From: Candidatus Nitrosopelagicus brevis
GTDB taxonomy: Archaea > Thermoproteota > Nitrososphaeria > Nitrososphaerales > Nitrosopumilaceae
Length of the DNA: 64,000 nucleotides
Assembly (NCBI RefSeq): GCF_000812185.1
Contig: NZ_CP007026.1
Location: 62,001 to 126,000 of the forward strand
Direction: 5' to 3'
Shown: piece by piece, positions 1 to 64,000 of the stretch
Numbering within the stretch: the first letter of the stretch is position 1
Layout of the letters: every line of letters begins with the position of its first letter
Translations under genes and position numbers: made by a program
The notes under the pieces: model-generated
Told to the model about the DNA's origin: nothing
Seen by the model: only the letters and a program-made list of their open reading frames with translations
Database searches by the model: none

Positions 1-33
1 ATACTTTGGTCATTACATACAATGTATGCCAAT

Positions 34-525
34 TCATTTGATTTTTTCATCAGGTTGTGCAATTCTATAATTTTTTAGTTTCATATATGATGTGAATAAT
101 AGTAAGAGGCCTCCAACAAACATAACTCCAGCTGGGATGCTAATGATTAGCGCATTTGTACTTCCTAACTCAACTTCATAATTCATGTTTTCTTGTGCAA
201 GACTTGTTAAAATTATAGTATAAACTCCTGTTTCTTTGACATCAAAATATCTAATTGACATTTTTGTCTCTGCTATTCCTTTATCTACTGTGTTATAGTC
301 ATCATCCACAATTCTGTAAAAAACACCTTCACCATCATATTCTGGAATAGAAATTTTGTGATATCCTATATCATCTATCTCAAAATACATGCCTATTTCA
401 TCTGATTCAGTCTGTTTTAGTGACATAATCTGAAATGATCTTTCTGCTTCTGAAAAAACTATTCCTGTTCCTGAAGCACCAATAACTATCAATAATAAAC
501 TAATTTTGAATAATGTTAGTTTCAT
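34..525 (-). CDS. Hypothetical two-pass membrane protein
   Basis: The 163-residue product has a hydrophobic signal-anchor at about residues 6-24 and a second membrane segment at about 124-148, followed by a short basic and polar tail. The roughly 100 residues between them are polar and rich in beta-type alternation with several Tyr and Gly, so a small beta-sandwich domain outside the cell is likely; it is faintly like GOLD or lectin-type folds, which is only an impression. I do not recognise the family. The gene stands alone, divergent from the small cysteine-rich gene at 703, with an AT-rich 177-base gap between them. Confidence 0.75.
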   Translation of the reverse strand: MKLTLFKISLLLIVIGASGTGIVFSEAERSFQIMSLKQTESDEIGMYFEIDDIGYHKISIPEYDGEGVFYRIVDDDYNTVDKGIAETKMSIRYFDVKETGVYTIILTSLAQENMNYEVELGSTNALIISIPAGVMFVGGLLLLFTSYMKLKNYRIAQPDEKIK

Positions 526-650
526 TCAGTTTTTCCTCAAAATTTTTTCAATAAATAATTTATGAATTTTTTTATGAAGAATTTCTCTACAAACTTTTAT
601 TCTATGATGCCGTATATACAAAGGAAAAGTGATCTTGATAACACATTCTG

Positions 651-679
651 AGAAGTCAACATTCTCCGTTGTGACTTCT
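651..679. repeat. 8-bp inverted repeat ahead of the cysteine-rich gene
   Basis: AGAAGTCA at 651-658 is exactly complementary to TGACTTCT at 672-679, with 13 bases between; the inner bases extend the pairing imperfectly (AAC against GTT). A TATA-like stretch (TATATA) lies near 613-618, so transcription from it would start near 640 and place this hairpin in the 5' leader of the gene at 703. It could equally be an operator. Confidence 0.4.
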
Positions 680-702
680 GTTAATTACTGTAGATCAATC
701 TT

Positions 703-981
703 ATGTATTATGGATGTACACTATACGCCATGATGTGGGAAAATGTAACTCCATTTCAAATGGACAAATTGTGGTCGCAAGTTGTTCATTATTATGTTGA
801 TAAAAAGAAAATGTCAAAAGAAGACGCTAACAAAATTGCTGCAGCAGTTGTGAAAAAAGAAATTGAGAAAAATACCTGTCAAAATATATCTTGCAGACAT
901 TTAAAATCAAAACATCTTGGAGATAAGCGACAATGTATGATTGTCACCTGTCCGTGTTCAGAATTTGTGAAAAAACAATAA
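703..981 (+). CDS. Small cysteine-rich, probable zinc-binding protein
   Basis: This 92-residue protein has a helical, lysine-rich N-terminal half and a C-terminal metal-site pattern: C-x4-C-R-H with a further His, 13 residues, then C-x4-C-P-C followed by SEFVK. The pattern suggests one zinc site and protein or nucleic-acid binding. The start at 703 is used, but the tandem Met codons at 730 and 733 are alternatives. A similar set of elements in a different order (CxC-EEFVK first, then CxxC-H...H) appears in the small protein encoded at 42894-43058. No function can be assigned. Confidence 0.7.
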   Translation: MYYGCTLYAMMWENVTPFQMDKLWSQVVHYYVDKKKMSKEDANKIAAAVVKKEIEKNTCQNISCRHLKSKHLGDKRQCMIVTCPCSEFVKKQ

Positions 982-2505
982 TTACATTCTTTTAATTTGA
1001 ATTAAAAAATTCTTAGAATCATTTTCAATTTCTTTTTTCCTTTCTTTTGACATTTTTTTTAAATTTGAAAATACAGTCCATAGTCTAGGATTTTTCTCCA
1101 ATTTTTTTTGATTCTTCAAAAAAAAGTTCCAATAAAGATAATTAAATGGACAAGCATCTTCTCCTTCTTTCTTTTTTACATCATACTGACAGTCTTTACA
1201 ATAATTTGACATTTTGTTGATGTAGTTTCCACTTGCTGCATATGGTTTTGAACCTAATATTCCTCCGTCTGCATATAGTGTCATACCGTGAGTGTTTGGA
1301 AGCTCTACCCATTCGTATGCATCGGCATATACTGACAAGTACCATTCACAAACTTCTTTTGGTTTTATTCCTGCAATTAATGCAAAATTTCCTGTAATCA
1401 TTAGTCGTTGTATGTGATGTGCATATGCTTCTTTGACTGTTTGTCCAATAGAATTTTTCATACAATTCATTTCTGTATTTCCTGTCCAGTAAAATCCTGG
1501 AAGTTTATTTTTTGCATTAAAATAATTTGTTTCTGAATATTTTGGCATGGTGTGCCAGTAAATTCCTCTTATGTACTCTCTCCATCCTAAAATTTGTCTT
1601 ATGAAACCTTCTATAGATTCAACTTTTATCTTCTTTTTTTCTAAGACCCTGCCAAGTACTTGTTTTGGTTGTAACAATCCTATGTTCAAATACATGGATA
1701 AAACAGAATGATAGAGAAAACTTTCTTCTTGATCCATCGCATCTTCGTATGGACCAAACATATCTAATCGATTCTTTATGAAGTCATCCAAACTCTTCTT
1801 TGCTTGTTCATGTGTAACGGCAAACCAAAAAGGTTCCAAATCCCCAAAATGTTTAGAGAATCTTTTTTTTATTTCTGCAATCACTTGCGTTGTTATATCA
1901 TCAGGTTTGTGTTGTAATGGTTTTGGTATATCTGGATGATTCTTTGGTAAACTTTTTCTATTTTTTATATCGTAATTCCATTTTCCTCCTTTTGGTTTTC
2001 CATCTTTATCTATCAAAATATTATATTTTTTTCTCATCATATGGTAGAATGACTCCATTCGAAGTTCTTTTTTTCCTTCTGTCCATTTTTTGAATTCAGT
2101 AATAGTACAAAAAAATCTGTCATCTTCAGATATTTCTACTGATATATTCAGCATCTTCTCCCATTTTTTTATCTCTTGTAATACACGATATTCTCCAGGA
2201 TGTGTAATTACAATTTTTTTTGGCTTTATTTTTTTACACTGATGTGCAAGCTCTTGTGTAAAATTATCTTGAGATTCACCAATTTTTGAATATATTATAG
2301 AATAACCTTTACTTTTCATATCTTTTGCAAAATGTCTCATTGCACTGAAAACTAAAACTAATTTTTTTTTATGATGATTTACATATCTGGCTTCATTTGC
2401 AACTTCCATCATGAGAATTTTGTCTTTGTCTTTTCTGAAATTTTTCAAAGATGAGATGTCTTTTGATAACTGATCAGCAAGAATTACACATAAATTCTCA
2501 GTCAT
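982..2505 (-). CDS. phrB: Fe-S cluster photolyase/cryptochrome (PhrB-like)
   Basis: At 507 residues it is a typical deoxyribodipyrimidine photolyase-related protein of the FeS-BCP group, which repairs UV lesions (the characterised bacterial PhrB is a (6-4) photolyase) with FAD and a [4Fe-4S] cluster. Four cysteines at 348, 436, 439 and 452 have exactly the spacing of the cluster ligands of Agrobacterium PhrB (350, 438, 441, 454). The N-terminal Rossmann-like half and the C-terminal helical FAD region (IRQILGWREYIRGIYW, then NTHGMTLYADGG) are intact. The start overlaps the end of the universal stress protein gene by four bases, so the two are probably co-transcribed as a stress pair. Substrate choice cannot be read from sequence alone. 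Confidence 0.93.
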   Translation of the reverse strand: MTENLCVILADQLSKDISSLKNFRKDKDKILMMEVANEARYVNHHKKKLVLVFSAMRHFAKDMKSKGYSIIYSKIGESQDNFTQELAHQCKKIKPKKIVITHPGEYRVLQEIKKWEKMLNISVEISEDDRFFCTITEFKKWTEGKKELRMESFYHMMRKKYNILIDKDGKPKGGKWNYDIKNRKSLPKNHPDIPKPLQHKPDDITTQVIAEIKKRFSKHFGDLEPFWFAVTHEQAKKSLDDFIKNRLDMFGPYEDAMDQEESFLYHSVLSMYLNIGLLQPKQVLGRVLEKKKIKVESIEGFIRQILGWREYIRGIYWHTMPKYSETNYFNAKNKLPGFYWTGNTEMNCMKNSIGQTVKEAYAHHIQRLMITGNFALIAGIKPKEVCEWYLSVYADAYEWVELPNTHGMTLYADGGILGSKPYAASGNYINKMSNYCKDCQYDVKKKEGEDACPFNYLYWNFFLKNQKKLEKNPRLWTVFSNLKKMSKERKKEIENDSKNFLIQIKRM

Positions 2506-2924
2506 TTTACTACTAGAACTGGAATCTTACTCTTATTCAGAACATGATTAGAAACACTTCCCATGAACGCAGCCTTTACAGAACCTCTACCTCTTGCTCC
2601 CATTATTATTAGATCAATTTTTCTTGAATTATCATTTGCATATTTGACTATACTTGATTTTGCATCACCAACAATAGTTTCCTCTATGAATTTTACATCA
2701 TATTTCTCACATTTTGTCTTGGCAGAATGAAAAGTAATTTCCATCAATCTATTTTGTTCAGCATTAAACAATTCACCATACTTTATAGAATTAACAGATG
2801 TAGGTTTTACATACAAACCAACAATTGTTCTTTTTGCATCATTTGCTAGATCAACTGCCATTTCAATTCCTCTTTCTGAATTTTTTGATCCATCTAACGG
2901 AACAAGGATTCTTTTTATACTCAT
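2502..2924 (-). CDS. Universal stress protein (UspA family)
   Basis: This 140-residue single-domain Usp protein starts with the usual IKRILVPLDGS strand and ends with the strand IPVLVVK. The ATP-binding signature G-x2-G-x9-G-S is present near residues 109-122 (GARG ... GS), so it is expected to be the nucleotide-binding type. Its partners and targets are unknown. It is the first gene of a two-gene unit with the photolyase, overlapping it by four bases, which suggests induction by light or oxidative stress; that is inference. Confidence 0.93.
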   Translation of the reverse strand: MSIKRILVPLDGSKNSERGIEMAVDLANDAKRTIVGLYVKPTSVNSIKYGELFNAEQNRLMEITFHSAKTKCEKYDVKFIEETIVGDAKSSIVKYANDNSRKIDLIIMGARGRGSVKAAFMGSVSNHVLNKSKIPVLVVK

Positions 2925-3050
2925 TAACCCATTTTGTTAATTACAAAATAAAAGGTACGAGAACTTAGGTATGTGCTAGTAACCATTTCTAAAATTATAT
3001 TGTTCTAACCAGATCTCAAACTGGTAAGCTAATTATTTGATAATTACAAA

Positions 3051-3899
3051 TTGTCTGTATTGTCACAAAAATCTTCATTTTCTAAATTAAAAAACATGAA
3101 AATACTCTTAGCAGTAGTCGGTATTGCAGCAATTCTTGCAGCATTAGATGTGGTGGAATTTTACATGCCAATGGAATTTGATGATATGTCTGTAAATAGA
3201 CATTCTCTATACGTACATCTAGATCCAGTTTGGGCAAGTTACCCATCAAATATTGTTTTTGATGTAACATCCACATGGAATAAATCAAACGCTACTATGG
3301 ATGAATCACAAAAATATGTTCCATTTGATGAAACTATTCCTGAAAATTATGGAAAAAATGAATTAGATACAATGCATGACAAATCATTTGTTCGTTTATC
3401 ACACCAAAATAATCAATGTCAATATAATTTCCAACCTCATCATTATCGTTCAACTGTAGATGTGATTAGACAAAATATTGAAGTTGCAATGGGTTTACAA
3501 TTAACAAATGATCCCTACAATATTCAATTTCCAAATGTAAAAAATACTTCATATTCTGATTCTGATCAAGAATCAAAATTACCTACTGCATTTGCCCATT
3601 TCATTCCAATATGTATGATTAATGATATTTCTAATTTTGATTACAGTATTAGAATTGATGATAAAACAATTGGCGCCAATCTCTATTTTGTACCTTCAAT
3701 ATCTGAATTTAATAGCTATAAAGAAACTGGAACCTTCTTTTATTATACTGAATCTGGATGTTTTGCTAAAAATCTAATCAGTCATTCAGGAACGTGTTCT
3801 AATGTCTCTAAAGATAGTGGAATAATGATTATCATACCTGATGATATTAGTCGTTCACTTGTAAAAACTACTGTAAACATATACGAAAAATCAGTTTAA
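3051..3899 (+). CDS. Hypothetical secreted or membrane-anchored protein
   Basis: The 282-residue product has one N-terminal hydrophobic segment (about residues 17-35) and a polar remainder that should lie outside the membrane, with few charged clusters and several cysteines. The start used is TTG at 3051; an ATG at 3096 (residue 16) directly before the hydrophobic segment gives a cleaner signal-anchor and may be the true start. No family is recognised. It stands alone between the stress pair and the tiny membrane protein at 3943. Confidence 0.7.
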   Translation: MSVLSQKSSFSKLKNMKILLAVVGIAAILAALDVVEFYMPMEFDDMSVNRHSLYVHLDPVWASYPSNIVFDVTSTWNKSNATMDESQKYVPFDETIPENYGKNELDTMHDKSFVRLSHQNNQCQYNFQPHHYRSTVDVIRQNIEVAMGLQLTNDPYNIQFPNVKNTSYSDSDQESKLPTAFAHFIPICMINDISNFDYSIRIDDKTIGANLYFVPSISEFNSYKETGTFFYYTESGCFAKNLISHSGTCSNVSKDSGIMIIIPDDISRSLVKTTVNIYEKSV

Positions 3900-3942
3900 T
3901 TCCATTAGCAATTGATTTATGCAACAAAGTGTATAATGGCAC

Positions 3943-4053
3943 ATGGCAGAGGCAAGCGCTGCTGCTTATGGAGCAGCAATAGGTGTAGCAATTGCAATGG
4001 CTGTAGTATGCTTTGCACTAAGAGGCAGAGGTCATCCAGAAGATCCGGAATAA
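3943..4053 (+). CDS. Tiny single-pass membrane protein (36 aa)
   Basis: Read directly from the sequence: ATG at 3943, TAA at 4051-4053. After a short alanine-rich start the peptide has a continuous hydrophobic helix of about 20 residues (AIGVAIAMAVVCFAL) and ends with the polar tail RGRGHPEDPE. A TTTAT box near 3915, about 28 bases ahead of the ATG, fits a leaderless promoter. The signal-like helix, short basic stop-transfer and in-frame stop favour a real gene. Possible roles are a subunit of a membrane complex or a regulator; nothing more can be said. Confidence 0.6.
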   Translation: MAEASAAAYGAAIGVAIAMAVVCFALRGRGHPEDPE

Positions 4054-4093
4054 AAAATTACTACAATAACGTATGAAATTTTCTTAATGTAAA

Positions 4094-4621
4094 TTAGTTT
4101 GAATATTTTTTTTGTAATCTTTTCCATTCATTTTTTGCCCACGTTAATTCTGCAAGTTTACCTGACTTAACTTTTGAAACATAACTCCAATACTTTGATT
4201 TTTTTACAAACTGTTGTTTTTCCCATCTTGCATTTTTTCCAGCATTTGGTGCATCATTCACATTTGCTAAAATATCTGCAATTTTTACAAGCTTTGCTTT
4301 AGAATTAGATGATTTCAAATCCTTTGCATATTTTATTTCTCTTTGTTTTTTTGGTAAACGATTATCTTTTGTAACTGATACTACAATCTCTGCCACATTT
4401 TTACCAAATCTGTCTTTTATAGCATCAAAATCTGTATCGGTGTCTTCTATTGTATCATGTAACCATCCAGCACAAATAATATCTACATTTGTTACTTTCA
4501 TCTTTTTCAAATTTTTTACTACATCTTTGAGATGAGAAAATGTTGTTGTTTTACCATTTTTTCTTAATTGGCCTGCATGTTTTCTCTTGGCAAAACTTCT
4601 TGCATTGGCGATATTTGACAC
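4094..4621 (-). CDS. HD-domain hydrolase resembling SpoT/MESH1 small alarmone hydrolase
   Basis: This 175-residue protein is a stand-alone HD phosphohydrolase domain. Its metal and catalytic residues line up with the (p)ppGpp hydrolase site of SpoT and MESH1: H30, H55-D56, E59-D60 in LHDTIEDTDT, the FG.NVAEIV and VTKDNR stretches, and D116 in KLVKIADILANV. There is no synthetase, TGS or ACT domain. By family it would remove the 3' pyrophosphate of (p)ppGpp, or act on a related nucleotide such as NADPH as animal MESH1 does. It is transcribed alone. The fold is secure; the substrate is not. Confidence 0.85.
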   Translation of the reverse strand: MSNIANARSFAKRKHAGQLRKNGKTTTFSHLKDVVKNLKKMKVTNVDIICAGWLHDTIEDTDTDFDAIKDRFGKNVAEIVVSVTKDNRLPKKQREIKYAKDLKSSNSKAKLVKIADILANVNDAPNAGKNARWEKQQFVKKSKYWSYVSKVKSGKLAELTWAKNEWKRLQKKYSN

Positions 4622-4683
4622 AATCTTATTTTACTTTATCATGTTAAAAAATCATCTATATTGTATTACTGAATTTATAATTC

Positions 4684-5163
4684 ATGGGTAATCTGTTAAA
4701 GGCAATGTCGATGATGCTTATCTCTGTAATCGGTATTGGTATTGTTGCATACTCCATCTCTATCACTCCTCCTGATACCTCAGTAGATTGTGAAGAACAA
4801 ATCTGTACCACCGGAATTATTGCTCAGGTAGTTGATGGTGATACTGTAAAATTCCTCTCAGACGAAGGTCAAGAAATTAGAATTAGACTTGCACTTGTAA
4901 ATGCACCAGAACTCACAGAGCCTGGTGGTGATGAATCAAAATTATTTGTAGAATCACAATGTTCTGCAGGAAGTGAATCTGTTTTCATTTTAGATAGAGG
5001 ACAAAAACCCTCCTTTGGAAGAGAAGTTGGTCTTGTATTTTGTAGTGAAACATCACTTAATGAATTACTTGTAGAAAATAATCACGGTGAACTTGATCCA
5101 CGATTTTGTGATAGAAGTGAATTTGGTGGATTAGATTGGGCCTTAAAGTACGGCTGTGAATAA
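4684..5163 (+). CDS. Membrane-anchored staphylococcal-nuclease-like protein
   Basis: The 159-residue protein has an N-terminal membrane anchor (about residues 5-26) and an SNase-like OB fold. The VVDGDTVKF motif carries the first calcium ligand and IRLALVNAPE carries the catalytic Arg and Glu. Asn replaces the second calcium-binding Asp of staphylococcal nuclease (D40). The later Arg is present in FGREVGLVFC, and the end is cysteine-rich. It probably works at the outer face on DNA or RNA, perhaps for nutrient scavenging, but the Asp-to-Asn change leaves activity uncertain. It converges on the helicase gene with no gap. Confidence 0.82.
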   Translation: MGNLLKAMSMMLISVIGIGIVAYSISITPPDTSVDCEEQICTTGIIAQVVDGDTVKFLSDEGQEIRIRLALVNAPELTEPGGDESKLFVESQCSAGSESVFILDRGQKPSFGREVGLVFCSETSLNELLVENNHGELDPRFCDRSEFGGLDWALKYGCE

Positions 5164-6858
5164 TTATCCTAAAAATTCTTTGAATGAACTTGGAAAAATA
5201 ATATCATGATATGCATGTGGAACCATTTTTCTATTCATTAAGAGCAATTCATGTGCTGCCGAATCAAGAACATATGTGTCGGCCCAGTCACCATAATCTC
5301 TAATTGATCTTCCAAATCCTTGTAACAACTTCATTATTGCTTGTGCTTTATACCACAGCGGATATTTTTGCATCTTTATTTTAGTTCTAGTTTCAGATAA
5401 CATTGGATACGGTGCTTTAGCTACAATCTGAAATCTTGACATGTCTTCTTTTAGATCAACACCTTCCCAAAGTGATGATGACAGTAAAACTCCATTTGCA
5501 CTCTCTGCATGTTCCTGTACAACCTGATCTTGTGTTTTCCCATTTGCATTAAAGCTATGACAAATACGAATTCTCTTTTTATTTTCTGCAGAAAGATTTT
5601 CTAAAATTTCAAAACATCTTGATTTTGATGATGTTAAGATTAACCCTTTCTTATCACTATATTTTGTCATTATCTCATCAATTTTTTTTATAACTAGTTG
5701 TTCATCATCTCTAGTTGAATTATAGCTAAGACGTTTGACATCTGTAAACTCTACTTTTCTATTTTCAATTGGAAATGGGGATACTTGTGTGTCGACAATC
5801 TCTACCATTTCAGGATTAAATCCTGTATTTTCACAAAAACTTTCTTTGTCTATAGTAGCAGACATGAAAATTTGAATTGGGTGATCAAAAAATGTACTAA
5901 CATATTTTGAAATGTCTAATGGTTTTACTGATAGTGATCTGAACTTTCCTCCTTCATCATAATATGGTTTGTTTAAGATGAAGTTTTCTTTGTTTGAATA
6001 AATCTCAGAACGTGCTTCGGCATACTTTTTGTATTTATTTTCTAATGTTTGAACTACTTCGTAGTCAGGATTTTGTGCAAATGCACTACTATCTTCTAAT
6101 TCACTAATTTGTCTTGCATATGATTCGGATAACCCATCAGATAATTTCATAACATCGTCAATATCTTGTAAATCATAATTTTCTACATCAATTTTACATT
6201 CATTGAGATTCCTTTCAAAAATATCAATTCCTACAAACTGAATTATCTGATCTTCAATTCTATGTGCTTCATCAAAAATTGCAACTTTTTTGTTCAGATA
6301 TTCAGCATATTTCTCTTTTTGATATTTCATCATTTGAAAATATGAAGCATAATTCCATATTGAATGAGATGAGACTAGACTCTGATACTTTTGTAAATAG
6401 TATAAGCAATCATCTTGCTTTATTTTTCCTTCTGCAACATCAGAAAGTTTTGGTTTATAGTTACATTCTTTTTTTGTTTTTTTATCAAAACATGTTCCCA
6501 TATCACATGTCCATTTATTTTGAACAGCAAAATCTTTCTCTGTTAAATCAATTCCATGTTTTTCCATCATCTTATGACATGCAAAATTTGGCATTCCTTT
6601 GTTTGGTTTGAACCATGGCATGTCTTTGGTATATTGATCCTGAAGATGTTTTGATGCAGTTACAACAAATGAGCTTCCAAAGTATCCGGCAACACTTGCA
6701 GCGATTAATGATTTCCCAATACCTGTTGGTGCTGAAAGCAACACGACTTTTGCACCAGAATTGATCTTTTCTTGAATCTCTTCTATGAGCTTTTCTTGTA
6801 GTGGTCTTGGAGTAAACTCCTTTGGAAATGATTTAAGAATTGTACTTTGAGATGACAT
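5164..6858 (-). CDS. Fe-S superfamily 2 DNA helicase (XPD/DinG type)
   Basis: At 564 residues this is a Rad3/XPD/DinG-family 5'-3' helicase. Walker A is APTGIGKS at residues 43-50 and the Walker B DEAH box is near 196. Between them are cysteines 94, 118, 123, 132 and 151, the place and spacing expected for the [4Fe-4S] domain of XPD. The C-terminal RecA half contains SSSLWEGVDL and the motif VI-like QGFGRSIRDYGD. It probably unwinds DNA in repair; archaeal XPD and DinG-like proteins are hard to separate without a tree. Transcribed alone, tail to tail with the SNase-like gene. Confidence 0.9.
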   Translation of the reverse strand: MSSQSTILKSFPKEFTPRPLQEKLIEEIQEKINSGAKVVLLSAPTGIGKSLIAASVAGYFGSSFVVTASKHLQDQYTKDMPWFKPNKGMPNFACHKMMEKHGIDLTEKDFAVQNKWTCDMGTCFDKKTKKECNYKPKLSDVAEGKIKQDDCLYYLQKYQSLVSSHSIWNYASYFQMMKYQKEKYAEYLNKKVAIFDEAHRIEDQIIQFVGIDIFERNLNECKIDVENYDLQDIDDVMKLSDGLSESYARQISELEDSSAFAQNPDYEVVQTLENKYKKYAEARSEIYSNKENFILNKPYYDEGGKFRSLSVKPLDISKYVSTFFDHPIQIFMSATIDKESFCENTGFNPEMVEIVDTQVSPFPIENRKVEFTDVKRLSYNSTRDDEQLVIKKIDEIMTKYSDKKGLILTSSKSRCFEILENLSAENKKRIRICHSFNANGKTQDQVVQEHAESANGVLLSSSLWEGVDLKEDMSRFQIVAKAPYPMLSETRTKIKMQKYPLWYKAQAIMKLLQGFGRSIRDYGDWADTYVLDSAAHELLLMNRKMVPHAYHDIIFPSSFKEFLG

Positions 6859-6937
6859 TTTATAAAAAAATTTCTAAACTACTAAAGTTAAATCTATTTC
6901 AGCTATCTTGATTAACCGTTTGTAAATAATACTGACT

Positions 6938-7237
6938 ATGATTACAGATGCTTCTACTCTAAAATCATTAAATGATTACATATCACGTAGGATTCAAGAA
7001 GTTCCATTAGAGATCAAAGAGACATTTTTAGAAACTAAAAAGGTCTGGAAGTGTGAAAATGAGCTTGATTTTCTTTATGGGTATTATGTAGGTAAAATTG
7101 AAGAGGCTACACTACATTATTTATTAAAATCTACTCGTGCATCCGCTGGTGGTTATGTGGATACTTTTGAAATTAGAGGTATAATTGAAGAGCACAGAGA
7201 TGCATTGCAAAATGCAATTAAAACTGGATTAAAATAA
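6938..7237 (+). CDS. Conserved hypothetical protein, helical (99 aa)
   Basis: This small soluble, mostly helical protein has a single Cys and an acidic and basic mix (ISRRIQEVPLEIKETF, then FLYGYYVGKIEEATLHYLL). No signal, membrane segment or known motif is visible. It sits between the helicase gene, from which it diverges, and the aldo/keto reductase in the same direction but 58 bases away, so it may be its own transcript. Coding is supported by an ATG with AT-rich promoter-like sequence upstream and by codon use like the neighbours. Function unknown. Confidence 0.72.
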   Translation: MITDASTLKSLNDYISRRIQEVPLEIKETFLETKKVWKCENELDFLYGYYVGKIEEATLHYLLKSTRASAGGYVDTFEIRGIIEEHRDALQNAIKTGLK

Positions 7238-7295
7238 TATTATATTTTTTTAGATTAAACGATTATACTAAATTATCTTAATTCTAAATTATCAT

Positions 7296-8306
7296 ATGTC
7301 TGAAATAGAAACAATTCAACTGGCACCAGATTTTTCAATATGCAGAATTTTAAATGGAATGTGGCAGGTAGCTGGCGGACATGGGGAAATTGATCATGAT
7401 TCAGCTATATCACAAATGTTAGAATATAATGAAAATGGATTCAACACTTGGGACATGGCAGACATCTATGGACCAGCTGAATCATTTTACGGAGATTTTA
7501 GAAATGAAATAGAAAATAAGAAAGGAAAAAATGAACTAGAAAAAATTCAAGGCTTTACAAAATTTGTTCCTAACCCTGGACCTATGACTCGATCAATCGT
7601 TGAACATTACATAGATCAATCAATGAGAAAAATGAATGTAGATGTAATTGATGTAATTCAATTTCATTGGTGGGATTATAATGATGCAAACTATATTGAT
7701 GCATTACATCAATTAACAAAACTTCGTGATGATGGTAAGATTTCCCATCTTGCATTAACTAATTTTGATACAGAAAGAATACAGATAATGGTTGACAATG
7801 GAATACAATTAATCTCAAATCAGGTTCAATATTCAATAATTGATCAACGTCCTAATGTCAAAATGGCATCATTTTGTAAAAATCATAATATGAAAATTTT
7901 AGCATATGGAACTTTGCTTGGTGGATTACTTACTGAAAAATATCTTGGGGGTCCAAAACCAACACAGACAGATCTTGATACGTACAGTCTTCAAAAGTAT
8001 ATGAACATGATTGATGCATGGGGAGGTTGGGGATTATTCCAAGAATTACTTGTTGTCTTAGACGAGATTGCAAAAAAGCATAATGTACAAATTCCTAATG
8101 TTGCAACACGTTTTGTTTTAGATAGACCTGCAGTTGCAGGCACAATAATTGGTTCTAGATTAGGGTTATCTGATCATATTGAACAAAATTCTAAAACATT
8201 TTCACTACAATTACAAAATGATGACTATGAAAAGATAAAGTCTGTCACATCAAAGGCAAATGATCTTTTTGAATCAATTGGTGATTGTGGTGGAGAATAT
8301 AGATAA
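7296..8306 (+). CDS. Aldo/keto reductase
   Basis: This 336-residue (beta/alpha)8-barrel oxidoreductase carries the AKR catalytic tetrad: Asp and Tyr in DMADIYG, Lys in GFTKFVP and His in IQFHWWD. The NADPH-binding end (GTIIGSRLGLSDHIEQN) is also present. It should reduce or oxidise an aldehyde, ketone or alcohol with NAD(P)H in the cytoplasm; the substrate cannot be read. The sequence resembles AKRs of plants and bacteria near the L-galactose-dehydrogenase-like branch, which may mean ancient transfer. It converges on nop10 with a three-base gap. Confidence 0.92.
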   Translation: MSEIETIQLAPDFSICRILNGMWQVAGGHGEIDHDSAISQMLEYNENGFNTWDMADIYGPAESFYGDFRNEIENKKGKNELEKIQGFTKFVPNPGPMTRSIVEHYIDQSMRKMNVDVIDVIQFHWWDYNDANYIDALHQLTKLRDDGKISHLALTNFDTERIQIMVDNGIQLISNQVQYSIIDQRPNVKMASFCKNHNMKILAYGTLLGGLLTEKYLGGPKPTQTDLDTYSLQKYMNMIDAWGGWGLFQELLVVLDEIAKKHNVQIPNVATRFVLDRPAVAGTIIGSRLGLSDHIEQNSKTFSLQLQNDDYEKIKSVTSKANDLFESIGDCGGEYR

Positions 8307-8309
8307 TTA

Positions 8310-8462
8310 TTATTCTTTTTCTGCAATTCTGTATCTTAGATATCTATCATCTGGAGAAAATTTTGCAGGATGTACACTTTTTGTAGATTTATCACATTTT
8401 TTACAAGTTTCTTTTAATGTATATTCTCCACATTCAGTACATTTTCTTAATTGAAAACGCAT
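8310..8462 (-). CDS. nop10: Nop10, H/ACA ribonucleoprotein subunit
   Basis: The 50-residue protein was read from the reverse strand: ATG at 8462-8460, stop at 8312-8310. It begins MRFQLRKCTECGEYTLKETC and continues with CKKC, then HPAKFSPDDRYLRYR, which is the Nop10 pattern: an N-terminal zinc ribbon with two CxxC knuckles and the conserved HP..FSP.D.Y tail that binds Cbf5. Nop10 is needed for guided pseudouridylation of rRNA. Its start codon overlaps the stop of the aIF2-alpha gene by one base, the usual archaeal aIF2a-nop10 order, so the two are translationally coupled. Confidence 0.95.
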   Translation of the reverse strand: MRFQLRKCTECGEYTLKETCKKCDKSTKSVHPAKFSPDDRYLRYRIAEKE

Positions 8463-9262
8463 TATCCTTCACCAGTTTTTATTGATTCTTCTCTTGTAAA
8501 ATTATAAACTCCACTTTGTTTTTTCACATTCTTTTCAATTTTCTCTAAAATTGGTTTTAGAGATTTCTCAGCAGTTTTAAAATCTTGAGAAACTAAACTT
8601 AGTCTATATTTTGGTGCACCCAAATATGTTATCTCTATTTTTGCATCTTCAGTATTTTCTGCATCTTTTAGTGTTTTTTGTATTAGTTCAACTCCGTTGG
8701 ATTGATTATTTGAAATTTCTAAAATACCTCTTAATTCAACTGATGGAAGTTTCATTTTTGAACAAATATCTTCAATAGTTGTTATGACCTTCTTTTGTAA
8801 TTTCAAATCTTCTATCTCACCACTTCCTTTTATGGCGATATTCAACATTGCATCATAAACTGAATCATATTTTGACAAAAATTTATCCTCTAAATCTTCT
8901 ATCTGTTTTGTAGTAAGTTTTGATTTTTCTTGAATGTTCTTTAAAATTCCTTGTTCTTTTTCAAATCTCTTAACATCCAGAAGTTTCTTTTTTCTTTGAT
9001 CCTTTGAAATTTGTTTTAATGATAAATCAATTTCTTTTCTACCGCGTTCAACTTTTTTTACTAGTAATACTTTCTTCTCTCCTTCTCTGACATACTTGTT
9101 TACTTTACGTACCCATCCTGGAGCAATTTCTGAAACATGTAGAAATCCCTGAATTTTGTTATATTCATCTAGTGTAACATATGCACCATGATCACTAATT
9201 TTTGTTACTGTTGCAATTACAATCTCACCAGTTTCTGGTAATTCTTGTGTGTCTGATACCAT
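8462..9262 (-). CDS. eif2a: Translation initiation factor aIF2 subunit alpha
   Basis: The 266-residue protein has the three-domain aIF2-alpha layout. An S1-type OB fold covers residues 1-85 (PETGEIVIATVTKISDHGAY, then GFLHVSEIAPGWVRKV), followed by a helical domain and a C-terminal alpha/beta domain (KIEITYLGAPKYRLSL) that contacts aIF2-gamma. It belongs to the GTP-dependent complex that brings initiator tRNA to the small ribosomal subunit. It lies 26 bases after the cobalamin adenosyltransferase gene and directly before nop10, so cobO, aIF2-alpha and nop10 may form one transcript. Confidence 0.96.
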   Translation of the reverse strand: MVSDTQELPETGEIVIATVTKISDHGAYVTLDEYNKIQGFLHVSEIAPGWVRKVNKYVREGEKKVLLVKKVERGRKEIDLSLKQISKDQRKKKLLDVKRFEKEQGILKNIQEKSKLTTKQIEDLEDKFLSKYDSVYDAMLNIAIKGSGEIEDLKLQKKVITTIEDICSKMKLPSVELRGILEISNNQSNGVELIQKTLKDAENTEDAKIEITYLGAPKYRLSLVSQDFKTAEKSLKPILEKIEKNVKKQSGVYNFTREESIKTGEG

Positions 9263-9288
9263 TTCTATTTTTTCTCCATCTACTAAGG

Positions 9289-9822
9289 TTAAAAATCAAT
9301 TCCTTTCTTTGCCTTTATTCCTGATTTGAATGGATGTTTAATCTCCTTCATCTCTGTAACTAAATCTGCTAACTCAACAATTTCTTCTTTCACGTCTCTT
9401 CCTGTTAATACAAGATCAAGATCAGAAGGTTTCTCTTTAATTATTTTAATTATTTCTTGTACATCTATCAAGCCCAAAGTTATTGCATAATTTACCTCAT
9501 CAAGTATAATCACATCATATTTCTCTGAAAAAATTTTTTCTCTACAAATTCTTACTGCTTCTGCAGCATATTTTTCATGTTCTTCTCTCGGACTATTATC
9601 ATCTAATATTCCAACGAATCCTTTTCCTACTGCAATTAATTCAAAATTTGGTTCTAATTTCTTTGAAGAATCCATTTCTCCATAATGCCAAGATCCTTTG
9701 ATGAATTGTAACATGCATACTTTGTGGTCATACCCAATTGCTCTTAATGCCATACCTAATGCTGCGGTAGTTTTGCCTTTTCCATTTCCTGTGTAAACAA
9801 TTACTAATCCTTTTTCACTCAT
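9289..9822 (-). CDS. cobO: Cob(I)yrinic acid a,c-diamide adenosyltransferase (CobO/CobA type)
   Basis: At 177 residues it is a CobA/CobO/BtuR-family P-loop enzyme that transfers adenosyl from ATP to cobalt in a corrinoid. The Walker A-like loop YTGNGKGKTTAALG is near residue 10, a Walker B-like VIILDEVNYA is near 105, and ELADLVTEMKEIKHPFKSGI forms the end. It is the only cobalamin gene here in line with aIF2-alpha and nop10, and it diverges from cbiA on its other side. The short divergent gap (9823-9907) must hold both promoters. Confidence 0.95.
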   Translation of the reverse strand: MSEKGLVIVYTGNGKGKTTAALGMALRAIGYDHKVCMLQFIKGSWHYGEMDSSKKLEPNFELIAVGKGFVGILDDNSPREEHEKYAAEAVRICREKIFSEKYDVIILDEVNYAITLGLIDVQEIIKIIKEKPSDLDLVLTGRDVKEEIVELADLVTEMKEIKHPFKSGIKAKKGIDF

Positions 9823-9907
9823 ATCTACACAAAGAAATCATCTAGTAAAAACATTGTAAATATTCAATTAAATCCATTTAAATAAAAAACAAGATTAACA
9901 AAAGAAA

Positions 9908-11251
9908 TTGAGAGTTCCAAGATTAGTAATTGCAGGTTCCACTAGTGGTGTTGGGAAAACATCGATTACAAGTGCAATCATTTACGGTTTAAAAAAAAGA
10001 GGTTTTTCAGTACAACCATTCAAAGTTGGTCCAGATTACATTGATCCAAGTTACTTGAGTTCTATTTCAAAAACTGAAACTAAAAATTTGGATGTCTGGT
10101 TAATGGGACAACAAGAATTAATTCAAAGCTTTACAAGAAATTCTAGCTCTGATATTTCAATTATTGAAGGTGTAATGGGTTATTACGATGGTTTTGGTGG
10201 AAACTCAAATCTTGCAAGTACTCATCATGTTGCAACATTATTGAAATCTCCTGTAATCTTAATTCTTGATGCAAGTAAAACATCTCGTTCAATTGCCGCA
10301 ACTGCATTAGGATTTACTAAATTTCATAAAAATTCAAGAATTTCAGGAATTATTTTAAATAAAATTGGAAGTAAAAAGCACGAAAATTTGTGTCGAAGTG
10401 CACTTGCTAGTCTAAAAATCCCAATAATTGGTGTCATACCAAAAAATCCATCAGTTAATTTGGAATCAAGACATTTAGGGTTAATTCCTGTAAGAGAACA
10501 AAAACAACTTCATAATAAAATTAAACAACTTTCAAAAGAAATTTCTGATTATCTTGACTTTGATCTAATTGAAAAAATTTGTAAAGCAACATCTTCTTTA
10601 GAAAAAATTAAACCTGTTAAACCAAAAAAACCAAAAATTTCTATTGCTATTGCTCTTGATAACTCATTTAATTTCTATTATCATGATAATATTGAAGCCT
10701 TAAGACGTGAAGGTGCAAAAATAAAATTTTTCAGTCCAATTAGTGATAAGAAAATACCAAATTGTGATTTGATTTATCTTGGAGGCGGGTTTCCTGAAAT
10801 TTTAGCATCATCTTTAGAAAAGAACTCATCGATGAAGAAATCTATCAAAAATAATGCTGAAGATGGAACGCCAATTTATGCTGAATGTGGAGGTCTCATG
10901 TATCTAACAAATTCTATTACGTATGGACATAAAAAATCAAAAATGGTGGGATTGTTTGATGTAGATACTATGATGACAAAAAAAATGACATTGAATTATA
11001 CTGAAGGAAAAATTAATTCAAATTGTTTAATATCTAAACCCCGTAACTTTCGTGCGCATGAATTTCATTACTCAAAAATAATTAATGTACCAAAAGACTC
11101 AAAATTTCTTTATGATCTAAAAATTGGTGAGGGTATATCTTCACATAAGGATGCATTAACTGAATATAATACTGTGGCATCATACTGTCATCTTTATTTT
11201 GATAGTGCAAAATTTGCTTCAAATTTAATTAAAAATACTTTTGAGATTTAG
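9908..11251 (+). CDS. cbiA: Cobyrinic acid a,c-diamide synthase
   Basis: The 447-residue protein joins an N-terminal dethiobiotin-synthetase-like ATPase (IAGSTSGVGKTSI, with FKVGPDYIDP) to a C-terminal class I glutamine amidotransferase domain containing the nucleophile Cys in YAECGGLMYLT. It amidates side chains a and c of cobyrinate, or of the cobalt intermediate, using glutamine and ATP. The start is TTG at 9908. It faces the cbiC-cbiX-cbiG-cbiD unit tail to tail, overlapping cbiC by four bases. CbiA is preferred over CobB because CbiX/G/D nearby indicate the early-cobalt, anaerobic route. Confidence 0.95.
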   Translation: MRVPRLVIAGSTSGVGKTSITSAIIYGLKKRGFSVQPFKVGPDYIDPSYLSSISKTETKNLDVWLMGQQELIQSFTRNSSSDISIIEGVMGYYDGFGGNSNLASTHHVATLLKSPVILILDASKTSRSIAATALGFTKFHKNSRISGIILNKIGSKKHENLCRSALASLKIPIIGVIPKNPSVNLESRHLGLIPVREQKQLHNKIKQLSKEISDYLDFDLIEKICKATSSLEKIKPVKPKKPKISIAIALDNSFNFYYHDNIEALRREGAKIKFFSPISDKKIPNCDLIYLGGGFPEILASSLEKNSSMKKSIKNNAEDGTPIYAECGGLMYLTNSITYGHKKSKMVGLFDVDTMMTKKMTLNYTEGKINSNCLISKPRNFRAHEFHYSKIINVPKDSKFLYDLKIGEGISSHKDALTEYNTVASYCHLYFDSAKFASNLIKNTFEI

Positions 11252-11883
11252 TTAATTCCTTGTCTTAACAATTTGTATAATGCATTAATTATTGCAGATG
11301 CACAAGGACTGCCTCCTTTACGACCAATATTTGTAATAAATGGAATATCAGTTTTGGATAATTCATCTTTTGATTCAACTGCAGAAACAAAACCTACTGG
11401 TATGCCTACTACTAGTGCTGGTTTTACTAATCCTTCTCTAACCATTTCCATTACTTCTAAAAGTGCAGTTGGCGCATTACCTACAACAACAACTCCTCCA
11501 TCAATTTCTTTTTCAGCTACTCTCATAGACATTTGTGCTCTTGTTTTTCCTGCTTTTTTTGCAGATTCCATTAAGGATGGATCTGAAATATTACAAATCA
11601 AGTTATTTCCAAAATCTTTTGGATTTTGTTTATTCATTAATCCGATAACTCCATTTACATCTGTAACAATACTGCATCCATTTTTCAGTGCATTAATTCC
11701 ATTTGAAATTGCATCCTTATGAAATAGTAATTTATTTTCTCGGGCAAAATCAAAATCTGCAGTTGAATGAATTATTCTTCTAACAATTGGCCATTCCATC
11801 TCGTTAAATGTATGTGAACCAATTTCACTTTCAATGATCTGCATACTTTCATCTTCTATCTCTTGTCCTTTCCTAGTTTGCAT
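11248..11883 (-). CDS. cbiC: Cobalt-precorrin-8 methylmutase
   Basis: This 211-residue CbiC/CobH enzyme moves the C11 methyl group to C12 in the corrin ring, giving cobyrinate. Visible family segments are RIIHSTADFDFA near residue 37 with the active-site His, GCSIVTDVNGV, and GNAPTALLEVMEMV followed by PALVVGIPVGFVSAVESK. It is last in the minus-strand unit cbiD-cbiG-cbiX-cbiC and overlaps cbiX by 11 bases, so coupled translation is likely. Confidence 0.96.
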   Translation of the reverse strand: MQTRKGQEIEDESMQIIESEIGSHTFNEMEWPIVRRIIHSTADFDFARENKLLFHKDAISNGINALKNGCSIVTDVNGVIGLMNKQNPKDFGNNLICNISDPSLMESAKKAGKTRAQMSMRVAEKEIDGGVVVVGNAPTALLEVMEMVREGLVKPALVVGIPVGFVSAVESKDELSKTDIPFITNIGRKGGSPCASAIINALYKLLRQGIN

Positions 11884-12625
11884 TTTCTACCTCTCTTGCT
11901 CTTTCTAAAATTAAATCAATCATCTTCTCATCTGTACCCAAGTGTTTAGTAACAAATACTTTGTTTAAATTTGCATTATCTAAAGCTGGTAAAAGATCAT
12001 TGTTAACATCTATTTTCACATGGGCACCTTCGTGTAAAAAGTAAAAAACAATAATCAAAACTTCTGGATTATTTTTTTTACATGCTTGTATTCCTTCTTC
12101 TATTGTAGGTCCTTCAATTTCCAAATAACACCTACTCACATTTCTATAAGATGGCTTTAGCTCATCTACGACATAATCAATTGATATTCCTGAATTTGGA
12201 TCTTTACTTCCATGTCCAATAATTAGAACATCCACGTTTTCTTTTGGTGTGTCAATTGAATTCTCTTTTAATGTGGTAGTTACTCTATTATCGACTAATT
12301 CTACTAATTTTTTATGCATAGTCATTGGTTTTGTAACTAGAAATTTGATCTTTGTATCTTTTTGATATTTCATTGCATCTGCTACTGCAATTTTCACTTT
12401 TCTTCCTGGATACAGGAAATATGGAACAATTGTCATTTGTTCCACGTCTTTTTTTAAACACGTATCCATTCCATCTTCAATGAATGGAGGAACAACTTCT
12501 AAAAAGCAAAATTCTGTAAAATCATAATTTCCTTTTTCTTTTACTTTTTCACAAATCATTTCGAGCTCTTCTCCAGCTTCTCTTTCTCTACTTCCTCTAT
12601 CGATTATCATTAATCCTCTTTTCAT
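11873..12625 (-). CDS. cbiX: Sirohydrochlorin cobaltochelatase, two-domain CbiX
   Basis: The protein has 250 residues and two tandem CbiX repeats. The C-terminal repeat keeps the chelatase motif IIGHGSKDP and the metal-binding FYFLHEGAHVKIDV. In the N-terminal repeat the matching motif reads IDRGSRE, with Arg in place of His, and IVPYFLYPGRKVK lacks the second His, so only the second half looks catalytic. It inserts Co2+ into sirohydrochlorin, the commitment step to early-cobalt cobalamin synthesis. It overlaps cbiG by four bases and cbiC by 11. Confidence 0.92.
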   Translation of the reverse strand: MKRGLMIIDRGSREREAGEELEMICEKVKEKGNYDFTEFCFLEVVPPFIEDGMDTCLKKDVEQMTIVPYFLYPGRKVKIAVADAMKYQKDTKIKFLVTKPMTMHKKLVELVDNRVTTTLKENSIDTPKENVDVLIIGHGSKDPNSGISIDYVVDELKPSYRNVSRCYLEIEGPTIEEGIQACKKNNPEVLIIVFYFLHEGAHVKIDVNNDLLPALDNANLNKVFVTKHLGTDEKMIDLILERAREVENAN

Positions 12626-13680
12626 TTTATTATCCTCGCTATGGCTACTGTAAGATTAGGAGGGAATTTTTGTTTTTCAACTATCAATTCACCTTGTGAT
12701 GATTTTATTGCAGCAGCTTCAGACACACTTGCTGTTCCTTCAAATGCTTGAACTGTTTTTGAAGGATTTGGTGCACTAATTGTTGCTAATTCTTCTCTAT
12801 CTATGTATTCTACTGGTATGTTCATCTCTTTTCCCAATTCAATTAATCCTATGACATCTTTGTCTTTTTTAATAGATACAAACCTAGCTATTTTATTTTG
12901 TTTTAATCCATATTTTTCCAATGTTTCATTTACTCCATTCAAAATAGTTTCTTTAGGTGTATCCCAATGCAATCCTATTCCTATTACTAAATCTGGAACT
13001 CTATACACGACAGAATTTTTTAACACGTCTTCATCTTTTATTTCATCGTTTGTAATGATCAAATATCCTTTTGAATCTGAATTCTTCAAATCTAGTACAT
13101 TTGAAAAAAATGTAATGTTTTCTGGCATCTTTCCTTTCCACCATTCTTTTTGCCCTGCATTTTGAAAAACTCCAATCTGTTCTTTATTGACCATAAATGC
13201 ACTAATTCTAGTTACATTACTATCATCATGAATCTTCCAACCAAATTCTTTTCCAACAAGGTCAACAGCTATAGTTTTGTTAACATCTGCTGCTGTTGTT
13301 ATTACCGAAGTAGCTCCCATTTTTTCAGCAATCTCATTTGAAAGCTCATTTGCACCTCCTAAATGTCCTGACAACACACTGATGACAAAATTTGCATTAT
13401 CATCAATTACAATTACTGCAGGATCTGTTTTCTTATCTTTGATATGGGGTGCAAGTAATCTGATTACTGCGCCTAAAGAAAATAAACAAATTATTCCATC
13501 ATTTTCTTTGAACAAATTGACAATTTTTTGGGTAGTTGATTCATCATACCATTGAATTTTTTCATTATTATCTGAAAATTTTATTGGTGCAAATATCTCA
13601 AAATCTGAAAAATATCCTTTTAATTTTAAACCTATTTCTATTCCATTTTTTGTGATTGCTAAAACAGCTATTTTCTTCAT
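12622..13680 (-). CDS. cbiG: Cobalt-precorrin-5A hydrolase
   Basis: At 352 residues this is a full-length CbiG, which opens the delta-lactone of cobalt-precorrin-5A, releasing acetaldehyde. The N-terminal and middle regions show LFSLGAVIRLLAPHIKDKKTDPAVIVID and VLSGHLGGANELSNEIA (only parts quoted). The C-terminal CbiG domain has VIGIGLHWDTP and FEGTASVSEAAA. The presence of CbiG with CbiD and CbiX marks the oxygen-independent route of ring contraction, notable for an organism presumed aerobic. It overlaps cbiX by four bases and follows cbiD by 42. Confidence 0.95.
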   Translation of the reverse strand: MKKIAVLAITKNGIEIGLKLKGYFSDFEIFAPIKFSDNNEKIQWYDESTTQKIVNLFKENDGIICLFSLGAVIRLLAPHIKDKKTDPAVIVIDDNANFVISVLSGHLGGANELSNEIAEKMGATSVITTAADVNKTIAVDLVGKEFGWKIHDDSNVTRISAFMVNKEQIGVFQNAGQKEWWKGKMPENITFFSNVLDLKNSDSKGYLIITNDEIKDEDVLKNSVVYRVPDLVIGIGLHWDTPKETILNGVNETLEKYGLKQNKIARFVSIKKDKDVIGLIELGKEMNIPVEYIDREELATISAPNPSKTVQAFEGTASVSEAAAIKSSQGELIVEKQKFPPNLTVAIARIIK

Positions 13681-13722
13681 AATATTAAAAATTCTGAATT
13701 AATTAAATGCCTTACTATATTT

Positions 13723-14832
13723 CTAAAGTGTCTCTATATCCATTTTTGTTCTGGATAACACTTTACCATCAAAATCAAATAATATTACTTCAACTGGAAT
13801 CTTTCCTTCTGAATGTTGCATCATTTGTTTACATGTTTCATTTGTAATTTGATCAAAAAATCCATCTACTTTGTCTTCCATAATGATCTCTTGAACATTC
13901 CTAGCAGTATTTGCACCTAGAATTTTACTAATAGTCTCTGATTTTGCATTACATCTTTTTGCAAGTTCAGAAAGAAATCTCATGTCTACTTTACCACCTT
14001 TTACGTGAGTCTGTTTCACACCTGCTGCCATTTTTGCTAATTTACCAATAAATCCTGCAACATATGCTTTTTTCAATTCTTTTCTTGCACATTGTTTAAT
14101 TGTATAACCTGAAAAATCTCCCATTTGAATAAATGAATGATCTGGTAATTCTATAATCTCTCTTGCAAAGTCTTCACTTCTTCCTCCAGTTGTTAAAACA
14201 ACATAGTCATCATTCATAGAACTTACAACCGCAATCTGTTGTCGTATTGCAGCGGCAAACGATGCAGTTGAATATGGAATTACAATTCCACTTGTTCCTA
14301 GAATAGAAATTCCCCCCATTATTCCAATTCTTGGATTATCAGTTTTTGTTCCAAGTTCTTTTCCTTTAGGTACTGAAACTGTAACCTTAATTCCATTTTT
14401 TTCAAGTAGTTCATTACCAACTTCTTTTACATTTTCTAAAATCATTTTTTTTGGCGTAGGATTTATTGCAGCACTACCTATTTCCAATCCTAATCCTGGT
14501 TTGGTAACTCGTCCGACACCCTCTCCTCCATCAATTTCTATCTCACCAATTTTATCTGTTAATTCTACATCTACAAAAATTTCTGCACCATGTGTAACAT
14601 CCGGATCATCTCCACCATCTTTTATTACAGAACATTTTGCTGAATTTTTTGTAAATTGGCATGAGTTAATTTGAATATCTAATCTTGTACGTTTTGGCAA
14701 TATGATATCTATTTTTTCAATTTCCTTTTGATTAATTATTGATAAAACTCCTGCCTTTGACGATGCTGTAGCACAACTTCCCGTTGTAAATCCTGTACGT
14801 AATTTTTTTTTATTTTCAGTATTTGTATCCAC
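13723..14832 (-). CDS. cbiD: Cobalt-precorrin-5B C1-methyltransferase
   Basis: The 369-residue CbiD methylates C1 of cobalt-precorrin-5B with S-adenosylmethionine. Family hallmarks are LRTGFTTGSCATASSKA at the N-terminus, KDGGDDPDVTHG, GVGRVTKPGL and LTTGGRSEDFA. It is the first gene of the cbiD-cbiG-cbiX-cbiC unit. No methyltransferases CbiL, CbiF or CbiH, nor CbiE, CbiT or CbiJ, are in the window, so the remainder of the pathway must be elsewhere in the genome. Confidence 0.96.
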   Translation of the reverse strand: MDTNTENKKKLRTGFTTGSCATASSKAGVLSIINQKEIEKIDIILPKRTRLDIQINSCQFTKNSAKCSVIKDGGDDPDVTHGAEIFVDVELTDKIGEIEIDGGEGVGRVTKPGLGLEIGSAAINPTPKKMILENVKEVGNELLEKNGIKVTVSVPKGKELGTKTDNPRIGIMGGISILGTSGIVIPYSTASFAAAIRQQIAVVSSMNDDYVVLTTGGRSEDFAREIIELPDHSFIQMGDFSGYTIKQCARKELKKAYVAGFIGKLAKMAAGVKQTHVKGGKVDMRFLSELAKRCNAKSETISKILGANTARNVQEIIMEDKVDGFFDQITNETCKQMMQHSEGKIPVEVILFDFDGKVLSRTKMDIETL

Positions 14833-14866
14833 GGAAAATTTTTAATTTTTTATGTAATAACTTTTG

Positions 14867-15340
14867 TTAAAAATGGAGAATTTCATTGAGAATAATCCAT
14901 AATGTAACAACACCTAATCCCCCATAAAGTAACAAATGCGTTGTTTTTTGTGATATCGGTTTTTCTCTATTATGTGTCTCTTGATTAAAATCTCCTCCAA
15001 ATTGTTGATTTTCCCGTCTCAATTCCTCAAAACTAAATCTCATTTCATCTCCCATTTTTTCTCCTTGCGCTTTCCAAAAATTTTGATAATCTTCTCCTGA
15101 AACTTGTTCATCCTTGTTTGATTGATTTTTTCTATGAGATTTTAGATATTGATATGCTTCTGTTATTTCTTTGAATTTTTTTCCAGAATTACTTTCTGGG
15201 TTTTTATCTGGATGATACTTTAATGATAATTTTCTATACGCTTGCTTAATCTCTTTATGACTAGAATCTTTGGTCACTCCTAAAATTTCCCTGCATTCTT
15301 CCGCATTTTTACTGAACTTGACATGGATCTTTGTTGTCAT
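14867..15340 (-). CDS. J-domain protein with C-terminal membrane anchor
   Basis: The 157-residue protein has an N-terminal J domain (about residues 14-70) with the HPD tripeptide in [10 protein letters not shown] that stimulates DnaK ATPase. A polar, Gln-rich linker follows, then a single C-terminal hydrophobic helix (about 135-154). It lacks the Gly/Phe and zinc regions of true DnaJ, so it is a tail-anchored co-chaperone that could recruit the DnaK encoded at 27276 to the membrane. It lies 34 bases upstream of cbiD on the same strand; co-transcription is possible but no functional link is evident. Confidence 0.88.
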
Positions 15341-15387
15341 GTATATTCTCTGGATATCTTTAAAATAAAATATTTTATCATTTTAGT

Positions 15388-16203
15388 ATGAATAAACAAC
15401 TTACCGATCATGTGGTTATATCTGGTGCTCGAGGTTTTGTGGGGAAAAATCTAAAAAAATTTCTTGCTAAAAACAATATACATACTATTCCAATTTCTCG
15501 TCAAAATTTTAAAAACAGTAAATTTCCATCATTAAAAAAAGCATCTCATTTTATTCATCTTGCAGGAGTTGGTTCTGAATCAGTTGATCAGGACTCATTT
15601 GTAAAAGTCAATGTTGAATTAACTAAAACTGTGATAAGTCTCTGTAAAAAGAATAATATCAAAAACATTTTTTATTTTAGCGGTCTTGGTGTTTCTAAAA
15701 ACTCACGTTCATCTTATTTTATTTCTAAATTTAATGCTGAACAATTAATTAAAAAATCTGGTCTTAGATATACAATATTTCGACCTTCTTATATTCTTGG
15801 CAGTGATGATTATCTTACAAAAAACATCTCAAAACAAATACTGAAAAAACAAATTCTCATACCTGGTTCTGGAAAATTTCTTCTCCAACCAATTTCTATT
15901 GATGATGTTTGTAAGTGTATAACAGTAGGATTACATTCATCAAAATTTTCAAATAAAATAATTGATTTGGTAGGACCGCGAAAAATAACCTTTCAAAAAT
16001 TAGTCACGAAATCTGTATCTTCTAAAATAAAAATTAAAAAAATAAATCTTGAATCAGCATATAAAAGTGCACTAAATGATATTAGTTTTGCATACGGCGT
16101 TGAGGATCTTAACATACTAGTTGGTAATTATGTTGGAAATCATAAAAAATTACAAAATTTATGTAATTTCAAATTTCAAAAAATTGAATCATTAAATGCC
16201 TGA
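15388..16203 (+). CDS. NAD(P)-binding epimerase/dehydratase-like protein (extended SDR)
   Basis: This 271-residue Rossmann protein has the nucleotide motif [14 protein letters not shown] near residue 13 and a YFISK sequence matching the SDR YxxxK active site near 110. [11 protein letters not shown] and [14 protein letters not shown] follow, as in the atypical SDRs related to the complex I NDUFA9 subunit. It could act on a nucleotide sugar or be a structural NADPH-binding protein; the sequence does not decide. It runs into metK tail to tail with a 12-base overlap. Confidence 0.85.
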
Positions 16204-17349
16204 TTCTTCTTTTAATTTCTGAGCCTTATCTGTTTTTTCCCAGTTAAATTCTGGCTCATTTCTACCAAAATGACCGTATGCTGCAGTTTTTTTGTAAATT
16301 GGCCTTTTCAAATCCAGCTGTTCTACAATTCCTGCTGGTCTCATATCGAAATTATTATTCACCAACTCTTCGATTTTATCCTCTGAAATTTTATTTGTAC
16401 CAAATGTATTTACCATTAAAGAAACTGGTTCTGCAACTCCGATTGCATATGCAACTTGTACTTCACATCTGTCGGCTAAACCTGCAGCAACAATATTTTT
16501 TGCAACATATCTGCACATGTAACATGCTGATCTATCTACTTTTGATGGATCTTTTCCTGAAAATGCTCCGCCACCATGTCGACCCATTCCTCCATAACTA
16601 TCAACAATAATTTTTCTTCCAGTTAAACCAGCATCGCCATGTGGTCCACCAATCTCAAATTTACCGGTTGGGTTTACATGAATCTTAATGTTCTCATTCC
16701 AAAGATCTCCACAGACTGGTTTGATAACATGTTCAATTAATTGTGATGAAATCTCTTCGTTTGTTATTTCTGGGGAATGTTGTGTAGAAAGAACAATTGC
16801 TTCAATTGCTTTCGGTTTATCATCTTCATATCTGATTGATACCTGGGATTTTCCATCAGGTCTTGCCCATGGCAATTGATTATTTTTTCTAACATCTGTT
16901 AATTTTTTTGTTAATTTATGAGCCAAAAGGATTGGTAATGGCATTAGCTCTTCTGTTTCATTACTTGCATATCCAAACATTAAGCCTTGATCTCCTGCAC
17001 CTTGTTCTTTTTCATCAGTTCCGGTGACTCCTTGAGAAATATGTGGGCTTTGCGGATCTAATTTTACCATTACTTCGCAAGAGTGTGAATCAAATTTCAA
17101 GTCTGGATTATCATAACCAATTTCTGTAATTGTTTTTCGGATAACACTTTCAATATCAAAACTTGCTTTTGATGTAACTTCTCCTGCAACACCTACAAAA
17201 TCAGTTGTTGTCATAGTCTCTACTGCAACTCTTGAATTTGGATCACCTTTTAGATACTCATCTAAAATTGAATCTGATATCATATCACATACTTTGTCTG
17301 GATGACCTTCAGTAACAGATTCAGATGTAAATAGATAATTTTTTGTCAT
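16192..17349 (-). CDS. metK: S-adenosylmethionine synthetase, bacterial-type MetK
   Basis: The 385-residue enzyme makes S-adenosylmethionine from methionine and ATP. It has the bacterial/eukaryotic MetK signatures rather than those of the divergent archaeal enzyme: [16 protein letters not shown] at the N-terminus, [12 protein letters not shown] near residue 117 and [16 protein letters not shown] near 260. Length and all three domains are normal. Most Archaea carry the other form, so this is probably an ancient acquisition. The Lsm gene lies just upstream in the same direction with a nine-base gap, so they are probably co-transcribed. Confidence 0.96.
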
Positions 17350-17358
17350 TTTTTAAAA

Positions 17359-17604
17359 TTAGATTTCGTCTTCTAATTTTATGAATAGTACGTTATTGCC
17401 TCTTAGAATTGCTCTGGCAAATTTGCCTACTGTTTTACCATCAACTAATTCTTCAGCCTCGGTCATAATCAAATTCATGTAAGAATCAACATTTTTCATT
17501 TTACCTTTATACTCTACTTCATTTTTTAGTCTGACTATCACAGTTTTCTTTACATTCTTTTGTAAAGTTGTAAGTGGTCTTTTAGCAGCTGTAGTTTGTG
17601 ACAT
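17359..17604 (-). CDS. Sm-like (Lsm) RNA-binding protein
   Basis: The 81-residue protein is a single Sm fold: Sm1 (VIVRLKNEVEYKGKMKNVDSYMNL) and Sm2 (ILRGNNVLFI), with the RNA-contacting Asp, Met and Asn in DSYMNL and Arg, Gly and Asn in LRGNN. Archaeal Lsm proteins form heptameric rings that bind U-rich RNA and tRNA. It begins the transcript that continues into metK. Confidence 0.94.
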   Translation of the reverse strand: MSQTTAAKRPLTTLQKNVKKTVIVRLKNEVEYKGKMKNVDSYMNLIMTEAEELVDGKTVGKFARAILRGNNVLFIKLEDEI

Positions 17605-17698
17605 AAATTTTCTCTTGTGATGAATCGATTTTATAGAGAATATAAAGTCTTGCTTAGATTATGAAGAACTTTTTATTTTTATTTTTATTACTTTCTAT

Positions 17699-18358
17699 AT
17701 GATATCTTCACAGATCGGTTCATTAGATAAAATTTTTTCAGGAGGACTACAAAATGGAATAATTACCGAAATCTCTGGTTTACGAGGAACTGGAAAAACT
17801 CAACTTGCATTACAATTTGCAATTGAACCATTAAGCAATAATAAAAAAATTTTATTCATTGATACCACTGTCGAATTCAGACCTGAAAGATTTCTTCAAA
17901 TGTTACAATCTCGAAATCTTCCTGCATCATTACTTGAAAATTTACATGTTTCACGGGTTACTGATACTCATAAACAAATTGAAATTCTAAAAACTCTAGA
18001 CAAAAATTATTTTTCGTTACTAATTATAGATAACATAACTGATTTATTTGCATTTGAGTATTCAAAAAAAGAACATCTAATTGAAAAAAATACTAATTTT
18101 GGTAATTATATGATTAATCTTTCTCAAATAACTCAATCAGAAGATATCCCAATCATAATCACAAATCAAATCTTTTCGCATGATGAAATAAATTATCAGC
18201 GAATGCATGCTCAACTTGAAAATTACATACATCAAAAAATCTATCTTGAAAAAATCAATAATAAAAACACCTGCACGATTTCATCACCATTTATTCAAAA
18301 TACAAAATTTAATTATAAAATGACAGATTCTGGAATAGAAGAAACTGAATCTATTTAA
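17699..18358 (+). CDS. radB: RadB-like RecA-family ATPase
   Basis: The 219-residue protein is one RecA-type ATPase core. Walker A is GLRGTGKTQLAL near residues 25-36, with a Walker B-type strand LLIIDNITDLF near 105 and the KaiC/RadB-like IPIIITNQIF strand. It lacks the N-terminal helix-hairpin-helix domain of RadA, which fits the archaeal recombination mediator RadB. DnaK-type or circadian KaiC activity is not suggested, since only one domain is present. It is followed by a tiny membrane-protein gene and lhr on the same strand. The family is secure; the name radB is tentative. Confidence 0.8.
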   Translation: MISSQIGSLDKIFSGGLQNGIITEISGLRGTGKTQLALQFAIEPLSNNKKILFIDTTVEFRPERFLQMLQSRNLPASLLENLHVSRVTDTHKQIEILKTLDKNYFSLLIIDNITDLFAFEYSKKEHLIEKNTNFGNYMINLSQITQSEDIPIIITNQIFSHDEINYQRMHAQLENYIHQKIYLEKINNKNTCTISSPFIQNTKFNYKMTDSGIEETESI

Positions 18359-18380
18359 CATCGATTGAATAAATTACCAT

Positions 18381-18500
18381 ATGGCAGATATCTTTGATTC
18401 TATTTCAACCATTACTGTAATTTTGTTAGCATTAGGTATTGCTGGTGTGATGATTTATGAACGAACTAGAATTAGACAAGAAAAACAACAAGATACTTGA
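18381..18500 (+). CDS. Tiny membrane protein overlapping lhr (39 aa)
   Basis: Read directly: ATG at 18381, TGA at 18498-18500. The peptide begins MADIFDSISTITVIL, forms a 20-residue hydrophobic helix (ITVILLALGIAGVMIY), and ends in a charged tail rich in Arg, Gln and Lys. Its last 44 bases overlap the start of lhr in another frame. That layout, with a proper start 22 bases after the RadB-like gene, suggests that ribosomes finishing this peptide help translate lhr, or that the peptide itself has a membrane role. It is too short for homology-based naming. Confidence 0.55.
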   Translation: MADIFDSISTITVILLALGIAGVMIYERTRIRQEKQQDT

Positions 18501-21225
18501 TCCTACAATTTCAAAAAAATTCAAGTCTATTGGATTTGAAGAACTAACTGAAATTCAAAAAGAAGCAATTCCTGAAATTTTAGAAGAAAAAAATTGCCTG
18601 ATTATTGCACCTACTGGATCTGGTAAAACTGAATGTGCAACGATACCAATATTTTCTAAATTAAAAACTAGAAAAGTTTCAAAAAAAATAAAAGCACTTT
18701 ACATAACCCCATTACGAGCATTAAATCGAGATGTTTTCAAAAGAATAATCAATTATGCTGAGAATGAAAATTTAAAAATTGAAATTAGACATGGTGATAC
18801 TTCTCAAGCAAATAGAAAACGAATTGCAGATAATCCCCCGGATATTTTGATTACAACACCTGAAACACTTGTAAATTTACTTTCACAGAAAAAACATCTA
18901 GATGCATTATCTGATTTAGAATGGGTAATTATTGATGAAGTACATGAATTACTTGCAAGTGAAAGAGGTTCTCAATTATGCCTTAGTCTTGAACGTTTAC
19001 AAATCAAATCAAAAAATCAAATTCATAGAATAGGATTATCTGCAACAGTTGGTAATCCTGAAGAGGCTGGACGTTTTTTAGTTGGTACAGACAGAAAATT
19101 TCAATTAATACATGATACATCTCTAAGAAATTATGATGTAGATGTTGTATTTGTTGACGGTATAATGGATGATGTAGCAGTTAAAATTATTGAATATATC
19201 AAAAAAGAACAAATTACTTCACCTGTTTTATTATTTACAAATTCACGAGGCGAATCTGAGAGATTATCTTCTATTTTGAAACAAAAAACATCAATCAATG
19301 TTGAATTACATCATGGTTCTCTTTCAAGACAAGTTAGAGAAGAAACAGAAGACATGCTTCGAGATGGAAAATCTGGTATTGTTGTTTGTACATCATCATT
19401 AGAATTAGGACTTGATATTGGTTCTGTGGAATTAGTTATTCATTATGGATCACCACGGCAAGTTTCAAAATTCATGCAAAGAATTGGAAGAAGTAAACAT
19501 GATCGAGGAGACTCTGCTAGAGGATTAATCATTACTGAAAATGCTGATGATGAGTTTGAAATTCAAGCAATAATTGAACGAATTAAGGAAGGATCAATTG
19601 AAGAACAAAAGATACATCATGGATCTTTGGATGTTCTTGCTCACCATTTAGTTGGATTGTCCATGCAAGTTGGAAATGTTCCTATTGAAGCTGCACTGAA
19701 ATTAACAAAACTTGCATATCCATTTCGAGATATATCACTTGAGGAATTTTTTGATGTTTTAGAGATTCTTGCATTACGTGATTTAATAATTTTTAATGAT
19801 GATAAAACTGAATACAAGAAAAATACTGCATTCTTTGCGACAAAATACCATTTTCAAAACCTGTCCACCATCCCAGATATTTTAAAATTCAAAGTTGTTG
19901 ATACTATTGAAAATAAATTCATTGGTACACTAGACCAGAGATTTGTAGGTGATCTTGATAAGGACCAAATTTTTGTTTTACGTGGTTCTCAATGGAGAGT
20001 TTTAAACATAGATGAAAAATCATTCAAAATCAATGTTTTACCTATTAGATCTTCTCAAGAAATTCCAGTTCCCAAATGGGAAGGAGTAAACATACCTGTT
20101 GATTTTAAAACTGCTAACAAAGTTGGAGCTTTTAGAACCAAAGTTCAAAATGGTTCATTAAAAATGATGAACAATATTATTTCAAATCTAGATTTTCCCA
20201 AAGTACCTGATGAAAAAACAATTGTAATAGAATCACACCGCCTTCCACAAAAAAGTGTATTAATTTTACATTCCTGCTTTGGTACAAAAATAAATTCAAC
20301 ATTAAAAGTTATTTTAGAAACATTGTTAGATGCCTCATTAGCTTCTAGAGTTAAATCTAGCTCTGATGCTTATAGAATTCTTTTATCAGTTGAATCAAGA
20401 TTTACAAAAAAACACATTACTGATGTTTTTCTTTCTGATTTTGATATTAATGAAATAATGTCTGTTGCATTAAAGGGAAAAAATGATGTAACTTGGAAAA
20501 CATTCTGTGTTGGGAAGAAATTTGGTTTTTACGATAGAAGTGATGTTTATGTAAAAAATGAAATTCGATATGATTTTGAACGAAATATTGACACACCTCT
20601 TGTAAAAGAGGCATTTAGGGAATTATTTCATGAAAAATTTGATCTAGAAGGTACTCAAAGAATTATTGACCTAATTAAAGAAAATAAAATACAGGTTGAA
20701 TGGGTTGATGTTGATAAATTTTCAAAACTAGCAGAACCGGTATTAGACCAAACCGTAATGTCATATACAAATCCTGCAAATATAGACAAAGAAATGTTAT
20801 TGAAGGTAAAAACACGTCTTATGCAAACAAAACAACGACTAATTTGTGTTCGATGTGGGTTATGGCAACAAGTTATGACCCCAAATCAAACACATCCGCT
20901 CAGATGTAAATACTGTAAAGGCCAACAAATCACATGTACTTACGAATACGACCATGAACTTGTAAAAATAATACAAAAAAAACATCAAGGAAAAAAATTA
21001 ACTCCTGACGAAAACAAAAATTTTCAAAAAGCATGGAAGGTTTCATCATTATTATCTAGTTTTGGAAAGACAGCTTTGATAGTTATGGCTGCTTATGGTG
21101 TTGGTCCTGATACTGGAGCCCGAATTTTAAAAAATAGGGTAGAAGGTGATGATGATTATTTAATAAAACAAATAATCATTGCAGAGAAAACCTACACATT
21201 GACAAGAGGATTTTGGAAAGACTAG
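18457..21225 (+). CDS. lhr: Lhr-type superfamily 2 helicase
   Basis: This 922-residue large helicase has the Q-motif region, Walker A APTGSGKTE (about 51-59), DEVHELL, SATVGNPEE, then TSSLELGLDIGSVELVIHYGSP and QRIGRSKHDRGDSARG in the second RecA domain. Winged-helix and DNA-binding regions follow. Near residues 795-830 a CxxC...CxxC zinc ribbon (ICVRCGLW, LRCKYCKG) is present, as in archaeal Lhr1/Lhr-type enzymes. It is expected to unwind branched DNA or DNA-RNA hybrids with 3'-5' polarity. It ends tail to tail with the RPA gene with a four-base overlap. Confidence 0.93.
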   Translation: MNELELDKKNNKILDPTISKKFKSIGFEELTEIQKEAIPEILEEKNCLIIAPTGSGKTECATIPIFSKLKTRKVSKKIKALYITPLRALNRDVFKRIINYAENENLKIEIRHGDTSQANRKRIADNPPDILITTPETLVNLLSQKKHLDALSDLEWVIIDEVHELLASERGSQLCLSLERLQIKSKNQIHRIGLSATVGNPEEAGRFLVGTDRKFQLIHDTSLRNYDVDVVFVDGIMDDVAVKIIEYIKKEQITSPVLLFTNSRGESERLSSILKQKTSINVELHHGSLSRQVREETEDMLRDGKSGIVVCTSSLELGLDIGSVELVIHYGSPRQVSKFMQRIGRSKHDRGDSARGLIITENADDEFEIQAIIERIKEGSIEEQKIHHGSLDVLAHHLVGLSMQVGNVPIEAALKLTKLAYPFRDISLEEFFDVLEILALRDLIIFNDDKTEYKKNTAFFATKYHFQNLSTIPDILKFKVVDTIENKFIGTLDQRFVGDLDKDQIFVLRGSQWRVLNIDEKSFKINVLPIRSSQEIPVPKWEGVNIPVDFKTANKVGAFRTKVQNGSLKMMNNIISNLDFPKVPDEKTIVIESHRLPQKSVLILHSCFGTKINSTLKVILETLLDASLASRVKSSSDAYRILLSVESRFTKKHITDVFLSDFDINEIMSVALKGKNDVTWKTFCVGKKFGFYDRSDVYVKNEIRYDFERNIDTPLVKEAFRELFHEKFDLEGTQRIIDLIKENKIQVEWVDVDKFSKLAEPVLDQTVMSYTNPANIDKEMLLKVKTRLMQTKQRLICVRCGLWQQVMTPNQTHPLRCKYCKGQQITCTYEYDHELVKIIQKKHQGKKLTPDENKNFQKAWKVSSLLSSFGKTALIVMAAYGVGPDTGARILKNRVEGDDDYLIKQIIIAEKTYTLTRGFWKD

Positions 21226-22616
21226 TTTTTCTTTATTATCTTTGAATAAGGTGTTAACACTAAATCTAATTTACCTTCTAACCCTGGTCGTGCATTAACA
21301 CCTAAAATTGTAATTATATCTCCCAGTGTGTAACTATCCATCAAGTCTGCTTGTTGCCTCCATCCTTTAATCCAAACTTGCCCACTATCATCTTCAACAA
21401 ACATTTCAGACAATTGTATATTTTCTCCACTTTTGGTTTGAATGTCTTTTCGTTCAGGTGCTTTTAGAACAATTGCTTCGACTGAATAATCATTACCTTC
21501 ACTAACCTCTGTAATTTTTGTTCTAATCTCTGCAACAGTTGGAACAGTTTCATCATCAATTTTTCTAACAAATGAATCTTGATCAATTTGTATCGTGTTT
21601 CCAAAAATCTTTGACGGCATACATTCTAAAATATCGTCTTTAGCAAAACTGCCTATTGTATTTGCAACATCTGTAATTCTAACCAATTTCTTTGATTTGT
21701 CTATGGCTAAACCTGTTGTGTTTCCAGCTTGATCCTTTTCAATTGCTAACAATCTTACTATTGTTGGTTGAATCTCTGTATCTCCTTCTACATTGATTAT
21801 TGTTGCATCATTTCCATGAATTTCTAAACCTTGCATTCCAGTTTTTGTTCTTACTCCAAACAACTTGACTTTGGCATCTTGACCTATCACTTTTGGAAGA
21901 ATTGATTCATCTTTTCCCCAGAGAACTACATTGACCAAATTCTTATTTTCTCCTTTCAATCTAAACTTCAAGGCTTTTGAAGGTTGACCTTTTGAATTTG
22001 TAAACTCAAGTAAACTCATTGCACTACCTAATGTTCCTGAAACAATCAAGTCTCTTTGATCATCCTTAATCTCGCTTACATCTGTAATTTTTGAATCAAT
22101 TGAGACAATATCACTTTCTGATTGTGATGTTTCTATTGATGCACCTGAACCAATGTTTATTGTAGGTGCTCCGGTTAAATCAGATTTTACATATGCCTTG
22201 ATGATTTTAATTAAATCTCCTGGTTTCAATTCTTCTAATCCAGGGAGATTTGCTTTTTCATCCCAAAGCTTTACACTTGCAGTTGAGTTATTATCATAAA
22301 CCGTAATTGTCCTTAAAGAAAATGAAGAACCATCTTTTTTTGTAAACTGTTTTGTAGGAGAAATATTCAATACACGACTTTCTAAAGTTACTTCTTTTGC
22401 CCCAATGTAGAGGTCCTTTATAGCTACTTCTGCATTTTGTGTTTGTTCTAGTGATACGCCTAAATCTGCTGCAACTAGGAAAATCGCTCCTTGGTCTGTT
22501 AGGTATCCTGCGCCCACTTTTTCTTTCTTCTCGTTAATTCTCTCTTCAATTACCGATCTTGATAATTCAGGAACTTTTTCCAATAATTTTGATATTAATT
22601 CTTCAAATTCAGACAA
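21222..22616 (-). CDS. rpa: Replication protein A-like single-stranded DNA-binding protein
   Basis: The 464-residue protein has several OB folds. One after a helical N-terminus (about residues 75-160, with YDNNSTASVKLWDEKA), a second near 190-270 (VNVVLWGKDE), and further OB domains to the end (VWIKGWRQQADLMDSYTLGD). No zinc finger is seen. It resembles archaeal RPA41/RPA1-like proteins that coat single-stranded DNA in replication and repair. It is divergent from the ABC transporter genes and convergent with lhr. Confidence 0.9.
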   Translation of the reverse strand: MSEFEELISKLLEKVPELSRSVIEERINEKKEKVGAGYLTDQGAIFLVAADLGVSLEQTQNAEVAIKDLYIGAKEVTLESRVLNISPTKQFTKKDGSSFSLRTITVYDNNSTASVKLWDEKANLPGLEELKPGDLIKIIKAYVKSDLTGAPTINIGSGASIETSQSESDIVSIDSKITDVSEIKDDQRDLIVSGTLGSAMSLLEFTNSKGQPSKALKFRLKGENKNLVNVVLWGKDESILPKVIGQDAKVKLFGVRTKTGMQGLEIHGNDATIINVEGDTEIQPTIVRLLAIEKDQAGNTTGLAIDKSKKLVRITDVANTIGSFAKDDILECMPSKIFGNTIQIDQDSFVRKIDDETVPTVAEIRTKITEVSEGNDYSVEAIVLKAPERKDIQTKSGENIQLSEMFVEDDSGQVWIKGWRQQADLMDSYTLGDIITILGVNARPGLEGKLDLVLTPYSKIIKKN

Positions 22617-22688
22617 TTACAATCATCACAAAGAGATTGTTAATAAAATTATCATTAAATACATTAGTAGTTCGTTTAAAGATCTACT

Positions 22689-23633
22689 GTGCTCTGTATT
22701 GAAACTAGCAATCTAACAAAAAAATATGGTTCATCATTGGCAGTTGATGGAATAAGTCTTGAAATTAAATCCGGTCAAGTTTTTGGATTTTTAGGTCCAA
22801 ACGGTGCAGGAAAATCTACAGTTATCAAACTTCTAACTACTCTTATGCCTCCAACTAAGGGAAAATTATCTGTTTTAGGAATAGATGCAGCAAAATCTCC
22901 ATTAGAAATACGAAGAAAAATTGGTGTTGTTTTGCAACAACCTAGCTATGAAATGACATTATCTGTTGAAAATTCACTAGACAAGTATGGAATGATGTGG
23001 GATGTTGACAAAAAAACAAGAAAACAACGAACTGAGGAATTACTAACTTCATTTGGTCTACAAGATATCAGAAAAAAGAAAAATGATGATCTATCAATTG
23101 GTCAACGAAGAAGAGTTCAGGTAGCCAGAGAATTTATGCATGATATGGAATTATTATTCTTAGATGAACCAACTGTTGGTTTAGACCCTAGCGCAAGAAG
23201 AGATCTACTTGATTTTCTCAAAAAACAAGTTCAAAAAACTGGTTTAACCATATTTTATACAACACATGTACTTTCTGAAGCAGAATATCTTTGTGATAAT
23301 ATTGCAATCATAAACAAAGGAAAAATCTTAGCTGTTGATTCACCAAATGAATTAAAAAATAGATTTGGACGTGAAAAAACTATTAAAATTAATCTCACAA
23401 AAACCTCTAATTCGATAACTGATTTACTTTCAGGCATACCTGATTGTAAAATTGAACTTGAACCTGAACCAACTATAACCATCAATTCATCAAATTCAGA
23501 AGTTGTACTGATGAACGTTTTGAAAATTCTAAATCAAAATAATATAACAATTAATGATCTTTCTGCAATTCCTACGAATTTGGAAGAAATATTTCTTAAA
23601 GTTGTGAGTGATTCTAATGAACCCAATAATTAG
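22689..23633 (+). CDS. ABC transporter ATP-binding protein (ABC-2/DrrA type)
   Basis: The 314-residue ATPase has Walker A GPNGAGKST near residue 37, the Q-loop VVLQQPSYE, the signature region LSIGQRRRVQVARE, Walker B LLFLDEPTVGLDPSARR and the switch His in YTTHVLSEAE. A C-terminal extension of about 90 residues is typical of DrrA/NatA-type exporters. The start is GTG at 22689. Its last 26 bases overlap the permease gene, so the two make one transporter. Cargo is unknown; drug, lipid or polysaccharide export are all possible. Confidence 0.95.
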   Translation: MLCIETSNLTKKYGSSLAVDGISLEIKSGQVFGFLGPNGAGKSTVIKLLTTLMPPTKGKLSVLGIDAAKSPLEIRRKIGVVLQQPSYEMTLSVENSLDKYGMMWDVDKKTRKQRTEELLTSFGLQDIRKKKNDDLSIGQRRRVQVAREFMHDMELLFLDEPTVGLDPSARRDLLDFLKKQVQKTGLTIFYTTHVLSEAEYLCDNIAIINKGKILAVDSPNELKNRFGREKTIKINLTKTSNSITDLLSGIPDCKIELEPEPTITINSSNSEVVLMNVLKILNQNNITINDLSAIPTNLEEIFLKVVSDSNEPNN

Positions 23634-24378
23634 ACTCGTTTATAGAAATCTAACAATTTCTATTAATCCTGGTTTTATAATTTGGCAAATTCTATTTCCG
23701 TTAATCTACATATTTGTTGCCGGATTTGCATATACCTCCTTAATAGAAAATGTTCCATTTGGAAATAAAGATCTTAGTTATCCTGCATTTCTAGCATCTG
23801 GTATGATAGGATTCAACATAATGAATAGTACATTGATTTCTGGGATAATTATCTGGAATGATAGAAGACATGGTATGTTTGAACAAATTATGTCTGGTCC
23901 ATACACACGTTCTGATTACATACTAAGTAATATTGTTACAATTGGAATCATTGGCTTAGTCAGTGCTGGTTTAATCACAGCTGTTGGGTATCCTGTATTT
24001 TTTGAATCAGTTGACTTTTCTATCGTTACCATTCCTCTGCTAATATTTGCATCAGTGGTTGGTGCAATTTTATTTGGATCAATTGCATCTATAATCTCAA
24101 CAAGATTACGTTCAAGTGAAGGATTTAATGTAATCATTAACACAGTCTTTCTATTTTTTGCATTTGCAAGTACCGCATTTTATCCTGCACAAGGTGCACC
24201 ACAACCGCTTGCAACTGCATTTTACATTAATCCACTTTCTTATCTTGTAGATATCGTACGAGCTGGAATATTTGGACAAATTACTGATTTCGTAATTATG
24301 GAAATGATATTTCTGATCGTCTTAGCCTCAGTCTTGTTTGTCATTGCAACGAAATTATTGACAAAATTAGATTTTTAA
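23608..24378 (+). CDS. ABC-2 type transporter permease
   Basis: At 256 residues it has six hydrophobic segments and the ABC-2 permease pattern. IWNDRRHGMFEQIMSGPYTRSDYI lies between the second and third helices (only partly conserved), and the late loop NPLSYLVDIVRAGIFG is the ABC-2 signature region. It begins with a 26-base overlap inside the ATPase gene. Together they probably work as a dimeric exporter. tRNA-Gln follows on the opposite strand after nine bases. Confidence 0.94.
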   Translation: MILMNPIIRLVYRNLTISINPGFIIWQILFPLIYIFVAGFAYTSLIENVPFGNKDLSYPAFLASGMIGFNIMNSTLISGIIIWNDRRHGMFEQIMSGPYTRSDYILSNIVTIGIIGLVSAGLITAVGYPVFFESVDFSIVTIPLLIFASVVGAILFGSIASIISTRLRSSEGFNVIINTVFLFFAFASTAFYPAQGAPQPLATAFYINPLSYLVDIVRAGIFGQITDFVIMEMIFLIVLASVLFVIATKLLTKLDF

Positions 24379-24386
24379 AAATAGTA

Positions 24387-24458
24387 TAGCCCAGCCCGGA
24401 CTCGAACCGAGGTCAAAGGCTCCAAGGGCCCCTATGCTTGCCGCTACACTACTGGGCT
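24387..24458 (-). tRNA. trnQ: tRNA-Gln (UUG anticodon) with unusual C33
   Basis: A complete cloverleaf folds on the minus strand: acceptor stem AGCCCAG/CTGGGCT, D arm GTGT..GCAT with a GG-bearing loop, anticodon stem GGGGC/GCCTT, and T arm CTCGG-TTCGAGT-CCGGG. The discriminator is A and no CCA is encoded. The anticodon loop reads CCTTGGA, so TTG occupies positions 34-36 (Gln). Position 33 is C, where U is almost universal. The gene fits the indirect glutamine pathway, as gatD and gatE lie at 30978-34161. Confidence 0.92.
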
Positions 24459-24494
24459 TCTAAATAAAAAATAATTTACCCCTATAATATTATT

Positions 24495-25523
24495 TTATAA
24501 TGTCCTTATTGTTTTTAAAAGAACTTGATATGGGTCTTCAAATGATGCAACTAGTTTTCTAGCATTCTGCTTTCTTTTATTAATAATATTGATATTATTT
24601 AATGATTGAAAAACTTCTTTTGAGATCCTATTTGGACTTTCACTTCGAATAATTATTTTATTTTTTACTAGAAATTCTTCAATTCTATTTGGCACTGAAT
24701 TCATTGAAATAGTTGGAATTCCTAATAATCCTGCTTCTGCAGTCATTGTACCTCCTGACCCGACAAAGCAATTTACACTGTCCAACAAACCCTTTCCACT
24801 AACTGGTTTTGAAAAAATAAAGACATCTTTTCCAAAAACTCTCTTTACTTCATTACTCTGTTCTTTGTATCTTGATAAAACAATTTTTTTCTCATCAGGA
24901 AACTTTTCAATAATTTTCTCAATAATTTTTATGGTTTTACTTTCTTTCTTAATGTATGCAGCCTCAGATTCTTCAGGACGAATTAAGATAGTTTTTTTAA
25001 CATTTGATTTTCTTTTCCTTGTTTTTCTATAATTTTTTATTATTACACCTGCATCGATTGCTCTATACTGTATGATGTTTCTTGAGTTTATTCCAAATTC
25101 TTTAAAATCTTTCTTTGGAATTATCCATGGTGTTAATAATTTCGTTACATAAGGAAGTGATAATTTCATTACTGCTTTGGCTTGCGGTGAATCAGAAAAT
25201 GCAATATGTGGAATTCCCAAACCAAATGCAATCCTGGATGCTTCTGGAGAACAAAAACTAATGAGTAAATCTGGTCTATTTGTCTCAATTTTCTTCGTCA
25301 ATAATTCAGTTCGTTTCAAACTTGCAAGTAATTTGTCTACGCTATCTTTCCCTCCATGTTTTCCAATGATAATTGGATTTATTGAACCAAATTTTCTGAT
25401 TCCATTTACTTGATCATATTTCCTAGAAGTTGAAACAATTTTGTGTTGTTTTCTAAGTTTTTGTATAAAATATTCAAAAAACAAGTATTGTTTTGGTGTT
25501 AGAATGTCAAACCAGATCTTCAA
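24495..25523 (-). CDS. DUF354 family protein, GT-B/UDP-GlcNAc epimerase-like fold
   Basis: The 342-residue protein starts MKIWFDILTPKQYLFFEYFI and contains a glycine-rich segment GSGGTMTAEAGLLGIPTIS near residue 255. Both are typical of DUF354, a family with the GT-B architecture of UDP-GlcNAc 2-epimerase and MurG-like glycosyltransferases. It may bind a nucleotide sugar and act in surface glycan synthesis. It stands alone, divergent from the dehydrogenase-like gene at 25585. The family is well supported; no reaction is established for this member. Confidence 0.85.
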   Translation of the reverse strand: MKIWFDILTPKQYLFFEYFIQKLRKQHKIVSTSRKYDQVNGIRKFGSINPIIIGKHGGKDSVDKLLASLKRTELLTKKIETNRPDLLISFCSPEASRIAFGLGIPHIAFSDSPQAKAVMKLSLPYVTKLLTPWIIPKKDFKEFGINSRNIIQYRAIDAGVIIKNYRKTRKRKSNVKKTILIRPEESEAAYIKKESKTIKIIEKIIEKFPDEKKIVLSRYKEQSNEVKRVFGKDVFIFSKPVSGKGLLDSVNCFVGSGGTMTAEAGLLGIPTISMNSVPNRIEEFLVKNKIIIRSESPNRISKEVFQSLNNINIINKRKQNARKLVASFEDPYQVLLKTIRTL

Positions 25524-25584
25524 GTATTACCACTTAATGGATAACTGCAATAAGTATTTCTTAGTCTTGATATTATAGTCCTTA

Positions 25585-26721
25585 ATGGCAACAAAAGTTG
25601 TAATTTATGGATTAAGTACTGAAGGTTATTCTCTTGCATGTCAAATTGCTCTAAATGGTGGTGATGTTCAAATCATTGATGAATCTACTCCATCAGCAAT
25701 ATCTATAAAACAAGATATTGCAAAATCATATCCTTCTGTTCAAGCATTAAAAGACGATGAACCGTTACTTGCTATGACTTCAATTGATGCAGCAATATCT
25801 AAAGCACAAGTACTAGTCTTTGCACCACGAATTAGGAAAACTGGTCAAGATATCAAAATTGAGATAAATTCAAAATTCAAAGATGCTGTTTCAAATATAA
25901 AAAAAGGCTGTAATGTTGTTTATGGATTAGGCACTGGCTTTGGTGGAAATTCTGAAAATATTTCATTATTAGAGCATGTCACTGGGTTGAAGGTAGGAAA
26001 AAATATTTCATATTACTATTATCCTTTATCAAAAGAATCCACAATAAAACCGTACATTGGTTCATCAAATTCAAAAGAAAATGAAACTTTAAAAAAATTA
26101 TTAACTAATGAAAAAAAATTCAATTTCTTATCATTAAATTCAGCAGAATATTTTCATGCTATAGATATCTTAAAACAATTTTCTAGTCAAACAAGCATAC
26201 TTGAAGTTTGTAAATTTGCAAAGGATTCTGTAACTAAATCCGACTTAAACTCAGAAAAATTAGGAGAACTCTATCTTGATGATTTTATTGATGGTTTGTT
26301 TGATTTAAGATCTTTAAGCAGTTCATTTGAAGGTGCAAGTAGCTTAATGTATCTAATTAATGGTAGTATGAAAGGATTGGATGGTTATATCAAAAGATTA
26401 ATTGATGAAACCAGATTAATCCTAAAGAAAAATGAATTAAAAGCAAGCAGAACAAAAATTTTACTCTTATGGACTTTAGATCAACATGAAATGAAGGGAG
26501 AAAAAATTGAAAAGCTCTTGGAATTAGAAACTAAACTAAAAGATTACATCGGTGATGTTGAATCAATCAGTCAACCCGTAGATATTTTCCAAAATGATAA
26601 AACTACAATTATTGTTGTTTGTTCAAAACGTGATTTTGATTATATTATGAAAAATAATAAGGATGATGAACTAATTATACTGAAAGCTAACCCATTATGT
26701 CAATTAATATCACAAAAATAA
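25585..26721 (+). CDS. Nucleotide-sugar-dehydrogenase-like Rossmann protein of unknown function
   Basis: The 378-residue protein opens with a Rossmann motif (VVIYGLSTEGYSLACQIALNGG) and has segments recalling the N-terminal and central parts of UDP-sugar dehydrogenases (AQVLVFAPRIRKTGQD, YGLGTGFGGNSE). The catalytic Cys motif (GGxC) is not evident. The last 90 residues look like an extra alpha/beta domain. It may be a non-catalytic relative or a regulator. It sits 16 bases upstream of grpE on the same strand and could share its transcript, an unexplained pairing. Confidence 0.72.
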   Translation: MATKVVIYGLSTEGYSLACQIALNGGDVQIIDESTPSAISIKQDIAKSYPSVQALKDDEPLLAMTSIDAAISKAQVLVFAPRIRKTGQDIKIEINSKFKDAVSNIKKGCNVVYGLGTGFGGNSENISLLEHVTGLKVGKNISYYYYPLSKESTIKPYIGSSNSKENETLKKLLTNEKKFNFLSLNSAEYFHAIDILKQFSSQTSILEVCKFAKDSVTKSDLNSEKLGELYLDDFIDGLFDLRSLSSSFEGASSLMYLINGSMKGLDGYIKRLIDETRLILKKNELKASRTKILLLWTLDQHEMKGEKIEKLLELETKLKDYIGDVESISQPVDIFQNDKTTIIVVCSKRDFDYIMKNNKDDELIILKANPLCQLISQK

Positions 26722-26737
26722 TATGTTCAAAAATTAA

Positions 26738-27256
26738 GTGAACTATATGTCAGAAAATGAAGACCCAACCAATGAAGAAAATAATGAATTGATCGATAAT
26801 CCTGGGAAAACAGATGATCAAACAAAGAAATTAGAAGAAGAAAATTCTGATTTAAAAGACAAGTGGCAACGTGCATTAGCAGACTATCAAAATTTAGAAA
26901 GACGGACACAAGTTGAAATATCTCAAAGAGTTTCTAGTAAAACTAACGATCTTCTTCTAAATTTTATTAACATCTATGAAGATTTTGTTCGTGCTGAAAA
27001 TTCTTTGTCTAAAGAAAAAATTGATACTTCTGGAATAATTGCTGTGATAAAAAATATGGAAAATCTTTTAGCTGAAAATAACATTAAACCAATAGATGCC
27101 ATTGGTGAAATCTTTGATCCACAATTACATGAGGCTGTTTCTATGGTTGTAGATGATACTCTTGATGAAGGAACAATCACTCAAGAGGTATCAAAAGGGT
27201 ACATTTCTGGCAAAGCTATTTTAAAACCATCTAAGGTTATTGTATCAAAGAAATAA
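26738..27256 (+). CDS. grpE: Nucleotide exchange factor GrpE
   Basis: The 172-residue protein has an acidic N-terminal extension, a long coiled-coil helix (about 35-95, including [20 protein letters not shown]), and the C-terminal beta domain ending in [15 protein letters not shown] and [21 protein letters not shown]. It releases ADP from DnaK. It is followed by dnaK after 19 bases, then dnaJ, giving a complete chaperone operon. Confidence 0.96.
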
Positions 27257-27275
27257 AATTAAAGAATGTGAAAAT

Positions 27276-29171
27276 ATGGCTGAAAAAATTATTGGTATTG
27301 ATTTAGGAACAAGTAACTCCGCTGCTTCTGTAATGCAGGGTGGAAAACCAACATTGATTCCTGCAGCAGAGGGTACAACGGTAGCTGGCAAAGCATTTCC
27401 ATCTGTTGTAGCATTTTCAAAAGATGGTGAGCTTTTAGTTGGTGAACCTGCACGAAGACAAGCAGTAACAAATCCTGATAATACTATACGTGAGGCAAAA
27501 CGAAAGATGGGTGAGGACTTCCTGTATAAAATACAAGGAAAAGAGTACAAACCTCAACAAATCTCTGCATTCATACTCCAAAAAATTAAACGTGACGCTG
27601 AAGCATTTACCGGCGACACAATCAACAAAGCAGTAATTACTGTACCTGCTTATTTCAATGACAATCAAAGACAGGCTACAAAAGATGCTGGAACAATTGC
27701 TGGATTAGAAGTTGTAAGAATTATCAATGAACCAACTGCTGCTTCATTAGCATTTGGAATAGACAAATCTAAAGAAGATATGAAAATATTGGTCTTTGAT
27801 TTTGGTGGAGGTACTCTTGATGTTACAATCATGGAGATGGGAGGTGGTGTATTTGAGGTAATGAGTACATCTGGTGATACTAAATTAGGTGGTGCAGATA
27901 TGGATCAAGCTCTAATTGATTATGTTATTGATGAATTCAGAAAAAAGGAAGGAATTGATCTATCTAGTGATAGCACGGCAGTTACTAGAATTAAAGAAGG
28001 TGCAGAAAAAGCAAAAATTGAATTATCAACTGTAATGGAAACTGAAGTAAATCTTCCATTTATTGCACAAGACCCATCTGGTGCAAAAAATCTTGAAGTA
28101 AAAATTACAAGAGCAAAACTAGAAGATCTAGTTAATCCAATTGTTCAACGATGTAAATCATCTATAGACAAAGCATTAGAAGATGCAAAACTTTCTGCAT
28201 CTGATATTACAAAGATTGTTTTGATTGGTGGCCCAACAAGAATGCCAATCGTCAAAAAATTTGTTAGTGATACTGTTGGAAAAGAGGCTGAATCCGGAGT
28301 TGATCCAATGGAGGCTGTAGCATTTGGTGCTGCAGTTCAAGCAGGAATCATTGCAGGAGATGTAACTAGTGATATTGTTCTACTTGATGTTACTCCTTTG
28401 ACTCTAGGAATTGAAACATTGGGTGGTGTTAGAGAACCAATTATTGAAAGAAATACAACTATTCCAACTTCTAAAGATAAAACATTCACAACTGCTGCAG
28501 ATAGTCAAACTGCAGTAACTATCAATGTTGTCCAAGGTGAACGACCAATGGTTGCTGATAATGTATCATTAGGCAGTTTCAATCTAACTGATATTCCACC
28601 TGCACCAAGAGGTGTACCTCAAATTAATGTAAAATTTGACATTGATGCAAATGGCATCCTAAATGTAACTGCAAAAGATATGGGTACGGGCAAAGATGCT
28701 AAAATTACTATTCAATCTACAACAAAAATGTCAGATGATGAAATTAAAAAAATGCAAGAAGATGCAGAAGGTCATGCTGAAGAAGATAAAAAGAAGAAAG
28801 AAGCAGTTGATATTAAAAATGAAGCTGAAAGTTTCATCTATACTACTGAAAAACTAGTCAGTCAAGATCTTAAAGACAAAATTCCACAAGAAAAAGGAAT
28901 TCAAATTACAGATGCAATAAAGGAATTAAAAGATTCATTAACACAAGATACTGAACAAATCAAACAAAAACTTGAAGCACTAAAGACAATTGTAAATGAA
29001 GTAACAACTGAATTGTACAAAAATGCATCACCTCCACCTGGAGAACAACAATCTGGAGAACAACAATCTGGAGAACAACAATCTGGAGAACAACAATCTT
29101 ACGCTAATGAACAACAATCTGAAGAACAAAAATCTGATTCTGAACAGAAATCAGAAAATAAATCAAATTAG
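27276..29171 (+). CDS. dnaK: Molecular chaperone DnaK (Hsp70)
   Basis: The 631-residue Hsp70 begins [19 protein letters not shown]. ATPase-domain motifs [19 protein letters not shown] and [10 protein letters not shown], the linker [18 protein letters not shown] and the substrate-binding domain are all present. The ATG at 27276 is preferred over an in-frame start further upstream that would overlap grpE. The end is unusual: four exact GEQQS repeats at residues 589-608, then Gln/Ser/Glu/Lys-rich sequence without the bacterial EEV-type ending. DnaK in Archaea derives from bacteria; here it keeps its full GrpE and DnaJ partners. Confidence 0.97.
29040..29099 (+). repeat. Four 15-bp tandem repeats in the dnaK tail
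   Basis: Four identical copies of GGAGAACAACAATCT lie head to tail (29040-29054, 29055-29069, 29070-29084, 29085-29099), each encoding GEQQS. Exact identity down to third codon positions indicates recent slippage expansion, so copy number is likely to vary between strains without frameshift. Confidence 0.95.
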
Positions 29172-29189
29172 TTAATTAATCCTTGATTT

Positions 29190-29196
29190 AGGTGAT
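29190..29196 (+). promoter_or_regulatory. Shine-Dalgarno site of dnaJ
   Basis: AGGTGAT ends five bases before the dnaJ ATG at 29202 and matches the anti-Shine-Dalgarno 3' end of archaeal 16S rRNA (AUCACCUCC). Such sites mark genes inside an operon here, whereas first genes tend to have a TATA box close to the start and no such site. It supports cotranscription of dnaJ with dnaK. Confidence 0.7.
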
Positions 29197-29201
29197 TAAC
29201 T

Positions 29202-30296
29202 ATGAGTGCAAAACGTGATTATTATGAAGTTTTAGGAGTTAACAAATCATCATCTCCTGATGAAGTTAAATCTCAATACAGGAAATTAGCTCTAAAATTT
29301 CATCCTGATAGGAACAAATCTCCTGATGCACAAGAGCATTTTAAGGAAATTTCTGAAGCATACGCTGTTCTTTCAGATTCTGGTAAACGTGATTTGTATG
29401 ATAAACATGGACACGAAGGTGTAGATGGAAGATACTCTCAAGAAGATCTCTTTAGAGGTGCAGGCGGTAATTTCAATGATATTTTTGATAATTTATTCGG
29501 TGGCCAGGGAGGACGTGGAGGCGGTGGATTTGGATCTGTTTTTGAAAATCTATTTGGTGGAGGCGGCAGATTCAGTCGTTCACGTGGAAATGATCTTTTG
29601 CATGAATGCTATATCACCTTGGAAGATGTATTACATGGAAAACAAATCGAACTTGATCTCAAAAAATTTGTAGATTGTCCTGATTGTAATGGTACTGGAT
29701 GCAAACCTGGTAGCTCAAAATCAACCTGCAAAGATTGTGGTGGTTATGGCCAAGTTCGAGTCCGAAGAAATATGGGTGGAATGATATTAGAATCTGCTCA
29801 ACCTTGTGGAAAATGTCAGGGAAGTGGAGAAATCTTTGATGATCCATGTAAAAAATGTCAGAGAGGAAAAGTAAAAGGAACAAAACACTTGTCATTCAAT
29901 CTTCCATCAGGAATTGACAATGGTGATTATGTAATTCAAGGTGAAGGGGAATCAATTCCAGATGGTGATAATGGTGATCTTATAGTACGTGTACGAGTTG
30001 AACCTCATAAACTGTATAGACGTGATGGCGTTGATCTATATTGTGATGCACGAATTTCAATGGTTGATGCAACTTTGGGTACTGAAATTGATGTAAAAAC
30101 ACTTGAAAAAACACAAAAATTAAAAATTGAATCTGGAACTCAGCCAAACTCAATTCTAAAAATTAAATCTCAAGGATTACCTAGCCAAAATTCTAACAGA
30201 CGTGGAGATCTTTTTGTTCACGTTGTAATAGAAATCCCAAAAAAATTATCAAAACAACAAAAATCGTTGTTAGATGAATTCCAAAATTCAGACTAA
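29202..30296 (+). CDS. dnaJ: Chaperone DnaJ (Hsp40, type I)
   Basis: The 364-residue protein has the full DnaJ layout: J domain with HPD in KFHPDRNK, a Gly/Phe-rich region (about 80-125), and the zinc domain with four knuckles ([32 protein letters not shown]). The C-terminal client-binding domains end the protein. It delivers unfolded clients to DnaK. It lies 30 bases after dnaK with a clear Shine-Dalgarno site. Its stop codon overlaps that of a small gene on the other strand. Confidence 0.97.
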
Positions 30297-30457
30297 TCGT
30301 TTTTTGATAATCTGATTGACAGATCATGTCCTTGTTTTATTTCCTGTTCATACAGTTTTTTAACAATCTCTCCAATCTTTTGTTCAGTAAAATACTCTTG
30401 ATTATACCTACCTAGAACTTCTTTATCCTTATCCAAAATTACTTCCCAATATGGCAT
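30293..30457 (-). CDS. Small hypothetical protein next to dnaJ (54 aa)
   Basis: Read directly from the minus strand: ATG at 30457-30455, stop at 30295-30293. The 54-residue protein begins [20 protein letters not shown] and continues with a probable amphipathic helix ([16 protein letters not shown]), ending in a charged tail. The upstream frame is closed, so this is the only start. The even mix of charged and hydrophobic residues and a two-base stop overlap with dnaJ suggest a true gene. No family is recognised; a small nucleic-acid- or protein-binding role is possible. Confidence 0.5.
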
Positions 30458-30532
30458 GAATTTGGATAATTTTCTCTCTCATTTCAACATTTTGTGAATA
30501 ACGAACTTTTTTTGGGAATCTTAATTTTTCAT

Positions 30533-30617
30533 GCGGGAGTCGCCCAGCCTGGTCAACGGCGTAAGGTTCAGATCCTTATCTCTTAGGAGTTCGTGGGTTC
30601 AAATCCCACTTTCCGCA
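30533..30617 (+). tRNA. trnL: tRNA-Leu (CAG anticodon)
   Basis: This is a type II tRNA of 85 bases. Acceptor GCGGGAG pairs with TTTCCGC, the anticodon arm TAAGG-TTCAGAT-CCTTA has CAG at 34-36, a long variable arm follows (around TCTCTTAGGAG), and the T arm is GTGGG-TTCAAAT-CCCAC. The discriminator is A, no CCA is encoded, and no intron is present. U33 is normal here, unlike in the tRNA-Gln of this window. Confidence 0.95.
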
Positions 30618-30674
30618 TAAATAATTTCATATCATTATGAACAACTTTAAAACACTGTAGTTTGCCTATTTTCC

Positions 30675-30935
30675 ATGGCAAAAGTAACCCGTGTTGGTGG
30701 TAGAGGTACAACTCGTAGAAAGACTGACACTAGTAAGAAATCAACATTCTCTGGAGATTCTTATAAAGAATATCAGGAAGCCAAAAAGAAAGCAGCTGGT
30801 AATCGTAGTGTTGGAACTGGTCGTGGTACCGGAAAACGAAAATTATCATCAACTCCAGCAACAAAGAAAGTATCTACTAAAGGCAGAACACGCTCAACTG
30901 GTAGAGGTACTGGTAGTAGAAAGACAAAAAGTTAA
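30675..30935 (+). CDS. Small, very basic protein with three GRGT-x-(R/K)-K repeats
   Basis: The 86-residue product is almost wholly Lys, Arg, Gly, Ser and Thr. Three copies of one motif stand out: GRGTTRRK at 9-16, GRGTGKRK at 49-56 and GRGTGSRK at 76-83, separated by low-complexity basic linkers; only a short stretch (SGDSYKEYQEAKKK) looks helical. The motif resembles AT-hook and eukaryotic RG-rich tails, suggesting DNA or RNA binding. A TTTAAAA box near 30645 fits a leaderless start at 30675. It could be a chromatin-associated or ribosome-associated protein; I do not recognise a named family. Confidence 0.75.
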   Translation: MAKVTRVGGRGTTRRKTDTSKKSTFSGDSYKEYQEAKKKAAGNRSVGTGRGTGKRKLSSTPATKKVSTKGRTRSTGRGTGSRKTKS

Positions 30936-30977
30936 TCCCCTTAACTTATTCTCTTTTATTCATCTACTGGTATTTTT

Positions 30978-32894
30978 TTAATTTAGAAAATTCTGAATTT
31001 TTGCTTTCAGTTTTTCATTGATAATCTTGCCTGATGCTTTACCTCTAACTTCTTTCATTGCGATTCCCATTAAACCACTTAATGCACGTGACTGTTCCTC
31101 TTTCACTTTATTCATATTCTTTTGAATTATATCGTCTAGAATCTTATCTAACTCTTCATCAGTTAATTGAGTAATAGATGCCTTTTCTAGTGCTTGTAAA
31201 ACATTATCTGCTTTTTTAGACATTATTTGTTCAAAAATTATTTCAATTGATTCTTTGTTTATTTTTTCTTCTCCTAACAATTCAAATGTTTTCATTATTT
31301 GTTCGTCATTAAGTAAGCTTGAATCTAAACCACTTCTCTCCAAATTTGTTATAGTTGAACATAATATAGATACAACAAAATTTGGTGAACTTTGTTTCTT
31401 TGAACATATTTGTTCAAAAATTTCAAAATATTCTGAATCAAAAATTTGCTCTGCTAACTGATTATTTATCTCATATTTACTTTCTAATTCTTTAATTGAT
31501 GCTTCCCATGATTTCGGAATATTAGATACTGCCTCTGATAATTCTTTTTCAGAAACTTTGACTGTAGGGATATCTGTTTCTGGGTACATTCTTGATGCAC
31601 CTGGTCTTGGTCTTAGAAAAATAGTATCTCCATTTTGAGTTGCAGCTCTGGTTTCTGCAGGTGGTCCCTCTTTTGCAAGCTCTATTCTATTAATTATAGA
31701 GTCAATTGCAAAACCAACTGATATTTTTTCACCTGCAATTATTAAAAATGCATCATCATTTTGAACATCTAATTTTTCAATCACTCGTTTGATATCTGTC
31801 TCTTCAATTCCATAATTTGGTAATTCATCGGAGTGAAAAACGCCACCGATACCAAAAAATCTCACTAATTGACCTATTTCCTTTCCCAATCTGATGTCTG
31901 AATATGGTTCAAAACCAAAAATTCCTTTTAATTTTTTAATTTTTATTCCAAAAATTTTTTCTTGTTTTTTAATTGATTTTTTAATAATTTTTGAATTACA
32001 TTCTTGCATTATGTCTGTTATATCAAAAACATCTTCCTTTCTACTAATTTCTGTAAATCCAATTTGATTAATTTTATCAGAAATTAATTTTAATCCATGC
32101 TGTCTTTTTGCTTCAAATTCAATAATTTTTTCTAATTGATCAAGCTGCTGAACTCCTTTTACTTCAATAACGCCTCCTCCTTCAACAGAGATGTTTACAT
32201 CCTGTCTGATCGTTCCAATTCCACGCATTACTTTTTTTGTAACTCGTAGTAATCTACCTAAAGTCAACGCAATATCTTTTACAAATTTTGGATCTCCTTC
32301 AACAGGATCTAACGCAATCTCGACTAAAGGAACTCCCAATCTATCTAAACTAAAGAATCTGTGATTTCCTTCATCTTTTACCAATTTTCCTGCATCTTCT
32401 TCAAGACAAATTGATTGAACACCCACTTTTTCTCCATTAACCTCAATGTGTCCACCTTGTGAAACAAGCATTGTTCTTTGAAATCCAGTTGTGTTTGATC
32501 CATCAATGACTGTTTTTCTCATTACATGTATTTCTGAAAAAATTTTTGATTCTAATGCCGAACTAATTAAAAGTGCAATTTTTTTTGCACTAATGTCTAA
32601 TGAATGTGGTGGTTCTTCATCTTCGCATACTAAACAACTACTTCTTGGGTTTGCATAGTAAACTATTGTCTTTGATTTTGTACTTTCAAAAAGGGCTGCA
32701 GGATCAATTTTACCTAGTTCACTTTTTGCTGCTCTAAGTTTTCTTGAAAATTTTCTAGAAAATTCTTCTTCTTCTATTGGCGTACAGTCACAAAATAACT
32801 TTTTTTTTGTATCTAACTGTTGATGAATTTCAAGTCCAACCTTCAATCCAATATTTTTGATATCAACTTCACTCAAAACTAAACTCCGAAGCAA
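30978..32894 (-). CDS. gatE: Glu-tRNA(Gln) amidotransferase subunit E
   Basis: The 638-residue archaeal GatE is the tRNA-binding and kinase subunit that, with GatD, converts Glu-tRNA(Gln) into Gln-tRNA(Gln). The GatB-like N-terminal part is clear (GLEIHQQLDTKKKLFCDC, then YANPRSSCLVCEDEEPP, DGSNTTGFQRT and RQDVNISVEGG). The archaeal AspRS-like insertion and C-terminal helical YqeY-like tail (GLMGIAMKEVRGKASGKIIN) are also present. The start is TTG at 32894, overlapping gatD by 26 bases; a second TTG at 32876 is possible. Its tRNA substrate gene is at 24387-24458. Confidence 0.96.
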   Translation of the reverse strand: MLRSLVLSEVDIKNIGLKVGLEIHQQLDTKKKLFCDCTPIEEEEFSRKFSRKLRAAKSELGKIDPAALFESTKSKTIVYYANPRSSCLVCEDEEPPHSLDISAKKIALLISSALESKIFSEIHVMRKTVIDGSNTTGFQRTMLVSQGGHIEVNGEKVGVQSICLEEDAGKLVKDEGNHRFFSLDRLGVPLVEIALDPVEGDPKFVKDIALTLGRLLRVTKKVMRGIGTIRQDVNISVEGGGVIEVKGVQQLDQLEKIIEFEAKRQHGLKLISDKINQIGFTEISRKEDVFDITDIMQECNSKIIKKSIKKQEKIFGIKIKKLKGIFGFEPYSDIRLGKEIGQLVRFFGIGGVFHSDELPNYGIEETDIKRVIEKLDVQNDDAFLIIAGEKISVGFAIDSIINRIELAKEGPPAETRAATQNGDTIFLRPRPGASRMYPETDIPTVKVSEKELSEAVSNIPKSWEASIKELESKYEINNQLAEQIFDSEYFEIFEQICSKKQSSPNFVVSILCSTITNLERSGLDSSLLNDEQIMKTFELLGEEKINKESIEIIFEQIMSKKADNVLQALEKASITQLTDEELDKILDDIIQKNMNKVKEEQSRALSGLMGIAMKEVRGKASGKIINEKLKAKIQNFLN

Positions 32895-34161
32895 TATTTC
32901 TCAACATTAATTCTTTGATCTCGTCTGCATTACTTGAATTTCCATACGCCCACATTGCTTTGACTAACGCTGTCTCTGGAATCATATTTTCAAGTGGAAC
33001 AATTCCTAATTCTAGAAGATCTCTACCACTATCATAAACTGTCATACTTACACGTCCGTCGATACATTGTGATGTCATTCCTAGAAACAATCCTTGCTCT
33101 TTTGCATTTTTGATAACTTCATACATCGTGTTTCCAACATGACCCAAACCAGTTCCTTCAAAAATTATTGCACCAAATCCCAAATCAGCAAGATCTTTTA
33201 TTTGTCTTGGATCATATCCTGGATGATATTTTACTAGAGCAACTTTAGAATCTAAATCTAATTTTGGTTCATATTTGTCACTTTTGAAAAATTCTTCATT
33301 CATATTTTTCAAAATTTTATCATCGGAAATTATGAATGCTGGATTCCCTCCGACAGTTTCAAATGCTCCTCGTTTACTTGTATGATTTTTTCTTACACGT
33401 GTTCCTTTATGGCATGCTATTGCATCATCATTCGAGTCATTATGCATTATAACATAGATTCCTTTTGTCTTAGATTCAGTAAGAAATTTTGTTGCTGTGA
33501 TTAAATTTAATGCTGCATCTGATGATGGTCTGTCTGATGATCTTTGTGAACCAACCAGTGCAATTGGAATAGGAAATCCTGATAATGCAAATGATAGAAA
33601 TGATGAAGTATAATGCATTGTATCTGTGCCATGTGCTATGATTATTCCTGTATAATCTGATTCAGCCATACTGTCAAGCTTTTTTGCAATTTCTAGCCAA
33701 TGCTGTGGTTGTAAATTCTCTGAATATTCTGAAAATAATACTTCTGCATCAACATTAGCAATCTTTGCAATTTCTGGAACTGCTTCGTATAGTTCTGATG
33801 CTGATAGTGCCGGAGTAACTGCACCTGTTCTATAATCTACTTTACTTGCAATAGTTCCTCCAGTCGATAATAGTAAAATTTTTGGTAATTTCTCATCTTT
33901 TTCAATAGTTTCTGAACTCTCAATCTTTGATTGCCCTTCTCCGATTTTTTCTATTTTCTCAATCTTTTCAACTTCTATTCCTATATTGTATCCACTTTTC
34001 AATTTTAGAACAATATGATTTTCATCACCGCTTTCATATCTAGGCATCAAAATTCCAGAATACGTTAATTCCGATGTAACCTTTACTAAATCTCCAACCT
34101 TAATTTTATTCGAAATTAAGAAATCATGAATTTTGCCTTTGTACCCTTTATGTTCTGACAT
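32869..34161 (-). CDS. gatD: Glu-tRNA(Gln) amidotransferase subunit D
   Basis: The 430-residue GatD has an N-terminal beta-barrel (residues 1-70) and an L-asparaginase-like domain that frees ammonia from glutamine. Active-site segments are LLSTGGTIASKVDY with the first catalytic Thr (about 103) and AHGTDTMHYTSS with the Thr-Asp pair (about 180). GSQRSSDRPSSDA is also typical. It is first in the gatD-gatE unit; the presence of both genes implies that no canonical archaeal GlnRS is needed. Confidence 0.96.
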   Translation of the reverse strand: MSEHKGYKGKIHDFLISNKIKVGDLVKVTSELTYSGILMPRYESGDENHIVLKLKSGYNIGIEVEKIEKIEKIGEGQSKIESSETIEKDEKLPKILLLSTGGTIASKVDYRTGAVTPALSASELYEAVPEIAKIANVDAEVLFSEYSENLQPQHWLEIAKKLDSMAESDYTGIIIAHGTDTMHYTSSFLSFALSGFPIPIALVGSQRSSDRPSSDAALNLITATKFLTESKTKGIYVIMHNDSNDDAIACHKGTRVRKNHTSKRGAFETVGGNPAFIISDDKILKNMNEEFFKSDKYEPKLDLDSKVALVKYHPGYDPRQIKDLADLGFGAIIFEGTGLGHVGNTMYEVIKNAKEQGLFLGMTSQCIDGRVSMTVYDSGRDLLELGIVPLENMIPETALVKAMWAYGNSSNADEIKELMLRNIASEFSFE

Positions 34162-34195
34162 TTATGAAAATTAGTGGACAGGTATTTTATTAAAA

Positions 34196-36430
34196 CTACC
34201 TGTAGTAGGATGCAACTAGTTTCTCATTCATCTTGAGATCTTTCTGTTCTCTAACTTTTCTAACTGCCTCTTCAAAGTGTTTCATTGTAACCTTGGCGTC
34301 TGTTGCTTTCTTTTCAATTTCATCTACAAACTTCTTTGTTTCTTCATCACTTAGATCCTTGTCTGGAATTGCATTATCCAAGTGTTCATGAACTACAAGT
34401 GAAACTGCTGTGTTTGCAATTGATGCAACATCGGCACTGCTCAATCCATCTGTTAATTCAGCAATCTTATCAAAGTCAATCTTATCAGGACTATTATTAT
34501 CTGCAAGTGGTATGTCTTTTGAATGAATTTCTATTACCATCTTTCTACCATCTTTATCTGGTAATGGAATCTGGATGATTTTATCAAATCTGCCTGGTCT
34601 TAATAGTGCTGGATCAATCATGTCTGCTCTGTTAGTTGCAGCAAGGACTACTACACCGTGCATATTCTCCATGCCATCTAATTCTGTAAGTAATTGACTG
34701 ACAACTCTTTCAGTAACTGCAGTTTCTCCACCTGCTCCTCTAATTGGTGCAATTGAATCAATTTCATCAAAGAAGATTACACAAGGTGCTGATTGTCTTG
34801 CTCTTTTGAAGATCTCTCTAATTCCTCTTTCTGATTCTCCGACCCATTTTGATAGAAGCTCTGGTCCTCTTACTGAAACAAAGTTTGCTTCACTTTCTGT
34901 TGCAACTGCCTTTGCCATCAATGTTTTACCTGTACCGCTTGGTCCATGTAACAAAATTCCTCTTGGCATTTTATGTCCTAATTTATCATAAAGACCTGGA
35001 TATTTCATTGGCCATTCTACTGCTTCCATCAATTCTTTTTTCACTTCTCCAAGACCGCCTATTTCTTCCCATGATACATCAGGATTCTCAATGAATACTT
35101 CTCTCATTCCTGAAGGTGTTACTTCAACAAGTGCTTTCTTGAAATCATCTGCGTTTACAATTAATTTGTCTAATGTTTCTGGTGGAATTTTTTCTTCTTC
35201 TAAATTCAATTCTGGAAGCAATCTTCTAAGACATTTCATTGCTGCTTCTTTACACAAATATTCTAAATCTGCACCAACATAGCCATGACTTACTGCTGCA
35301 ATCTTCTCAATCTTTACTGGCAATTGCTGTTCCTCATCAGCTAATGGCATGTTACGTGTGTGAATCTGCAAAATTTCTTGCCTACCTTTTTTATCTGGAA
35401 CTTTGATTTCAATTTCTCTGTCAAATCTTCCTGGTCTTCTCAATGCAGGATCAATTGCATTTGGTCTGTTAGTTGCAGAAATTACAATTACTTTTCCTCT
35501 TGCTTCTAATCCATCCATTAATGATAACATTTGAGATACAACTCTTCTTTCTACTTCTCCAGTTACTTCTTCTCTCTTTGGTGCAATTGAATCAATTTCA
35601 TCTACGAAAATAATTGATGGTGCTTTTTCTCTTGCCTCTTTAAAAATTTCTCTTAGACGAGCTTCACTTTCTCCATAAAACTTGCTCATAATTTCTGGTC
35701 CAGAAATACTAATGAAGTGTGCATTACTCTCGTTAGCAACAGCTTTTGCCAATAGTGTCTTTCCAGTTCCAGGAGGACCATAAAGTAAAACACCTTTTGG
35801 AGCTTCAATTCCTAATTTTTCAAATATCTCTGGGTGTCTTAATGGCAATTCAATCATTTCACGAACTTTCTTTATCTCATCTCTAATTCCACCAATGTCT
35901 TCGTATGTAACTTGAGGTACACCTCTTAGTGTCTCACCTTTTTCTGCAATGTGGAATGTTGTTTTTTGTGTAACTAGAACTGCATCTGCTGCTGGTGTAA
36001 CTCCGATTACTTGGAAGGTTAATCTTCCTCCAAAGTATGGAACCATAACATTGTCTCCTTTAATCAAAGGTACACTTTCTAATGCATCTGCTAAATATCT
36101 CTCATCAATTGGTGGTATTGCCTCTAATGGTGCGACTACCACTTTTTCTGCTGGAACAGCTTTAATCTTTTTTACAGTAATTGTATCTCCAATTGCAATT
36201 CCTGAATTGTTTCTTCCTAATCCATCAATTCGGATAATTCCTTTACCTTCATCTGAAGGGTACAAAGGTAAACATTTTGCAACTGTACGTCTCTTTCCTT
36301 TTAGTTCAATAACATCACCAGTTGATGCATTTAGAGTATCCATAGAATCATAATCGATCCTTGCTACCCCTCTTCCAACATCTCTAGTATATGCTTCTAG
36401 AACTTTTAGAGACAATCCATTTTCACTCAT
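34196..36430 (-). CDS. cdc48: Cdc48/VAT AAA+ ATPase
   Basis: The 744-residue protein has an N-terminal double-psi barrel domain (1-190) and two AAA+ domains. D1 has GPPGTGKT and [15 protein letters not shown]2 has HGPSGTGKT and [14 protein letters not shown]. Both have arginine-finger regions ([22 protein letters not shown]). It ends SYYR, whose last three residues fit the HbYX rule (hydrophobic-Tyr-any) used to dock on the 20S proteasome, so it probably unfolds substrates for degradation. AAATATATAAAA just upstream is a strong TATA box. It diverges from rpl2. Confidence 0.96.
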
Positions 36431-36538
36431 ATCTATACACTCTTCTTTCTTTTTTTATATATTTAGCGTATTATTCTATTGATCTACTCAAAACTGATCA
36501 CAAGCTTAAAATCATGATTCTAGGCACAATCGTTTACT

Positions 36539-37282
36539 ATGGGTAAAAGACCAGGTGTTCGTAGACGTGGCCGTGGAGGCATGCAATTCAGAGCTGCTGC
36601 TACTCAAAAGCTAAAACCTGCCAAATATCCAAGTTTTTCACTAGATGAAGAGCGTAAAGGAGAAATTATTGATCTAGTCCATGAATCTGGTCGTGATGTA
36701 CCTCTATCAAAAGTAAGATTTGAAGATGGAGCGATCTCATTTATTCCTGCACCTTTAGGAACTAAAGTTGGTCAAAGAATCAGTTTTGGTCTAAATTCTG
36801 AAATTATCGATGGTAATGTAATTAGTATACAAAATATCCCTGACGGAACAATTGTTTGTAACGTTGAAAAACAATTTGGAGACGGTGGTTCTTTCATTAA
36901 AACAGCAGGTGCTGATGCAACAGTATTCTCTCATGCAGATGATGGAGTAATTCTGAAACTAGCATCTGGAAAATTCAAAAAACTTAATCCAAAAAATAGA
37001 GCAATGATTGGAACTCTAGCTGGTGGTGGTGTAGAAGACAGACCATTTATGCGTGCTGGAGTTAAAATGATGCGTTTCAAATCAAAAGGTCAGAAATATC
37101 CAATAGTCAGAGGTGTTGCTCAAGCAGCATATGTACATCCTCATGGTGGTGGACGTCACCAACACGTTGGACAATCATCTACAGTATCTCGTGATGCACC
37201 TCCAGGCGCTAAAGTTGGAAGTATTGCTGCAAAGAAAACTGGTAGAGCAAGAATTAAGGAAAGAAAACAATCTATCAAATAA
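36539..37282 (+). CDS. rpl2: Ribosomal protein L2 (uL2)
   Basis: The 247-residue archaeal uL2 is a core 23S rRNA-binding protein at the peptidyl-transferase centre. It has a basic N-terminus (MGKRPGVRRRGRGGMQFRAA), the central SH3-like region and the conserved C-terminal PHGGGRHQHVG with the functionally important His. It is outside an S10-type ribosomal operon here, being divergent from cdc48 and followed 24 bases later by an acylphosphatase gene, with which it may be co-transcribed. Confidence 0.97.
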   Translation: MGKRPGVRRRGRGGMQFRAAATQKLKPAKYPSFSLDEERKGEIIDLVHESGRDVPLSKVRFEDGAISFIPAPLGTKVGQRISFGLNSEIIDGNVISIQNIPDGTIVCNVEKQFGDGGSFIKTAGADATVFSHADDGVILKLASGKFKKLNPKNRAMIGTLAGGGVEDRPFMRAGVKMMRFKSKGQKYPIVRGVAQAAYVHPHGGGRHQHVGQSSTVSRDAPPGAKVGSIAAKKTGRARIKERKQSIK

Positions 37283-37306
37283 TAGTCTTAGAATCTATCT
37301 TTTAGA

Positions 37307-37585
37307 ATGGTTCAAAAACGAATTCATATTTTTGTCACCGGTCGAGTGCAAGGTGTATTTTTTAGACAATCAACCAAGGTGATGGCTATTAAAAATAATG
37401 TAAAAGGTTGGGTTCGAAATCTTGATGATGGTCGTGTTGAGATTGTTGGAGAAGGTGAAATTCAAGATATTGAGAATTTAACACAATGGTGTAAAACTGG
37501 ACCTGCAAATTCTAGAGTTGATGAATTTGAATTATCTGAAGAAAATGTTACTGATGAATTTGAAAACTTTGAAGTTAGATATTAG
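37307..37585 (+). CDS. acyP: Acylphosphatase
   Basis: The 92-residue acylphosphatase fold carries the phosphate-binding loop GRVQGVFFRQST with the catalytic Arg, and the catalytic Asn in GWVRNLDDGRVEIVGEG. It hydrolyses carboxyl-phosphate compounds such as acetyl or carbamoyl phosphate. The start at 37307 lies 24 bases after rpl2. It ends tail to tail with the gene at 37582 with a four-base overlap. Confidence 0.95.
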   Translation: MVQKRIHIFVTGRVQGVFFRQSTKVMAIKNNVKGWVRNLDDGRVEIVGEGEIQDIENLTQWCKTGPANSRVDEFELSEENVTDEFENFEVRY

Positions 37586-37929
37586 CGAATTGTTGTAAAT
37601 GCATCTTTTAGTGTAGATTCTATCTCTGATAATTCCTGCTCTGGAGTGATCTCTAAAATTTTTGGTTCTAGTTTACGCTCTTTTTGAATTTTAATTATTA
37701 TTGATGATTGAGTTGGTTCCAAATCTGCAAACCATCTAAAACTCATGGTTTTACAAAAAACTATTCTATGCATTCTTACATCTTCTATCACTTTCTCATC
37801 AAGTGACAAACAGTATGTTCGTAATTTATCAAACAATGGTTTTACAGGTTCAGGAATTTGTCTCTGAAAATCATCATAGGTTCTTCCAGTTCCAATTAGA
37901 CCTTCCATACATACCATCCCTAAATTCAT
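37582..37929 (-). CDS. Small DUF5655-like protein
   Basis: The 115-residue protein has the sequence flow of DUF5655 and predicted transport-protein C-terminal domains: LFDKLRTYCLSLDEKVIEDV, then IVFCKTMSFRWFADLEPTQSSIIIKI with the typical Lys and Trp-containing strand. Such domains occur alone or fused to nucleases and are of unknown role. The SRP RNA gene lies just upstream on the same strand. The call is moderate, since no motif is diagnostic. Confidence 0.7.
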   Translation of the reverse strand: MNLGMVCMEGLIGTGRTYDDFQRQIPEPVKPLFDKLRTYCLSLDEKVIEDVRMHRIVFCKTMSFRWFADLEPTQSSIIIKIQKERKLEPKILEITPEQELSEIESTLKDAFTTIR

Positions 37930-37938
37930 AATTTAATG

Positions 37939-38255
37939 TAGTAGTTCTGCTGGCTCCAGTCTAGGATGATAGTCCCATTTCAAGGCGTACAAGATCCCCC
38001 ACGTAGACGAGGAAGCGTGGATGCTCCACCTTAGGATTGCTCCCTCCCGGACCTCATCCCTTTCGATAGTTCGGTCTTAGGAAAAATCCCTTCGGATTAT
38101 CCTTGTCCTGCAACCACCCGCCTCGGCGTGAATTCATTTCCGCACACCAAGCGGGAGTTACCTTCCTAGAGATTTACCCAGCAGTTGCTGATCTCTGCAT
38201 ATAGCCGGTTTCAGAATAGGGCACGGCTGGCACCCTGATCCTCCCTACTACGTTA
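37939..38255 (-). ncRNA. ffs: Signal recognition particle RNA (7S RNA)
   Basis: About 315 bases without coding potential and much richer in G+C than the surroundings, with stable stems. On the minus strand the ends pair (GTAGT with ACTAC, helix 1 as in archaeal SRP RNA). An Alu-like 5' part carries CTGAAACCGGCTATATGC, close to the conserved archaeal form. The S-domain helix 8 signature GGTCCGGGAGGGAGCAATCC is followed by GGTGGAGCATCCACG. RNase P RNA and 16S-type fragments do not fit. It scaffolds SRP19 and SRP54 for co-translational targeting. The exact ends are estimates. Confidence 0.88.
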
Positions 38256-38281
38256 AGATAGAATAGAATCTCATATTTGAA

Positions 38282-39196
38282 TTAGGATCGTTCTTTTTTC
38301 AAATCTGTAATCATATTACACACAGCACAAATCTTTCCTGTGCATTGATTTCCACAATTTGTACAAATTCGTTTTTCTTTGAAACTTGAATCTTTCATAA
38401 CTTCTGAGATTTTGATAATTGAGCGATACATGTTGTTCTTTATTCCACTATGTTTGTCTTCTATGGAATTTAGAAATTCTCGAATCTCAGTTCGAATACC
38501 TTCATTCATGTGAGGACATGGTTCTGTTTGAAATGGCAAATTATTTGTAAATGCATAAAATACAATTTCAGATTCATAAATTTCTGCAAGTGGTTTTATT
38601 TTTCTAATTTGTTTTGAATCGCTTCCTGGACTCATCCAACCAATTTTGTTAGAATCCCCAGATAATGTGTTAATCAAAAATGTCTGTAATGAATCATCCA
38701 AGTTGTGACCTGTAGCAATTACATTTGCTCCTAGTTCTTCTGCAGCATGATCTAAGGCTCTTCTTCTAAAAATACCACAAATTGAACAAGACGTAGTTTT
38801 TTCTTCATCCCTTAATTCTAGTGATTCTGATAATGTTACATCATACAGTTCTTTGTATGAATAAGTTCTAAACTCTACATCCAATTTTGAGCAGAAACTC
38901 TTGACTATTTCTAGTGCTTCATCTCTATATCCTGGAATTCCCTCATCAATTGTTACAGCAATGATTCTAAAGTTATGGGTCTCTGACATTTTTTTTAATA
39001 TGCTAAGTAATACTAACGAATCTTTTCCACCTGAAACACCAACAACAACTAGTTCATCATTTTTAATCATCTTGTACTTGGAGATTGTTTTTGCAGCCTT
39101 TCTCAAAATAGAGTTTGAAAAGCATTCAGAGCAGAGACTTTCTCCAGAATATTTTCTGGTATAAACTGCAGTATTTTCACATTTTTGGCATTGCAT
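38282..39196 (-). CDS. tRNA 2-thiolation PP-loop ATPase (Ncs6/TtuA family)
   Basis: The PP-loop motif VVGVSGGKDSLVLL marks an adenylating enzyme that activates a tRNA uridine for sulfur transfer. It is flanked by an N-terminal zinc knuckle (MQCQKC ... CSECF) and a C-terminal CxxC/CxxC ribbon (RICTNCGNQC, KICAVC). Internal Cys in TTSCSICGIFRRRALD and CPHMNEG fit the Fe-S-binding Ncs6/TtuA group. The ATG at 39196 is chosen because family members start just before the zinc knuckle. An earlier in-frame start at 39286 would add 30 residues and overlap the protease gene. Confidence 0.9.
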   Translation of the reverse strand: MQCQKCENTAVYTRKYSGESLCSECFSNSILRKAAKTISKYKMIKNDELVVVGVSGGKDSLVLLSILKKMSETHNFRIIAVTIDEGIPGYRDEALEIVKSFCSKLDVEFRTYSYKELYDVTLSESLELRDEEKTTSCSICGIFRRRALDHAAEELGANVIATGHNLDDSLQTFLINTLSGDSNKIGWMSPGSDSKQIRKIKPLAEIYESEIVFYAFTNNLPFQTEPCPHMNEGIRTEIREFLNSIEDKHSGIKNNMYRSIIKISEVMKDSSFKEKRICTNCGNQCTGKICAVCNMITDLKKERS

Positions 39197-39233
39197 AATT
39201 TGGAGAATATGTTTGAGTTTAATATCTGATTCT

Positions 39234-40472
39234 TTAGATTGTGAACCAACCTGACTTGACATATGATAGTCCGATATTGAGACCAAACACTATGAATGAG
39301 ATTGCATAAACTGCCATCATTATTCCATTTACTGTTTTTTCTGAAATTCTTCCTTCAATTATGGTATGAATGAATTTTCCACCATCTAGAATTGGTAATG
39401 GTAACATGTTGATTATTCCAATAAAAAATGAAATCATCCATAACCACAACAAGAACCAGGAAAATTGCCAACCAAATGAGGTGTCTAAGTTCCAGTCAAT
39501 AAAGTTGAAAATTGGTTCTGGAAGTTGACCCATATCATTTCGCATGATGCCGATTAATCCTCTTTCAGGATCATCAGGCGATGCCATTATTGTTACAGGA
39601 AAAACAATCTCGCTTCCATCTCTTAGTACAGTTACATTGACTGTATCGCCTGGTTCAACTGGATTCGCTTGTAAATCCGTAGCTGACGCAATATTCACGT
39701 CATCAATTTTAATGATCATGTCATTTTGTTGAATACCTGCTTGTTGTGCACCTCCGCCGTCAATTACTGAAAGTACTAAAACTCCTGCTGCAGCTGATTC
39801 ATAAAATACATCTACAAGTGGCTCTGCACCTGGTACTCCTCCTAATCCCATTGCAAATAATGGGTTTGTTAGTAAAATTGCTCCTAAAATGAAAGCAAAA
39901 ATTACGTTTGAAGTTGGGCCTGCACCAATCAAACGGAGTCGTGAAATCTTTTTTGCTTTACTAAACTGCTCTTCATCTGGTTCTACAAATCCTGCAAACA
40001 TTGCTATAAAAATTGCAAATCCACCTGTTTTGATATTGATCTTTTCCAAAACCCCAACAATTCCGTGCGCACCTTCATGAATTACTAACACAATTGGAAT
40101 TGATAGTAAAAAGTACATTATAGCTGAAGCAGATGTCATTGTGACACCTGGTAATAGAACAGTCAATTCTGCAAATTCATCTGGTTCTACAAAGTAATTT
40201 GAAATATTCAAAAACAAAAAGAAGAAAACATATCCCATCATGATAAATCCTGCAATGACACTAACATCTGCAAATACACGAACCCCTCTTCTTGTTCTTC
40301 CTAGTAATCTGACTAGTGCATCTTGAACCTTGTAATTTTTGTAGGTTAGACTATATGGTTTTATTGAGAATCCGTATCTTTCTAATCTGAGACCTTTGGC
40401 TACTGCAAAAATAGCAACCCAAGCTATGAGTACGTAAATAATTGCATTATCTGTTAAGAAATTTAGTTCCAA
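39234..40472 (-). CDS. Site-2 protease, M50 family, with PDZ domain
   Basis: The 412-residue membrane metalloprotease has the zinc motif HEGAH in VIHEGAHGIVG near residue 130 inside a membrane helix, a late zinc ligand in LPLPILDGGKF near 365, and a PDZ domain between (about 225-305, GAQQAGIQQNDMIIKID). Several further helices are at both ends. Such enzymes cleave membrane-bound proteins during regulated signalling. It lies 37 bases upstream of the thiolase gene and diverges from cutA. Confidence 0.93.
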   Translation of the reverse strand: MELNFLTDNAIIYVLIAWVAIFAVAKGLRLERYGFSIKPYSLTYKNYKVQDALVRLLGRTRRGVRVFADVSVIAGFIMMGYVFFFLFLNISNYFVEPDEFAELTVLLPGVTMTSASAIMYFLLSIPIVLVIHEGAHGIVGVLEKINIKTGGFAIFIAMFAGFVEPDEEQFSKAKKISRLRLIGAGPTSNVIFAFILGAILLTNPLFAMGLGGVPGAEPLVDVFYESAAAGVLVLSVIDGGGAQQAGIQQNDMIIKIDDVNIASATDLQANPVEPGDTVNVTVLRDGSEIVFPVTIMASPDDPERGLIGIMRNDMGQLPEPIFNFIDWNLDTSFGWQFSWFLLWLWMISFFIGIINMLPLPILDGGKFIHTIIEGRISEKTVNGIMMAVYAISFIVFGLNIGLSYVKSGWFTI

Positions 40473-40513
40473 GTTAAAGAAAATTTTTTAGTCTCGGCAA
40501 TTTATCGTTTCCT

Positions 40514-40825
40514 ATGAAACCAGTGATAATTGTCTCTACATTTCCTAACAAGACTGTAACAAAAAAGATTGCAAATGCACTAGTCAAAAAGAAACTTGCT
40601 GCGTGCGTAAATATTACAAAAATTGATTCTGTATATTCATGGAAAGGTAAAATTCAAAATGATTCAGAATATTTGGCAATTTTTAAAACTACAAAGAAAA
40701 ATGAAAAAACTCTCAAAAATGAAATTAAAAAATTACATCCCTATGATGTTCCAGAAATTGCTGAAATCAATGTAAATTCTATGAATAAGCCATATCTTGA
40801 TTGGTTGATCGATTCCACTATCTAA
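40514..40825 (+). CDS. cutA: CutA1 divalent-ion tolerance protein
   Basis: This 103-residue CutA1 protein has the expected trimeric ferredoxin-like fold: VSTFPNKTVTKKIANALVKKKLAACVNI, then SVYSWKGKIQNDSEYLAIFKT, ending LHPYDVPEIAEI (only fragments cited). The conserved Cys in AACVN and the HPYDVPEI motif are present. It is linked to copper and other metal tolerance in bacteria; its role in archaea is not settled. It ends tail to tail with pelota with a four-base overlap. Confidence 0.95.
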   Translation: MKPVIIVSTFPNKTVTKKIANALVKKKLAACVNITKIDSVYSWKGKIQNDSEYLAIFKTTKKNEKTLKNEIKKLHPYDVPEIAEINVNSMNKPYLDWLIDSTI

Positions 40826-41874
40826 TACTCTAGTGGAAATCTCAACAATGAAATAATTCCACCCAAGCCTGAAACTCTTAATCCTGCGTCAATAGTACTG
40901 TCTACACTGAAAATTTCTCCTCCTTTAGATTCAACATCATTTAAGAAATCAATAATCTCCTGTTCATCTGAATCTTGAATAGCTTTTTCTGAAAACACTA
41001 GAGATTCTATCGCACCTGCTTCATTTGCTTTTTTTGTCTCCTCAATACCCATTGAAAATTTCTTGCTTTGTTTGTTTGCCAAAAACATTACTTCATCAAT
41101 TATTTGTGAAACCTTAGCAAGTTTAGTATCTGCCATCACTTCTTTCATTGCATCTGATTTAGTAAAAACATGAATTCCATCTTCTCCTCCAGAATCAATT
41201 CCCTCTATTACTTTGAATTTACATTTGTCTGCAATTGGCTTTTTTGACACATAATTGTAAAACTTCTTTTTTGTCTCACCAGGACCAAAAACTATTACAA
41301 AATTATCTTTTTCAACTACTGAACTTATCGCTCCAACCACATCGTCAAAGAATTTTTCAATTTTAAAGCTAGATTTGTATCTCTTTCCGCTTGAACCCGA
41401 ATACATATTTGGTAATAGATGCAAATGTGTTCCCTTCAATCGTCCAATTCCACAATCTCCTGTATCTATTGCAATTAGAATGAACTTTGTTTTCTTTCCC
41501 TTTGATTTTGCAAGTTTCTTTTCAACACCGCTCCATTTTTTCTTTACCAGATTGAATCCTTCATCAATCTTTATTGTAAAAGAATGATGCGTTCCATGTG
41601 GAACTGATTCATTATTTGATTCCAAAATTGTACCTCCAACTCTAATTCTGTCTAGAACATTATCAAGAGAAATTTTTTCTACCTTGATTGCAAGTCGTAC
41701 ATGAACTCTTTCTCCTTTATCTGGTCGTGCATATTCCTTGTCTTGTTTAATTACTCTAGTTGTTTCACCAATAATCTTGTCATCAATTTTTAAAATTCTT
41801 CTGATAGTCAGTAAATCATCAGAATCTTCAGGCATTAATGAAATTGTATTTTCATCAAGAGTTTTTGTAATCAT
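40822..41874 (-). CDS. pelA: Pelota (aPelota/Dom34), ribosome rescue factor
   Basis: The 350-residue protein has the three domains of archaeal pelota. The N-terminal Sm-like domain (about 1-130, with RPDKGERVHVRLAIKVEKI), a central eRF1-like domain with FVIVFGPGETKKKFYNYV, and a C-terminal L7Ae-like domain. It frees ribosomes stalled at mRNA ends together with aEF1-alpha and ABCE1. It is followed on the same strand, with 28 bases between, by a small gene of unknown function upstream at 41903-42301, possibly in one transcript. Confidence 0.95.
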   Translation of the reverse strand: MITKTLDENTISLMPEDSDDLLTIRRILKIDDKIIGETTRVIKQDKEYARPDKGERVHVRLAIKVEKISLDNVLDRIRVGGTILESNNESVPHGTHHSFTIKIDEGFNLVKKKWSGVEKKLAKSKGKKTKFILIAIDTGDCGIGRLKGTHLHLLPNMYSGSSGKRYKSSFKIEKFFDDVVGAISSVVEKDNFVIVFGPGETKKKFYNYVSKKPIADKCKFKVIEGIDSGGEDGIHVFTKSDAMKEVMADTKLAKVSQIIDEVMFLANKQSKKFSMGIEETKKANEAGAIESLVFSEKAIQDSDEQEIIDFLNDVESKGGEIFSVDSTIDAGLRVSGLGGIISLLRFPLEY

Positions 41875-41902
41875 ATTTTTTTATAAATTCTCTAAAAGAT
41901 AA

Positions 41903-42301
41903 CTAGTTTGATTCTTCTTGTTTTTGTTGTACGTATTTTTCAACCCACTCAAGAGTTATGACTCCGCCTTCTGCCAAATTAACTAATGAATTTGAAGATG
42001 CTTCACCTGTTACTTTGCCGGTATTCTTTCTAGTTTGTCTCCATTTTAGACTGGTGTTTCCGCTTTTTGATGAATAAATAACTCCTAAGACATCTTTAGC
42101 ATTAACAAATGTTATTTCTCTAATTTTTTTCAATGTAACTTTGTCTGCGGCTTCTACGTAAATGGAACCTAAACTATCTTCTCTTTCTGCAAAAACCTCT
42201 GGATCTTCAAGATAACTTCTTGGAGCAAATGAACTACATGTGCTAGCTATGATGAATCTTCGAAAGCTTTCAAGTGATGAAGGTGCGTCTATCTCTACCA
42301 T
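41903..42301 (-). CDS. Conserved hypothetical protein upstream of pelota
   Basis: The 132-residue soluble protein has an N-terminal polar region with LEDPEVFAEREDSLGSIYVEA and a C-terminal part with WRQTRKNTGKVTGEASSNSLVNLA. There is no membrane segment, metal site or nucleotide-binding loop. It lies 28 bases before pelota on the same strand and may be read with it. I do not recognise a family; a ribosome-related role would fit the neighbourhood but nothing in the sequence demonstrates it. Confidence 0.72.
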   Translation of the reverse strand: MVEIDAPSSLESFRRFIIASTCSSFAPRSYLEDPEVFAEREDSLGSIYVEAADKVTLKKIREITFVNAKDVLGVIYSSKSGNTSLKWRQTRKNTGKVTGEASSNSLVNLAEGGVITLEWVEKYVQQKQEESN

Positions 42302-42473
42302 TTTTTTTCAATAAATCTATCTCACTTATCAAGCTTGTTGAAAGATTCAAGTATGATTATTCTAAATTTTTACTGTAGACTGTGATGTACGCTATCCTAT
42401 GACTAGATGATTAGGATCTTGAGTTCTGAGTCTGCAACTTAGAATTTTTATGATATGATTTTCTGAATTATCT

Positions 42474-42893
42474 ATGAAATCATTAACTGAATATTTGACA
42501 TTCAAAACAAAATCAAGAAGAGAATTTGTTAACATTACACCAGATGTAGAAAAATTAGTTGTCAAAAGTGGAATCAAAGAGGGACTTTGTCTAGTTAATG
42601 CAATGCATATCACTGCTAGTGTTTTCATAAATGATAACGAAAGTGGTCTACATCATGATTATGAAAAATGGTTAGAAGAATTGGCACCTCACGAACCAAT
42701 TGATCATTATCGTCATAATGATACTGGAGAGGATAATGCCGATGCGCATCTAAAAAGACAGGTGATGGGAAGAGAGGTTGTGGTTGCTATAACTAATGGC
42801 CAATTAGACTTTGGACCTTGGGAAACTATCTTTTATGGTGAATTTGATGGTAGAAGAAACAAAAGAGTGCTAGTAAAAATTATTGGTGAATGA
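42474..42893 (+). CDS. YjbQ/UPF0047 family protein (secondary thiamine-phosphate synthase-like)
   Basis: The 139-residue protein is a typical YjbQ fold: [19 protein letters not shown], then the metal-site segment [16 protein letters not shown] and the Asp/His-rich [25 protein letters not shown], ending with [27 protein letters not shown] in part. The family can weakly replace ThiE in bacteria, and its natural role is unclear. It is divergent from the pelota-linked gene and ends one base before the small cysteine gene on the opposite strand. Confidence 0.92.
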
Positions 42894-43058
42894 TTAACCA
42901 AAGTCGGTATCACGTTTCTGTGATCCTTCTGTGTTTGATCTTGCAGCTGCACGCCATTCATTATCATGATTTTGTCTACCGTGATTACATTTCACACAAC
43001 CCATAATCTTTCCATTAGGGTTTTTCACAAATTCTTCACATCCACAGAAACATGCCAT
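42894..43058 (-). CDS. Small cysteine-rich, probable zinc-binding protein (54 aa)
   Basis: The protein starts MACFCGCEEFVKNPNGK and has CVKCNHGRQNHDNEW, giving a likely four-ligand metal site from CxC, CxxC and nearby His. The ATG at 43058, directly before the Cys cluster, is preferred; an in-frame start at 43124 would overlap the regulator gene. It lies 35 bases after the DtxR-like gene, so it may be co-expressed with metal regulation. Its CxC-EEFVK element also occurs at the C-terminus of the protein encoded at 703-981, in reversed order relative to the other ligands. Confidence 0.7.
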   Translation of the reverse strand: MACFCGCEEFVKNPNGKIMGCVKCNHGRQNHDNEWRAAARSNTEGSQKRDTDFG

Positions 43059-43093
43059 AATCTTATCAAATCCACTTAGTATATCTTCTTTTT

Positions 43094-43555
43094 CTATTCT
43101 GCTCCTCTTGTAGTTTTGCAACATTCTCCCATTGGAATATCTCTACCTCGAGGACTTTTACTAGGACATTTTAACATAATACACAATGCATCTGTAAATT
43201 GTTTATTCATATGATGTTCTATTCCACAAACCATCTCTTCATCAATATCTATCTTTAATGCACTATCCATCAACACTTCAAGTAAGCGACTATTTCTGAT
43301 CATTGAGGATGCAACTTTTTCACCACTGTCTTTTAGTGTGACTCCAGCCTTGTTGTATGTAACCAAATCTCTTTCTGCTAATTTTTTTAACATTTGTACA
43401 ACGCTTGGTTGACGAACATTCAGTCTTTTTGCAATGGTACTAATCTTAACATCGTCGCCTTTTTCCCTAATATGCCACACTGCTTTAAGATACATTTCTG
43501 TATGTTCTGCTTCTGCAGTTCCTACAAACAGGACTTCTTCATCTATTGCATCCAT
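43094..43555 (-). CDS. DtxR/MntR-family metal-dependent regulator
   Basis: The 153-residue regulator has an N-terminal winged helix (about 18-75, ISTIAKRLNVRQPSVVQMLKKL) and a dimerisation and metal-binding domain containing EMVCGIEHHMNKQFTDALC and CPSKSPRGRDIP. The Cys/His residues correspond to the metal sites of DtxR/IdeR/MntR. It probably represses genes for iron or manganese uptake when metal is bound. It lies upstream of the 54-residue zinc-type protein in the same direction. Confidence 0.92.
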   Translation of the reverse strand: MDAIDEEVLFVGTAEAEHTEMYLKAVWHIREKGDDVKISTIAKRLNVRQPSVVQMLKKLAERDLVTYNKAGVTLKDSGEKVASSMIRNSRLLEVLMDSALKIDIDEEMVCGIEHHMNKQFTDALCIMLKCPSKSPRGRDIPMGECCKTTRGAE

Positions 43556-43610
43556 GCATAATCTATTTTCTCAAAGCTAATAAATTTTCAACATTTCTAA
43601 ACAATTGAAA

Positions 43611-44378
43611 TTATGCTTTTTTAGCATCTTTTAATAAGAAATCAAAATATTCTCTTGCAAATCCTGCTAATCCTGCATGATCTGCCCAAATTGCCACTAT
43701 TTCTGATGAAGTAGAGCTACTAATTTCAGGACCTAGTAAAATCACAACATATCTTTTATCTGAAATTATGCCTCCTCCAAACAATCCCCCTTTTACTTTA
43801 ACATCTGCAACTCGAGAAATTGCTTTGATAGAGTCTTTATCAAATTCATCTGAGATGAGAATTGTAATTTTAATTCCTTTATCGTGTAATTGTCTAAGTT
43901 TTGGAAGTGCTTGTTTGACAATCAATTCTCCTGCTTGGGGAACTGCAATCATTACTTCTTCTCTACAGTGTTCGACCATTTCCATAATTTTTGAAACAAT
44001 GTTCATTGCACCGGAAATAAACCAGATATCTGGTTTTTCACTAGTACCGGTTTTTTCATAAAGTGGAATTAATTCTGATAAAATGACATTTTTGTTTTCT
44101 GAAAAAATAGTATCTGCGTTCTGTTTTGTTGTTTCTAATGCATTTGATGGGGCTTTTGCAAAATATTTTGTAGGTCTTGAATCATCAGAACCAATCCATC
44201 CCTTTTCCTCCAATGTACCTAAAATCTCATAAATTTTTGAATAAGGAACTCCTGAATTTTGACTAATTTCTGAGGCATTACTTTCTCCATCTTTGATTAA
44301 TGTTGTATAAGCTCGAATTTCGTAGCTAGTTAACCCAATCTTCTCTAATGATTTCTTTGTTTTATCAGAAATACTCAC
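43611..44378 (-). CDS. TrmB-family transcription regulator
   Basis: The 255-residue protein has an N-terminal TrmB winged helix (about 8-75, IGLTSYEIRAYTTLIKDGESNASEISQNSGVPYSKIYEIL in parts). The C-terminal PLD-like effector domain follows (VMIAVPQAGELIVKQALPKLRQL, ITILISDEFD, GGIISDKRYVVILL). TrmB proteins bind small ligands such as sugars or sense other signals and block transcription near the TATA box. The start is GTG at 44378. It is divergent from the tetraether synthase homologue with only 106 bases between, making that gene a prime target candidate. Confidence 0.9.
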   Translation of the reverse strand: MSISDKTKKSLEKIGLTSYEIRAYTTLIKDGESNASEISQNSGVPYSKIYEILGTLEEKGWIGSDDSRPTKYFAKAPSNALETTKQNADTIFSENKNVILSELIPLYEKTGTSEKPDIWFISGAMNIVSKIMEMVEHCREEVMIAVPQAGELIVKQALPKLRQLHDKGIKITILISDEFDKDSIKAISRVADVKVKGGLFGGGIISDKRYVVILLGPEISSSTSSEIVAIWADHAGLAGFAREYFDFLLKDAKKA

Positions 44379-44439
44379 GAACAGAATTACTGAATTCTCT
44401 ATTTAAGTTGACTATGATCGTTCCCTAATTCATCCGGTG

Positions 44440-44467
44440 GTTAGTAGGAGTGGGATTATATACTAAC
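44440..44467. promoter_or_regulatory. Inverted repeat around the TATA box of the tetraether synthase gene
   Basis: GTTAGTA (44440-44446) and TACTAAC (44461-44467) form a perfect 7-bp inverted repeat with a 14-base spacer. The TATA-like TTATATA at 44456-44462 runs into the right arm, and the ATG at 44485 is 23-28 bases downstream, as for a leaderless transcript. A protein bound here would block TBP and TFB. The divergent TrmB-like gene next door is the natural candidate; this is inference. Confidence 0.6.
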
Positions 44468-44484
44468 TTTCCAAGAATTAGTTA

Positions 44485-46158
44485 ATGGCTCTAATTCAGA
44501 TATCCAATCAGTCATCAAAAACTCAGGGTAAGAAATCCACTATTAGATTCACCCAAAGTATTTGCCCTGATTGTAACATGATTTTAGATGCTGAAGTTTT
44601 TGAAAGAGAAGGCAAAGTCTTCATGTCCAAAGTTTGTCCAACACATGGTGAAACTGAGGAACTCTATTTCGGTTCTTATGATATGTATAAAAAATTCAGT
44701 ACATACTGGGTTGACGGAAAAGGTGCACATGCTCCAAATGTAATTATGGAAGACAAGTGTTCTTGTCCAAACAACTGTGGATTATGTTCAAATCACTTGT
44801 CACACAGTGGATTGGCAAACATGATTGTTACAAATAGATGTGACCTTACTTGCTGGTATTGTTTCTTCTATGTCAAGAAAGGACTAGAAGGTGCTTACAT
44901 GTATGAACCAAATCATGATCAAGTAAGAGGAATGATGAAAACATTAAGATCAGAAAGACCAATCCCAGGAAACTCTATGCAAATTACTGGTGGTGAACCA
45001 ATGCTTAGAGAAGATATTGCAGATTTAATCAAAATTATGAAAGAAGAAGGTGTTGAACATATTCAAATGAATACAAATGGAATTCGACACGCAATGGATC
45101 CAGAAGCAGGACGTGAAGTAAGAATGGCAGGCTGTAACAACTTGTATCTTAGCTTTGACGGTGTAACTGCAAGAACAAATCCAAAGAACCACTGGGAAAT
45201 TCCATATGCACTAGACACTTGTAGAAAAACCGGAACAACTGTTGTATTTGTTCCAACTGTTATCAAATCAATTAATGATCATGAATTAGGAGGAATTATC
45301 AGATATGCACAAAAGAACTTGGACGTTGTTCATGCAGTAAACTTCCAACCAGTATCACTAACTGGAAGAATGGGAAAATCAGAACGTGAAAAATATAGAA
45401 TCACAGTACCTGATTGTATACAAAGAATCGAAGAACAAACTGAAGGTCAAGTTACTGTTGATGATTGGTATCCAGTACCAAGTTGTATGCCATTGACAAA
45501 CGTAATTGAAGCATTTTCAAGTAAACCAAAATACGAATTATCTATTCACTTTGCATGTGGAGCAGGAGCTTATGTGTTCCAAGATGCAGACACCAAGAAA
45601 CTTGTCCCAATGACAAGATTCTGTGATATTCAAGGTATGTTAGAATTGTTTGAAGATAAAGCAGAACAAATTCGTTCTGGTGCAAACAAGTACTTTACAA
45701 TGCTTGAAGTTGTAAGAAAACTCAAAGGATTCATCAATAAAGAAAACCAACCAGCCGGATTAGACTTGGCAAAGATGTTTGGAAATATCTTGATGAAGAG
45801 ATCATTTGAAGCAGTAGGTTCATGGCACGTCAAAGGCCTATTCTTAGGAATGATGCACTTCCAAGACAAATACAATGAAGATTTAGAAAGATTACAAAGA
45901 TGTGATATTCACTATGTTACTCCAGACCTTAGAATTATTCCATTCTGTGCATTCAATGTAATTCCAGAATGGTACAGAGACAGAATCCAAAAGAAATATT
46001 CTATCACTGTTGAGGAATGGGAACAACGTGAAGGTGTAAAACTTGAAGACGGTCTTTACAGAGGTCTTATGAGAAGAGGTGCAGGTGACGAACTTGCAGC
46101 AGGATGTGCAAAGAGTGAGATGTTCCACCAAGCAGAACAAGCAATGGGCGCTCAATAA
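44485..46158 (+). CDS. tes: Radical SAM protein, tetraether (GDGT) lipid synthase Tes homologue
   Basis: The 557-residue radical SAM protein has C-x3-C-x2-C at 119, 123 and 126 (TNRCDLTCWYC), binding the SAM-cleaving 4Fe-4S cluster. Before it are a rubredoxin-like site (C27-P-D-C30 and C51-P-T-H54) and a further cysteine cluster at 92-101. Additional cysteines follow in the C-terminal half. This architecture and sequence match the MJ0619/MA_1486 family, shown to join two archaeol chains into tetraethers. In this lineage it would make the membrane-spanning crenarchaeol-type core. Codons look optimised, suggesting strong expression. Confidence that it is this family is high; enzymatic identity is by homology. 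Confidence 0.85.
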   Translation: MALIQISNQSSKTQGKKSTIRFTQSICPDCNMILDAEVFEREGKVFMSKVCPTHGETEELYFGSYDMYKKFSTYWVDGKGAHAPNVIMEDKCSCPNNCGLCSNHLSHSGLANMIVTNRCDLTCWYCFFYVKKGLEGAYMYEPNHDQVRGMMKTLRSERPIPGNSMQITGGEPMLREDIADLIKIMKEEGVEHIQMNTNGIRHAMDPEAGREVRMAGCNNLYLSFDGVTARTNPKNHWEIPYALDTCRKTGTTVVFVPTVIKSINDHELGGIIRYAQKNLDVVHAVNFQPVSLTGRMGKSEREKYRITVPDCIQRIEEQTEGQVTVDDWYPVPSCMPLTNVIEAFSSKPKYELSIHFACGAGAYVFQDADTKKLVPMTRFCDIQGMLELFEDKAEQIRSGANKYFTMLEVVRKLKGFINKENQPAGLDLAKMFGNILMKRSFEAVGSWHVKGLFLGMMHFQDKYNEDLERLQRCDIHYVTPDLRIIPFCAFNVIPEWYRDRIQKKYSITVEEWEQREGVKLEDGLYRGLMRRGAGDELAAGCAKSEMFHQAEQAMGAQ

Positions 46159-46178
46159 TTAATTTTCAAAAAAACATT

Positions 46179-47528
46179 CTAACTATAGTTATTTGAATAG
46201 AAATTATTCCAACAATAGTATAGCCCTCGTTCGTATGTATTTGGAACTCTTTTGTATGTAATGTGGCAACCTATGTCTGCAATACTCCAATGTGCTTTTC
46301 GAGGTCCTTGTAAAATCCATCTTAATAATCTATTATCGAGAGTCATCATCAAAAATTGATTAAATTTTTGAATTTCTTTTGCAGTACATATCTCATAACC
46401 ATTTCCATTACAAGAAATTATAGCAAATGAATTATCATTAATTTTTAGAATTATTTTAGTTTCAGATATCCAATTGATACTTTTTCTTGTCTTCTCAAAG
46501 TTTTCATAACAAATTGGCAATAATTTAATTAAATCTTGTTCAGATGGAATGGGTTCATCTTCATATTCATATCTCTGTTTTGAAAATACAGAAGAAACAA
46601 AATTAGATTTCTCATCAAAATCGACAGGAATGAATTCCTGTGATTGTTTCCCTGTTGAAATATCAAAATTACATTCATGATTTAACACAACGCACTTTGA
46701 TTCATTTTCTGGAATATTTTTTACAAGATATTCGTATGCTTGTTCTAATTCTGGTTCTCCACGATATTTGTTAAGATCTACATTCTTTCCTGTTAGTGTA
46801 TAACGTCCTGCAAAGGGCATAAAATGTCTAGGTTTGAATAAATTTACATATTGTAGTGTTGTTTGCAATTTTTTTTCTTGTTTAATGATGGCCTCATTCA
46901 TTTTTTCTGATTTATCTAAATCAAAACATTGAGGATATGATGATGCTTTCACATATCCCACCAAAAGAAAATCAATCTTTGTATACATTTGTTTAACTTT
47001 CAACGATGTTTTCTCTGCAATTGGAAATGGGCAATCATTTGTGTTTACAATTACTTCGTTACCGTTATCAATTATTGATAGTGTATCTATCTGTGTTGTT
47101 CCGTAATTCTTTTCTAAAACATTACATCCCATCAATTTTCCACAAATTTCTGGATTACAATCATCTGCTGCTAAAACATTGATGTGAACATTTTCTTTTA
47201 ATTTCGTTCTTTTATTATGTTCTAATTCTATTACATCGAATCCAAGATTTTCGAGAAATGATTTAAGAAATTTTTCAGGAAACTTGTGAATGATAATTGG
47301 AATTTTCTTATTTAACTTCGATAATGTAGATGAACTACAATGATCTGGATGGATGTGACTAATATGAATAAAATCCACATCATCAAATATTTCTGGTCTA
47401 AAATCATATGGAGGATAAATTCCCCATGAGCCGAAATATTCTTCTCCATCTAACCAAGGATCACATAAAATTTTGACATTTTTGTCCTCAATTAAGACAG
47501 ATGCAGAATTTAGATATGTTATCTTCAC
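46179..47528 (-). CDS. Metallo-beta-lactamase-fold protein, CMP-Neu5Ac-hydroxylase-like
   Basis: The 449-residue protein starts MKITYLNSASVLIEDKNVKILCDPWL and has the metal motif ISHIHPDHCSSS (HxHxDH) near residue 75. The overall plan resembles the catalytic part of CMP-N-acetylneuraminate hydroxylase and UlaG-type lactonases, but no N-terminal Rieske domain (CxH...CxxH) is present, so hydroxylation by the CMAH mechanism is not expected unless the ferredoxin is separate. It opens the glycan island and may act on a sugar or phosphate substrate. It is convergent with tes. Confidence 0.82.
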   Translation of the reverse strand: MKITYLNSASVLIEDKNVKILCDPWLDGEEYFGSWGIYPPYDFRPEIFDDVDFIHISHIHPDHCSSSTLSKLNKKIPIIIHKFPEKFLKSFLENLGFDVIELEHNKRTKLKENVHINVLAADDCNPEICGKLMGCNVLEKNYGTTQIDTLSIIDNGNEVIVNTNDCPFPIAEKTSLKVKQMYTKIDFLLVGYVKASSYPQCFDLDKSEKMNEAIIKQEKKLQTTLQYVNLFKPRHFMPFAGRYTLTGKNVDLNKYRGEPELEQAYEYLVKNIPENESKCVVLNHECNFDISTGKQSQEFIPVDFDEKSNFVSSVFSKQRYEYEDEPIPSEQDLIKLLPICYENFEKTRKSINWISETKIILKINDNSFAIISCNGNGYEICTAKEIQKFNQFLMMTLDNRLLRWILQGPRKAHWSIADIGCHITYKRVPNTYERGLYYCWNNFYSNNYS

Positions 47529-47615
47529 TTTTTTTAATTAAAATTTTAGATATTAAAATTAATCATATGAAATGTATACAAGAGCTTAAAAACTCACTTG
47601 TTAAGAAATTTCAAA

Positions 47616-48566
47616 ATGAAATTCTTATTCATCTCACCTAGATTCTCTGGTGGAATTGGTGGTCATGCTGCAATGTTAGCTGAGCAATTAACTAAAAATG
47701 GTCATGAAGTCAAAAAAATGGAAACTACTCATATTCCGATAAAGAATATGAAAAACCCAAGCTTTGCTGTTTTAAGTAGCTTGAAGAGTATGTTTGATAG
47801 GGAATTCTACGACATAGTTCATGGATTTAACATTCCATCAGCATATGCAATGAAATATGCAAAAGGAAAAAAGAAAGTTCTATCAGTTCATGGGGTATTT
47901 AGTGATCAGGTTGATACATTACATTCAAAATCAGTTTCATCTATTGCAAAAAATGCACAATCACAGGTTTTACAATGGCCTGATAAATTAACTACAGACT
48001 CAAAAGCAACGCAAAAACTATACAAAGAAAAATTTGATATTGAATTTGAGTATTTACCGTCACCTTTGGATACAACCATGTTTAATAAAATTGGCTCTGT
48101 TAAAAAAATTAAAAATCAAATAGCATATGTTGGACGTGATAGTCGTGAAAAAGGAATTGATATTCTAAAAGAGGCTGAATCAGAAATTAATGGAAATGTT
48201 GTATATTGTACTGATCGTTCATGGGAAGAAGCAATGCATATTATAAAATCATCAAGTATAGTTGTGGTTCCATCTAGAATGGAAAGTTTACCTACAACCG
48301 TTAAGGAGGCATTTTATCTTAACGTTCCAGTAATAGGAACTAATGTTGGAGGAATTCCAGAATTGATAAAAAATAATGAAACCGGAATTATAGTTCCACC
48401 TGAAAATCCATCTGAACTAGCACAAGCAATTAATGAATTATTATCTGACAGAGAAAAATCAGAAAAACTTGCTACTAATGGAAATACATTTGTAAAAAAT
48501 AATATGACTTGGGATGTTATATTACCAAAATATGTTCAATTCTATGAAGATTTGTTAAAGGATTAA
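47616..48566 (+). CDS. Glycosyltransferase family 4
   Basis: The enzyme has about 317 residues and a GT-B fold. The N-terminal acceptor domain begins MKFLFISPRFSGGIGGHAAML, and the C-terminal donor domain carries VVPSRMESLPTTVKEAFYLNVPVIGTNVGGIPE with the GT4 ExxxE-type region. ATG at 47616 is chosen; an upstream TTG at 47598 would add six residues. It transfers a sugar from a nucleotide donor and is the only GT of the island on the plus strand upstream of the pathway genes. It ends against the aminotransferase with a four-base overlap. Confidence 0.93.
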   Translation: MKFLFISPRFSGGIGGHAAMLAEQLTKNGHEVKKMETTHIPIKNMKNPSFAVLSSLKSMFDREFYDIVHGFNIPSAYAMKYAKGKKKVLSVHGVFSDQVDTLHSKSVSSIAKNAQSQVLQWPDKLTTDSKATQKLYKEKFDIEFEYLPSPLDTTMFNKIGSVKKIKNQIAYVGRDSREKGIDILKEAESEINGNVVYCTDRSWEEAMHIIKSSSIVVVPSRMESLPTTVKEAFYLNVPVIGTNVGGIPELIKNNETGIIVPPENPSELAQAINELLSDREKSEKLATNGNTFVKNNMTWDVILPKYVQFYEDLLKD

Positions 48567-49621
48567 CTGATAATCTTGTTCACATGTTCACAAATTTCTA
48601 AAGCTTGGTCATCTGTGAGTTGTGGATATGAAGGAAGAGACAATATCTTTTTTGAGAATTTTTCACTATTTGGTAATTCATATCCAAATTCTTGATAAAT
48701 TAGCTGCTTGTGTATTGGTGTTTCATAATAAATAGCAGAACCTATTTGATTATCTGCTAACTCTTTACGTATTTCATCTCTTTTTTCATGTTTTATTACA
48801 ATTTGATGATAAACTGATTTTCCATCTTTATTTTCAGGCAAAATACAATCTTGCACCAAATTTTTTCTGTAAATAGATACAATTTCTCTCCTTCGTGCAG
48901 TTTTTTCATCAAGATGTTTTAGTTGTACTCTCCCGATTGCAGCATTTACTGTGTTAAGACGCATTGTAAATCCTAGTTTATCAAACTCATTCTTTGTTTT
49001 TCTACCATTATCACGAATTGATTTAATTTTTAATACAATCTCTTCATCATCCGTGGTAGTCATTCCTCCATCTCCACCAACTGTCATGTTTTTTGTTGGA
49101 TAAAATGAAAAACAACCTATATCACCAAGACTACCGACCTTTTTTCCTTTGTATTCTGCACCATGTGCTTGACATGCATCTTCTATAATTGGAATTTTTT
49201 GTTCTTCTGCAAACGATTTGACCGAATCAAAATCACAAGGATTACCATAAATATGAACAGGAATAATTGCATTTACATTATTTTCATTATTTGATAGATC
49301 TATACCTCCATCATCCATGTCAATATCTGTAAGAATTGGTTTTGCATTTGTCATTCTGATACAATTTGCTGAAGCGATGAATGAATTTGTTGGAGTAATG
49401 ACCTTATGTGATTCTCCTATTCCTAATGCCATCAATGAAATTTGTAATGCACCATTTCCAGAACTAACAGATGCTGCATATTTTGTACCTGTATATTTTG
49501 CAAACTCTTCTTCAAACTTTGAGACACTTTCTCCACCTACAAATGATTCATTTCGTAATGCATGAATTGCAGCTTCTTCCATTTCGACTGTAAACTCTTG
49601 AATAAAAAATGGAATTTTCAT
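48563..49621 (-). CDS. DegT/DnrJ/EryC1-family sugar aminotransferase
   Basis: The 352-residue PLP enzyme has IEDACQAHGAEYKG and the Schiff-base Lys in FSFYPTKNMTVGGDGG near residue 185. It would convert a 3- or 4-keto nucleotide sugar into the amino sugar, so it needs a partner dehydratase or oxidase; a keto-forming step could come from the dehydrogenases or the epimerase of the island. It is next to a glycosyltransferase on the same strand with one base between, and further upstream galE-like, ugd and galU follow in one apparent operon. Confidence 0.95.
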   Translation of the reverse strand: MKIPFFIQEFTVEMEEAAIHALRNESFVGGESVSKFEEEFAKYTGTKYAASVSSGNGALQISLMALGIGESHKVITPTNSFIASANCIRMTNAKPILTDIDMDDGGIDLSNNENNVNAIIPVHIYGNPCDFDSVKSFAEEQKIPIIEDACQAHGAEYKGKKVGSLGDIGCFSFYPTKNMTVGGDGGMTTTDDEEIVLKIKSIRDNGRKTKNEFDKLGFTMRLNTVNAAIGRVQLKHLDEKTARRREIVSIYRKNLVQDCILPENKDGKSVYHQIVIKHEKRDEIRKELADNQIGSAIYYETPIHKQLIYQEFGYELPNSEKFSKKILSLPSYPQLTDDQALEICEHVNKIIS

Positions 49622-49622
49622 A

Positions 49623-50687
49623 CTAATTATATCCTATATTATGTTTTTTTAAGTGATTTAAAAAATCATTACAAATTTTATCCCAATTGAAATTATTTTC
49701 TACAAATTCTTTACCTTTCTTACCCATTTTATTTGCATCCTCTAAATTGTTTAATAATGTTGAAAGTTTTTCAAATAATTCCTTTGAACTATTTTTTTCA
49801 ATTAAGAATCCTGTCTCTCCATCTTTCATCAATTCGGGAATTCCTCCAACATTAGTTGCAATAACAGGTTTTTCCATTAATTGAGCTTCCTGTAGAGTAA
49901 GTGGTGACATATCTATTCCACTGATTAATGTGTAAACATCAATTTCTGTTAAAAATTCTCTCACTTTATCTGGATATTCTAATGAGCCAAGCCAGTGAAA
50001 ATTTTCATATTTTTCTAACAATGGAAGAATTTTATCTCTATAAACCCCATCTCCTGCCCAATAGAACTCCACATTAGGCATTTTCTCTAAAATTTCTGGT
50101 AGAATCATTAGTTCTTTTGTTTTTTCCCAAATTGTTGCACTTTGTAAAATTCCTACACATGGATGTTTTAATTCCATTCCTTTTTTTTGGAACCAATTAT
50201 CTGAATTAATTCCTTGGTACATTGTTTCTATAGATTTTTTTTTATATCTTTTTTTAGTAACTTCTGAAAGATAATTACAAATTGGAAATATCATTTTTGA
50301 ATCATTAAAACAAATTTCTCCTATTTCATCCCATTTATTTATGGCTATTTTCTTTCCTGCAGATTTGTATAATGTTTCTTTTGCCATAATCATTTCTGCC
50401 CAGTGATCACCTCTCAAATGAATTACCAATGGAATGTTAGTTTTTGATGCTTCTAATGCAAAGTGTCTTGTTCTGTCTACAAAAATAATATCTGGCTTAA
50501 ATTCTTCAATTAAATTTTTAAATTTTTTATTTGAATTAAACCAATTTTTTACTTTTCTACTTGGAAATCCATCTGCGTAATCAGAATCCAAAATAACTTT
50601 ACACGTTATTCCTTTTTCTTCTAAATTCTTTGCAAATTCCTTTAAATGAAAAAGCTTTGAACTTGATCCGCCAATCAATAATCTCAT
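49623..50687 (-). CDS. Glycosyltransferase family 4 (paralogue of 57267-58349)
   Basis: The 354-residue GT-B enzyme begins MRLLIGGSSSKLFHLKEFAK and has the donor-side signature TLQEAQLMEKPVIATNVGGIPELM. It is clearly a paralogue of the gene at 57267: both share FHLKEF, DYA.GFPSR, IPL.IHLRG-type segments and the EYPDKVREFLTEIDVY region. The pair flank the central pathway genes, which suggests duplication for two linkages in the same glycan. It sits one base from the aminotransferase and one base from the epimerase gene. Confidence 0.94.
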   Translation of the reverse strand: MRLLIGGSSSKLFHLKEFAKNLEEKGITCKVILDSDYADGFPSRKVKNWFNSNKKFKNLIEEFKPDIIFVDRTRHFALEASKTNIPLVIHLRGDHWAEMIMAKETLYKSAGKKIAINKWDEIGEICFNDSKMIFPICNYLSEVTKKRYKKKSIETMYQGINSDNWFQKKGMELKHPCVGILQSATIWEKTKELMILPEILEKMPNVEFYWAGDGVYRDKILPLLEKYENFHWLGSLEYPDKVREFLTEIDVYTLISGIDMSPLTLQEAQLMEKPVIATNVGGIPELMKDGETGFLIEKNSSKELFEKLSTLLNNLEDANKMGKKGKEFVENNFNWDKICNDFLNHLKKHNIGYN

Positions 50688-50688
50688 T

Positions 50689-51585
50689 TTATAATATCTC
50701 CGTTAACCACTTACGAAGATCTTTTTTTGGTTTCCAATTGAAAGATTTTACTGCTAATTTATTATCTGCTTGACTCATTTTTATATCTCCTTCGAGTGGA
50801 GCATCAAAAATCGGTTGCATTTCTAATCCTGAAACATCTATCATCATTTTTGCTAATTCTAATATTGAAATTGCATCTCCTGTTCCCACATTTACTAATA
50901 ATTCTGTTTTGTGACTTTCCATGCATAATAAATTCATCATAACAACATCTTCCACGTAAATAAAATCGCGTATTTGAGTCCCATCACCAAAAATTATTGG
51001 AGGTTGTTTTTGATTTATTCTATCAATGAATTTTGTGATAACACCTGCATATTCAAGTGTTTGACCTTTTCCAAAAATATTGAAATATCTTAAACCAATA
51101 ATTTTAGCTCCCATTTTTGAATATTTTTCAAATAAAAATTCGTCATCTAATTTTGTCTGACCGTATGGATTAATTGGATTTCTTTCTGAATCTTCATTGA
51201 TAGGCATAGTTTCTTTATGTCCATAAACACTTGAACTACTTGCATATACTACTTTGAAATTATTTTTTTTCGCTAATCTGAATATATTTTCAGTCCCTAT
51301 AACATTTACATCATGATATTCTTCTGGCCTGTCAAAGGAATCTTGTACAACTGTTAATGCTGCTTGATGAAAAACACCGTCAATATTCGAAAGAATTTTC
51401 TCTAAACTTGCATAATCTCTAATGTCAATCTCTTCAAATTGTATTTTTGATAGAACTGATTCTAAATTATCTTTTTTTCCTTTATGTAAATTGTCAATAA
51501 CTATAACTTGATGCCCCTTTCTAACTAATAATTTAACTAGATAGCTTCCTACAAAACCTGCACCTCCTGTCACTACATATTTCAA
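50689..51585 (-). CDS. NAD-dependent nucleotide-sugar epimerase (GalE-like)
   Basis: The 298-residue extended SDR has the NAD motif GGAGFVGSYLVKLL, the catalytic Ser in SSSSVYGHKE and Tyr/Lys in NPYGQTKLDDEF (YxxxK), and the sugar-binding FNIFGKGQ. It probably interconverts UDP-glucose-type sugars or UDP-glucuronate and UDP-galacturonate, the latter being attractive because UDP-glucose dehydrogenase is the next gene upstream. GalE enzymes are usually about 330 residues, so this is a slightly short member. Confidence 0.94.
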   Translation of the reverse strand: MKYVVTGGAGFVGSYLVKLLVRKGHQVIVIDNLHKGKKDNLESVLSKIQFEEIDIRDYASLEKILSNIDGVFHQAALTVVQDSFDRPEEYHDVNVIGTENIFRLAKKNNFKVVYASSSSVYGHKETMPINEDSERNPINPYGQTKLDDEFLFEKYSKMGAKIIGLRYFNIFGKGQTLEYAGVITKFIDRINQKQPPIIFGDGTQIRDFIYVEDVVMMNLLCMESHKTELLVNVGTGDAISILELAKMMIDVSGLEMQPIFDAPLEGDIKMSQADNKLAVKSFNWKPKKDLRKWLTEIL

Positions 51586-51586
51586 T

Positions 51587-52894
51587 TTATTTTCCTATTC
51601 CTAATGCAAAATATTCTGCATTCATATTTTTTTTAGAAAATATTCTTCTGCAATCAATAATTAATTTTCTTTTCATTAGTCTTATTGATTTATTGTTTAT
51701 TTTTTCAAATTCTTTCCAATATGTCATAAATATTGCACATTGACTATTTTCTAAAGCACGAATCATAGAATCCTCGTATGTAATTTTTTTATCAAATATT
51801 TTTTTAGTATTATCTATTGCCTTAGGATCATAAATTGTTATATTTGCTTTCATTTTCAAAAGTTTTTTTATTAATTCAATTGATATGGAATCTCTCACAT
51901 CATCTGTGTTTGGTTTAAATGCAGTACCCATAATTGTGATTCTTTTTGAAGAAATACCTTTCAGTTTCTTTTCAACTAATTTTATAATTTGTTCTAGTTG
52001 TTTTGTATTGATTTCTTCTACAGCATTAAGAAGTGATGGCTTTACTCCAATATCATTTGCAAAATTTATGAGTGCTTTCATATCTTTTGGAAGACATGAA
52101 CCTCCATATCCTGGTCCTGCATTAAGAAATAATTTTCCAATACGTTGATCTAACCCAATTGTTTTTGAAATATCATCAATATTTGCTTCAGGAATATTCT
52201 GACAAATATTACTTAATTGATTGATAAAGCTAATTTTTGTTGCAAGAAATGAATTATTTGCATATTTGACCATTTCTGCAGTTTGATGGTTTGTAATTAT
52301 TATTGCTGTATTTGGGTGTAATTTAGAAAAAAAGTGTTTGGCCTTTTTCATATATTTTGTATTGTAACCACCTAGAACTACTGCATGTGGAAATTTTGTA
52401 TCTTTTATTGCACTAGTCTCTTGTAAAAATTCTGGGTTTGATATTAATCCAAATTCTTTACCAGCTTTTTTCTTCGAATTTTTTTCTAATATTGGTAAAA
52501 TTACATTTTTCATAGTTCCTGGTGTTACAGTACTTTTGATAAAAATTATCTGATCTTTTTTATTTTTGTACATACTTTTACTAATTTTGGTAATCGATTT
52601 TCTTATCATAGAAAGATCAATTGCACCATTTGATTTTTGAGGTGTTCCCACAGCTACAAAAATAAAATCGCAATTTCTAACAAGAGAAAAATCATTACTT
52701 ATTGTTAATTTCTTTTTTAATCCCTCTCTAAGTGTTTTTTCTAATTTGGGTTCAAAAAATGGTGGATTTCCTGCTGAAATTTCTTTACATTTCTTTATGT
52801 CAATATCTATTCCAATAGTTTCGTATCCTTTCGCGGCTAAAACACTAGTTAATGATAATCCAACAAAACCTAATCCAATAATTGCAATTTTCAT
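51587..52894 (-). CDS. ugd: UDP-glucose 6-dehydrogenase
   Basis: The 435-residue three-domain enzyme oxidises UDP-glucose to UDP-glucuronate with two NAD+. The Rossmann motif GLGFVGLSLTSVLA is near residue 7, the catalytic Cys is C267 in GYGGSCLPKD, and the C-terminal UDP-binding domain has MGTAFKPNTDDVRDS. It is read after galU with a 25-base gap, so GalU supplies its substrate. The product feeds uronate-containing glycans. Confidence 0.95.
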   Translation of the reverse strand: MKIAIIGLGFVGLSLTSVLAAKGYETIGIDIDIKKCKEISAGNPPFFEPKLEKTLREGLKKKLTISNDFSLVRNCDFIFVAVGTPQKSNGAIDLSMIRKSITKISKSMYKNKKDQIIFIKSTVTPGTMKNVILPILEKNSKKKAGKEFGLISNPEFLQETSAIKDTKFPHAVVLGGYNTKYMKKAKHFFSKLHPNTAIIITNHQTAEMVKYANNSFLATKISFINQLSNICQNIPEANIDDISKTIGLDQRIGKLFLNAGPGYGGSCLPKDMKALINFANDIGVKPSLLNAVEEINTKQLEQIIKLVEKKLKGISSKRITIMGTAFKPNTDDVRDSISIELIKKLLKMKANITIYDPKAIDNTKKIFDKKITYEDSMIRALENSQCAIFMTYWKEFEKINNKSIRLMKRKLIIDCRRIFSKKNMNAEYFALGIGK

Positions 52895-52919
52895 ATTTTT
52901 AAATCACTCTTCCAATAAA

Positions 52920-53759
52920 TTATGCTTTCCTAAATGTAATATTTTGTGAATTTTTATATGATTCAACATTGCCTACGTCTATTTCATCTTCATTTTTATT
53001 TAATGGAATTGCGAGAACTTGTTTTTTTTCTTTAATTAAATTTTGTATTGCATCTGTTAGTTGAAATTCTTTACCTTTTCCTGGTTTGATTTTTCTCAAG
53101 CTTGAAAAAATATCTGATCGAAAATAATATAATGCTAAAATTCCAAAATTTGATTTTGGTTTTTCAGGTTTTTCTATTACTTCTTTAACTGAAAATAAAT
53201 TATTTGATATTTTTTCTATTGTTGGAACCCCATATCGTTTAGGATCTATAATTTCTTTACAAAGTAGAATTGCTTTTGCTTCTGGATTTTTTTTTGCAAC
53301 TTCAATTAATCTTTTAATGGGATGTTTTACTTTACTGAGAATGGCAACATCTCCTGCATGAACAATAAAATCTTCTGTACCAACATATCTTTCTGTACGT
53401 TTTACAGCGTCTCCAAAACCTAATGGCTTGTTTTGATTAATCCAAACTAAATGCGAATTTTCTAATTTTTTATAAAAACTATTCATATATTTTCTATAAT
53501 CTCCAGATATTTCTTTCAAATAAGCATCATGTGGAGTGAAATGATCCTCTATTGATCTCTTTTCACGACCTACAACAAAACAATAATCTCTAAAATTCAT
53601 AGAATACATCTGTTCATAAATATATTGTAATAACGGCATTACCACTTTTTTATTTACAGATACTTTTGAAAAAACTGGTACCATCTCTTTTGGCATTTCT
53701 TTTGTAAATGGTAATAGTCTTGTACCCTTTCCAGCTGCAGTAATAACTACTTTAGTCAC
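52920..53759 (-). CDS. galU: UTP-glucose-1-phosphate uridylyltransferase
   Basis: The 279-residue GalU has ITAAGKGTRLLPFTKEMPKEMVPV (nucleotide loop, cited in part), IVHAGDVAIL, and VIEKPEKPKSNFG. It makes UDP-glucose from UTP and glucose-1-phosphate, the common entry to the island. It is the first gene of the minus-strand operon galU-ugd-epimerase-GT-aminotransferase, starting from the symmetrical promoter region at 53792-53831. Confidence 0.95.
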   Translation of the reverse strand: MTKVVITAAGKGTRLLPFTKEMPKEMVPVFSKVSVNKKVVMPLLQYIYEQMYSMNFRDYCFVVGREKRSIEDHFTPHDAYLKEISGDYRKYMNSFYKKLENSHLVWINQNKPLGFGDAVKRTERYVGTEDFIVHAGDVAILSKVKHPIKRLIEVAKKNPEAKAILLCKEIIDPKRYGVPTIEKISNNLFSVKEVIEKPEKPKSNFGILALYYFRSDIFSSLRKIKPGKGKEFQLTDAIQNLIKEKKQVLAIPLNKNEDEIDVGNVESYKNSQNITFRKA

Positions 53760-53791
53760 AGAAATTCATTATTTGTCTCATCATCAAGCTT

Positions 53792-53831
53792 TTATAATTT
53801 TGGAATAAAAGCTATCATTCCAAAATTATAA
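53792..53831. promoter_or_regulatory. Perfect 15-bp inverted repeat forming back-to-back promoters
   Basis: TTATAATTTTGGAAT (53792-53806) is followed after 10 bases by its exact reverse complement (53817-53831). Read outward in either direction, each arm ends in AAAATTATAA, a BRE-like A-tract plus TATA box, 33 bases before the galU start codon and about 41 before the dehydrogenase start. The exact symmetry would give identical core promoters to both arms of the glycan pathway, or a high-affinity operator shared by both. Confidence 0.6.
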
Positions 53832-53871
53832 TAGGTAAAAATAGGTTGAAAATACAGGCATCTGTGATATC

Positions 53872-55239
53872 ATGTCAAATTCAAGAATTAATATGAATAA
53901 TGTTGAGGCTGTATCCAATTCACTAACCTCAAAATCATTAAAAGTTTGTGTGATTGGAATAGGCAGAATTGGTCTTCCAACTGCTTTATCCTTTGCAAAA
54001 TCTGGATTAGAAACAATTGGTGTAGATATCAATGAAAGTTTAGTACAAAATATCAATTCCGGAAAATTTCCATTAAAAGACGAACCGGGATATGATAAAA
54101 TTTTTGATGACGTTATAAAAAATAAAAAATTTTCTGCAACTACTAATATTGAAAAAGCTGTACCAAACTCTGATCTAGTGCTTCTATCATTACCTACTCC
54201 AATGGATGAAAATAATGTACCAGATTATTCTGCATTACGAACTGTAGGTATGAAATTATCTGAAGTGTTATCCCCTAATTCTTTAGTAATTGTTGAAAGT
54301 ACAATTGAACCTGGATTTATTGAAGATGAAATGGTGTCATTAATTTCAAAATCTGATAGATTGAAAATAAATGACAATTTCTTTATTGGTGTTTGTCCTG
54401 AAAATGCAAATCCAGGAGAAATATTACATGATTTTACAAATTTACCTAGATTAGTTGGAGGTATTAACCAAAATATTACACAAATAATCAAATCTATATA
54501 CAATTTTGTATTTAATGTTGAATTAGTTGAAATGCCAAATTGTAAAACTGCAAATGCTGTAAAACTGACAACAAATGTTTTTCGTGATATTAACATTGCA
54601 TATATTAGTGAACTTGCATTAATGTTTGAAAAATTAGGAATAGATACAAACATTGTCTTAGAAGCAGCAAAAAAGAAATATAATTTTCAAGTTCATTATC
54701 CTGGTTCTGGTGTAGGTGGACCTTGTCTTCCAATCAACTCATATCAACTTCTTAATACTGCAAGAAGAACAAATTCTAATCTAAGTATAATTGAATCAGG
54801 TAGAAAAATCAATGAAAAAATGCCTGAACATGTAATCAACTTAACTTTAGATGGATTCCAAGAATGTAACCAAAATATCAAAGAAGCTACAATTTTGATT
54901 CTTGGAATATCGTATAAACCAAATGTCAAAGATATTCAATTAACTCCTGCAGAAATTATTATTAAAAAACTACAAGAGTTAGGAGTAACTGTGTGCATTT
55001 ATGATCCATATTTTAAAGATGTTGATGTTTTTGGAATTAAATCTGAAAAAAATCTTGATGATATAATCCCCAATGTTGATGCTGCAATTATTGTAACAGG
55101 CCATGATGAATTTAAAAAATTAGAACTCTCAAAATTTAGTCAAATGAAAAATAAGATATTAATTGATACAAGAGGAATAATTGAACCAAATTCAGCAAAA
55201 AATGAAAATTTAATTTTTAGAGGACTTGGACGTGGATAA
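53872..55239 (+). CDS. Nucleotide-sugar dehydrogenase (WecC/WbpA-like)
   Basis: The 455-residue enzyme of the UDP-GlcNAc/UDP-ManNAc dehydrogenase group has IGRIGLPTALSFAKSG near the NAD site, the catalytic C285 in GSGVGGPCLPINSY, and the C-terminal LGISYKPNVKDIQLTP. It has about 25 extra N-terminal residues before the Rossmann fold. It oxidises the C6 of a UDP-amino sugar or UDP-glucose to a uronic acid. The next gene, an asparagine-synthetase-like amidase, overlaps it by 14 bases, which hints that its carboxylate product is amidated. Confidence 0.93.
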   Translation: MSNSRINMNNVEAVSNSLTSKSLKVCVIGIGRIGLPTALSFAKSGLETIGVDINESLVQNINSGKFPLKDEPGYDKIFDDVIKNKKFSATTNIEKAVPNSDLVLLSLPTPMDENNVPDYSALRTVGMKLSEVLSPNSLVIVESTIEPGFIEDEMVSLISKSDRLKINDNFFIGVCPENANPGEILHDFTNLPRLVGGINQNITQIIKSIYNFVFNVELVEMPNCKTANAVKLTTNVFRDINIAYISELALMFEKLGIDTNIVLEAAKKKYNFQVHYPGSGVGGPCLPINSYQLLNTARRTNSNLSIIESGRKINEKMPEHVINLTLDGFQECNQNIKEATILILGISYKPNVKDIQLTPAEIIIKKLQELGVTVCIYDPYFKDVDVFGIKSEKNLDDIIPNVDAAIIVTGHDEFKKLELSKFSQMKNKILIDTRGIIEPNSAKNENLIFRGLGRG

Positions 55240-56452
55240 TAATTCACAATCAATTAATCCTTTATCTCTTGTAAACATTCTAACTTTGCGATATGATCCG
55301 TCTATAATCCCTAACCTTCCTACAAAAAACTTTCAACATTTTGAATCTATACACGAACAACCTAATGTTGATAAAATTGAAAAATCAATTTGTAAAAATA
55401 TTGAGCAAAAATTACAGACATTTGACAAACAAAAAATTTGTATTGCATTGAGTGGTGGAGTTGATTCCACATTAGTATTATCATTATTACGAAAAATTAA
55501 ACCTGATATTGAAATAGAAGCTTTATCTATAAAATTTGCAAATAGTGTAGATGAAACTAAAAATGCATCTAAAATAGCTGATACATTTGATGCAAATCAT
55601 ACTATAATTAATCTTGAAAATTATCTATCTGAATTACCTAAAGCAATTAGCATGATAAAACTTCCTTTTTGGGATCTACATTGGTATTATGTTGCAAAAG
55701 CATCACAACCTATTTCAAAATTTCTTGTTTCAGGTGATGGTGGTGATGAACTTTTTGGTGGTTACACCTTTAGATACAAAAAATTTCTTTCATTAACAAA
55801 TGAAACTTCAAGTCCATTAGAAAAAACAAAAGCATATTTAGAATGTCATGAGAGAGATCGTGTTTCTGATCAAGAAGATATTTTTACAAAAAAATCTAAT
55901 TTTTCATGGAATTTAATTCATGAACAACTTATTCCTTATTTTGATAACAGTTTATCTAATTTAGAACAAATATTCTTAGCGGATTACAATGGAAAATTAT
56001 TGTACAATTTTAATCCTGTAAATTCGAGAATAATTAATTCTCTTGAAATGAATTTACTTACTCCTATTCTTAATGATGATTTGATTTTGTCTGCTCCACA
56101 TATTCCAATTGAATACAAATATGATGAGATTACAAATATTGGAAAAATACCATTACGTTCTATCTTAAAAAAGAATGGTCATGATTCTTTAGTTTCTTCA
56201 GAAAAATTAGGATTTAATGTTAACACAATTAATCTTTGGAAATCTCATGGTCATTCATTATGTAAAGAATTTCTTTCTGATTCAAGAGTAGTTAAAGATG
56301 GTTGGATAAACAATGAATGGATTCAAAAACACATTGATTCTCCGGAGTTAGATGTGAAATATGTTAACAAATTTTTAGGCATTTTAGCTTTTGAAATTTG
56401 GTATAGATTATTCATTACCAAAGAAATGAGTAGTAATACTACATTAGATTAA
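55226..56452 (+). CDS. Asparagine-synthetase-type amidoligase lacking the glutaminase domain
   Basis: The 408-residue protein aligns with only the C-terminal synthetase half of AsnB. The ATP PP-loop SGGVDSTL is at 76-83, SGDGGDELFGGY near 175 and KIPLRSILKK plus SEKLGF in the C-terminal region. No N-terminal Cys-2 glutaminase domain is present; the start is TTG at 55226, inside the end of the dehydrogenase gene. AsnB-like proteins such as WbpS amidate uronic acids in O-antigen synthesis, so the likely reaction is uronate to uronamide. Without a glutaminase it would need free ammonia or a partner. That is inference. Confidence 0.88.
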   Translation: MDVDNNSQSINPLSLVNILTLRYDPSIIPNLPTKNFQHFESIHEQPNVDKIEKSICKNIEQKLQTFDKQKICIALSGGVDSTLVLSLLRKIKPDIEIEALSIKFANSVDETKNASKIADTFDANHTIINLENYLSELPKAISMIKLPFWDLHWYYVAKASQPISKFLVSGDGGDELFGGYTFRYKKFLSLTNETSSPLEKTKAYLECHERDRVSDQEDIFTKKSNFSWNLIHEQLIPYFDNSLSNLEQIFLADYNGKLLYNFNPVNSRIINSLEMNLLTPILNDDLILSAPHIPIEYKYDEITNIGKIPLRSILKKNGHDSLVSSEKLGFNVNTINLWKSHGHSLCKEFLSDSRVVKDGWINNEWIQKHIDSPELDVKYVNKFLGILAFEIWYRLFITKEMSSNTTLD

Positions 56453-56466
56453 TTTAGTATACAAAA

Positions 56467-57264
56467 ATGAAAATAATAATGAAAAAAGATATTGTTGCTG
56501 GATTAGGCGAAATCGGTCTTCCAATTTTAAAAATCCTATCTAAAAAAGAAAATATTGTGGGTTATGATCTAAATGAAAAATTAATGAATAAAAATAAATT
56601 TCAAAAACTTAGTGAATTACCAACATCTTTCCTTCATGTAGCAATTCCGGTAACTATAAAATTTGACTCTAGTTTAATTCAATTAAACAAGAAATTCAAA
56701 CCTGATTGTATTGTAATTCACAGTACAATTCCTCCTGGAACAACAGAGAGACTTCAAAGAAAAATTAATTCCCCAATAATTTTTAGTGCGACTAGAGGTG
56801 TTCATAAAAGAATGTTAAAAGATCTTAAACATTATACAAAATTCTTTGCAATCTCTAATTCTGCTCCAAAAAAACAATGGGCAATCAAAACTTTCTCCAA
56901 AAAAATGAAAAATTCTGGAATAAGGACTAAACAAATGACAAAACCTGAAACCTTGGAATTAGCTAAAATTCTATGTGACACATCATATCTTGGATGGTTA
57001 ATTAATTATTCACAAATTACTAATGTTATAGCAAAAAACTTTGACGTTAATTACGATGAAATGTGGACTTTTTCAGATGAAATTCATAAACGTTTAGGAA
57101 ATAGACCCAAAATGTATCCTGGTTATATTGGAGGGCATTGTGTAATTCCAAATTTAGAACTAATTAATAACCAAACATTGAATCTAATTAAAGAAATGAA
57201 TACCTCTTATAGTAAAAAAATCAAAAACACAAAATCAATCTATAAAAAATATCTGAAAACTTAG
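56467..57264 (+). CDS. Short nucleotide-sugar-dehydrogenase-like protein lacking the UDP domain
   Basis: The 265-residue protein keeps the NAD motif GLGEIG (12-17), SNSAP and HSTIPPGT segments of the family, and a Cys at 225 in YIGGHCVIPN that matches the catalytic Cys of the WbpA-like group. It stops where the C-terminal UDP-binding domain of the usual 430-residue enzymes begins. The frame is intact and codon use normal, so it looks like a stable shortened form rather than decay. It could act on a different, carrier-bound substrate. It follows the amidoligase by 14 bases. Confidence 0.8.
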   Translation: MKIIMKKDIVAGLGEIGLPILKILSKKENIVGYDLNEKLMNKNKFQKLSELPTSFLHVAIPVTIKFDSSLIQLNKKFKPDCIVIHSTIPPGTTERLQRKINSPIIFSATRGVHKRMLKDLKHYTKFFAISNSAPKKQWAIKTFSKKMKNSGIRTKQMTKPETLELAKILCDTSYLGWLINYSQITNVIAKNFDVNYDEMWTFSDEIHKRLGNRPKMYPGYIGGHCVIPNLELINNQTLNLIKEMNTSYSKKIKNTKSIYKKYLKT

Positions 57265-57266
57265 TA

Positions 57267-58349
57267 CTATTTTTTAACATATTTTTCTGCAACAGCAATA
57301 AATTTTCTTGCAACTATATCCCAATTAAATTTCTCAGAAAGTAATTCTCTAGATTGTTTTCCTAGTTTAGTTGCAACATCTTTATTTTCAATTAAATATT
57401 TTATCGAATTAATCCATGTTTCATGATCTCCTTCGTTAACAAGTAGACCAGTTTTTTCATGATAAATCATTTCAGGAATACCGCCAACATTAGATGCTAT
57501 GATTGGTTTTTCCATAGCCATAGCTTCTCTACATGATAGAGGTGTTGTATCCATGCCAGTAGGTAATGCGTAAACATCAATTTCTGTCAAATATTCTCTT
57601 ATCTTTTCTGGATAGGAAAGAAAACCTAAATAATGAAAATTTTTGTATTTTTCAAGTTTATCTAAAATCTGTTTTTTATATTGTCCATCTCCCACCCAAT
57701 AGAAATGCACATCTGGTAATTTTTTCACAACTTCATCCAATGTCAACATCTCCTTTGTCTTACCCCACCAATTTGCATCATGAGACATTCCTACACATGG
57801 ATGTTCCAACGTCATTCCTCTTGCAGGGTACCATCTTGAAGCATCTAATCCTTCAAGAAAATGAAATGTTTTTGCATTAGGAATATGTTCCTTAATGACA
57901 TCTTCCAAATAGTCTGCTGTCATAAAAATTCCTTGACATTCACGAAAAACTTTTTCAGCATTTTTTTGTCGTAAATTTAAAACAGTACGCATTAGTAGAC
58001 CTTTGTATATTGTTTTTTTTGCCCATTCTTGTTCCATCCAGAAATGACCTCTAAGATAAACAAATAGAGGAATATTTTTTTTAATAGTTTCTAAACCAAA
58101 ATGAGATTGCCTATCCACAAAAACTACATCAGGATCATAATCATTAATTAAATCATTAAATTTTTTTTTAGAAAACCAATCGCCAAGATTTCTACTTGGA
58201 AACCCTTTGGCATAATCGACTTCTCTAACTAATTTGTAATCATGTCCTATTTTTTTTAATGCTTCACCAAATTCTTTTAAATGGAAATATTTCCCAATGC
58301 TTTTCTTAGAAGTACCTCCTCCAGCACCTGATGCAATTAAAACTCTCAA
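57267..58349 (-). CDS. Glycosyltransferase family 4 (paralogue of 49623-50687)
   Basis: The 360-residue GT-B enzyme starts MRVLIASGAGGGTSKKSIGK and has CREAMAMEKPIIASNVGGIPEMI at the donor site. The acceptor half shares FHLKEF, DYAKGFPSR and FVYLRGHFW-like stretches with its paralogue at 49623. It is on the opposite strand to the dehydrogenase-amidoligase unit and ends two bases from it. It probably adds the modified sugar or a neighbour of it. Confidence 0.94.
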   Translation of the reverse strand: MRVLIASGAGGGTSKKSIGKYFHLKEFGEALKKIGHDYKLVREVDYAKGFPSRNLGDWFSKKKFNDLINDYDPDVVFVDRQSHFGLETIKKNIPLFVYLRGHFWMEQEWAKKTIYKGLLMRTVLNLRQKNAEKVFRECQGIFMTADYLEDVIKEHIPNAKTFHFLEGLDASRWYPARGMTLEHPCVGMSHDANWWGKTKEMLTLDEVVKKLPDVHFYWVGDGQYKKQILDKLEKYKNFHYLGFLSYPEKIREYLTEIDVYALPTGMDTTPLSCREAMAMEKPIIASNVGGIPEMIYHEKTGLLVNEGDHETWINSIKYLIENKDVATKLGKQSRELLSEKFNWDIVARKFIAVAEKYVKK

Positions 58350-58455
58350 TACTCTATTTTATAATATAACTAATTTAAATTGATAAGAAATTTTTCTTTT
58401 TTCCATACTGAAAATATCACAGCATAGCTTAAATGTATAGAAATAAAGTTCTCCT

Positions 58456-59565
58456 ATGAATCGAATATTAATAATTTTCTTGTTAGTTTCTTTTGTAATA
58501 ATTTTCTTTTTAGGATTGTATGTTGGATTATACAAAATTTTTCCTTTTTCTGAGTTGAATAATTTAAAAGATGAACTAGAATTACGATCTTATAATTTAG
58601 ATTATAATTCTTACCCGGTTGAGATCAATAATTTAATTTCTCTTCAAAACTCAAATGATATAGAACAAAAAAGAAAAGAACTAATCAAATTTATTTGGAA
58701 AACAAATTCTTTACCACAAGAGTTACCAAATACTATTGACAGAAATATTATTGATAAAAGATTTAGTGATCTTTCTAATCTCAAACAAATTGATCGTTTA
58801 ACAATAAAAATGGAACATGAATTATCGTCAATTGTTTATGTTTTCCTACCTGAAAAAAGTAATGGAAATGTAATGATCTATCATCAAGGTCATTCTGGTG
58901 GTTTTGTAAATGGAAAATCAACTATTGAAAAATTTCTTGATAGTGGTTTCACAGTAGCTGCTTTTTCCATGCCTTTAATTGGATTAAATAATCAACCTGT
59001 AATCGAGATTGAAAATCTTGGCTCAGTTAAATTATTCAAACATAATCAATTTGTACTTCTTGAATCAGAAAACTTTTCCAGTTTGAGTTATTTCTTTACA
59101 CCAATTTCCATCACATTAAATTACTTGTCAGAAAATTTTTCATTTGATGATTTTCACATGATTGGAATATCTGGTGGAGGTTGGACAACTACCGTTTATC
59201 CTGCATTAGATACTCGAATCACAAAATCCTTTTCCGTAGCAGGTTCATTACCTCTCTCATTAAGAATTGTAGTAGATGATGTAGGTGATTACGAACAATT
59301 TCATCCAGAATTCTATTCTATAGCAAATTACCTAGAACTTTACATAATGAGTTCATCTGGAAATGGCAGAGAACATTTTCAAATTTTTAACAAATATGAT
59401 ACATGTTGTTTTGCAGTAAACTCTTTAGATCTATTTGATGATTCTATGAAAAAATATTTTTCTAAATTTGACTCTGGCAATTTTGATATTTTAATAGATG
59501 ATACTCATAAACAACATAAAATATCTAATTCTATATCTGATATTATTATAAAGAAAATTACTTAA
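58456..59565 (+). CDS. Membrane-anchored alpha/beta-hydrolase
   Basis: The 369-residue protein has an N-terminal signal-anchor (about 4-26) and an alpha/beta-hydrolase-like domain expected outside the cell. The nucleophile elbow G-I-S-G-G-G lies near residue 240 (IGISGGGWTTT), preceded by the oxyanion-type strand MIYHQGHSGGF, and late Asp (near 332) and His residues could complete a triad. It may remove acyl groups from the surface glycan. It is monocistronic and converges with the sulfotransferase gene. Confidence 0.78.
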   Translation: MNRILIIFLLVSFVIIFFLGLYVGLYKIFPFSELNNLKDELELRSYNLDYNSYPVEINNLISLQNSNDIEQKRKELIKFIWKTNSLPQELPNTIDRNIIDKRFSDLSNLKQIDRLTIKMEHELSSIVYVFLPEKSNGNVMIYHQGHSGGFVNGKSTIEKFLDSGFTVAAFSMPLIGLNNQPVIEIENLGSVKLFKHNQFVLLESENFSSLSYFFTPISITLNYLSENFSFDDFHMIGISGGGWTTTVYPALDTRITKSFSVAGSLPLSLRIVVDDVGDYEQFHPEFYSIANYLELYIMSSSGNGREHFQIFNKYDTCCFAVNSLDLFDDSMKKYFSKFDSGNFDILIDDTHKQHKISNSISDIIIKKIT

Positions 59566-60413
59566 TTCTCCCAATCAAATTTTTTCCCAATTAGTTCAAA
59601 AAGTTCTTCATTATGTATTTTGAAAAATTCTCTTAATTTATCGCGTGTTTTTCCATTCATAGGTGAATATTCACCTTTTTCCATATGCACTTTATTTTTT
59701 ATTTGAATTTCAGCTATATCTAAAAATTGAAATATTTTTCTGTAAATATTCTCTTCATTATCTCTAAATTCTTCTGTAGATAATACAAGAATTTTCTCTT
59801 TTGAAAAAATATCGAACCATGGTTTTAATTGTAAAGCATACAAACTTTTTTTAATATAATGTCTGTGTTCTTTTGGAAATTCAAGTGACCTATCTCTGTA
59901 TTTTTCTGAAATTTCTGTTTCTAATCTCTTCATTTCTTCAATTATTGCTTCATCAAAATCAAGTTTTTCAGTTTTTTCTTTCACTGTTATATTATATTGT
60001 GAATAAGCTCTGTCAATAGGATTTCGTAACATAACTATAATTTTTACATCAGGTTGAGTTTTTTTTATATTCTCTGCAGTGATCTTAGTTTCCATATATC
60101 TAGTTGTTACATCAAATGCCAAAAATTTTCCATATTGTTTTTCAATTTTTCTCTTTTGTGAGATAGTTGGGAAAAAAGATTTGTACCAATTAATACCTAA
60201 ATGAAAATTATCATTAAAAAAGCCCATATTATCATGATGTGATCTTGCAATTGAAGGGTGTTCTGGAAGATAAGAAAACAATGATGTAGTGCCACATCGT
60301 TTTGCGCCTATTATTATGAAATCTGGTAAAACTCTAGATGAAGAAGTAACACCAAAAATATGTCTCTTTACAAATAAATGATAACATTTTCTAATCGTAT
60401 TATGTAGATTCAT
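59562..60413 (-). CDS. Sulfotransferase
   Basis: The 283-residue PAPS-dependent sulfotransferase has a 5'-phosphosulfate loop IIGAKRCGTTSLFSYL near residue 33, and the 3'-phosphate region VKIIVMLRNPIDRAYSQYNI near 115. The organisation matches heparan-sulfate and Nod-factor sulfotransferases. It would add sulfate to a sugar hydroxyl. No PAPS-forming gene is in the window. Located in the same glycan island. Confidence 0.92.
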   Translation of the reverse strand: MNLHNTIRKCYHLFVKRHIFGVTSSSRVLPDFIIIGAKRCGTTSLFSYLPEHPSIARSHHDNMGFFNDNFHLGINWYKSFFPTISQKRKIEKQYGKFLAFDVTTRYMETKITAENIKKTQPDVKIIVMLRNPIDRAYSQYNITVKEKTEKLDFDEAIIEEMKRLETEISEKYRDRSLEFPKEHRHYIKKSLYALQLKPWFDIFSKEKILVLSTEEFRDNEENIYRKIFQFLDIAEIQIKNKVHMEKGEYSPMNGKTRDKLREFFKIHNEELFELIGKKFDWEN

Positions 60414-60439
60414 TTTTCTAAATATTATTGGTATAATAA

Positions 60440-61021
60440 TTATTTAATATACTGTGTAGTACGTTTCTCATCATCACTAAAAACTACACCTACTGTACGT
60501 AATAATGAAACATTATTTTTTTCACAATACTCAATTAATTTTTTGACATAACCTTGAAATGATTCTGGGTCCTCTTTCTTTTTAAGAATATTTGAAAACA
60601 GATCATCGTGATCTAGCATAACAACCTTTTCCTTTGATTTTAGAGCAGTACATATCTCGTCAATATTTAGAACACCGTTAGGACTTTCAATTTTAGGAAC
60701 AATACTTATTCTATCTGGGACTTTTTCCAAAAATTCTTTGAGATCATCAGCTGATTCCACATTTGATACAGCAAAAAATTTTACATTTTCCTTATTTTCC
60801 AAAATTGGAATCATTTCATCCAAAGTATATCTGTTATTTGGTGGTTTTATTCTTCCAATTGGAAGATCAATAAAAAAATTGGAATTACTATTTTTTGTTA
60901 ATTTTTCCTCTAATTCTGAAATACTATTACACCATGCCATATTAATTCGTAAAACACTGTCTTCGGAGGTTGAAATGTCATAATTTGTTATATTTTGTGA
61001 TAGGATTATCATTATTTTCAA
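60440..61021 (-). CDS. Pyruvate-kinase/HpcH-like TIM-barrel fragment protein
   Basis: The 193-residue protein contains a stretch resembling the PEP/pyruvate barrel: FFAVSNVESADDLKEFL, SIVPKIESPNG and VVMLDHDDLFSNIL recall the substrate and metal-site region of pyruvate kinase and of HpcH/HpaI aldolases. At under half the length of those enzymes it lacks much of the barrel. It may be an aldolase-like lyase making or degrading an unusual acid. Placed between the sulfotransferase and a phosphoesterase, both on the same strand. Low certainty on function. Confidence 0.65.
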   Translation of the reverse strand: MKIMIILSQNITNYDISTSEDSVLRINMAWCNSISELEEKLTKNSNSNFFIDLPIGRIKPPNNRYTLDEMIPILENKENVKFFAVSNVESADDLKEFLEKVPDRISIVPKIESPNGVLNIDEICTALKSKEKVVMLDHDDLFSNILKKKEDPESFQGYVKKLIEYCEKNNVSLLRTVGVVFSDDEKRTTQYIK

Positions 61022-61048
61022 TAAAAAAATTATTCTTATTAATTTTAC

Positions 61049-61582
61049 CTATAAATCATAAATTAGGCACGTCTTATCATTAGTGTCAAAGATCATTATT
61101 GTTGATTCACCAAAGTATCTATCATGAGTATAGTTCATTTTCACTGGATAGTGTGCAGTACCAGGATTTAATACAATTACTGTTTTCTCGTCAACATAAT
61201 TTTCTTTTTGGTGTGTATGTCCAAAGATACAAACATCGAATTTTTTTGAATCGATCATTTTTTGTCTTTTTTTGGCATCTGTTCCATGATAAATTCCAAA
61301 TTTTAAATTGTCAATCTTTATTTTTCCAATTTCCTTAAACAATTCTCCATTAATTCCTTCAAATTCTTCTTTTAGTCCTTGCTCTTCTCCATCATTATTT
61401 CCTAGTACCCCAATAATTTTCACACCATCTTTAGATAATCTCTTAAATTCTGTCACTACTGGCGGTGCTACAAAATCTCCTACATGGATTACAATTGATA
61501 CATTATTCTGAGAAAAAATGTCGATTGCCTTGTTCGTATTGAGTATATCATCATGTGTATCTGAAATAATCCCTATTTTCAT
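61049..61582 (-). CDS. Calcineurin-type metallophosphoesterase (YfcE/MJ0936)
   Basis: From the ATG at 61582 the protein has 177 residues and begins MKIGIISDTHDD. Metal motifs are all there: SDTHDD, HVGDFV, GNNDGEE, HGTD and GHTHQKE. YfcE/MJ0936 enzymes are Mn- or Ni-dependent phosphodiesterases with broad in vitro substrates. A TTG at 61606 would add eight residues without homologous content, so the ATG is preferred. Part of the minus-strand group with the TIM-barrel-like and sulfotransferase genes, 27 bases from the former. Confidence 0.92.
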   Translation of the reverse strand: MKIGIISDTHDDILNTNKAIDIFSQNNVSIVIHVGDFVAPPVVTEFKRLSKDGVKIIGVLGNNDGEEQGLKEEFEGINGELFKEIGKIKIDNLKFGIYHGTDAKKRQKMIDSKKFDVCIFGHTHQKENYVDEKTVIVLNPGTAHYPVKMNYTHDRYFGESTIMIFDTNDKTCLIYDL

Positions 61583-61673
61583 TCTACTTGTTCTGGTTTT
61601 TACCAAATAAATTCTTCTACTTCTTTGAGATGTTTATAGTGATATTGATATAATTGATTCATAGGATAGATTC

Positions 61674-62219
61674 ATGAATGAAATTAAGAAATCAAAAGAT
61701 GATTTACTCAGTAGATCTTGGTACTATTTTCGTATTGGATGGTCAACATACTTATCATTTATTTTTGCAGCATTAACCACTCTAACTGTAACATTTTATC
61801 TAATAATAGATGATTACCCTGTTCTCAAATCAGTCTTTCCAACTTTTGAAGTATATCTTACAGTATTTTCTGCCATTGGATTTCCTCTAATTATTGCAAT
61901 AGGATATGGACATTTCAAGCGAACAAAAGCAAGAAAGGCCGAAGTTGATATTGAACTTGAAACAGATCCTTACAGACTCCGAACTCTAGTTAATTCAGAT
62001 ATGATTCTAAACTTATATCTAAAATATTATTCCATATTCCTTCATCGTTATGATGGCAACATAACCGAACAAGAAAAAAATAATTATTTGGAGATTTTAA
62101 ACCAGATTCAATCATTTGTCAAAGATAGAAAGTTATTAAGTAAACATGATACAAAATTTATAGAACATATTGATACCTTTCCAAAATCTAAAAATTCTGA
62201 TCATAGGTTGATGAGTTGA
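61674..62219 (+). CDS. Two-pass membrane protein, first of a tandem pair
   Basis: The 181-residue protein has two close membrane helices (about 25-48 and 62-84), then a cytoplasmic basic segment FKRTKARKAEVDIELET and a helical C-terminal tail. Its neighbour at 62226 is a paralogue: WSTYLSFIFAALTTLTVTFYL here reads WSTYFAFIFAAINTLTVTFYL there, and YPVLKSVFPTFE is identical. No catalytic motif. A role as a small scaffold or regulator at the membrane is possible. Confidence 0.82.
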   Translation: MNEIKKSKDDLLSRSWYYFRIGWSTYLSFIFAALTTLTVTFYLIIDDYPVLKSVFPTFEVYLTVFSAIGFPLIIAIGYGHFKRTKARKAEVDIELETDPYRLRTLVNSDMILNLYLKYYSIFLHRYDGNITEQEKNNYLEILNQIQSFVKDRKLLSKHDTKFIEHIDTFPKSKNSDHRLMS

Positions 62220-62225
62220 TAATAC

Positions 62226-62738
62226 ATGAAAAATAAAGAATTATTTAAAAAAAATCCTTTGTTTCGTGCTTGGTTTTATTTTCGTATGGGATGGTCAACA
62301 TACTTTGCATTTATTTTTGCAGCAATAAACACTCTAACTGTAACATTTTATTTAGCAATAGAAAATTACCCTGTTCTCAAATCAGTCTTTCCAACTTTTG
62401 AAATTTATGTAATTATAACGGTCTTAATTGGAATTCCTTTACTTGTTACAATAGGTTATGCACATTACAAAAGAACAAAAGCAAGAAAAGCTGAAGTTGA
62501 TATTCTTGTAGAAACCAATCCGTACATTATGAGAACACTAGTGAACACTGATCTAGTTTTAATTTTGACTCTAAAATTAGCTGAAATAATTAAAAATTCA
62601 AATGATGATAGTATTCCAAAAGAATTATTGGATGAATTAACAAAATTACAAGATGAACTCAAAGAGTTTTCAAGTCAAAGAAAATTTAGAAATGAAAAGG
62701 ATCTTCAATTTTTTAAAAATATTGATAGAAAGTGGTAA
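62226..62738 (+). CDS. Two-pass membrane protein, second of a tandem pair
   Basis: The 170-residue paralogue of the preceding gene shares its two-helix N-terminal domain and the KRTKARKAEVDI segment, with a more diverged C-terminal coiled-coil-like tail (LDELTKLQDELKEFSSQRKF). The gap from the first gene is only six bases, so they are probably co-translated and may form a heteromer. The DNA of the two N-terminal halves is unusually alike, with a 38-base identical run (61813-61850 and 62365-62402). Confidence 0.82.
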   Translation: MKNKELFKKNPLFRAWFYFRMGWSTYFAFIFAAINTLTVTFYLAIENYPVLKSVFPTFEIYVIITVLIGIPLLVTIGYAHYKRTKARKAEVDILVETNPYIMRTLVNTDLVLILTLKLAEIIKNSNDDSIPKELLDELTKLQDELKEFSSQRKFRNEKDLQFFKNIDRKW

Positions 62739-62739
62739 T

Positions 62740-64000
62740 TTAATTCTCTAATGAAATTTCAGCAAGTAATCTCTCCATTTCATTAACTTTATTCTTATTA
62801 TTTTCTGAAATATTTTCTTCTTCTAATGGGTCTGAATGTAGATCATAAAGATGAACATTTTTCATACAATCATCTCTATCTCGAAAATACTTGTAGTCTG
62901 ATGTTCTAATTCCAATAACTTTAGTATCTGTTTTTTCGTCGGAAAAATTTTCTGTACTCTGTAAATATGCAGGTAATTCATCTAGATCCTCATTATTAAA
63001 ATAAGGAAAAAGTGTTCTACCATGTATTTTTTCATAAAAAGAAAAACCAACTAAACTGAAAACTGTTGGAAAAATATCTACACTTCTTACTTGTTTATCG
63101 ATTATCTTATTCTCATTTACTCCGTATCCTGTAAATAATAAAGGAATAACAAATCTTTCATCAAAAACCTGACTCTTACCTAGAATAATGTTTTCCATTA
63201 TTCTTTTTTTATATGGTGATAACTGTAAACTTTCAAGTTTTTTTAAATCCGGTTCAAGACTATTTTCAATAATATTCTCTCTTCTCTTTGTATAACTTTT
63301 TGAAAGAATCTTTCTCATTGGTTTTAAAAATCCTGGTGATCTTGAAATAATTTTATGACTAACATCAAATGCTTTTCCTTTTGGAATTTTCTTTTTATTT
63401 CGAATCTGTAAATTTAAACGATCCATCTCTTTATCAAATACTCCTACATCTGAACCATGATCTGCAGAAATAACAACTAATGTTTTCTCAAAATCTATCT
63501 CTTCAAAAATCTTACCTAACCATTTATCCATTAAAGATACCATTCGTTCATATTGATTTTTTCCAAGATTAACATCTTCAAAGTCTTCATGTTGAAAATC
63601 TTTATGAAAAATCGCTGGTCCATGAATATCATTTAAGTGAATGTACCAAAACCATTTACTCTTTTCTTTCTTTTCTTTCATTTTGGCAATTAATTCATCA
63701 CCGATTCCATCGTAAAGTGTAGAATTATCATCATAAGAATCTAAATTATCCCCAAATATTTTTTCTAGAGAAAGATTAGTTAAAATTTTTGGAATAAATC
63801 CATACATTTCGTAATTCCTTTTTTTTAATTCTTTTAAAAAAAACATTGAACTTTCTACAATTTCAGATTTTTTTTCATTTTGTTTAAATGAATCAAATGG
63901 GTAATTACCTGTTAAAAGGCTAGATATTGCTGGAAGTGATGATGAAGCAGAGCTAATTGTTTGTGAAAAATATACTCCACGTTGAATCAATTTATCAATA
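62740..64000 (-). CDS. Alkaline-phosphatase/sulfatase-superfamily protein (partial)
   Basis: The reading frame stays open to the window edge on the minus strand, so the true start lies outside; about 420 residues are visible. The ISADHGSDVGVFDKE metal motif and the C-terminal RDRDDCMKNVHLYDLHSDPLEE resemble arylsulfatases. The N-terminal motif reads S-L-P-A-I-S-S-L-L-T-G where true sulfatases have C/S-x-P-x-R ... L-T-G, so the arginine needed for formylglycine formation is absent. A Ser- or Thr-dependent phospho-transferase or esterase acting on the glycan or lipid is therefore likelier than sulfate ester hydrolysis. Confidence 0.85.
   Translation of the reverse strand, partial: IDKLIQRGVYFSQTISSASSSLPAISSLLTGNYPFDSFKQNEKKSEIVESSMFFLKELKKRNYEMYGFIPKILTNLSLEKIFGDNLDSYDDNSTLYDGIGDELIAKMKEKKEKSKWFWYIHLNDIHGPAIFHKDFQHEDFEDVNLGKNQYERMVSLMDKWLGKIFEEIDFEKTLVVISADHGSDVGVFDKEMDRLNLQIRNKKKIPKGKAFDVSHKIISRSPGFLKPMRKILSKSYTKRRENIIENSLEPDLKKLESLQLSPYKKRIMENIILGKSQVFDERFVIPLLFTGYGVNENKIIDKQVRSVDIFPTVFSLVGFSFYEKIHGRTLFPYFNNEDLDELPAYLQSTENFSDEKTDTKVIGIRTSDYKYFRDRDDCMKNVHLYDLHSDPLEEENISENNKNKVNEMERLLAEISLEN

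Follow-up and report, generated by a model that had tools for sequence, protein, structure and literature searches.

The window analyzed here, a 64,000-nt stretch within the complete, 1.23-Mb genome of Candidatus Nitrosopelagicus brevis, contains a pair of divergent genes separated by 106 bp (Table 1). The plus-strand gene had been described in a first-pass annotation as a homolog of the glycerol dialkyl glycerol tetraether (GDGT) synthase, and its identity as the tetraether lipid synthase Tes is secure at the sequence level: its product scores well beyond the 450-bit cut-off of the NF045702 equivalog, with 71.9 bits for the radical SAM domain PF04055, and it is the only tes copy in this genome. 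The facing gene, which shares the 106-base region with tes as reported, does indeed encode a TrmB-type protein. The distance of the tes TATA box from the start codon leads us to expect a nearly leaderless tes transcript. At the position of the probable trmB TATA box, many relatives carry TTTAAATA.

Two further features of the locus are worth recording. A gene for a DtxR/MntR-type metal-dependent regulator (window 43094-43555, minus strand) lies directly downstream of trmB, a place that it keeps in other genera. Between the trmB TATA box and the trmB start, where an autorepression site would sit, the window has the palindromic stretch GAATT-N4-AATTC (44384-44397), and palindromes of the GATCGATTAGATCG type occupy the same interval just upstream of trmB in Nitrosopumilus loci.

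Table 1. Features of the tes-trmB locus (window coordinates).
Feature	Position	Strand	Basis
tes, tetraether lipid synthase (radical SAM), 557 aa	44485..46158	+	NF045702, 687.5 bits; PF04055
trmB-like regulator gene, 255 aa; winged helix plus PLD-like domain, without sugar-binding part	43611..44378	-	PF01978; structural model and fold match; orthologs adjoining tes
tes TATA box TTATATA, 29 nt before ATG	44456..44462	+	Sequence; invariant or nearly so in the family
Probable trmB TATA box CTTAAATA, 29 nt before GTG	44400..44407	-	Sequence
Conserved bipartite tes promoter element (block A, 44428-44439; variable spacer, 44440-44442; block B, 44443-44451)	44428..44451	+	Column information; pairwise identity; single genome site; top matrix match in window
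Inverted repeat GTTAGTA-N14-TACTAAC, judged a chance feature; left arm inside the conserved element	44440..44467	.	

The inverted repeat over the tes TATA box

The first-pass annotation had proposed that tes is controlled through an operator-like site over its TATA box, formed by a perfect 7-bp inverted repeat. The two arms, GTTAGTA (44440-44446) and TACTAAC (44461-44467), and the TATA box are all present as claimed, and the left arm falls within the conserved element described below. Against a role as operator, such repeats are found at chance level. A perfect 7-bp inverted repeat with a spacer of up to 25 nt occurs in 24% of shuffles of the 106-bp region and in 21% of 603 window tiles of 106 bp, and an arm of such a repeat overlaps 5 of the 44 TATA-like sites in the window. 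The annotation had also tied the operator to conservation of the repeat wherever tes and trmB are conserved; when promoters were anchored on the TATA box and compared, the repeat was not conserved, pairing at all seven positions in only 2 of 87 distinct tes promoters and mostly at three or four. It is broken already in the closest relatives (Tes 98-100% identical), most of which have TACTCAT or TACTAAT as the right arm. We hence reject the repeat as an operator, a reading to which we give next to no credence, and regard it as a chance feature.

A conserved bipartite element upstream of the tes TATA box

Gapless alignment of the same 87 promoters on the TATA box shows instead a 24-nt bipartite element, conserved in the family at a fixed distance upstream of this box and touching the expected BRE rather than covering the TATA box, where the control site had been placed. 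It is made of two conserved blocks, at -28 to -17 and -13 to -5 relative to the TATA box, separated by three variable bases; the form in the window, directly upstream of the TATA box, is ATTCATCCGGTGGTTAGTAGGAGT, and the Nitrosopumilus consensus is TTCCACACGGGGNNNAGTRTGAAA. In 44 non-redundant promoters compared pair by pair, the two blocks average 0.51 and 0.60 identity, the spacer 0.27 and the flank upstream 0.30; the whole element averages 0.51, vs 0.26 for shuffled sequences. With a matrix trained without the closest relatives of the window (Tes at least about 95% identical), though with less closely related members of its GTDB genus left in, 44428-44451 ranks first on both strands of the window, scoring 21.2 vs 13.5 for the next site. 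In the other families of the order, tes has TTCACCGTAKG or close variants at the same place, and position and partial similarity suggest that these are probably homologous to the 24-nt element. Since block B, which ends 4 nt before the TATA box, overlaps the expected BRE, its conservation may in part reflect basal promoter strength.

A site for a dimer is expected to have dyad symmetry, and its weak or lineage-limited expression here is the main weakness of the claim that a TrmB-type protein binds the element. Symmetry reaches p<0.05 in 8 of 44 lineages, vs 2 of 44 for a control stretch, and in the window the arms CATCC and GTAGG pair at three of five positions. A perfect palindrome was thus rejected as the defining feature, symmetry being clear only in some lineages. 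Other dyads were seen at tes promoters. One is centered on the TATA box itself, from -7 to +12, in L042, L056 and other Nitrosopumilus promoters (AAACAG-ATTATATA-CTGTTT, AAATGG-ATTATATA-CCATTT); it is weak in the window, and its apparent covariation, the highest in the scan, may reflect shared ancestry. L185 and L186, from one more distant family, have strong inverted repeats on the upstream side of the tes TATA box (CTTTACC-N10-GGTAAAG and TTTACTTTAT-N7-ATAAGGTAAA), possibly a diverged operator.

In pattern searches of whole genomes, the element proved to be essentially single-copy, and located at tes. At up to three mismatches, the window form has a single site in its own genome, at tes, and the reversed control has 0. 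The Nitrosopumilus form has exactly one match in 17 of 21 complete genomes of the family, each adjoining tes (control matches, 0). Of 25 genomes searched with the form of the other families, 18 have a match at the tes promoter; the three matches found off target are all at three mismatches. Because the element is near-unique per genome and keeps a fixed spacing to the tes TATA box, we conclude that it is an element of the tes promoter rather than a motif common to promoters generally; nothing resembling it was found among the 11 other TATA-bearing promoters of the window, a small set. A broad regulon defined by TTCCACAC-N8-GTGTGAAA was considered and rejected: matches at three mismatches were only modestly above the reversed-pattern control, those listed were scattered, and under a tighter consensus tes alone remains. 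An RNA element was likewise rejected, since no Rfam family was found in the intergenic region and both transcription starts are predicted to lie downstream of the element.

Linkage of trmB to tes

Throughout the order, tes is found in genetic linkage with a single TrmB-family ortholog. Sufficient upstream DNA was available at 77 named loci. At 70 of these, trmB diverges from tes at 104-121 bp, at 3 it does so at 478-1246 bp, and at 4 it is absent nearby. Genomes of the family normally have one strong trmB ortholog each, and in other families the divergent neighbor of tes is the same protein, at 35-52% identity; in G202 and G218, from one more distant family, the best trmB match lies just downstream of tes. 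Neither tes nor trmB was matched in 11 genomes of high completeness (G046, G061, G028, G081, G097, G099, G105, G110, G186, G192 and G197). The neighboring dtxR is also absent in 10 of these and is a fragment at a contig start in the eleventh, and in G061, G105 and G081 a contig end falls in the tes/trmB neighborhood. Missing sequence seems a better account of this than gene loss, though not for G046, which is a single contig.

The loci in which the pair has come apart bear on the question of which promoter the element serves. Seen from trmB, the element of the window is likewise upstream, 21-44 nt from the TATA box, and it could be read as an upstream activation site of trmB rather than of tes. 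In 140 loci the element keeps 26-28 nt from the TATA box of tes, in a search that admitted 22-31, whereas its distance to the trmB start ranges from 49 to 323 nt, and because the first spacing is fixed and the second variable we assign the element to the tes promoter. Moreover, the element remains at tes after trmB has moved: in G006, G242 and G281, trmB is found elsewhere or on another contig and the element is still at tes, in G006 as a perfect TCCAAC-N8-GTTGGA. Finally, G001 has two tes copies about 8 kb apart (G001:C1:1063480-1073137; L154 and L155), each with the same upstream element; trmB adjoins one, and the L155 copy is without it. A role at the trmB promoter instead of tes is hence very improbable.

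TrmB searches of four other genomes (G193, G196, G199 and G285) find at best a distinct protein of about 24% identity, and tes there lacks the element in its promoter. This joint absence of ortholog and element points to a pairing of the two, in a way that is suggestive only, because the genomes are few and partly related; they are also incomplete, three of them being 89-91% complete. The tes promoter of G285 (L097) has no recognizable TATA box at the usual place and keeps CCGAGGCAAGTGAAGTCAT, perhaps a decayed element.

The TrmB-like protein

The TrmB winged helix (PF01978) spans residues 11-77 of the protein at 78 bits, against a cut-off of 25.6. Y46 and Y50 are invariant in 47 orthologs, and E51 here is the acidic neighbor of Y50, in keeping with the DNA-contacting Tyr50 and its acidic neighbor (D/E51) in the TrmB family (PMC4158304). 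The recognition helix, PYSKIYEVL, is nearly constant across the orthologs, and a test of covariation between helix and element was uninformative because of this near-invariance.

Beyond the winged helix, the protein departs from the sugar-sensing members of the family. It scores 79.5 and 76.3 bits with the TrmB and TrmBL1 equivalogs (NF040851 and NF047390), vs cut-offs of 600 and 650, and PF11495 is matched only at 2-124 of 233. The sugar-binding part with residues G320 and E326 (PMC4158304) has no counterpart, the protein stopping at residue 255. A predicted structural model (mean pLDDT 86) has a pTM of 0.54, which leaves the domain arrangement uncertain. Its best fold match is TrmBL2 (PDB 5box, 5bpd), which is also the best full-length sequence match, and its C-terminal domain resembles PLD-like domains; the score with the TrmBL2 equivalog NF041141 is nonetheless 48.3 bits vs a cut-off of 530, although the fold is closest.

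Discussion

We propose, with somewhat better than even confidence, that the truncated TrmB protein binds the conserved element and thereby controls tes, by position more probably as an activator. The intergenic region would then hold a dedicated control element for tes, on which a dimer of the TrmB-like protein would sit next to the BRE, with each block taken by one protomer and the two about a helical turn apart. The bound protein would more probably help TFB and TBP onto the tes promoter than block them, would respond to a non-sugar signal, perhaps via its PLD-like domain, and might also affect the divergent trmB promoter. The earlier suggestion that the facing TrmB-type protein controls tes from the intergenic region is thus wrong in its key detail, the 7-bp repeat, and right in its general direction, which the order-wide conservation of the divergent pair and the tes-specific element have strengthened.

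The protein identified here is not the only candidate for the element. Another factor, either a different regulator or a particular TFB variant, might bind it, and the linkage of trmB to tes would then have some other cause. None of the known TrmB-family motifs TACT-N3-AGTA, TGM (TATCAC-N5-GTGATA) and TACT-N7-8-GAGTA is present in ATTCATCCGGTGGTTAGTAGGAGT or the TTCCACACGGGGNNNAGTRTGAAA consensus, symmetry in the window is weak, and several genomes keep the element without an adjoining trmB. Those genomes, however, have a trmB ortholog elsewhere, the four without an ortholog are also without the element, and the element is practically tes-specific, unlike the motif of a TFB variant. We consider this alternative unlikely.

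If the TrmB-like protein does bind, the sign of its action would depend on position. In TrmBL1, Tgr and the Halobacterium protein VNG1451C, sites upstream of the BRE/TATA go with activation and sites downstream with repression (PMC4158304, PMC4706686). The element lies mostly upstream of the BRE, which its right block touches, and because TrmB-family sites so placed go with activation, we judge activation of tes to be likelier than repression, without certainty. Repression by the same protein, through hindrance of TFB at the BRE with release by a ligand, would draw on the extension of block B to 4 nt before the TATA box, where a bound dimer would crowd the BRE, and on the precedent of Pyrococcus TrmB, which represses malE from a site over the BRE/TATA (PMC4158304). 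The element nevertheless leaves the TATA box and start site uncovered, and in the TrmB family a site upstream of the promoter is mostly an activating one (PMC4706686), so that repression too seems to us doubtful.

The proposed control of tes by the TrmB-like protein has parallels among known systems, each of them partial. Pyrococcus TrmBL1 and Thermococcus Tgr, acting on TGM, likewise combine a TrmB-family winged helix with a site beside the BRE/TATA that activates when upstream; unlike the protein described here (255 aa, one candidate site, at a lipid gene and of other sequence), they are global sugar regulators of 341 aa, with a sugar-binding domain and many sites. TrmB at malE in Pyrococcus and T. 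litoralis (TACT-N3-AGTA) is similarly a local regulator adjoining its target genes, but it represses from a site over the BRE/TATA, of different sequence, and has a sugar effector. Halobacterium VNG1451C (TACT-N7-8-GAGTA) shares a bipartite site and activates when upstream of the promoter, whereas it is a global, glucose-responsive protein of 360 aa with a different motif. TrmBL2, at 264 aa, has the same combination of winged helix and PLD-like domain without a sugar-binding part, but is a chromatin protein with wide binding, in contrast to the tes-linked protein and its essentially single candidate site. We hence view the system as a local archaeal regulator with a candidate operator, known in type and unusual in its target, a lipid gene.

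The GDGT lipids on which the TEX86 temperature proxy is based are considered to come mainly from marine ammonia-oxidizing archaea. How GDGT formation is regulated was noted as still to be understood in the paper that identified Tes (PMC8941075), and in the open-access papers that our search covered we found no link between the TrmB family and tes or GDGT synthesis in these archaea. The extension of the tes-trmB pairing from Nitrosopelagicus to other families suggests that this control may be old and shared. It is tempting, if decidedly speculative, to imagine an order-wide switch dedicated to membrane lipids, in which a TrmB-type regulator that lacks the sugar-binding part would sense a lipid- or membrane-related signal via its PLD-like domain and set tetraether synthesis in ammonia-oxidizing archaea through a single tes operator. 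Because tes has a conserved element of its own and is paired almost constantly with one regulator gene, the control of tetraether lipids becomes testable: with a specific regulator and a specific 24-nt element, one can ask directly if these archaea adjust tetraether synthesis and which signal they follow.

Follow-up and report, generated by a model that had tools for sequence, protein, structure and literature searches.

We identified a lone synthetase domain of the AsnB type, P2, which lacks a glutaminase and is encoded immediately behind a nucleotide-sugar dehydrogenase, P1, with which it recurs across a family of ammonia-oxidising archaea. P2 probably makes a sugar amide from a sugar acid, using free ammonia. 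For the pair as a whole we lean, with slightly better than even confidence, towards sugar oxidation by P1 followed by an NH3-using, WbpS-like synthesis of a uronic-acid amide for a surface glycan.

Gene organisation of the locus

The window, a stretch of 64,000 bases, covers positions 62001–126000 of a source genome that forms a single contig of 1,232,128 bases and is 99.5% complete. Three plus-strand open reading frames follow one another within it, as the original prediction had described, and a check of the sequence bore out their coordinates, the 14-base overlap of P1 with P2 and the 14-base gap between P2 and P3 (Table 1). The start codon of P2 is TTG. Since the P1–P2 overlap recurs across the P2 family, it is not a chance feature of this locus. 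A DegT aminotransferase gene and a sulfotransferase gene also lie near the three genes, and the surroundings are, to judge from their predicted products, a surface-glycan island.

Table 1 Features of the P1–P2–P3 locus (positions within the window).
Feature	Position	Strand	Details
GT4-type glycosyltransferase, same glycan island	49623..50687	-	PF00534
Sugar epimerase (GalE/TviC-like SDR)	50689..51585	-	PF01370
Second UDP-sugar dehydrogenase, AglM-like	51587..52894	-	TIGR03026 419 bits; NF041297 AglM 394 bits
GalU-like sugar-1-phosphate uridylyltransferase	52920..53759	-	TIGR01099 174 bits
P1: NDP-sugar 6-dehydrogenase (UDP-HexNAc type)	53872..55239	+	455 aa; C285 in GVGGPCLP, K231
P1/P2 overlap, 14 bases	55226..55239	+	adjoining P1–P2 recurs across family
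P2: AsnB-type synthetase domain without glutaminase, proposed uronic-acid amide synthetase	55226..56452	+	408 aa
P3: short UGDH-like dehydrogenase without UDP-binding domain	56467..57264	+	265 aa; K167, C225
GT4-type glycosyltransferase adjoining the cluster	57267..58349	-	PF00534

The prediction that P1 is a nucleotide-sugar dehydrogenase was confirmed by Pfam matches to the N-terminal, central and C-terminal domains of the UDPG/GDPM dehydrogenases. P1 is a full member of the UDP-ManNAc, UDP-GlcNAc and UDP-glucose 6-dehydrogenases (TIGR03026; 368 bits, above the cut-off of 190). Its best equivalog was the UDP-ManNAc dehydrogenase NF040825, at 292 bits and under the cut-off of 750, and its closest solved relatives were the UDP-ManNAc dehydrogenase 4r16 and Cap5O (3ojl). 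The catalytic-type residues of P1, C285 and K231 (Table 1), are conserved to 97% or more across 43 orthologues.

P2 is an AsnB-type synthetase domain without a glutaminase

P2 had been described as the synthetase half of AsnB alone, and this held: the PP-loop motif SGGVDS stands at residues 76–81, Pfam returned Asn_synthase (PF00733; E 4.5e-35) with weaker matches to other PP-loop families, and no GATase family was matched in the protein. None of 70 P2 homologues has a Cys at position 2, and the family carries an N-terminal motif of its own, LTLRY, at the place where a glutaminase would join. We also considered whether an upstream fusion or a frameshift might conceal a glutaminase, and rejected this, as the frame comprises 412 codons, P1 lies directly upstream and the clade members are all short.

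In a tree of 86 proteins, the 80 short P2 homologues formed one clade, apart from AsnB proteins of 580–628 aa from the same order, in which GATase_7 was found in all three that were scanned. If two truncated sequences and one frame over-called in GC-rich DNA are set aside, lengths within the P2 clade are mostly 394–457 aa. A 796-aa frame in genome G005 could suggest a fusion of P2 to another domain; we rejected this, as the frame simply stays open over a long stretch of GC-rich DNA and has the conserved N-terminal motif in its middle. Among the genomes sampled, the clade was confined to ammonia-oxidising archaea and one genome outside them.

Residues S76, G78, D80, S81, D174, E175 and K327 were invariant in a 22-sequence alignment of P2 homologues reaching down to 30% identity, and the PP-loop, the SGDGGDE segment and K327 were conserved among diverse homologues. 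P2 thereby shares with AsnB (TIGR01536; 1ct9, 6gq3) the PP-loop, the SGxGxDE segment, the fold and a lysine, K327, that aligns with residue 449 of the E. coli enzyme (1ct9), but it lacks the Cys glutaminase domain, has D171 in place of the glutamate in the SGEG motif of AsnB (usually numbered E348) and scored only 81.5 bits against TIGR01536 (cut-off 267.1). The VEARVPFLD segment of AsnB is not kept and reads LEMNLLTPILND in the alignment of P2 to the E. coli protein, so the acceptor pocket of P2 probably differs from that of AsnB. An AlphaFold (AF2) model of P2 had a pLDDT of 92.6, and its best solved Foldseek matches were TsnB9, carbapenam synthetase (CarA), human ASNS and E. coli AsnB.

The P1–P2 pair is the conserved unit

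Our survey covered 55 loci in which P2 is 43% or more identical. In 41 of them P1 and P2 are neighbours on the same strand, no more than 300 bases apart, and in nearly all of these the two frames overlap. A homologue of the sugar epimerase (above 45% identity), usually divergent, was found no further than 6 kb from P2 in 45 of the 55 loci. The conserved unit is therefore the P1–P2 pair, often with a divergent epimerase gene. Across genomes, a P1-type dehydrogenase was present in 34 of 38 high-quality genomes with P2, versus 10 of at most 93 without it (Fisher p about 1e-11 to 4e-18 depending on the denominator assumed, uncorrected for shared ancestry); in the other four high-quality P2 genomes it was absent at the threshold used.

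One genome outside the order, G722, encodes on a single strand a P3-like protein, an STT3/AglB oligosaccharyltransferase, P2, two glycosyltransferase-like proteins and an epimerase. Because AglB/STT3 shares this neighbourhood, P2 is tied to protein N-glycosylation.

A proposed WbpS-like recipe for uronic-acid amidation

WbpS, WbqG and PGN_1234 (eps_aminotran_1, TIGR03108) have the same AsnB-type synthetase domain as P2, with its PP-loop and catalytic Lys, and they and P2 alike are genetically linked to UDP-HexNAc dehydrogenase and epimerase genes. P2, which is archaeal, differs in lacking their N-terminal class II glutaminase with its Cys nucleophile; its match to TIGR03108 (E 1.6e-17, 63.5 bits, cut-off 816.9) had its best stretch at 238–379 of the 628 model positions. 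By analogy, P1–P2 plus the epimerase is the WbpS recipe minus the glutaminase. In P. gingivalis, PGN_1234/WbpS is needed for a Wbp-pathway sugar to acquire its uronamide form (PMC7468200), and for the H. pullorum N-glycan a WbpO/WbpS pair acts, a wbpS mutant having HexNAcA where the amide belongs (PMC6025236). With such precedents, the 'new type' of glycan amidation first proposed for this locus is too strong a term, and P2 would better be described as representing amidation of the WbpS/WbqG type in a variant without glutaminase. The N-acetyl sugar amidotransferases of the WbpG/WbuX-PseA type are also PP-loop enzymes that amidate sugars and, like P2, have no glutaminase fused to them, but they belong to a different family, act on the acetamido group and work with class I glutaminases that are either known or proposed; P2 gave no match to this type in NCBIfam.

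We propose that P1 would convert a UDP-N-acetylhexosamine, either UDP-GlcNAc or a derivative of it, to the uronic acid by oxidation at C6. P2 would use ATP to adenylate the carboxylate so formed, the reaction taking place in its AsnB-type PP-loop pocket. Ammonia, drawn from the free cytosolic NH3 pool, would then attack the adenylated carboxylate to give a uronamide (CONH2) with AMP and PPi, and the amidated sugar would be built into a surface glycan, for which AglB-dependent N-glycans are the likeliest candidates. We infer the substrate of P2, its use of NH3, its product and the product's destination. Uronic-acid amidation, as originally predicted, emerged as the likeliest role for P2 in view of its coupling to a dehydrogenase, the glycan neighbourhood, the AglB neighbour in one lineage, the WbpS precedent and the uronamides of Nitrososphaera viennensis (below), and we consider it a likely one.

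An alternative explanation for the loss of the glutaminase is that the nucleophile would be some amine other than ammonia (an amino acid, amino sugar or polyamine), which P2 would join to the uronic acid to form a substituted uronamide. Carbapenam synthetase and beta-lactam synthetase, which form amides with an amine of the substrate, are indeed among the closest folds of P2, as is TsnB9; these enzymes act on natural-product substrates and keep an N-terminal glutaminase-like domain, and the two synthetases make intramolecular rings. The loci examined contain no recurring gene that would supply an amino acid, and the sole measured glycan of a P2-bearing archaeon carries plain CONH2 (PMC12153357). 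We consider joining to another amine unlikely, if worth keeping in mind.

Search for a glutaminase

Uronic-acid amidation by P2 could also be fed with ammonia in trans by a glutaminase encoded elsewhere, as proposed for the HisH-type partners of acetamidino-sugar enzymes. The original prediction had named a separate glutaminase as a point to check, and we found no dedicated one in the 99.5% complete source genome. GATase_7 occurs there in only two reading frames, of 588 and 480 aa, which are GlmS- and PurF-like by size; two class II glutaminases are likewise present in 33 of the 38 high-quality P2 genomes, the same as in genomes without P2. Across the relatives we found no GATase_7 protein that tracks P2, and among the loci examined no glutaminase in the conserved P2 neighbourhood.

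The class I glutaminases of the source genome comprise TrpG, HisH, PdxT and PurQ, together with frames of CarA, GuaA and PyrG size, and HisH, TrpG, PdxT or PurQ might in principle be shared with P2. A further class I glutaminase, the only one left unassigned, is a protein of 178 aa (G000:C1:54119-54640) that scores under the GuaA cut-offs and could be a partner for P2, but the P2-less genome G087 encodes an orthologue of it with 50% identity, and a P2-specific role for it is unlikely. Supply by a glutaminase in trans therefore appears distinctly unlikely, although a general or promiscuous one might still serve. As no dedicated glutaminase was found and no GATase_7 protein tracks P2, use of free NH3 is plausible; given uronic-acid amidation, free cytosolic NH3 is the most likely nitrogen source for P2, and we hold this part of the proposal with good confidence.

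P3 as a separate dehydrogenase, and the case of asparagine

P3 proved, as had been noted, to be cut before the UDP-binding domain and to retain a catalytic-type cysteine: C225 lies in GGHCVIPN, and Pfam returned no match to the C-terminal UDP-binding domain (PF03720). It has the N-terminal and central fold of the UDP-sugar 6-dehydrogenases of TIGR03026, with much of the sequence similarity gone (31 bits, under the cut-off of 190). Its AF2 model matched UGDH (1dli) and 4r16 in Foldseek, without the UDP-binding domain; the Cys loop region was modelled with low confidence. K167, C225, N229 and the long NRPKMxPGxIGGHC segment are kept in 13–15 P3 orthologues, K167 and C225 being invariant.

P3 frames of 632–642 aa in six relatives carry an insert directly before the equivalent Cys. 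We rejected these as fusions of P3 to an enzyme: the inserts that were read end to end, in three relatives, are inteins that split the P3 motif between IGGH and C, one of them confirmed by Pfam. Inteins are usually located in conserved active sites. The idea that P3 arose by truncation from the Nitrososphaera dehydrogenase encoded near the same MtnA-like gene found no support, as P3 profile scores were negligible.

P1, P2 and P3 might genuinely work together as one complex or one pathway, with P3 finishing or regulating the oxidation of the sugar. The invariant active-site-type residues of P3 fit with this, as do its position directly after P2 at the source locus and six others, mostly in near relatives, and, in G722, a P3-like gene lying two genes ahead of P2. 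When the three-gene cluster was sought in relatives, however, the P1–P2 part recurred (41 of 55 loci) and the adjacency of P3 was rare: P3 directly follows P2 in 7 of the 55 loci and is not adjacent in 48. P3 is also more widespread, occurring in 154 of 250 family genomes, some of them without P2, versus 78 of 250 for P2. An obligate three-gene module, as first proposed, is not borne out by these counts, and a three-protein complex is improbable. P3 is best seen as a separate, glycan-linked dehydrogenase that is accessory and dispensable to the P1–P2 argument.

That P2 is an ammonia-dependent asparagine synthetase is highly improbable despite its PF00733 fold and similarity to AsnB. P2 is patchily distributed (78 of 250 family genomes), and its gene is found in glycan islands, where it is coupled to that of a sugar dehydrogenase. 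GatB (Asn-tRNA amidation) is present in the source genome and also in P2-less genomes, so that asparagine supply is probably independent of P2.

P2 and measured archaeal glycans

We take genome G322 (2,527,938 bases) to be the match for N. viennensis, G300 (2,833,868 bases) to be N. gargensis and G324 (2,954,373 bases) N. evergladensis, and each has one P2 homologue. Neither P2 nor a P1-type dehydrogenase was found, at the thresholds used, in G089 (1,713,078 bases), G087 (1,645,259 bases) or G082 (1,803,090 bases), presumably Nitrosopumilus piranensis, N. maritimus and N. adriaticus, respectively. The S-layer N-glycan of N. viennensis contains four Hex(NAc)2(CONH2) residues, that is, diacetamido-hexuronamides, and is the most nitrogen-rich archaeal glycan reported, while N-glycans were not detected in N. 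piranensis (Nakagawa et al. 2025, PMC12153357). That paper names no amidating enzyme and does not contain the words 'asparagine synth' (PMC12153357), and a search of the literature for an asparagine synthase encoded in glycan loci of thaumarchaea gave no hits.

The Nitrososphaera P2 of the genome matching N. viennensis belongs to a sister subclade and stands alone, outside a glycan cluster; the N. viennensis chemistry accordingly extends to the clade I P2 proteins by homology only. The dehydrogenase of that genome is 28% identical to P1. P2 is a specific candidate family for the amidating enzyme behind the N. viennensis uronamides.

Ammonia-oxidising archaea are among the ocean's most abundant microbial groups, and their S-layer is thought to concentrate ammonia. 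More tentatively, these archaea may possess lineage-specific uronic-acid amide synthetases that take NH3 directly, spending a little of their energy substrate to remove the negative charge of surface sugars by converting them to neutral uronamides rich in nitrogen, and thereby tuning the charge of the ammonium-gathering S-layer. If P2 does use NH3 directly, the charge of the cell surface would hinge on free ammonia, which the cell also oxidises for energy.

P1–P2–P3 on contigs filed as bacterial

The trio of HexNAc-type UDP-sugar 6-dehydrogenase (P1), glutaminase-less AsnB-type synthetase (P2) and short dehydrogenase (P3) was found on two contigs, L014 and L018, from MAGs labelled Nitrospina and 'bacterium'. 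These copies share about 65–80% identity with P1–P2–P3 of the window, and both contigs are probably mis-binned archaeal DNA.

Inteins in P3 homologues

Frames of 632–642 aa were found for P3 homologues in six genomes (L147–L152), each with an insert directly ahead of the catalytic-type Cys. In the three sequences read (L147, L151 and L152), the inserts are inteins, splitting the motif between IGGH and C. They occur on both P3 branches (60% and 45% identity).

Related genes in the same genome and beyond

Close to the glycan island, a sulfotransferase and a sulfatase-family protein together suggest sulfated surface sugars. The window also encodes a small membrane protein in apparent tandem duplicate. 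Outside the window, the same genome encodes two more AsnB-like PP-loop proteins without glutaminase, the longer ending in a zinc-ribbon-like tail, and an unassigned class I glutaminase that is also conserved in G087, a genome without P2.

Table. Coordinates of features
Feature	Location	Length (aa)	Score to AsnB models
Long P3 homologue	L147:6099-8024		
Small membrane protein, copy 1	window:61674-62219	181	
Small membrane protein, copy 2	window:62226-62738	170	
Sulfotransferase	window:59562-60413		
Sulfatase-family protein	window:62740-63990		
Class I glutaminase	L241:6114-6650	178	
AsnB-like PP-loop protein	L242:6104-7051	315	up to 140 bits
AsnB-like PP-loop protein	L243:6341-7135	264	up to 103 bits
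P3-like gene, AglB, P2	L244:3429-7860		
AsnB with glutaminase	L210:5206-6948	580	

In a genome outside the order (L244), one strand carries a P3-like gene, the oligosaccharyltransferase gene aglB and P2 in a row, which is a compact N-glycosylation locus. Within the genus, G064 has P2 plus a glutaminase-bearing AsnB, which an epimerase adjoins; having both, this genome offers a natural comparison for function.
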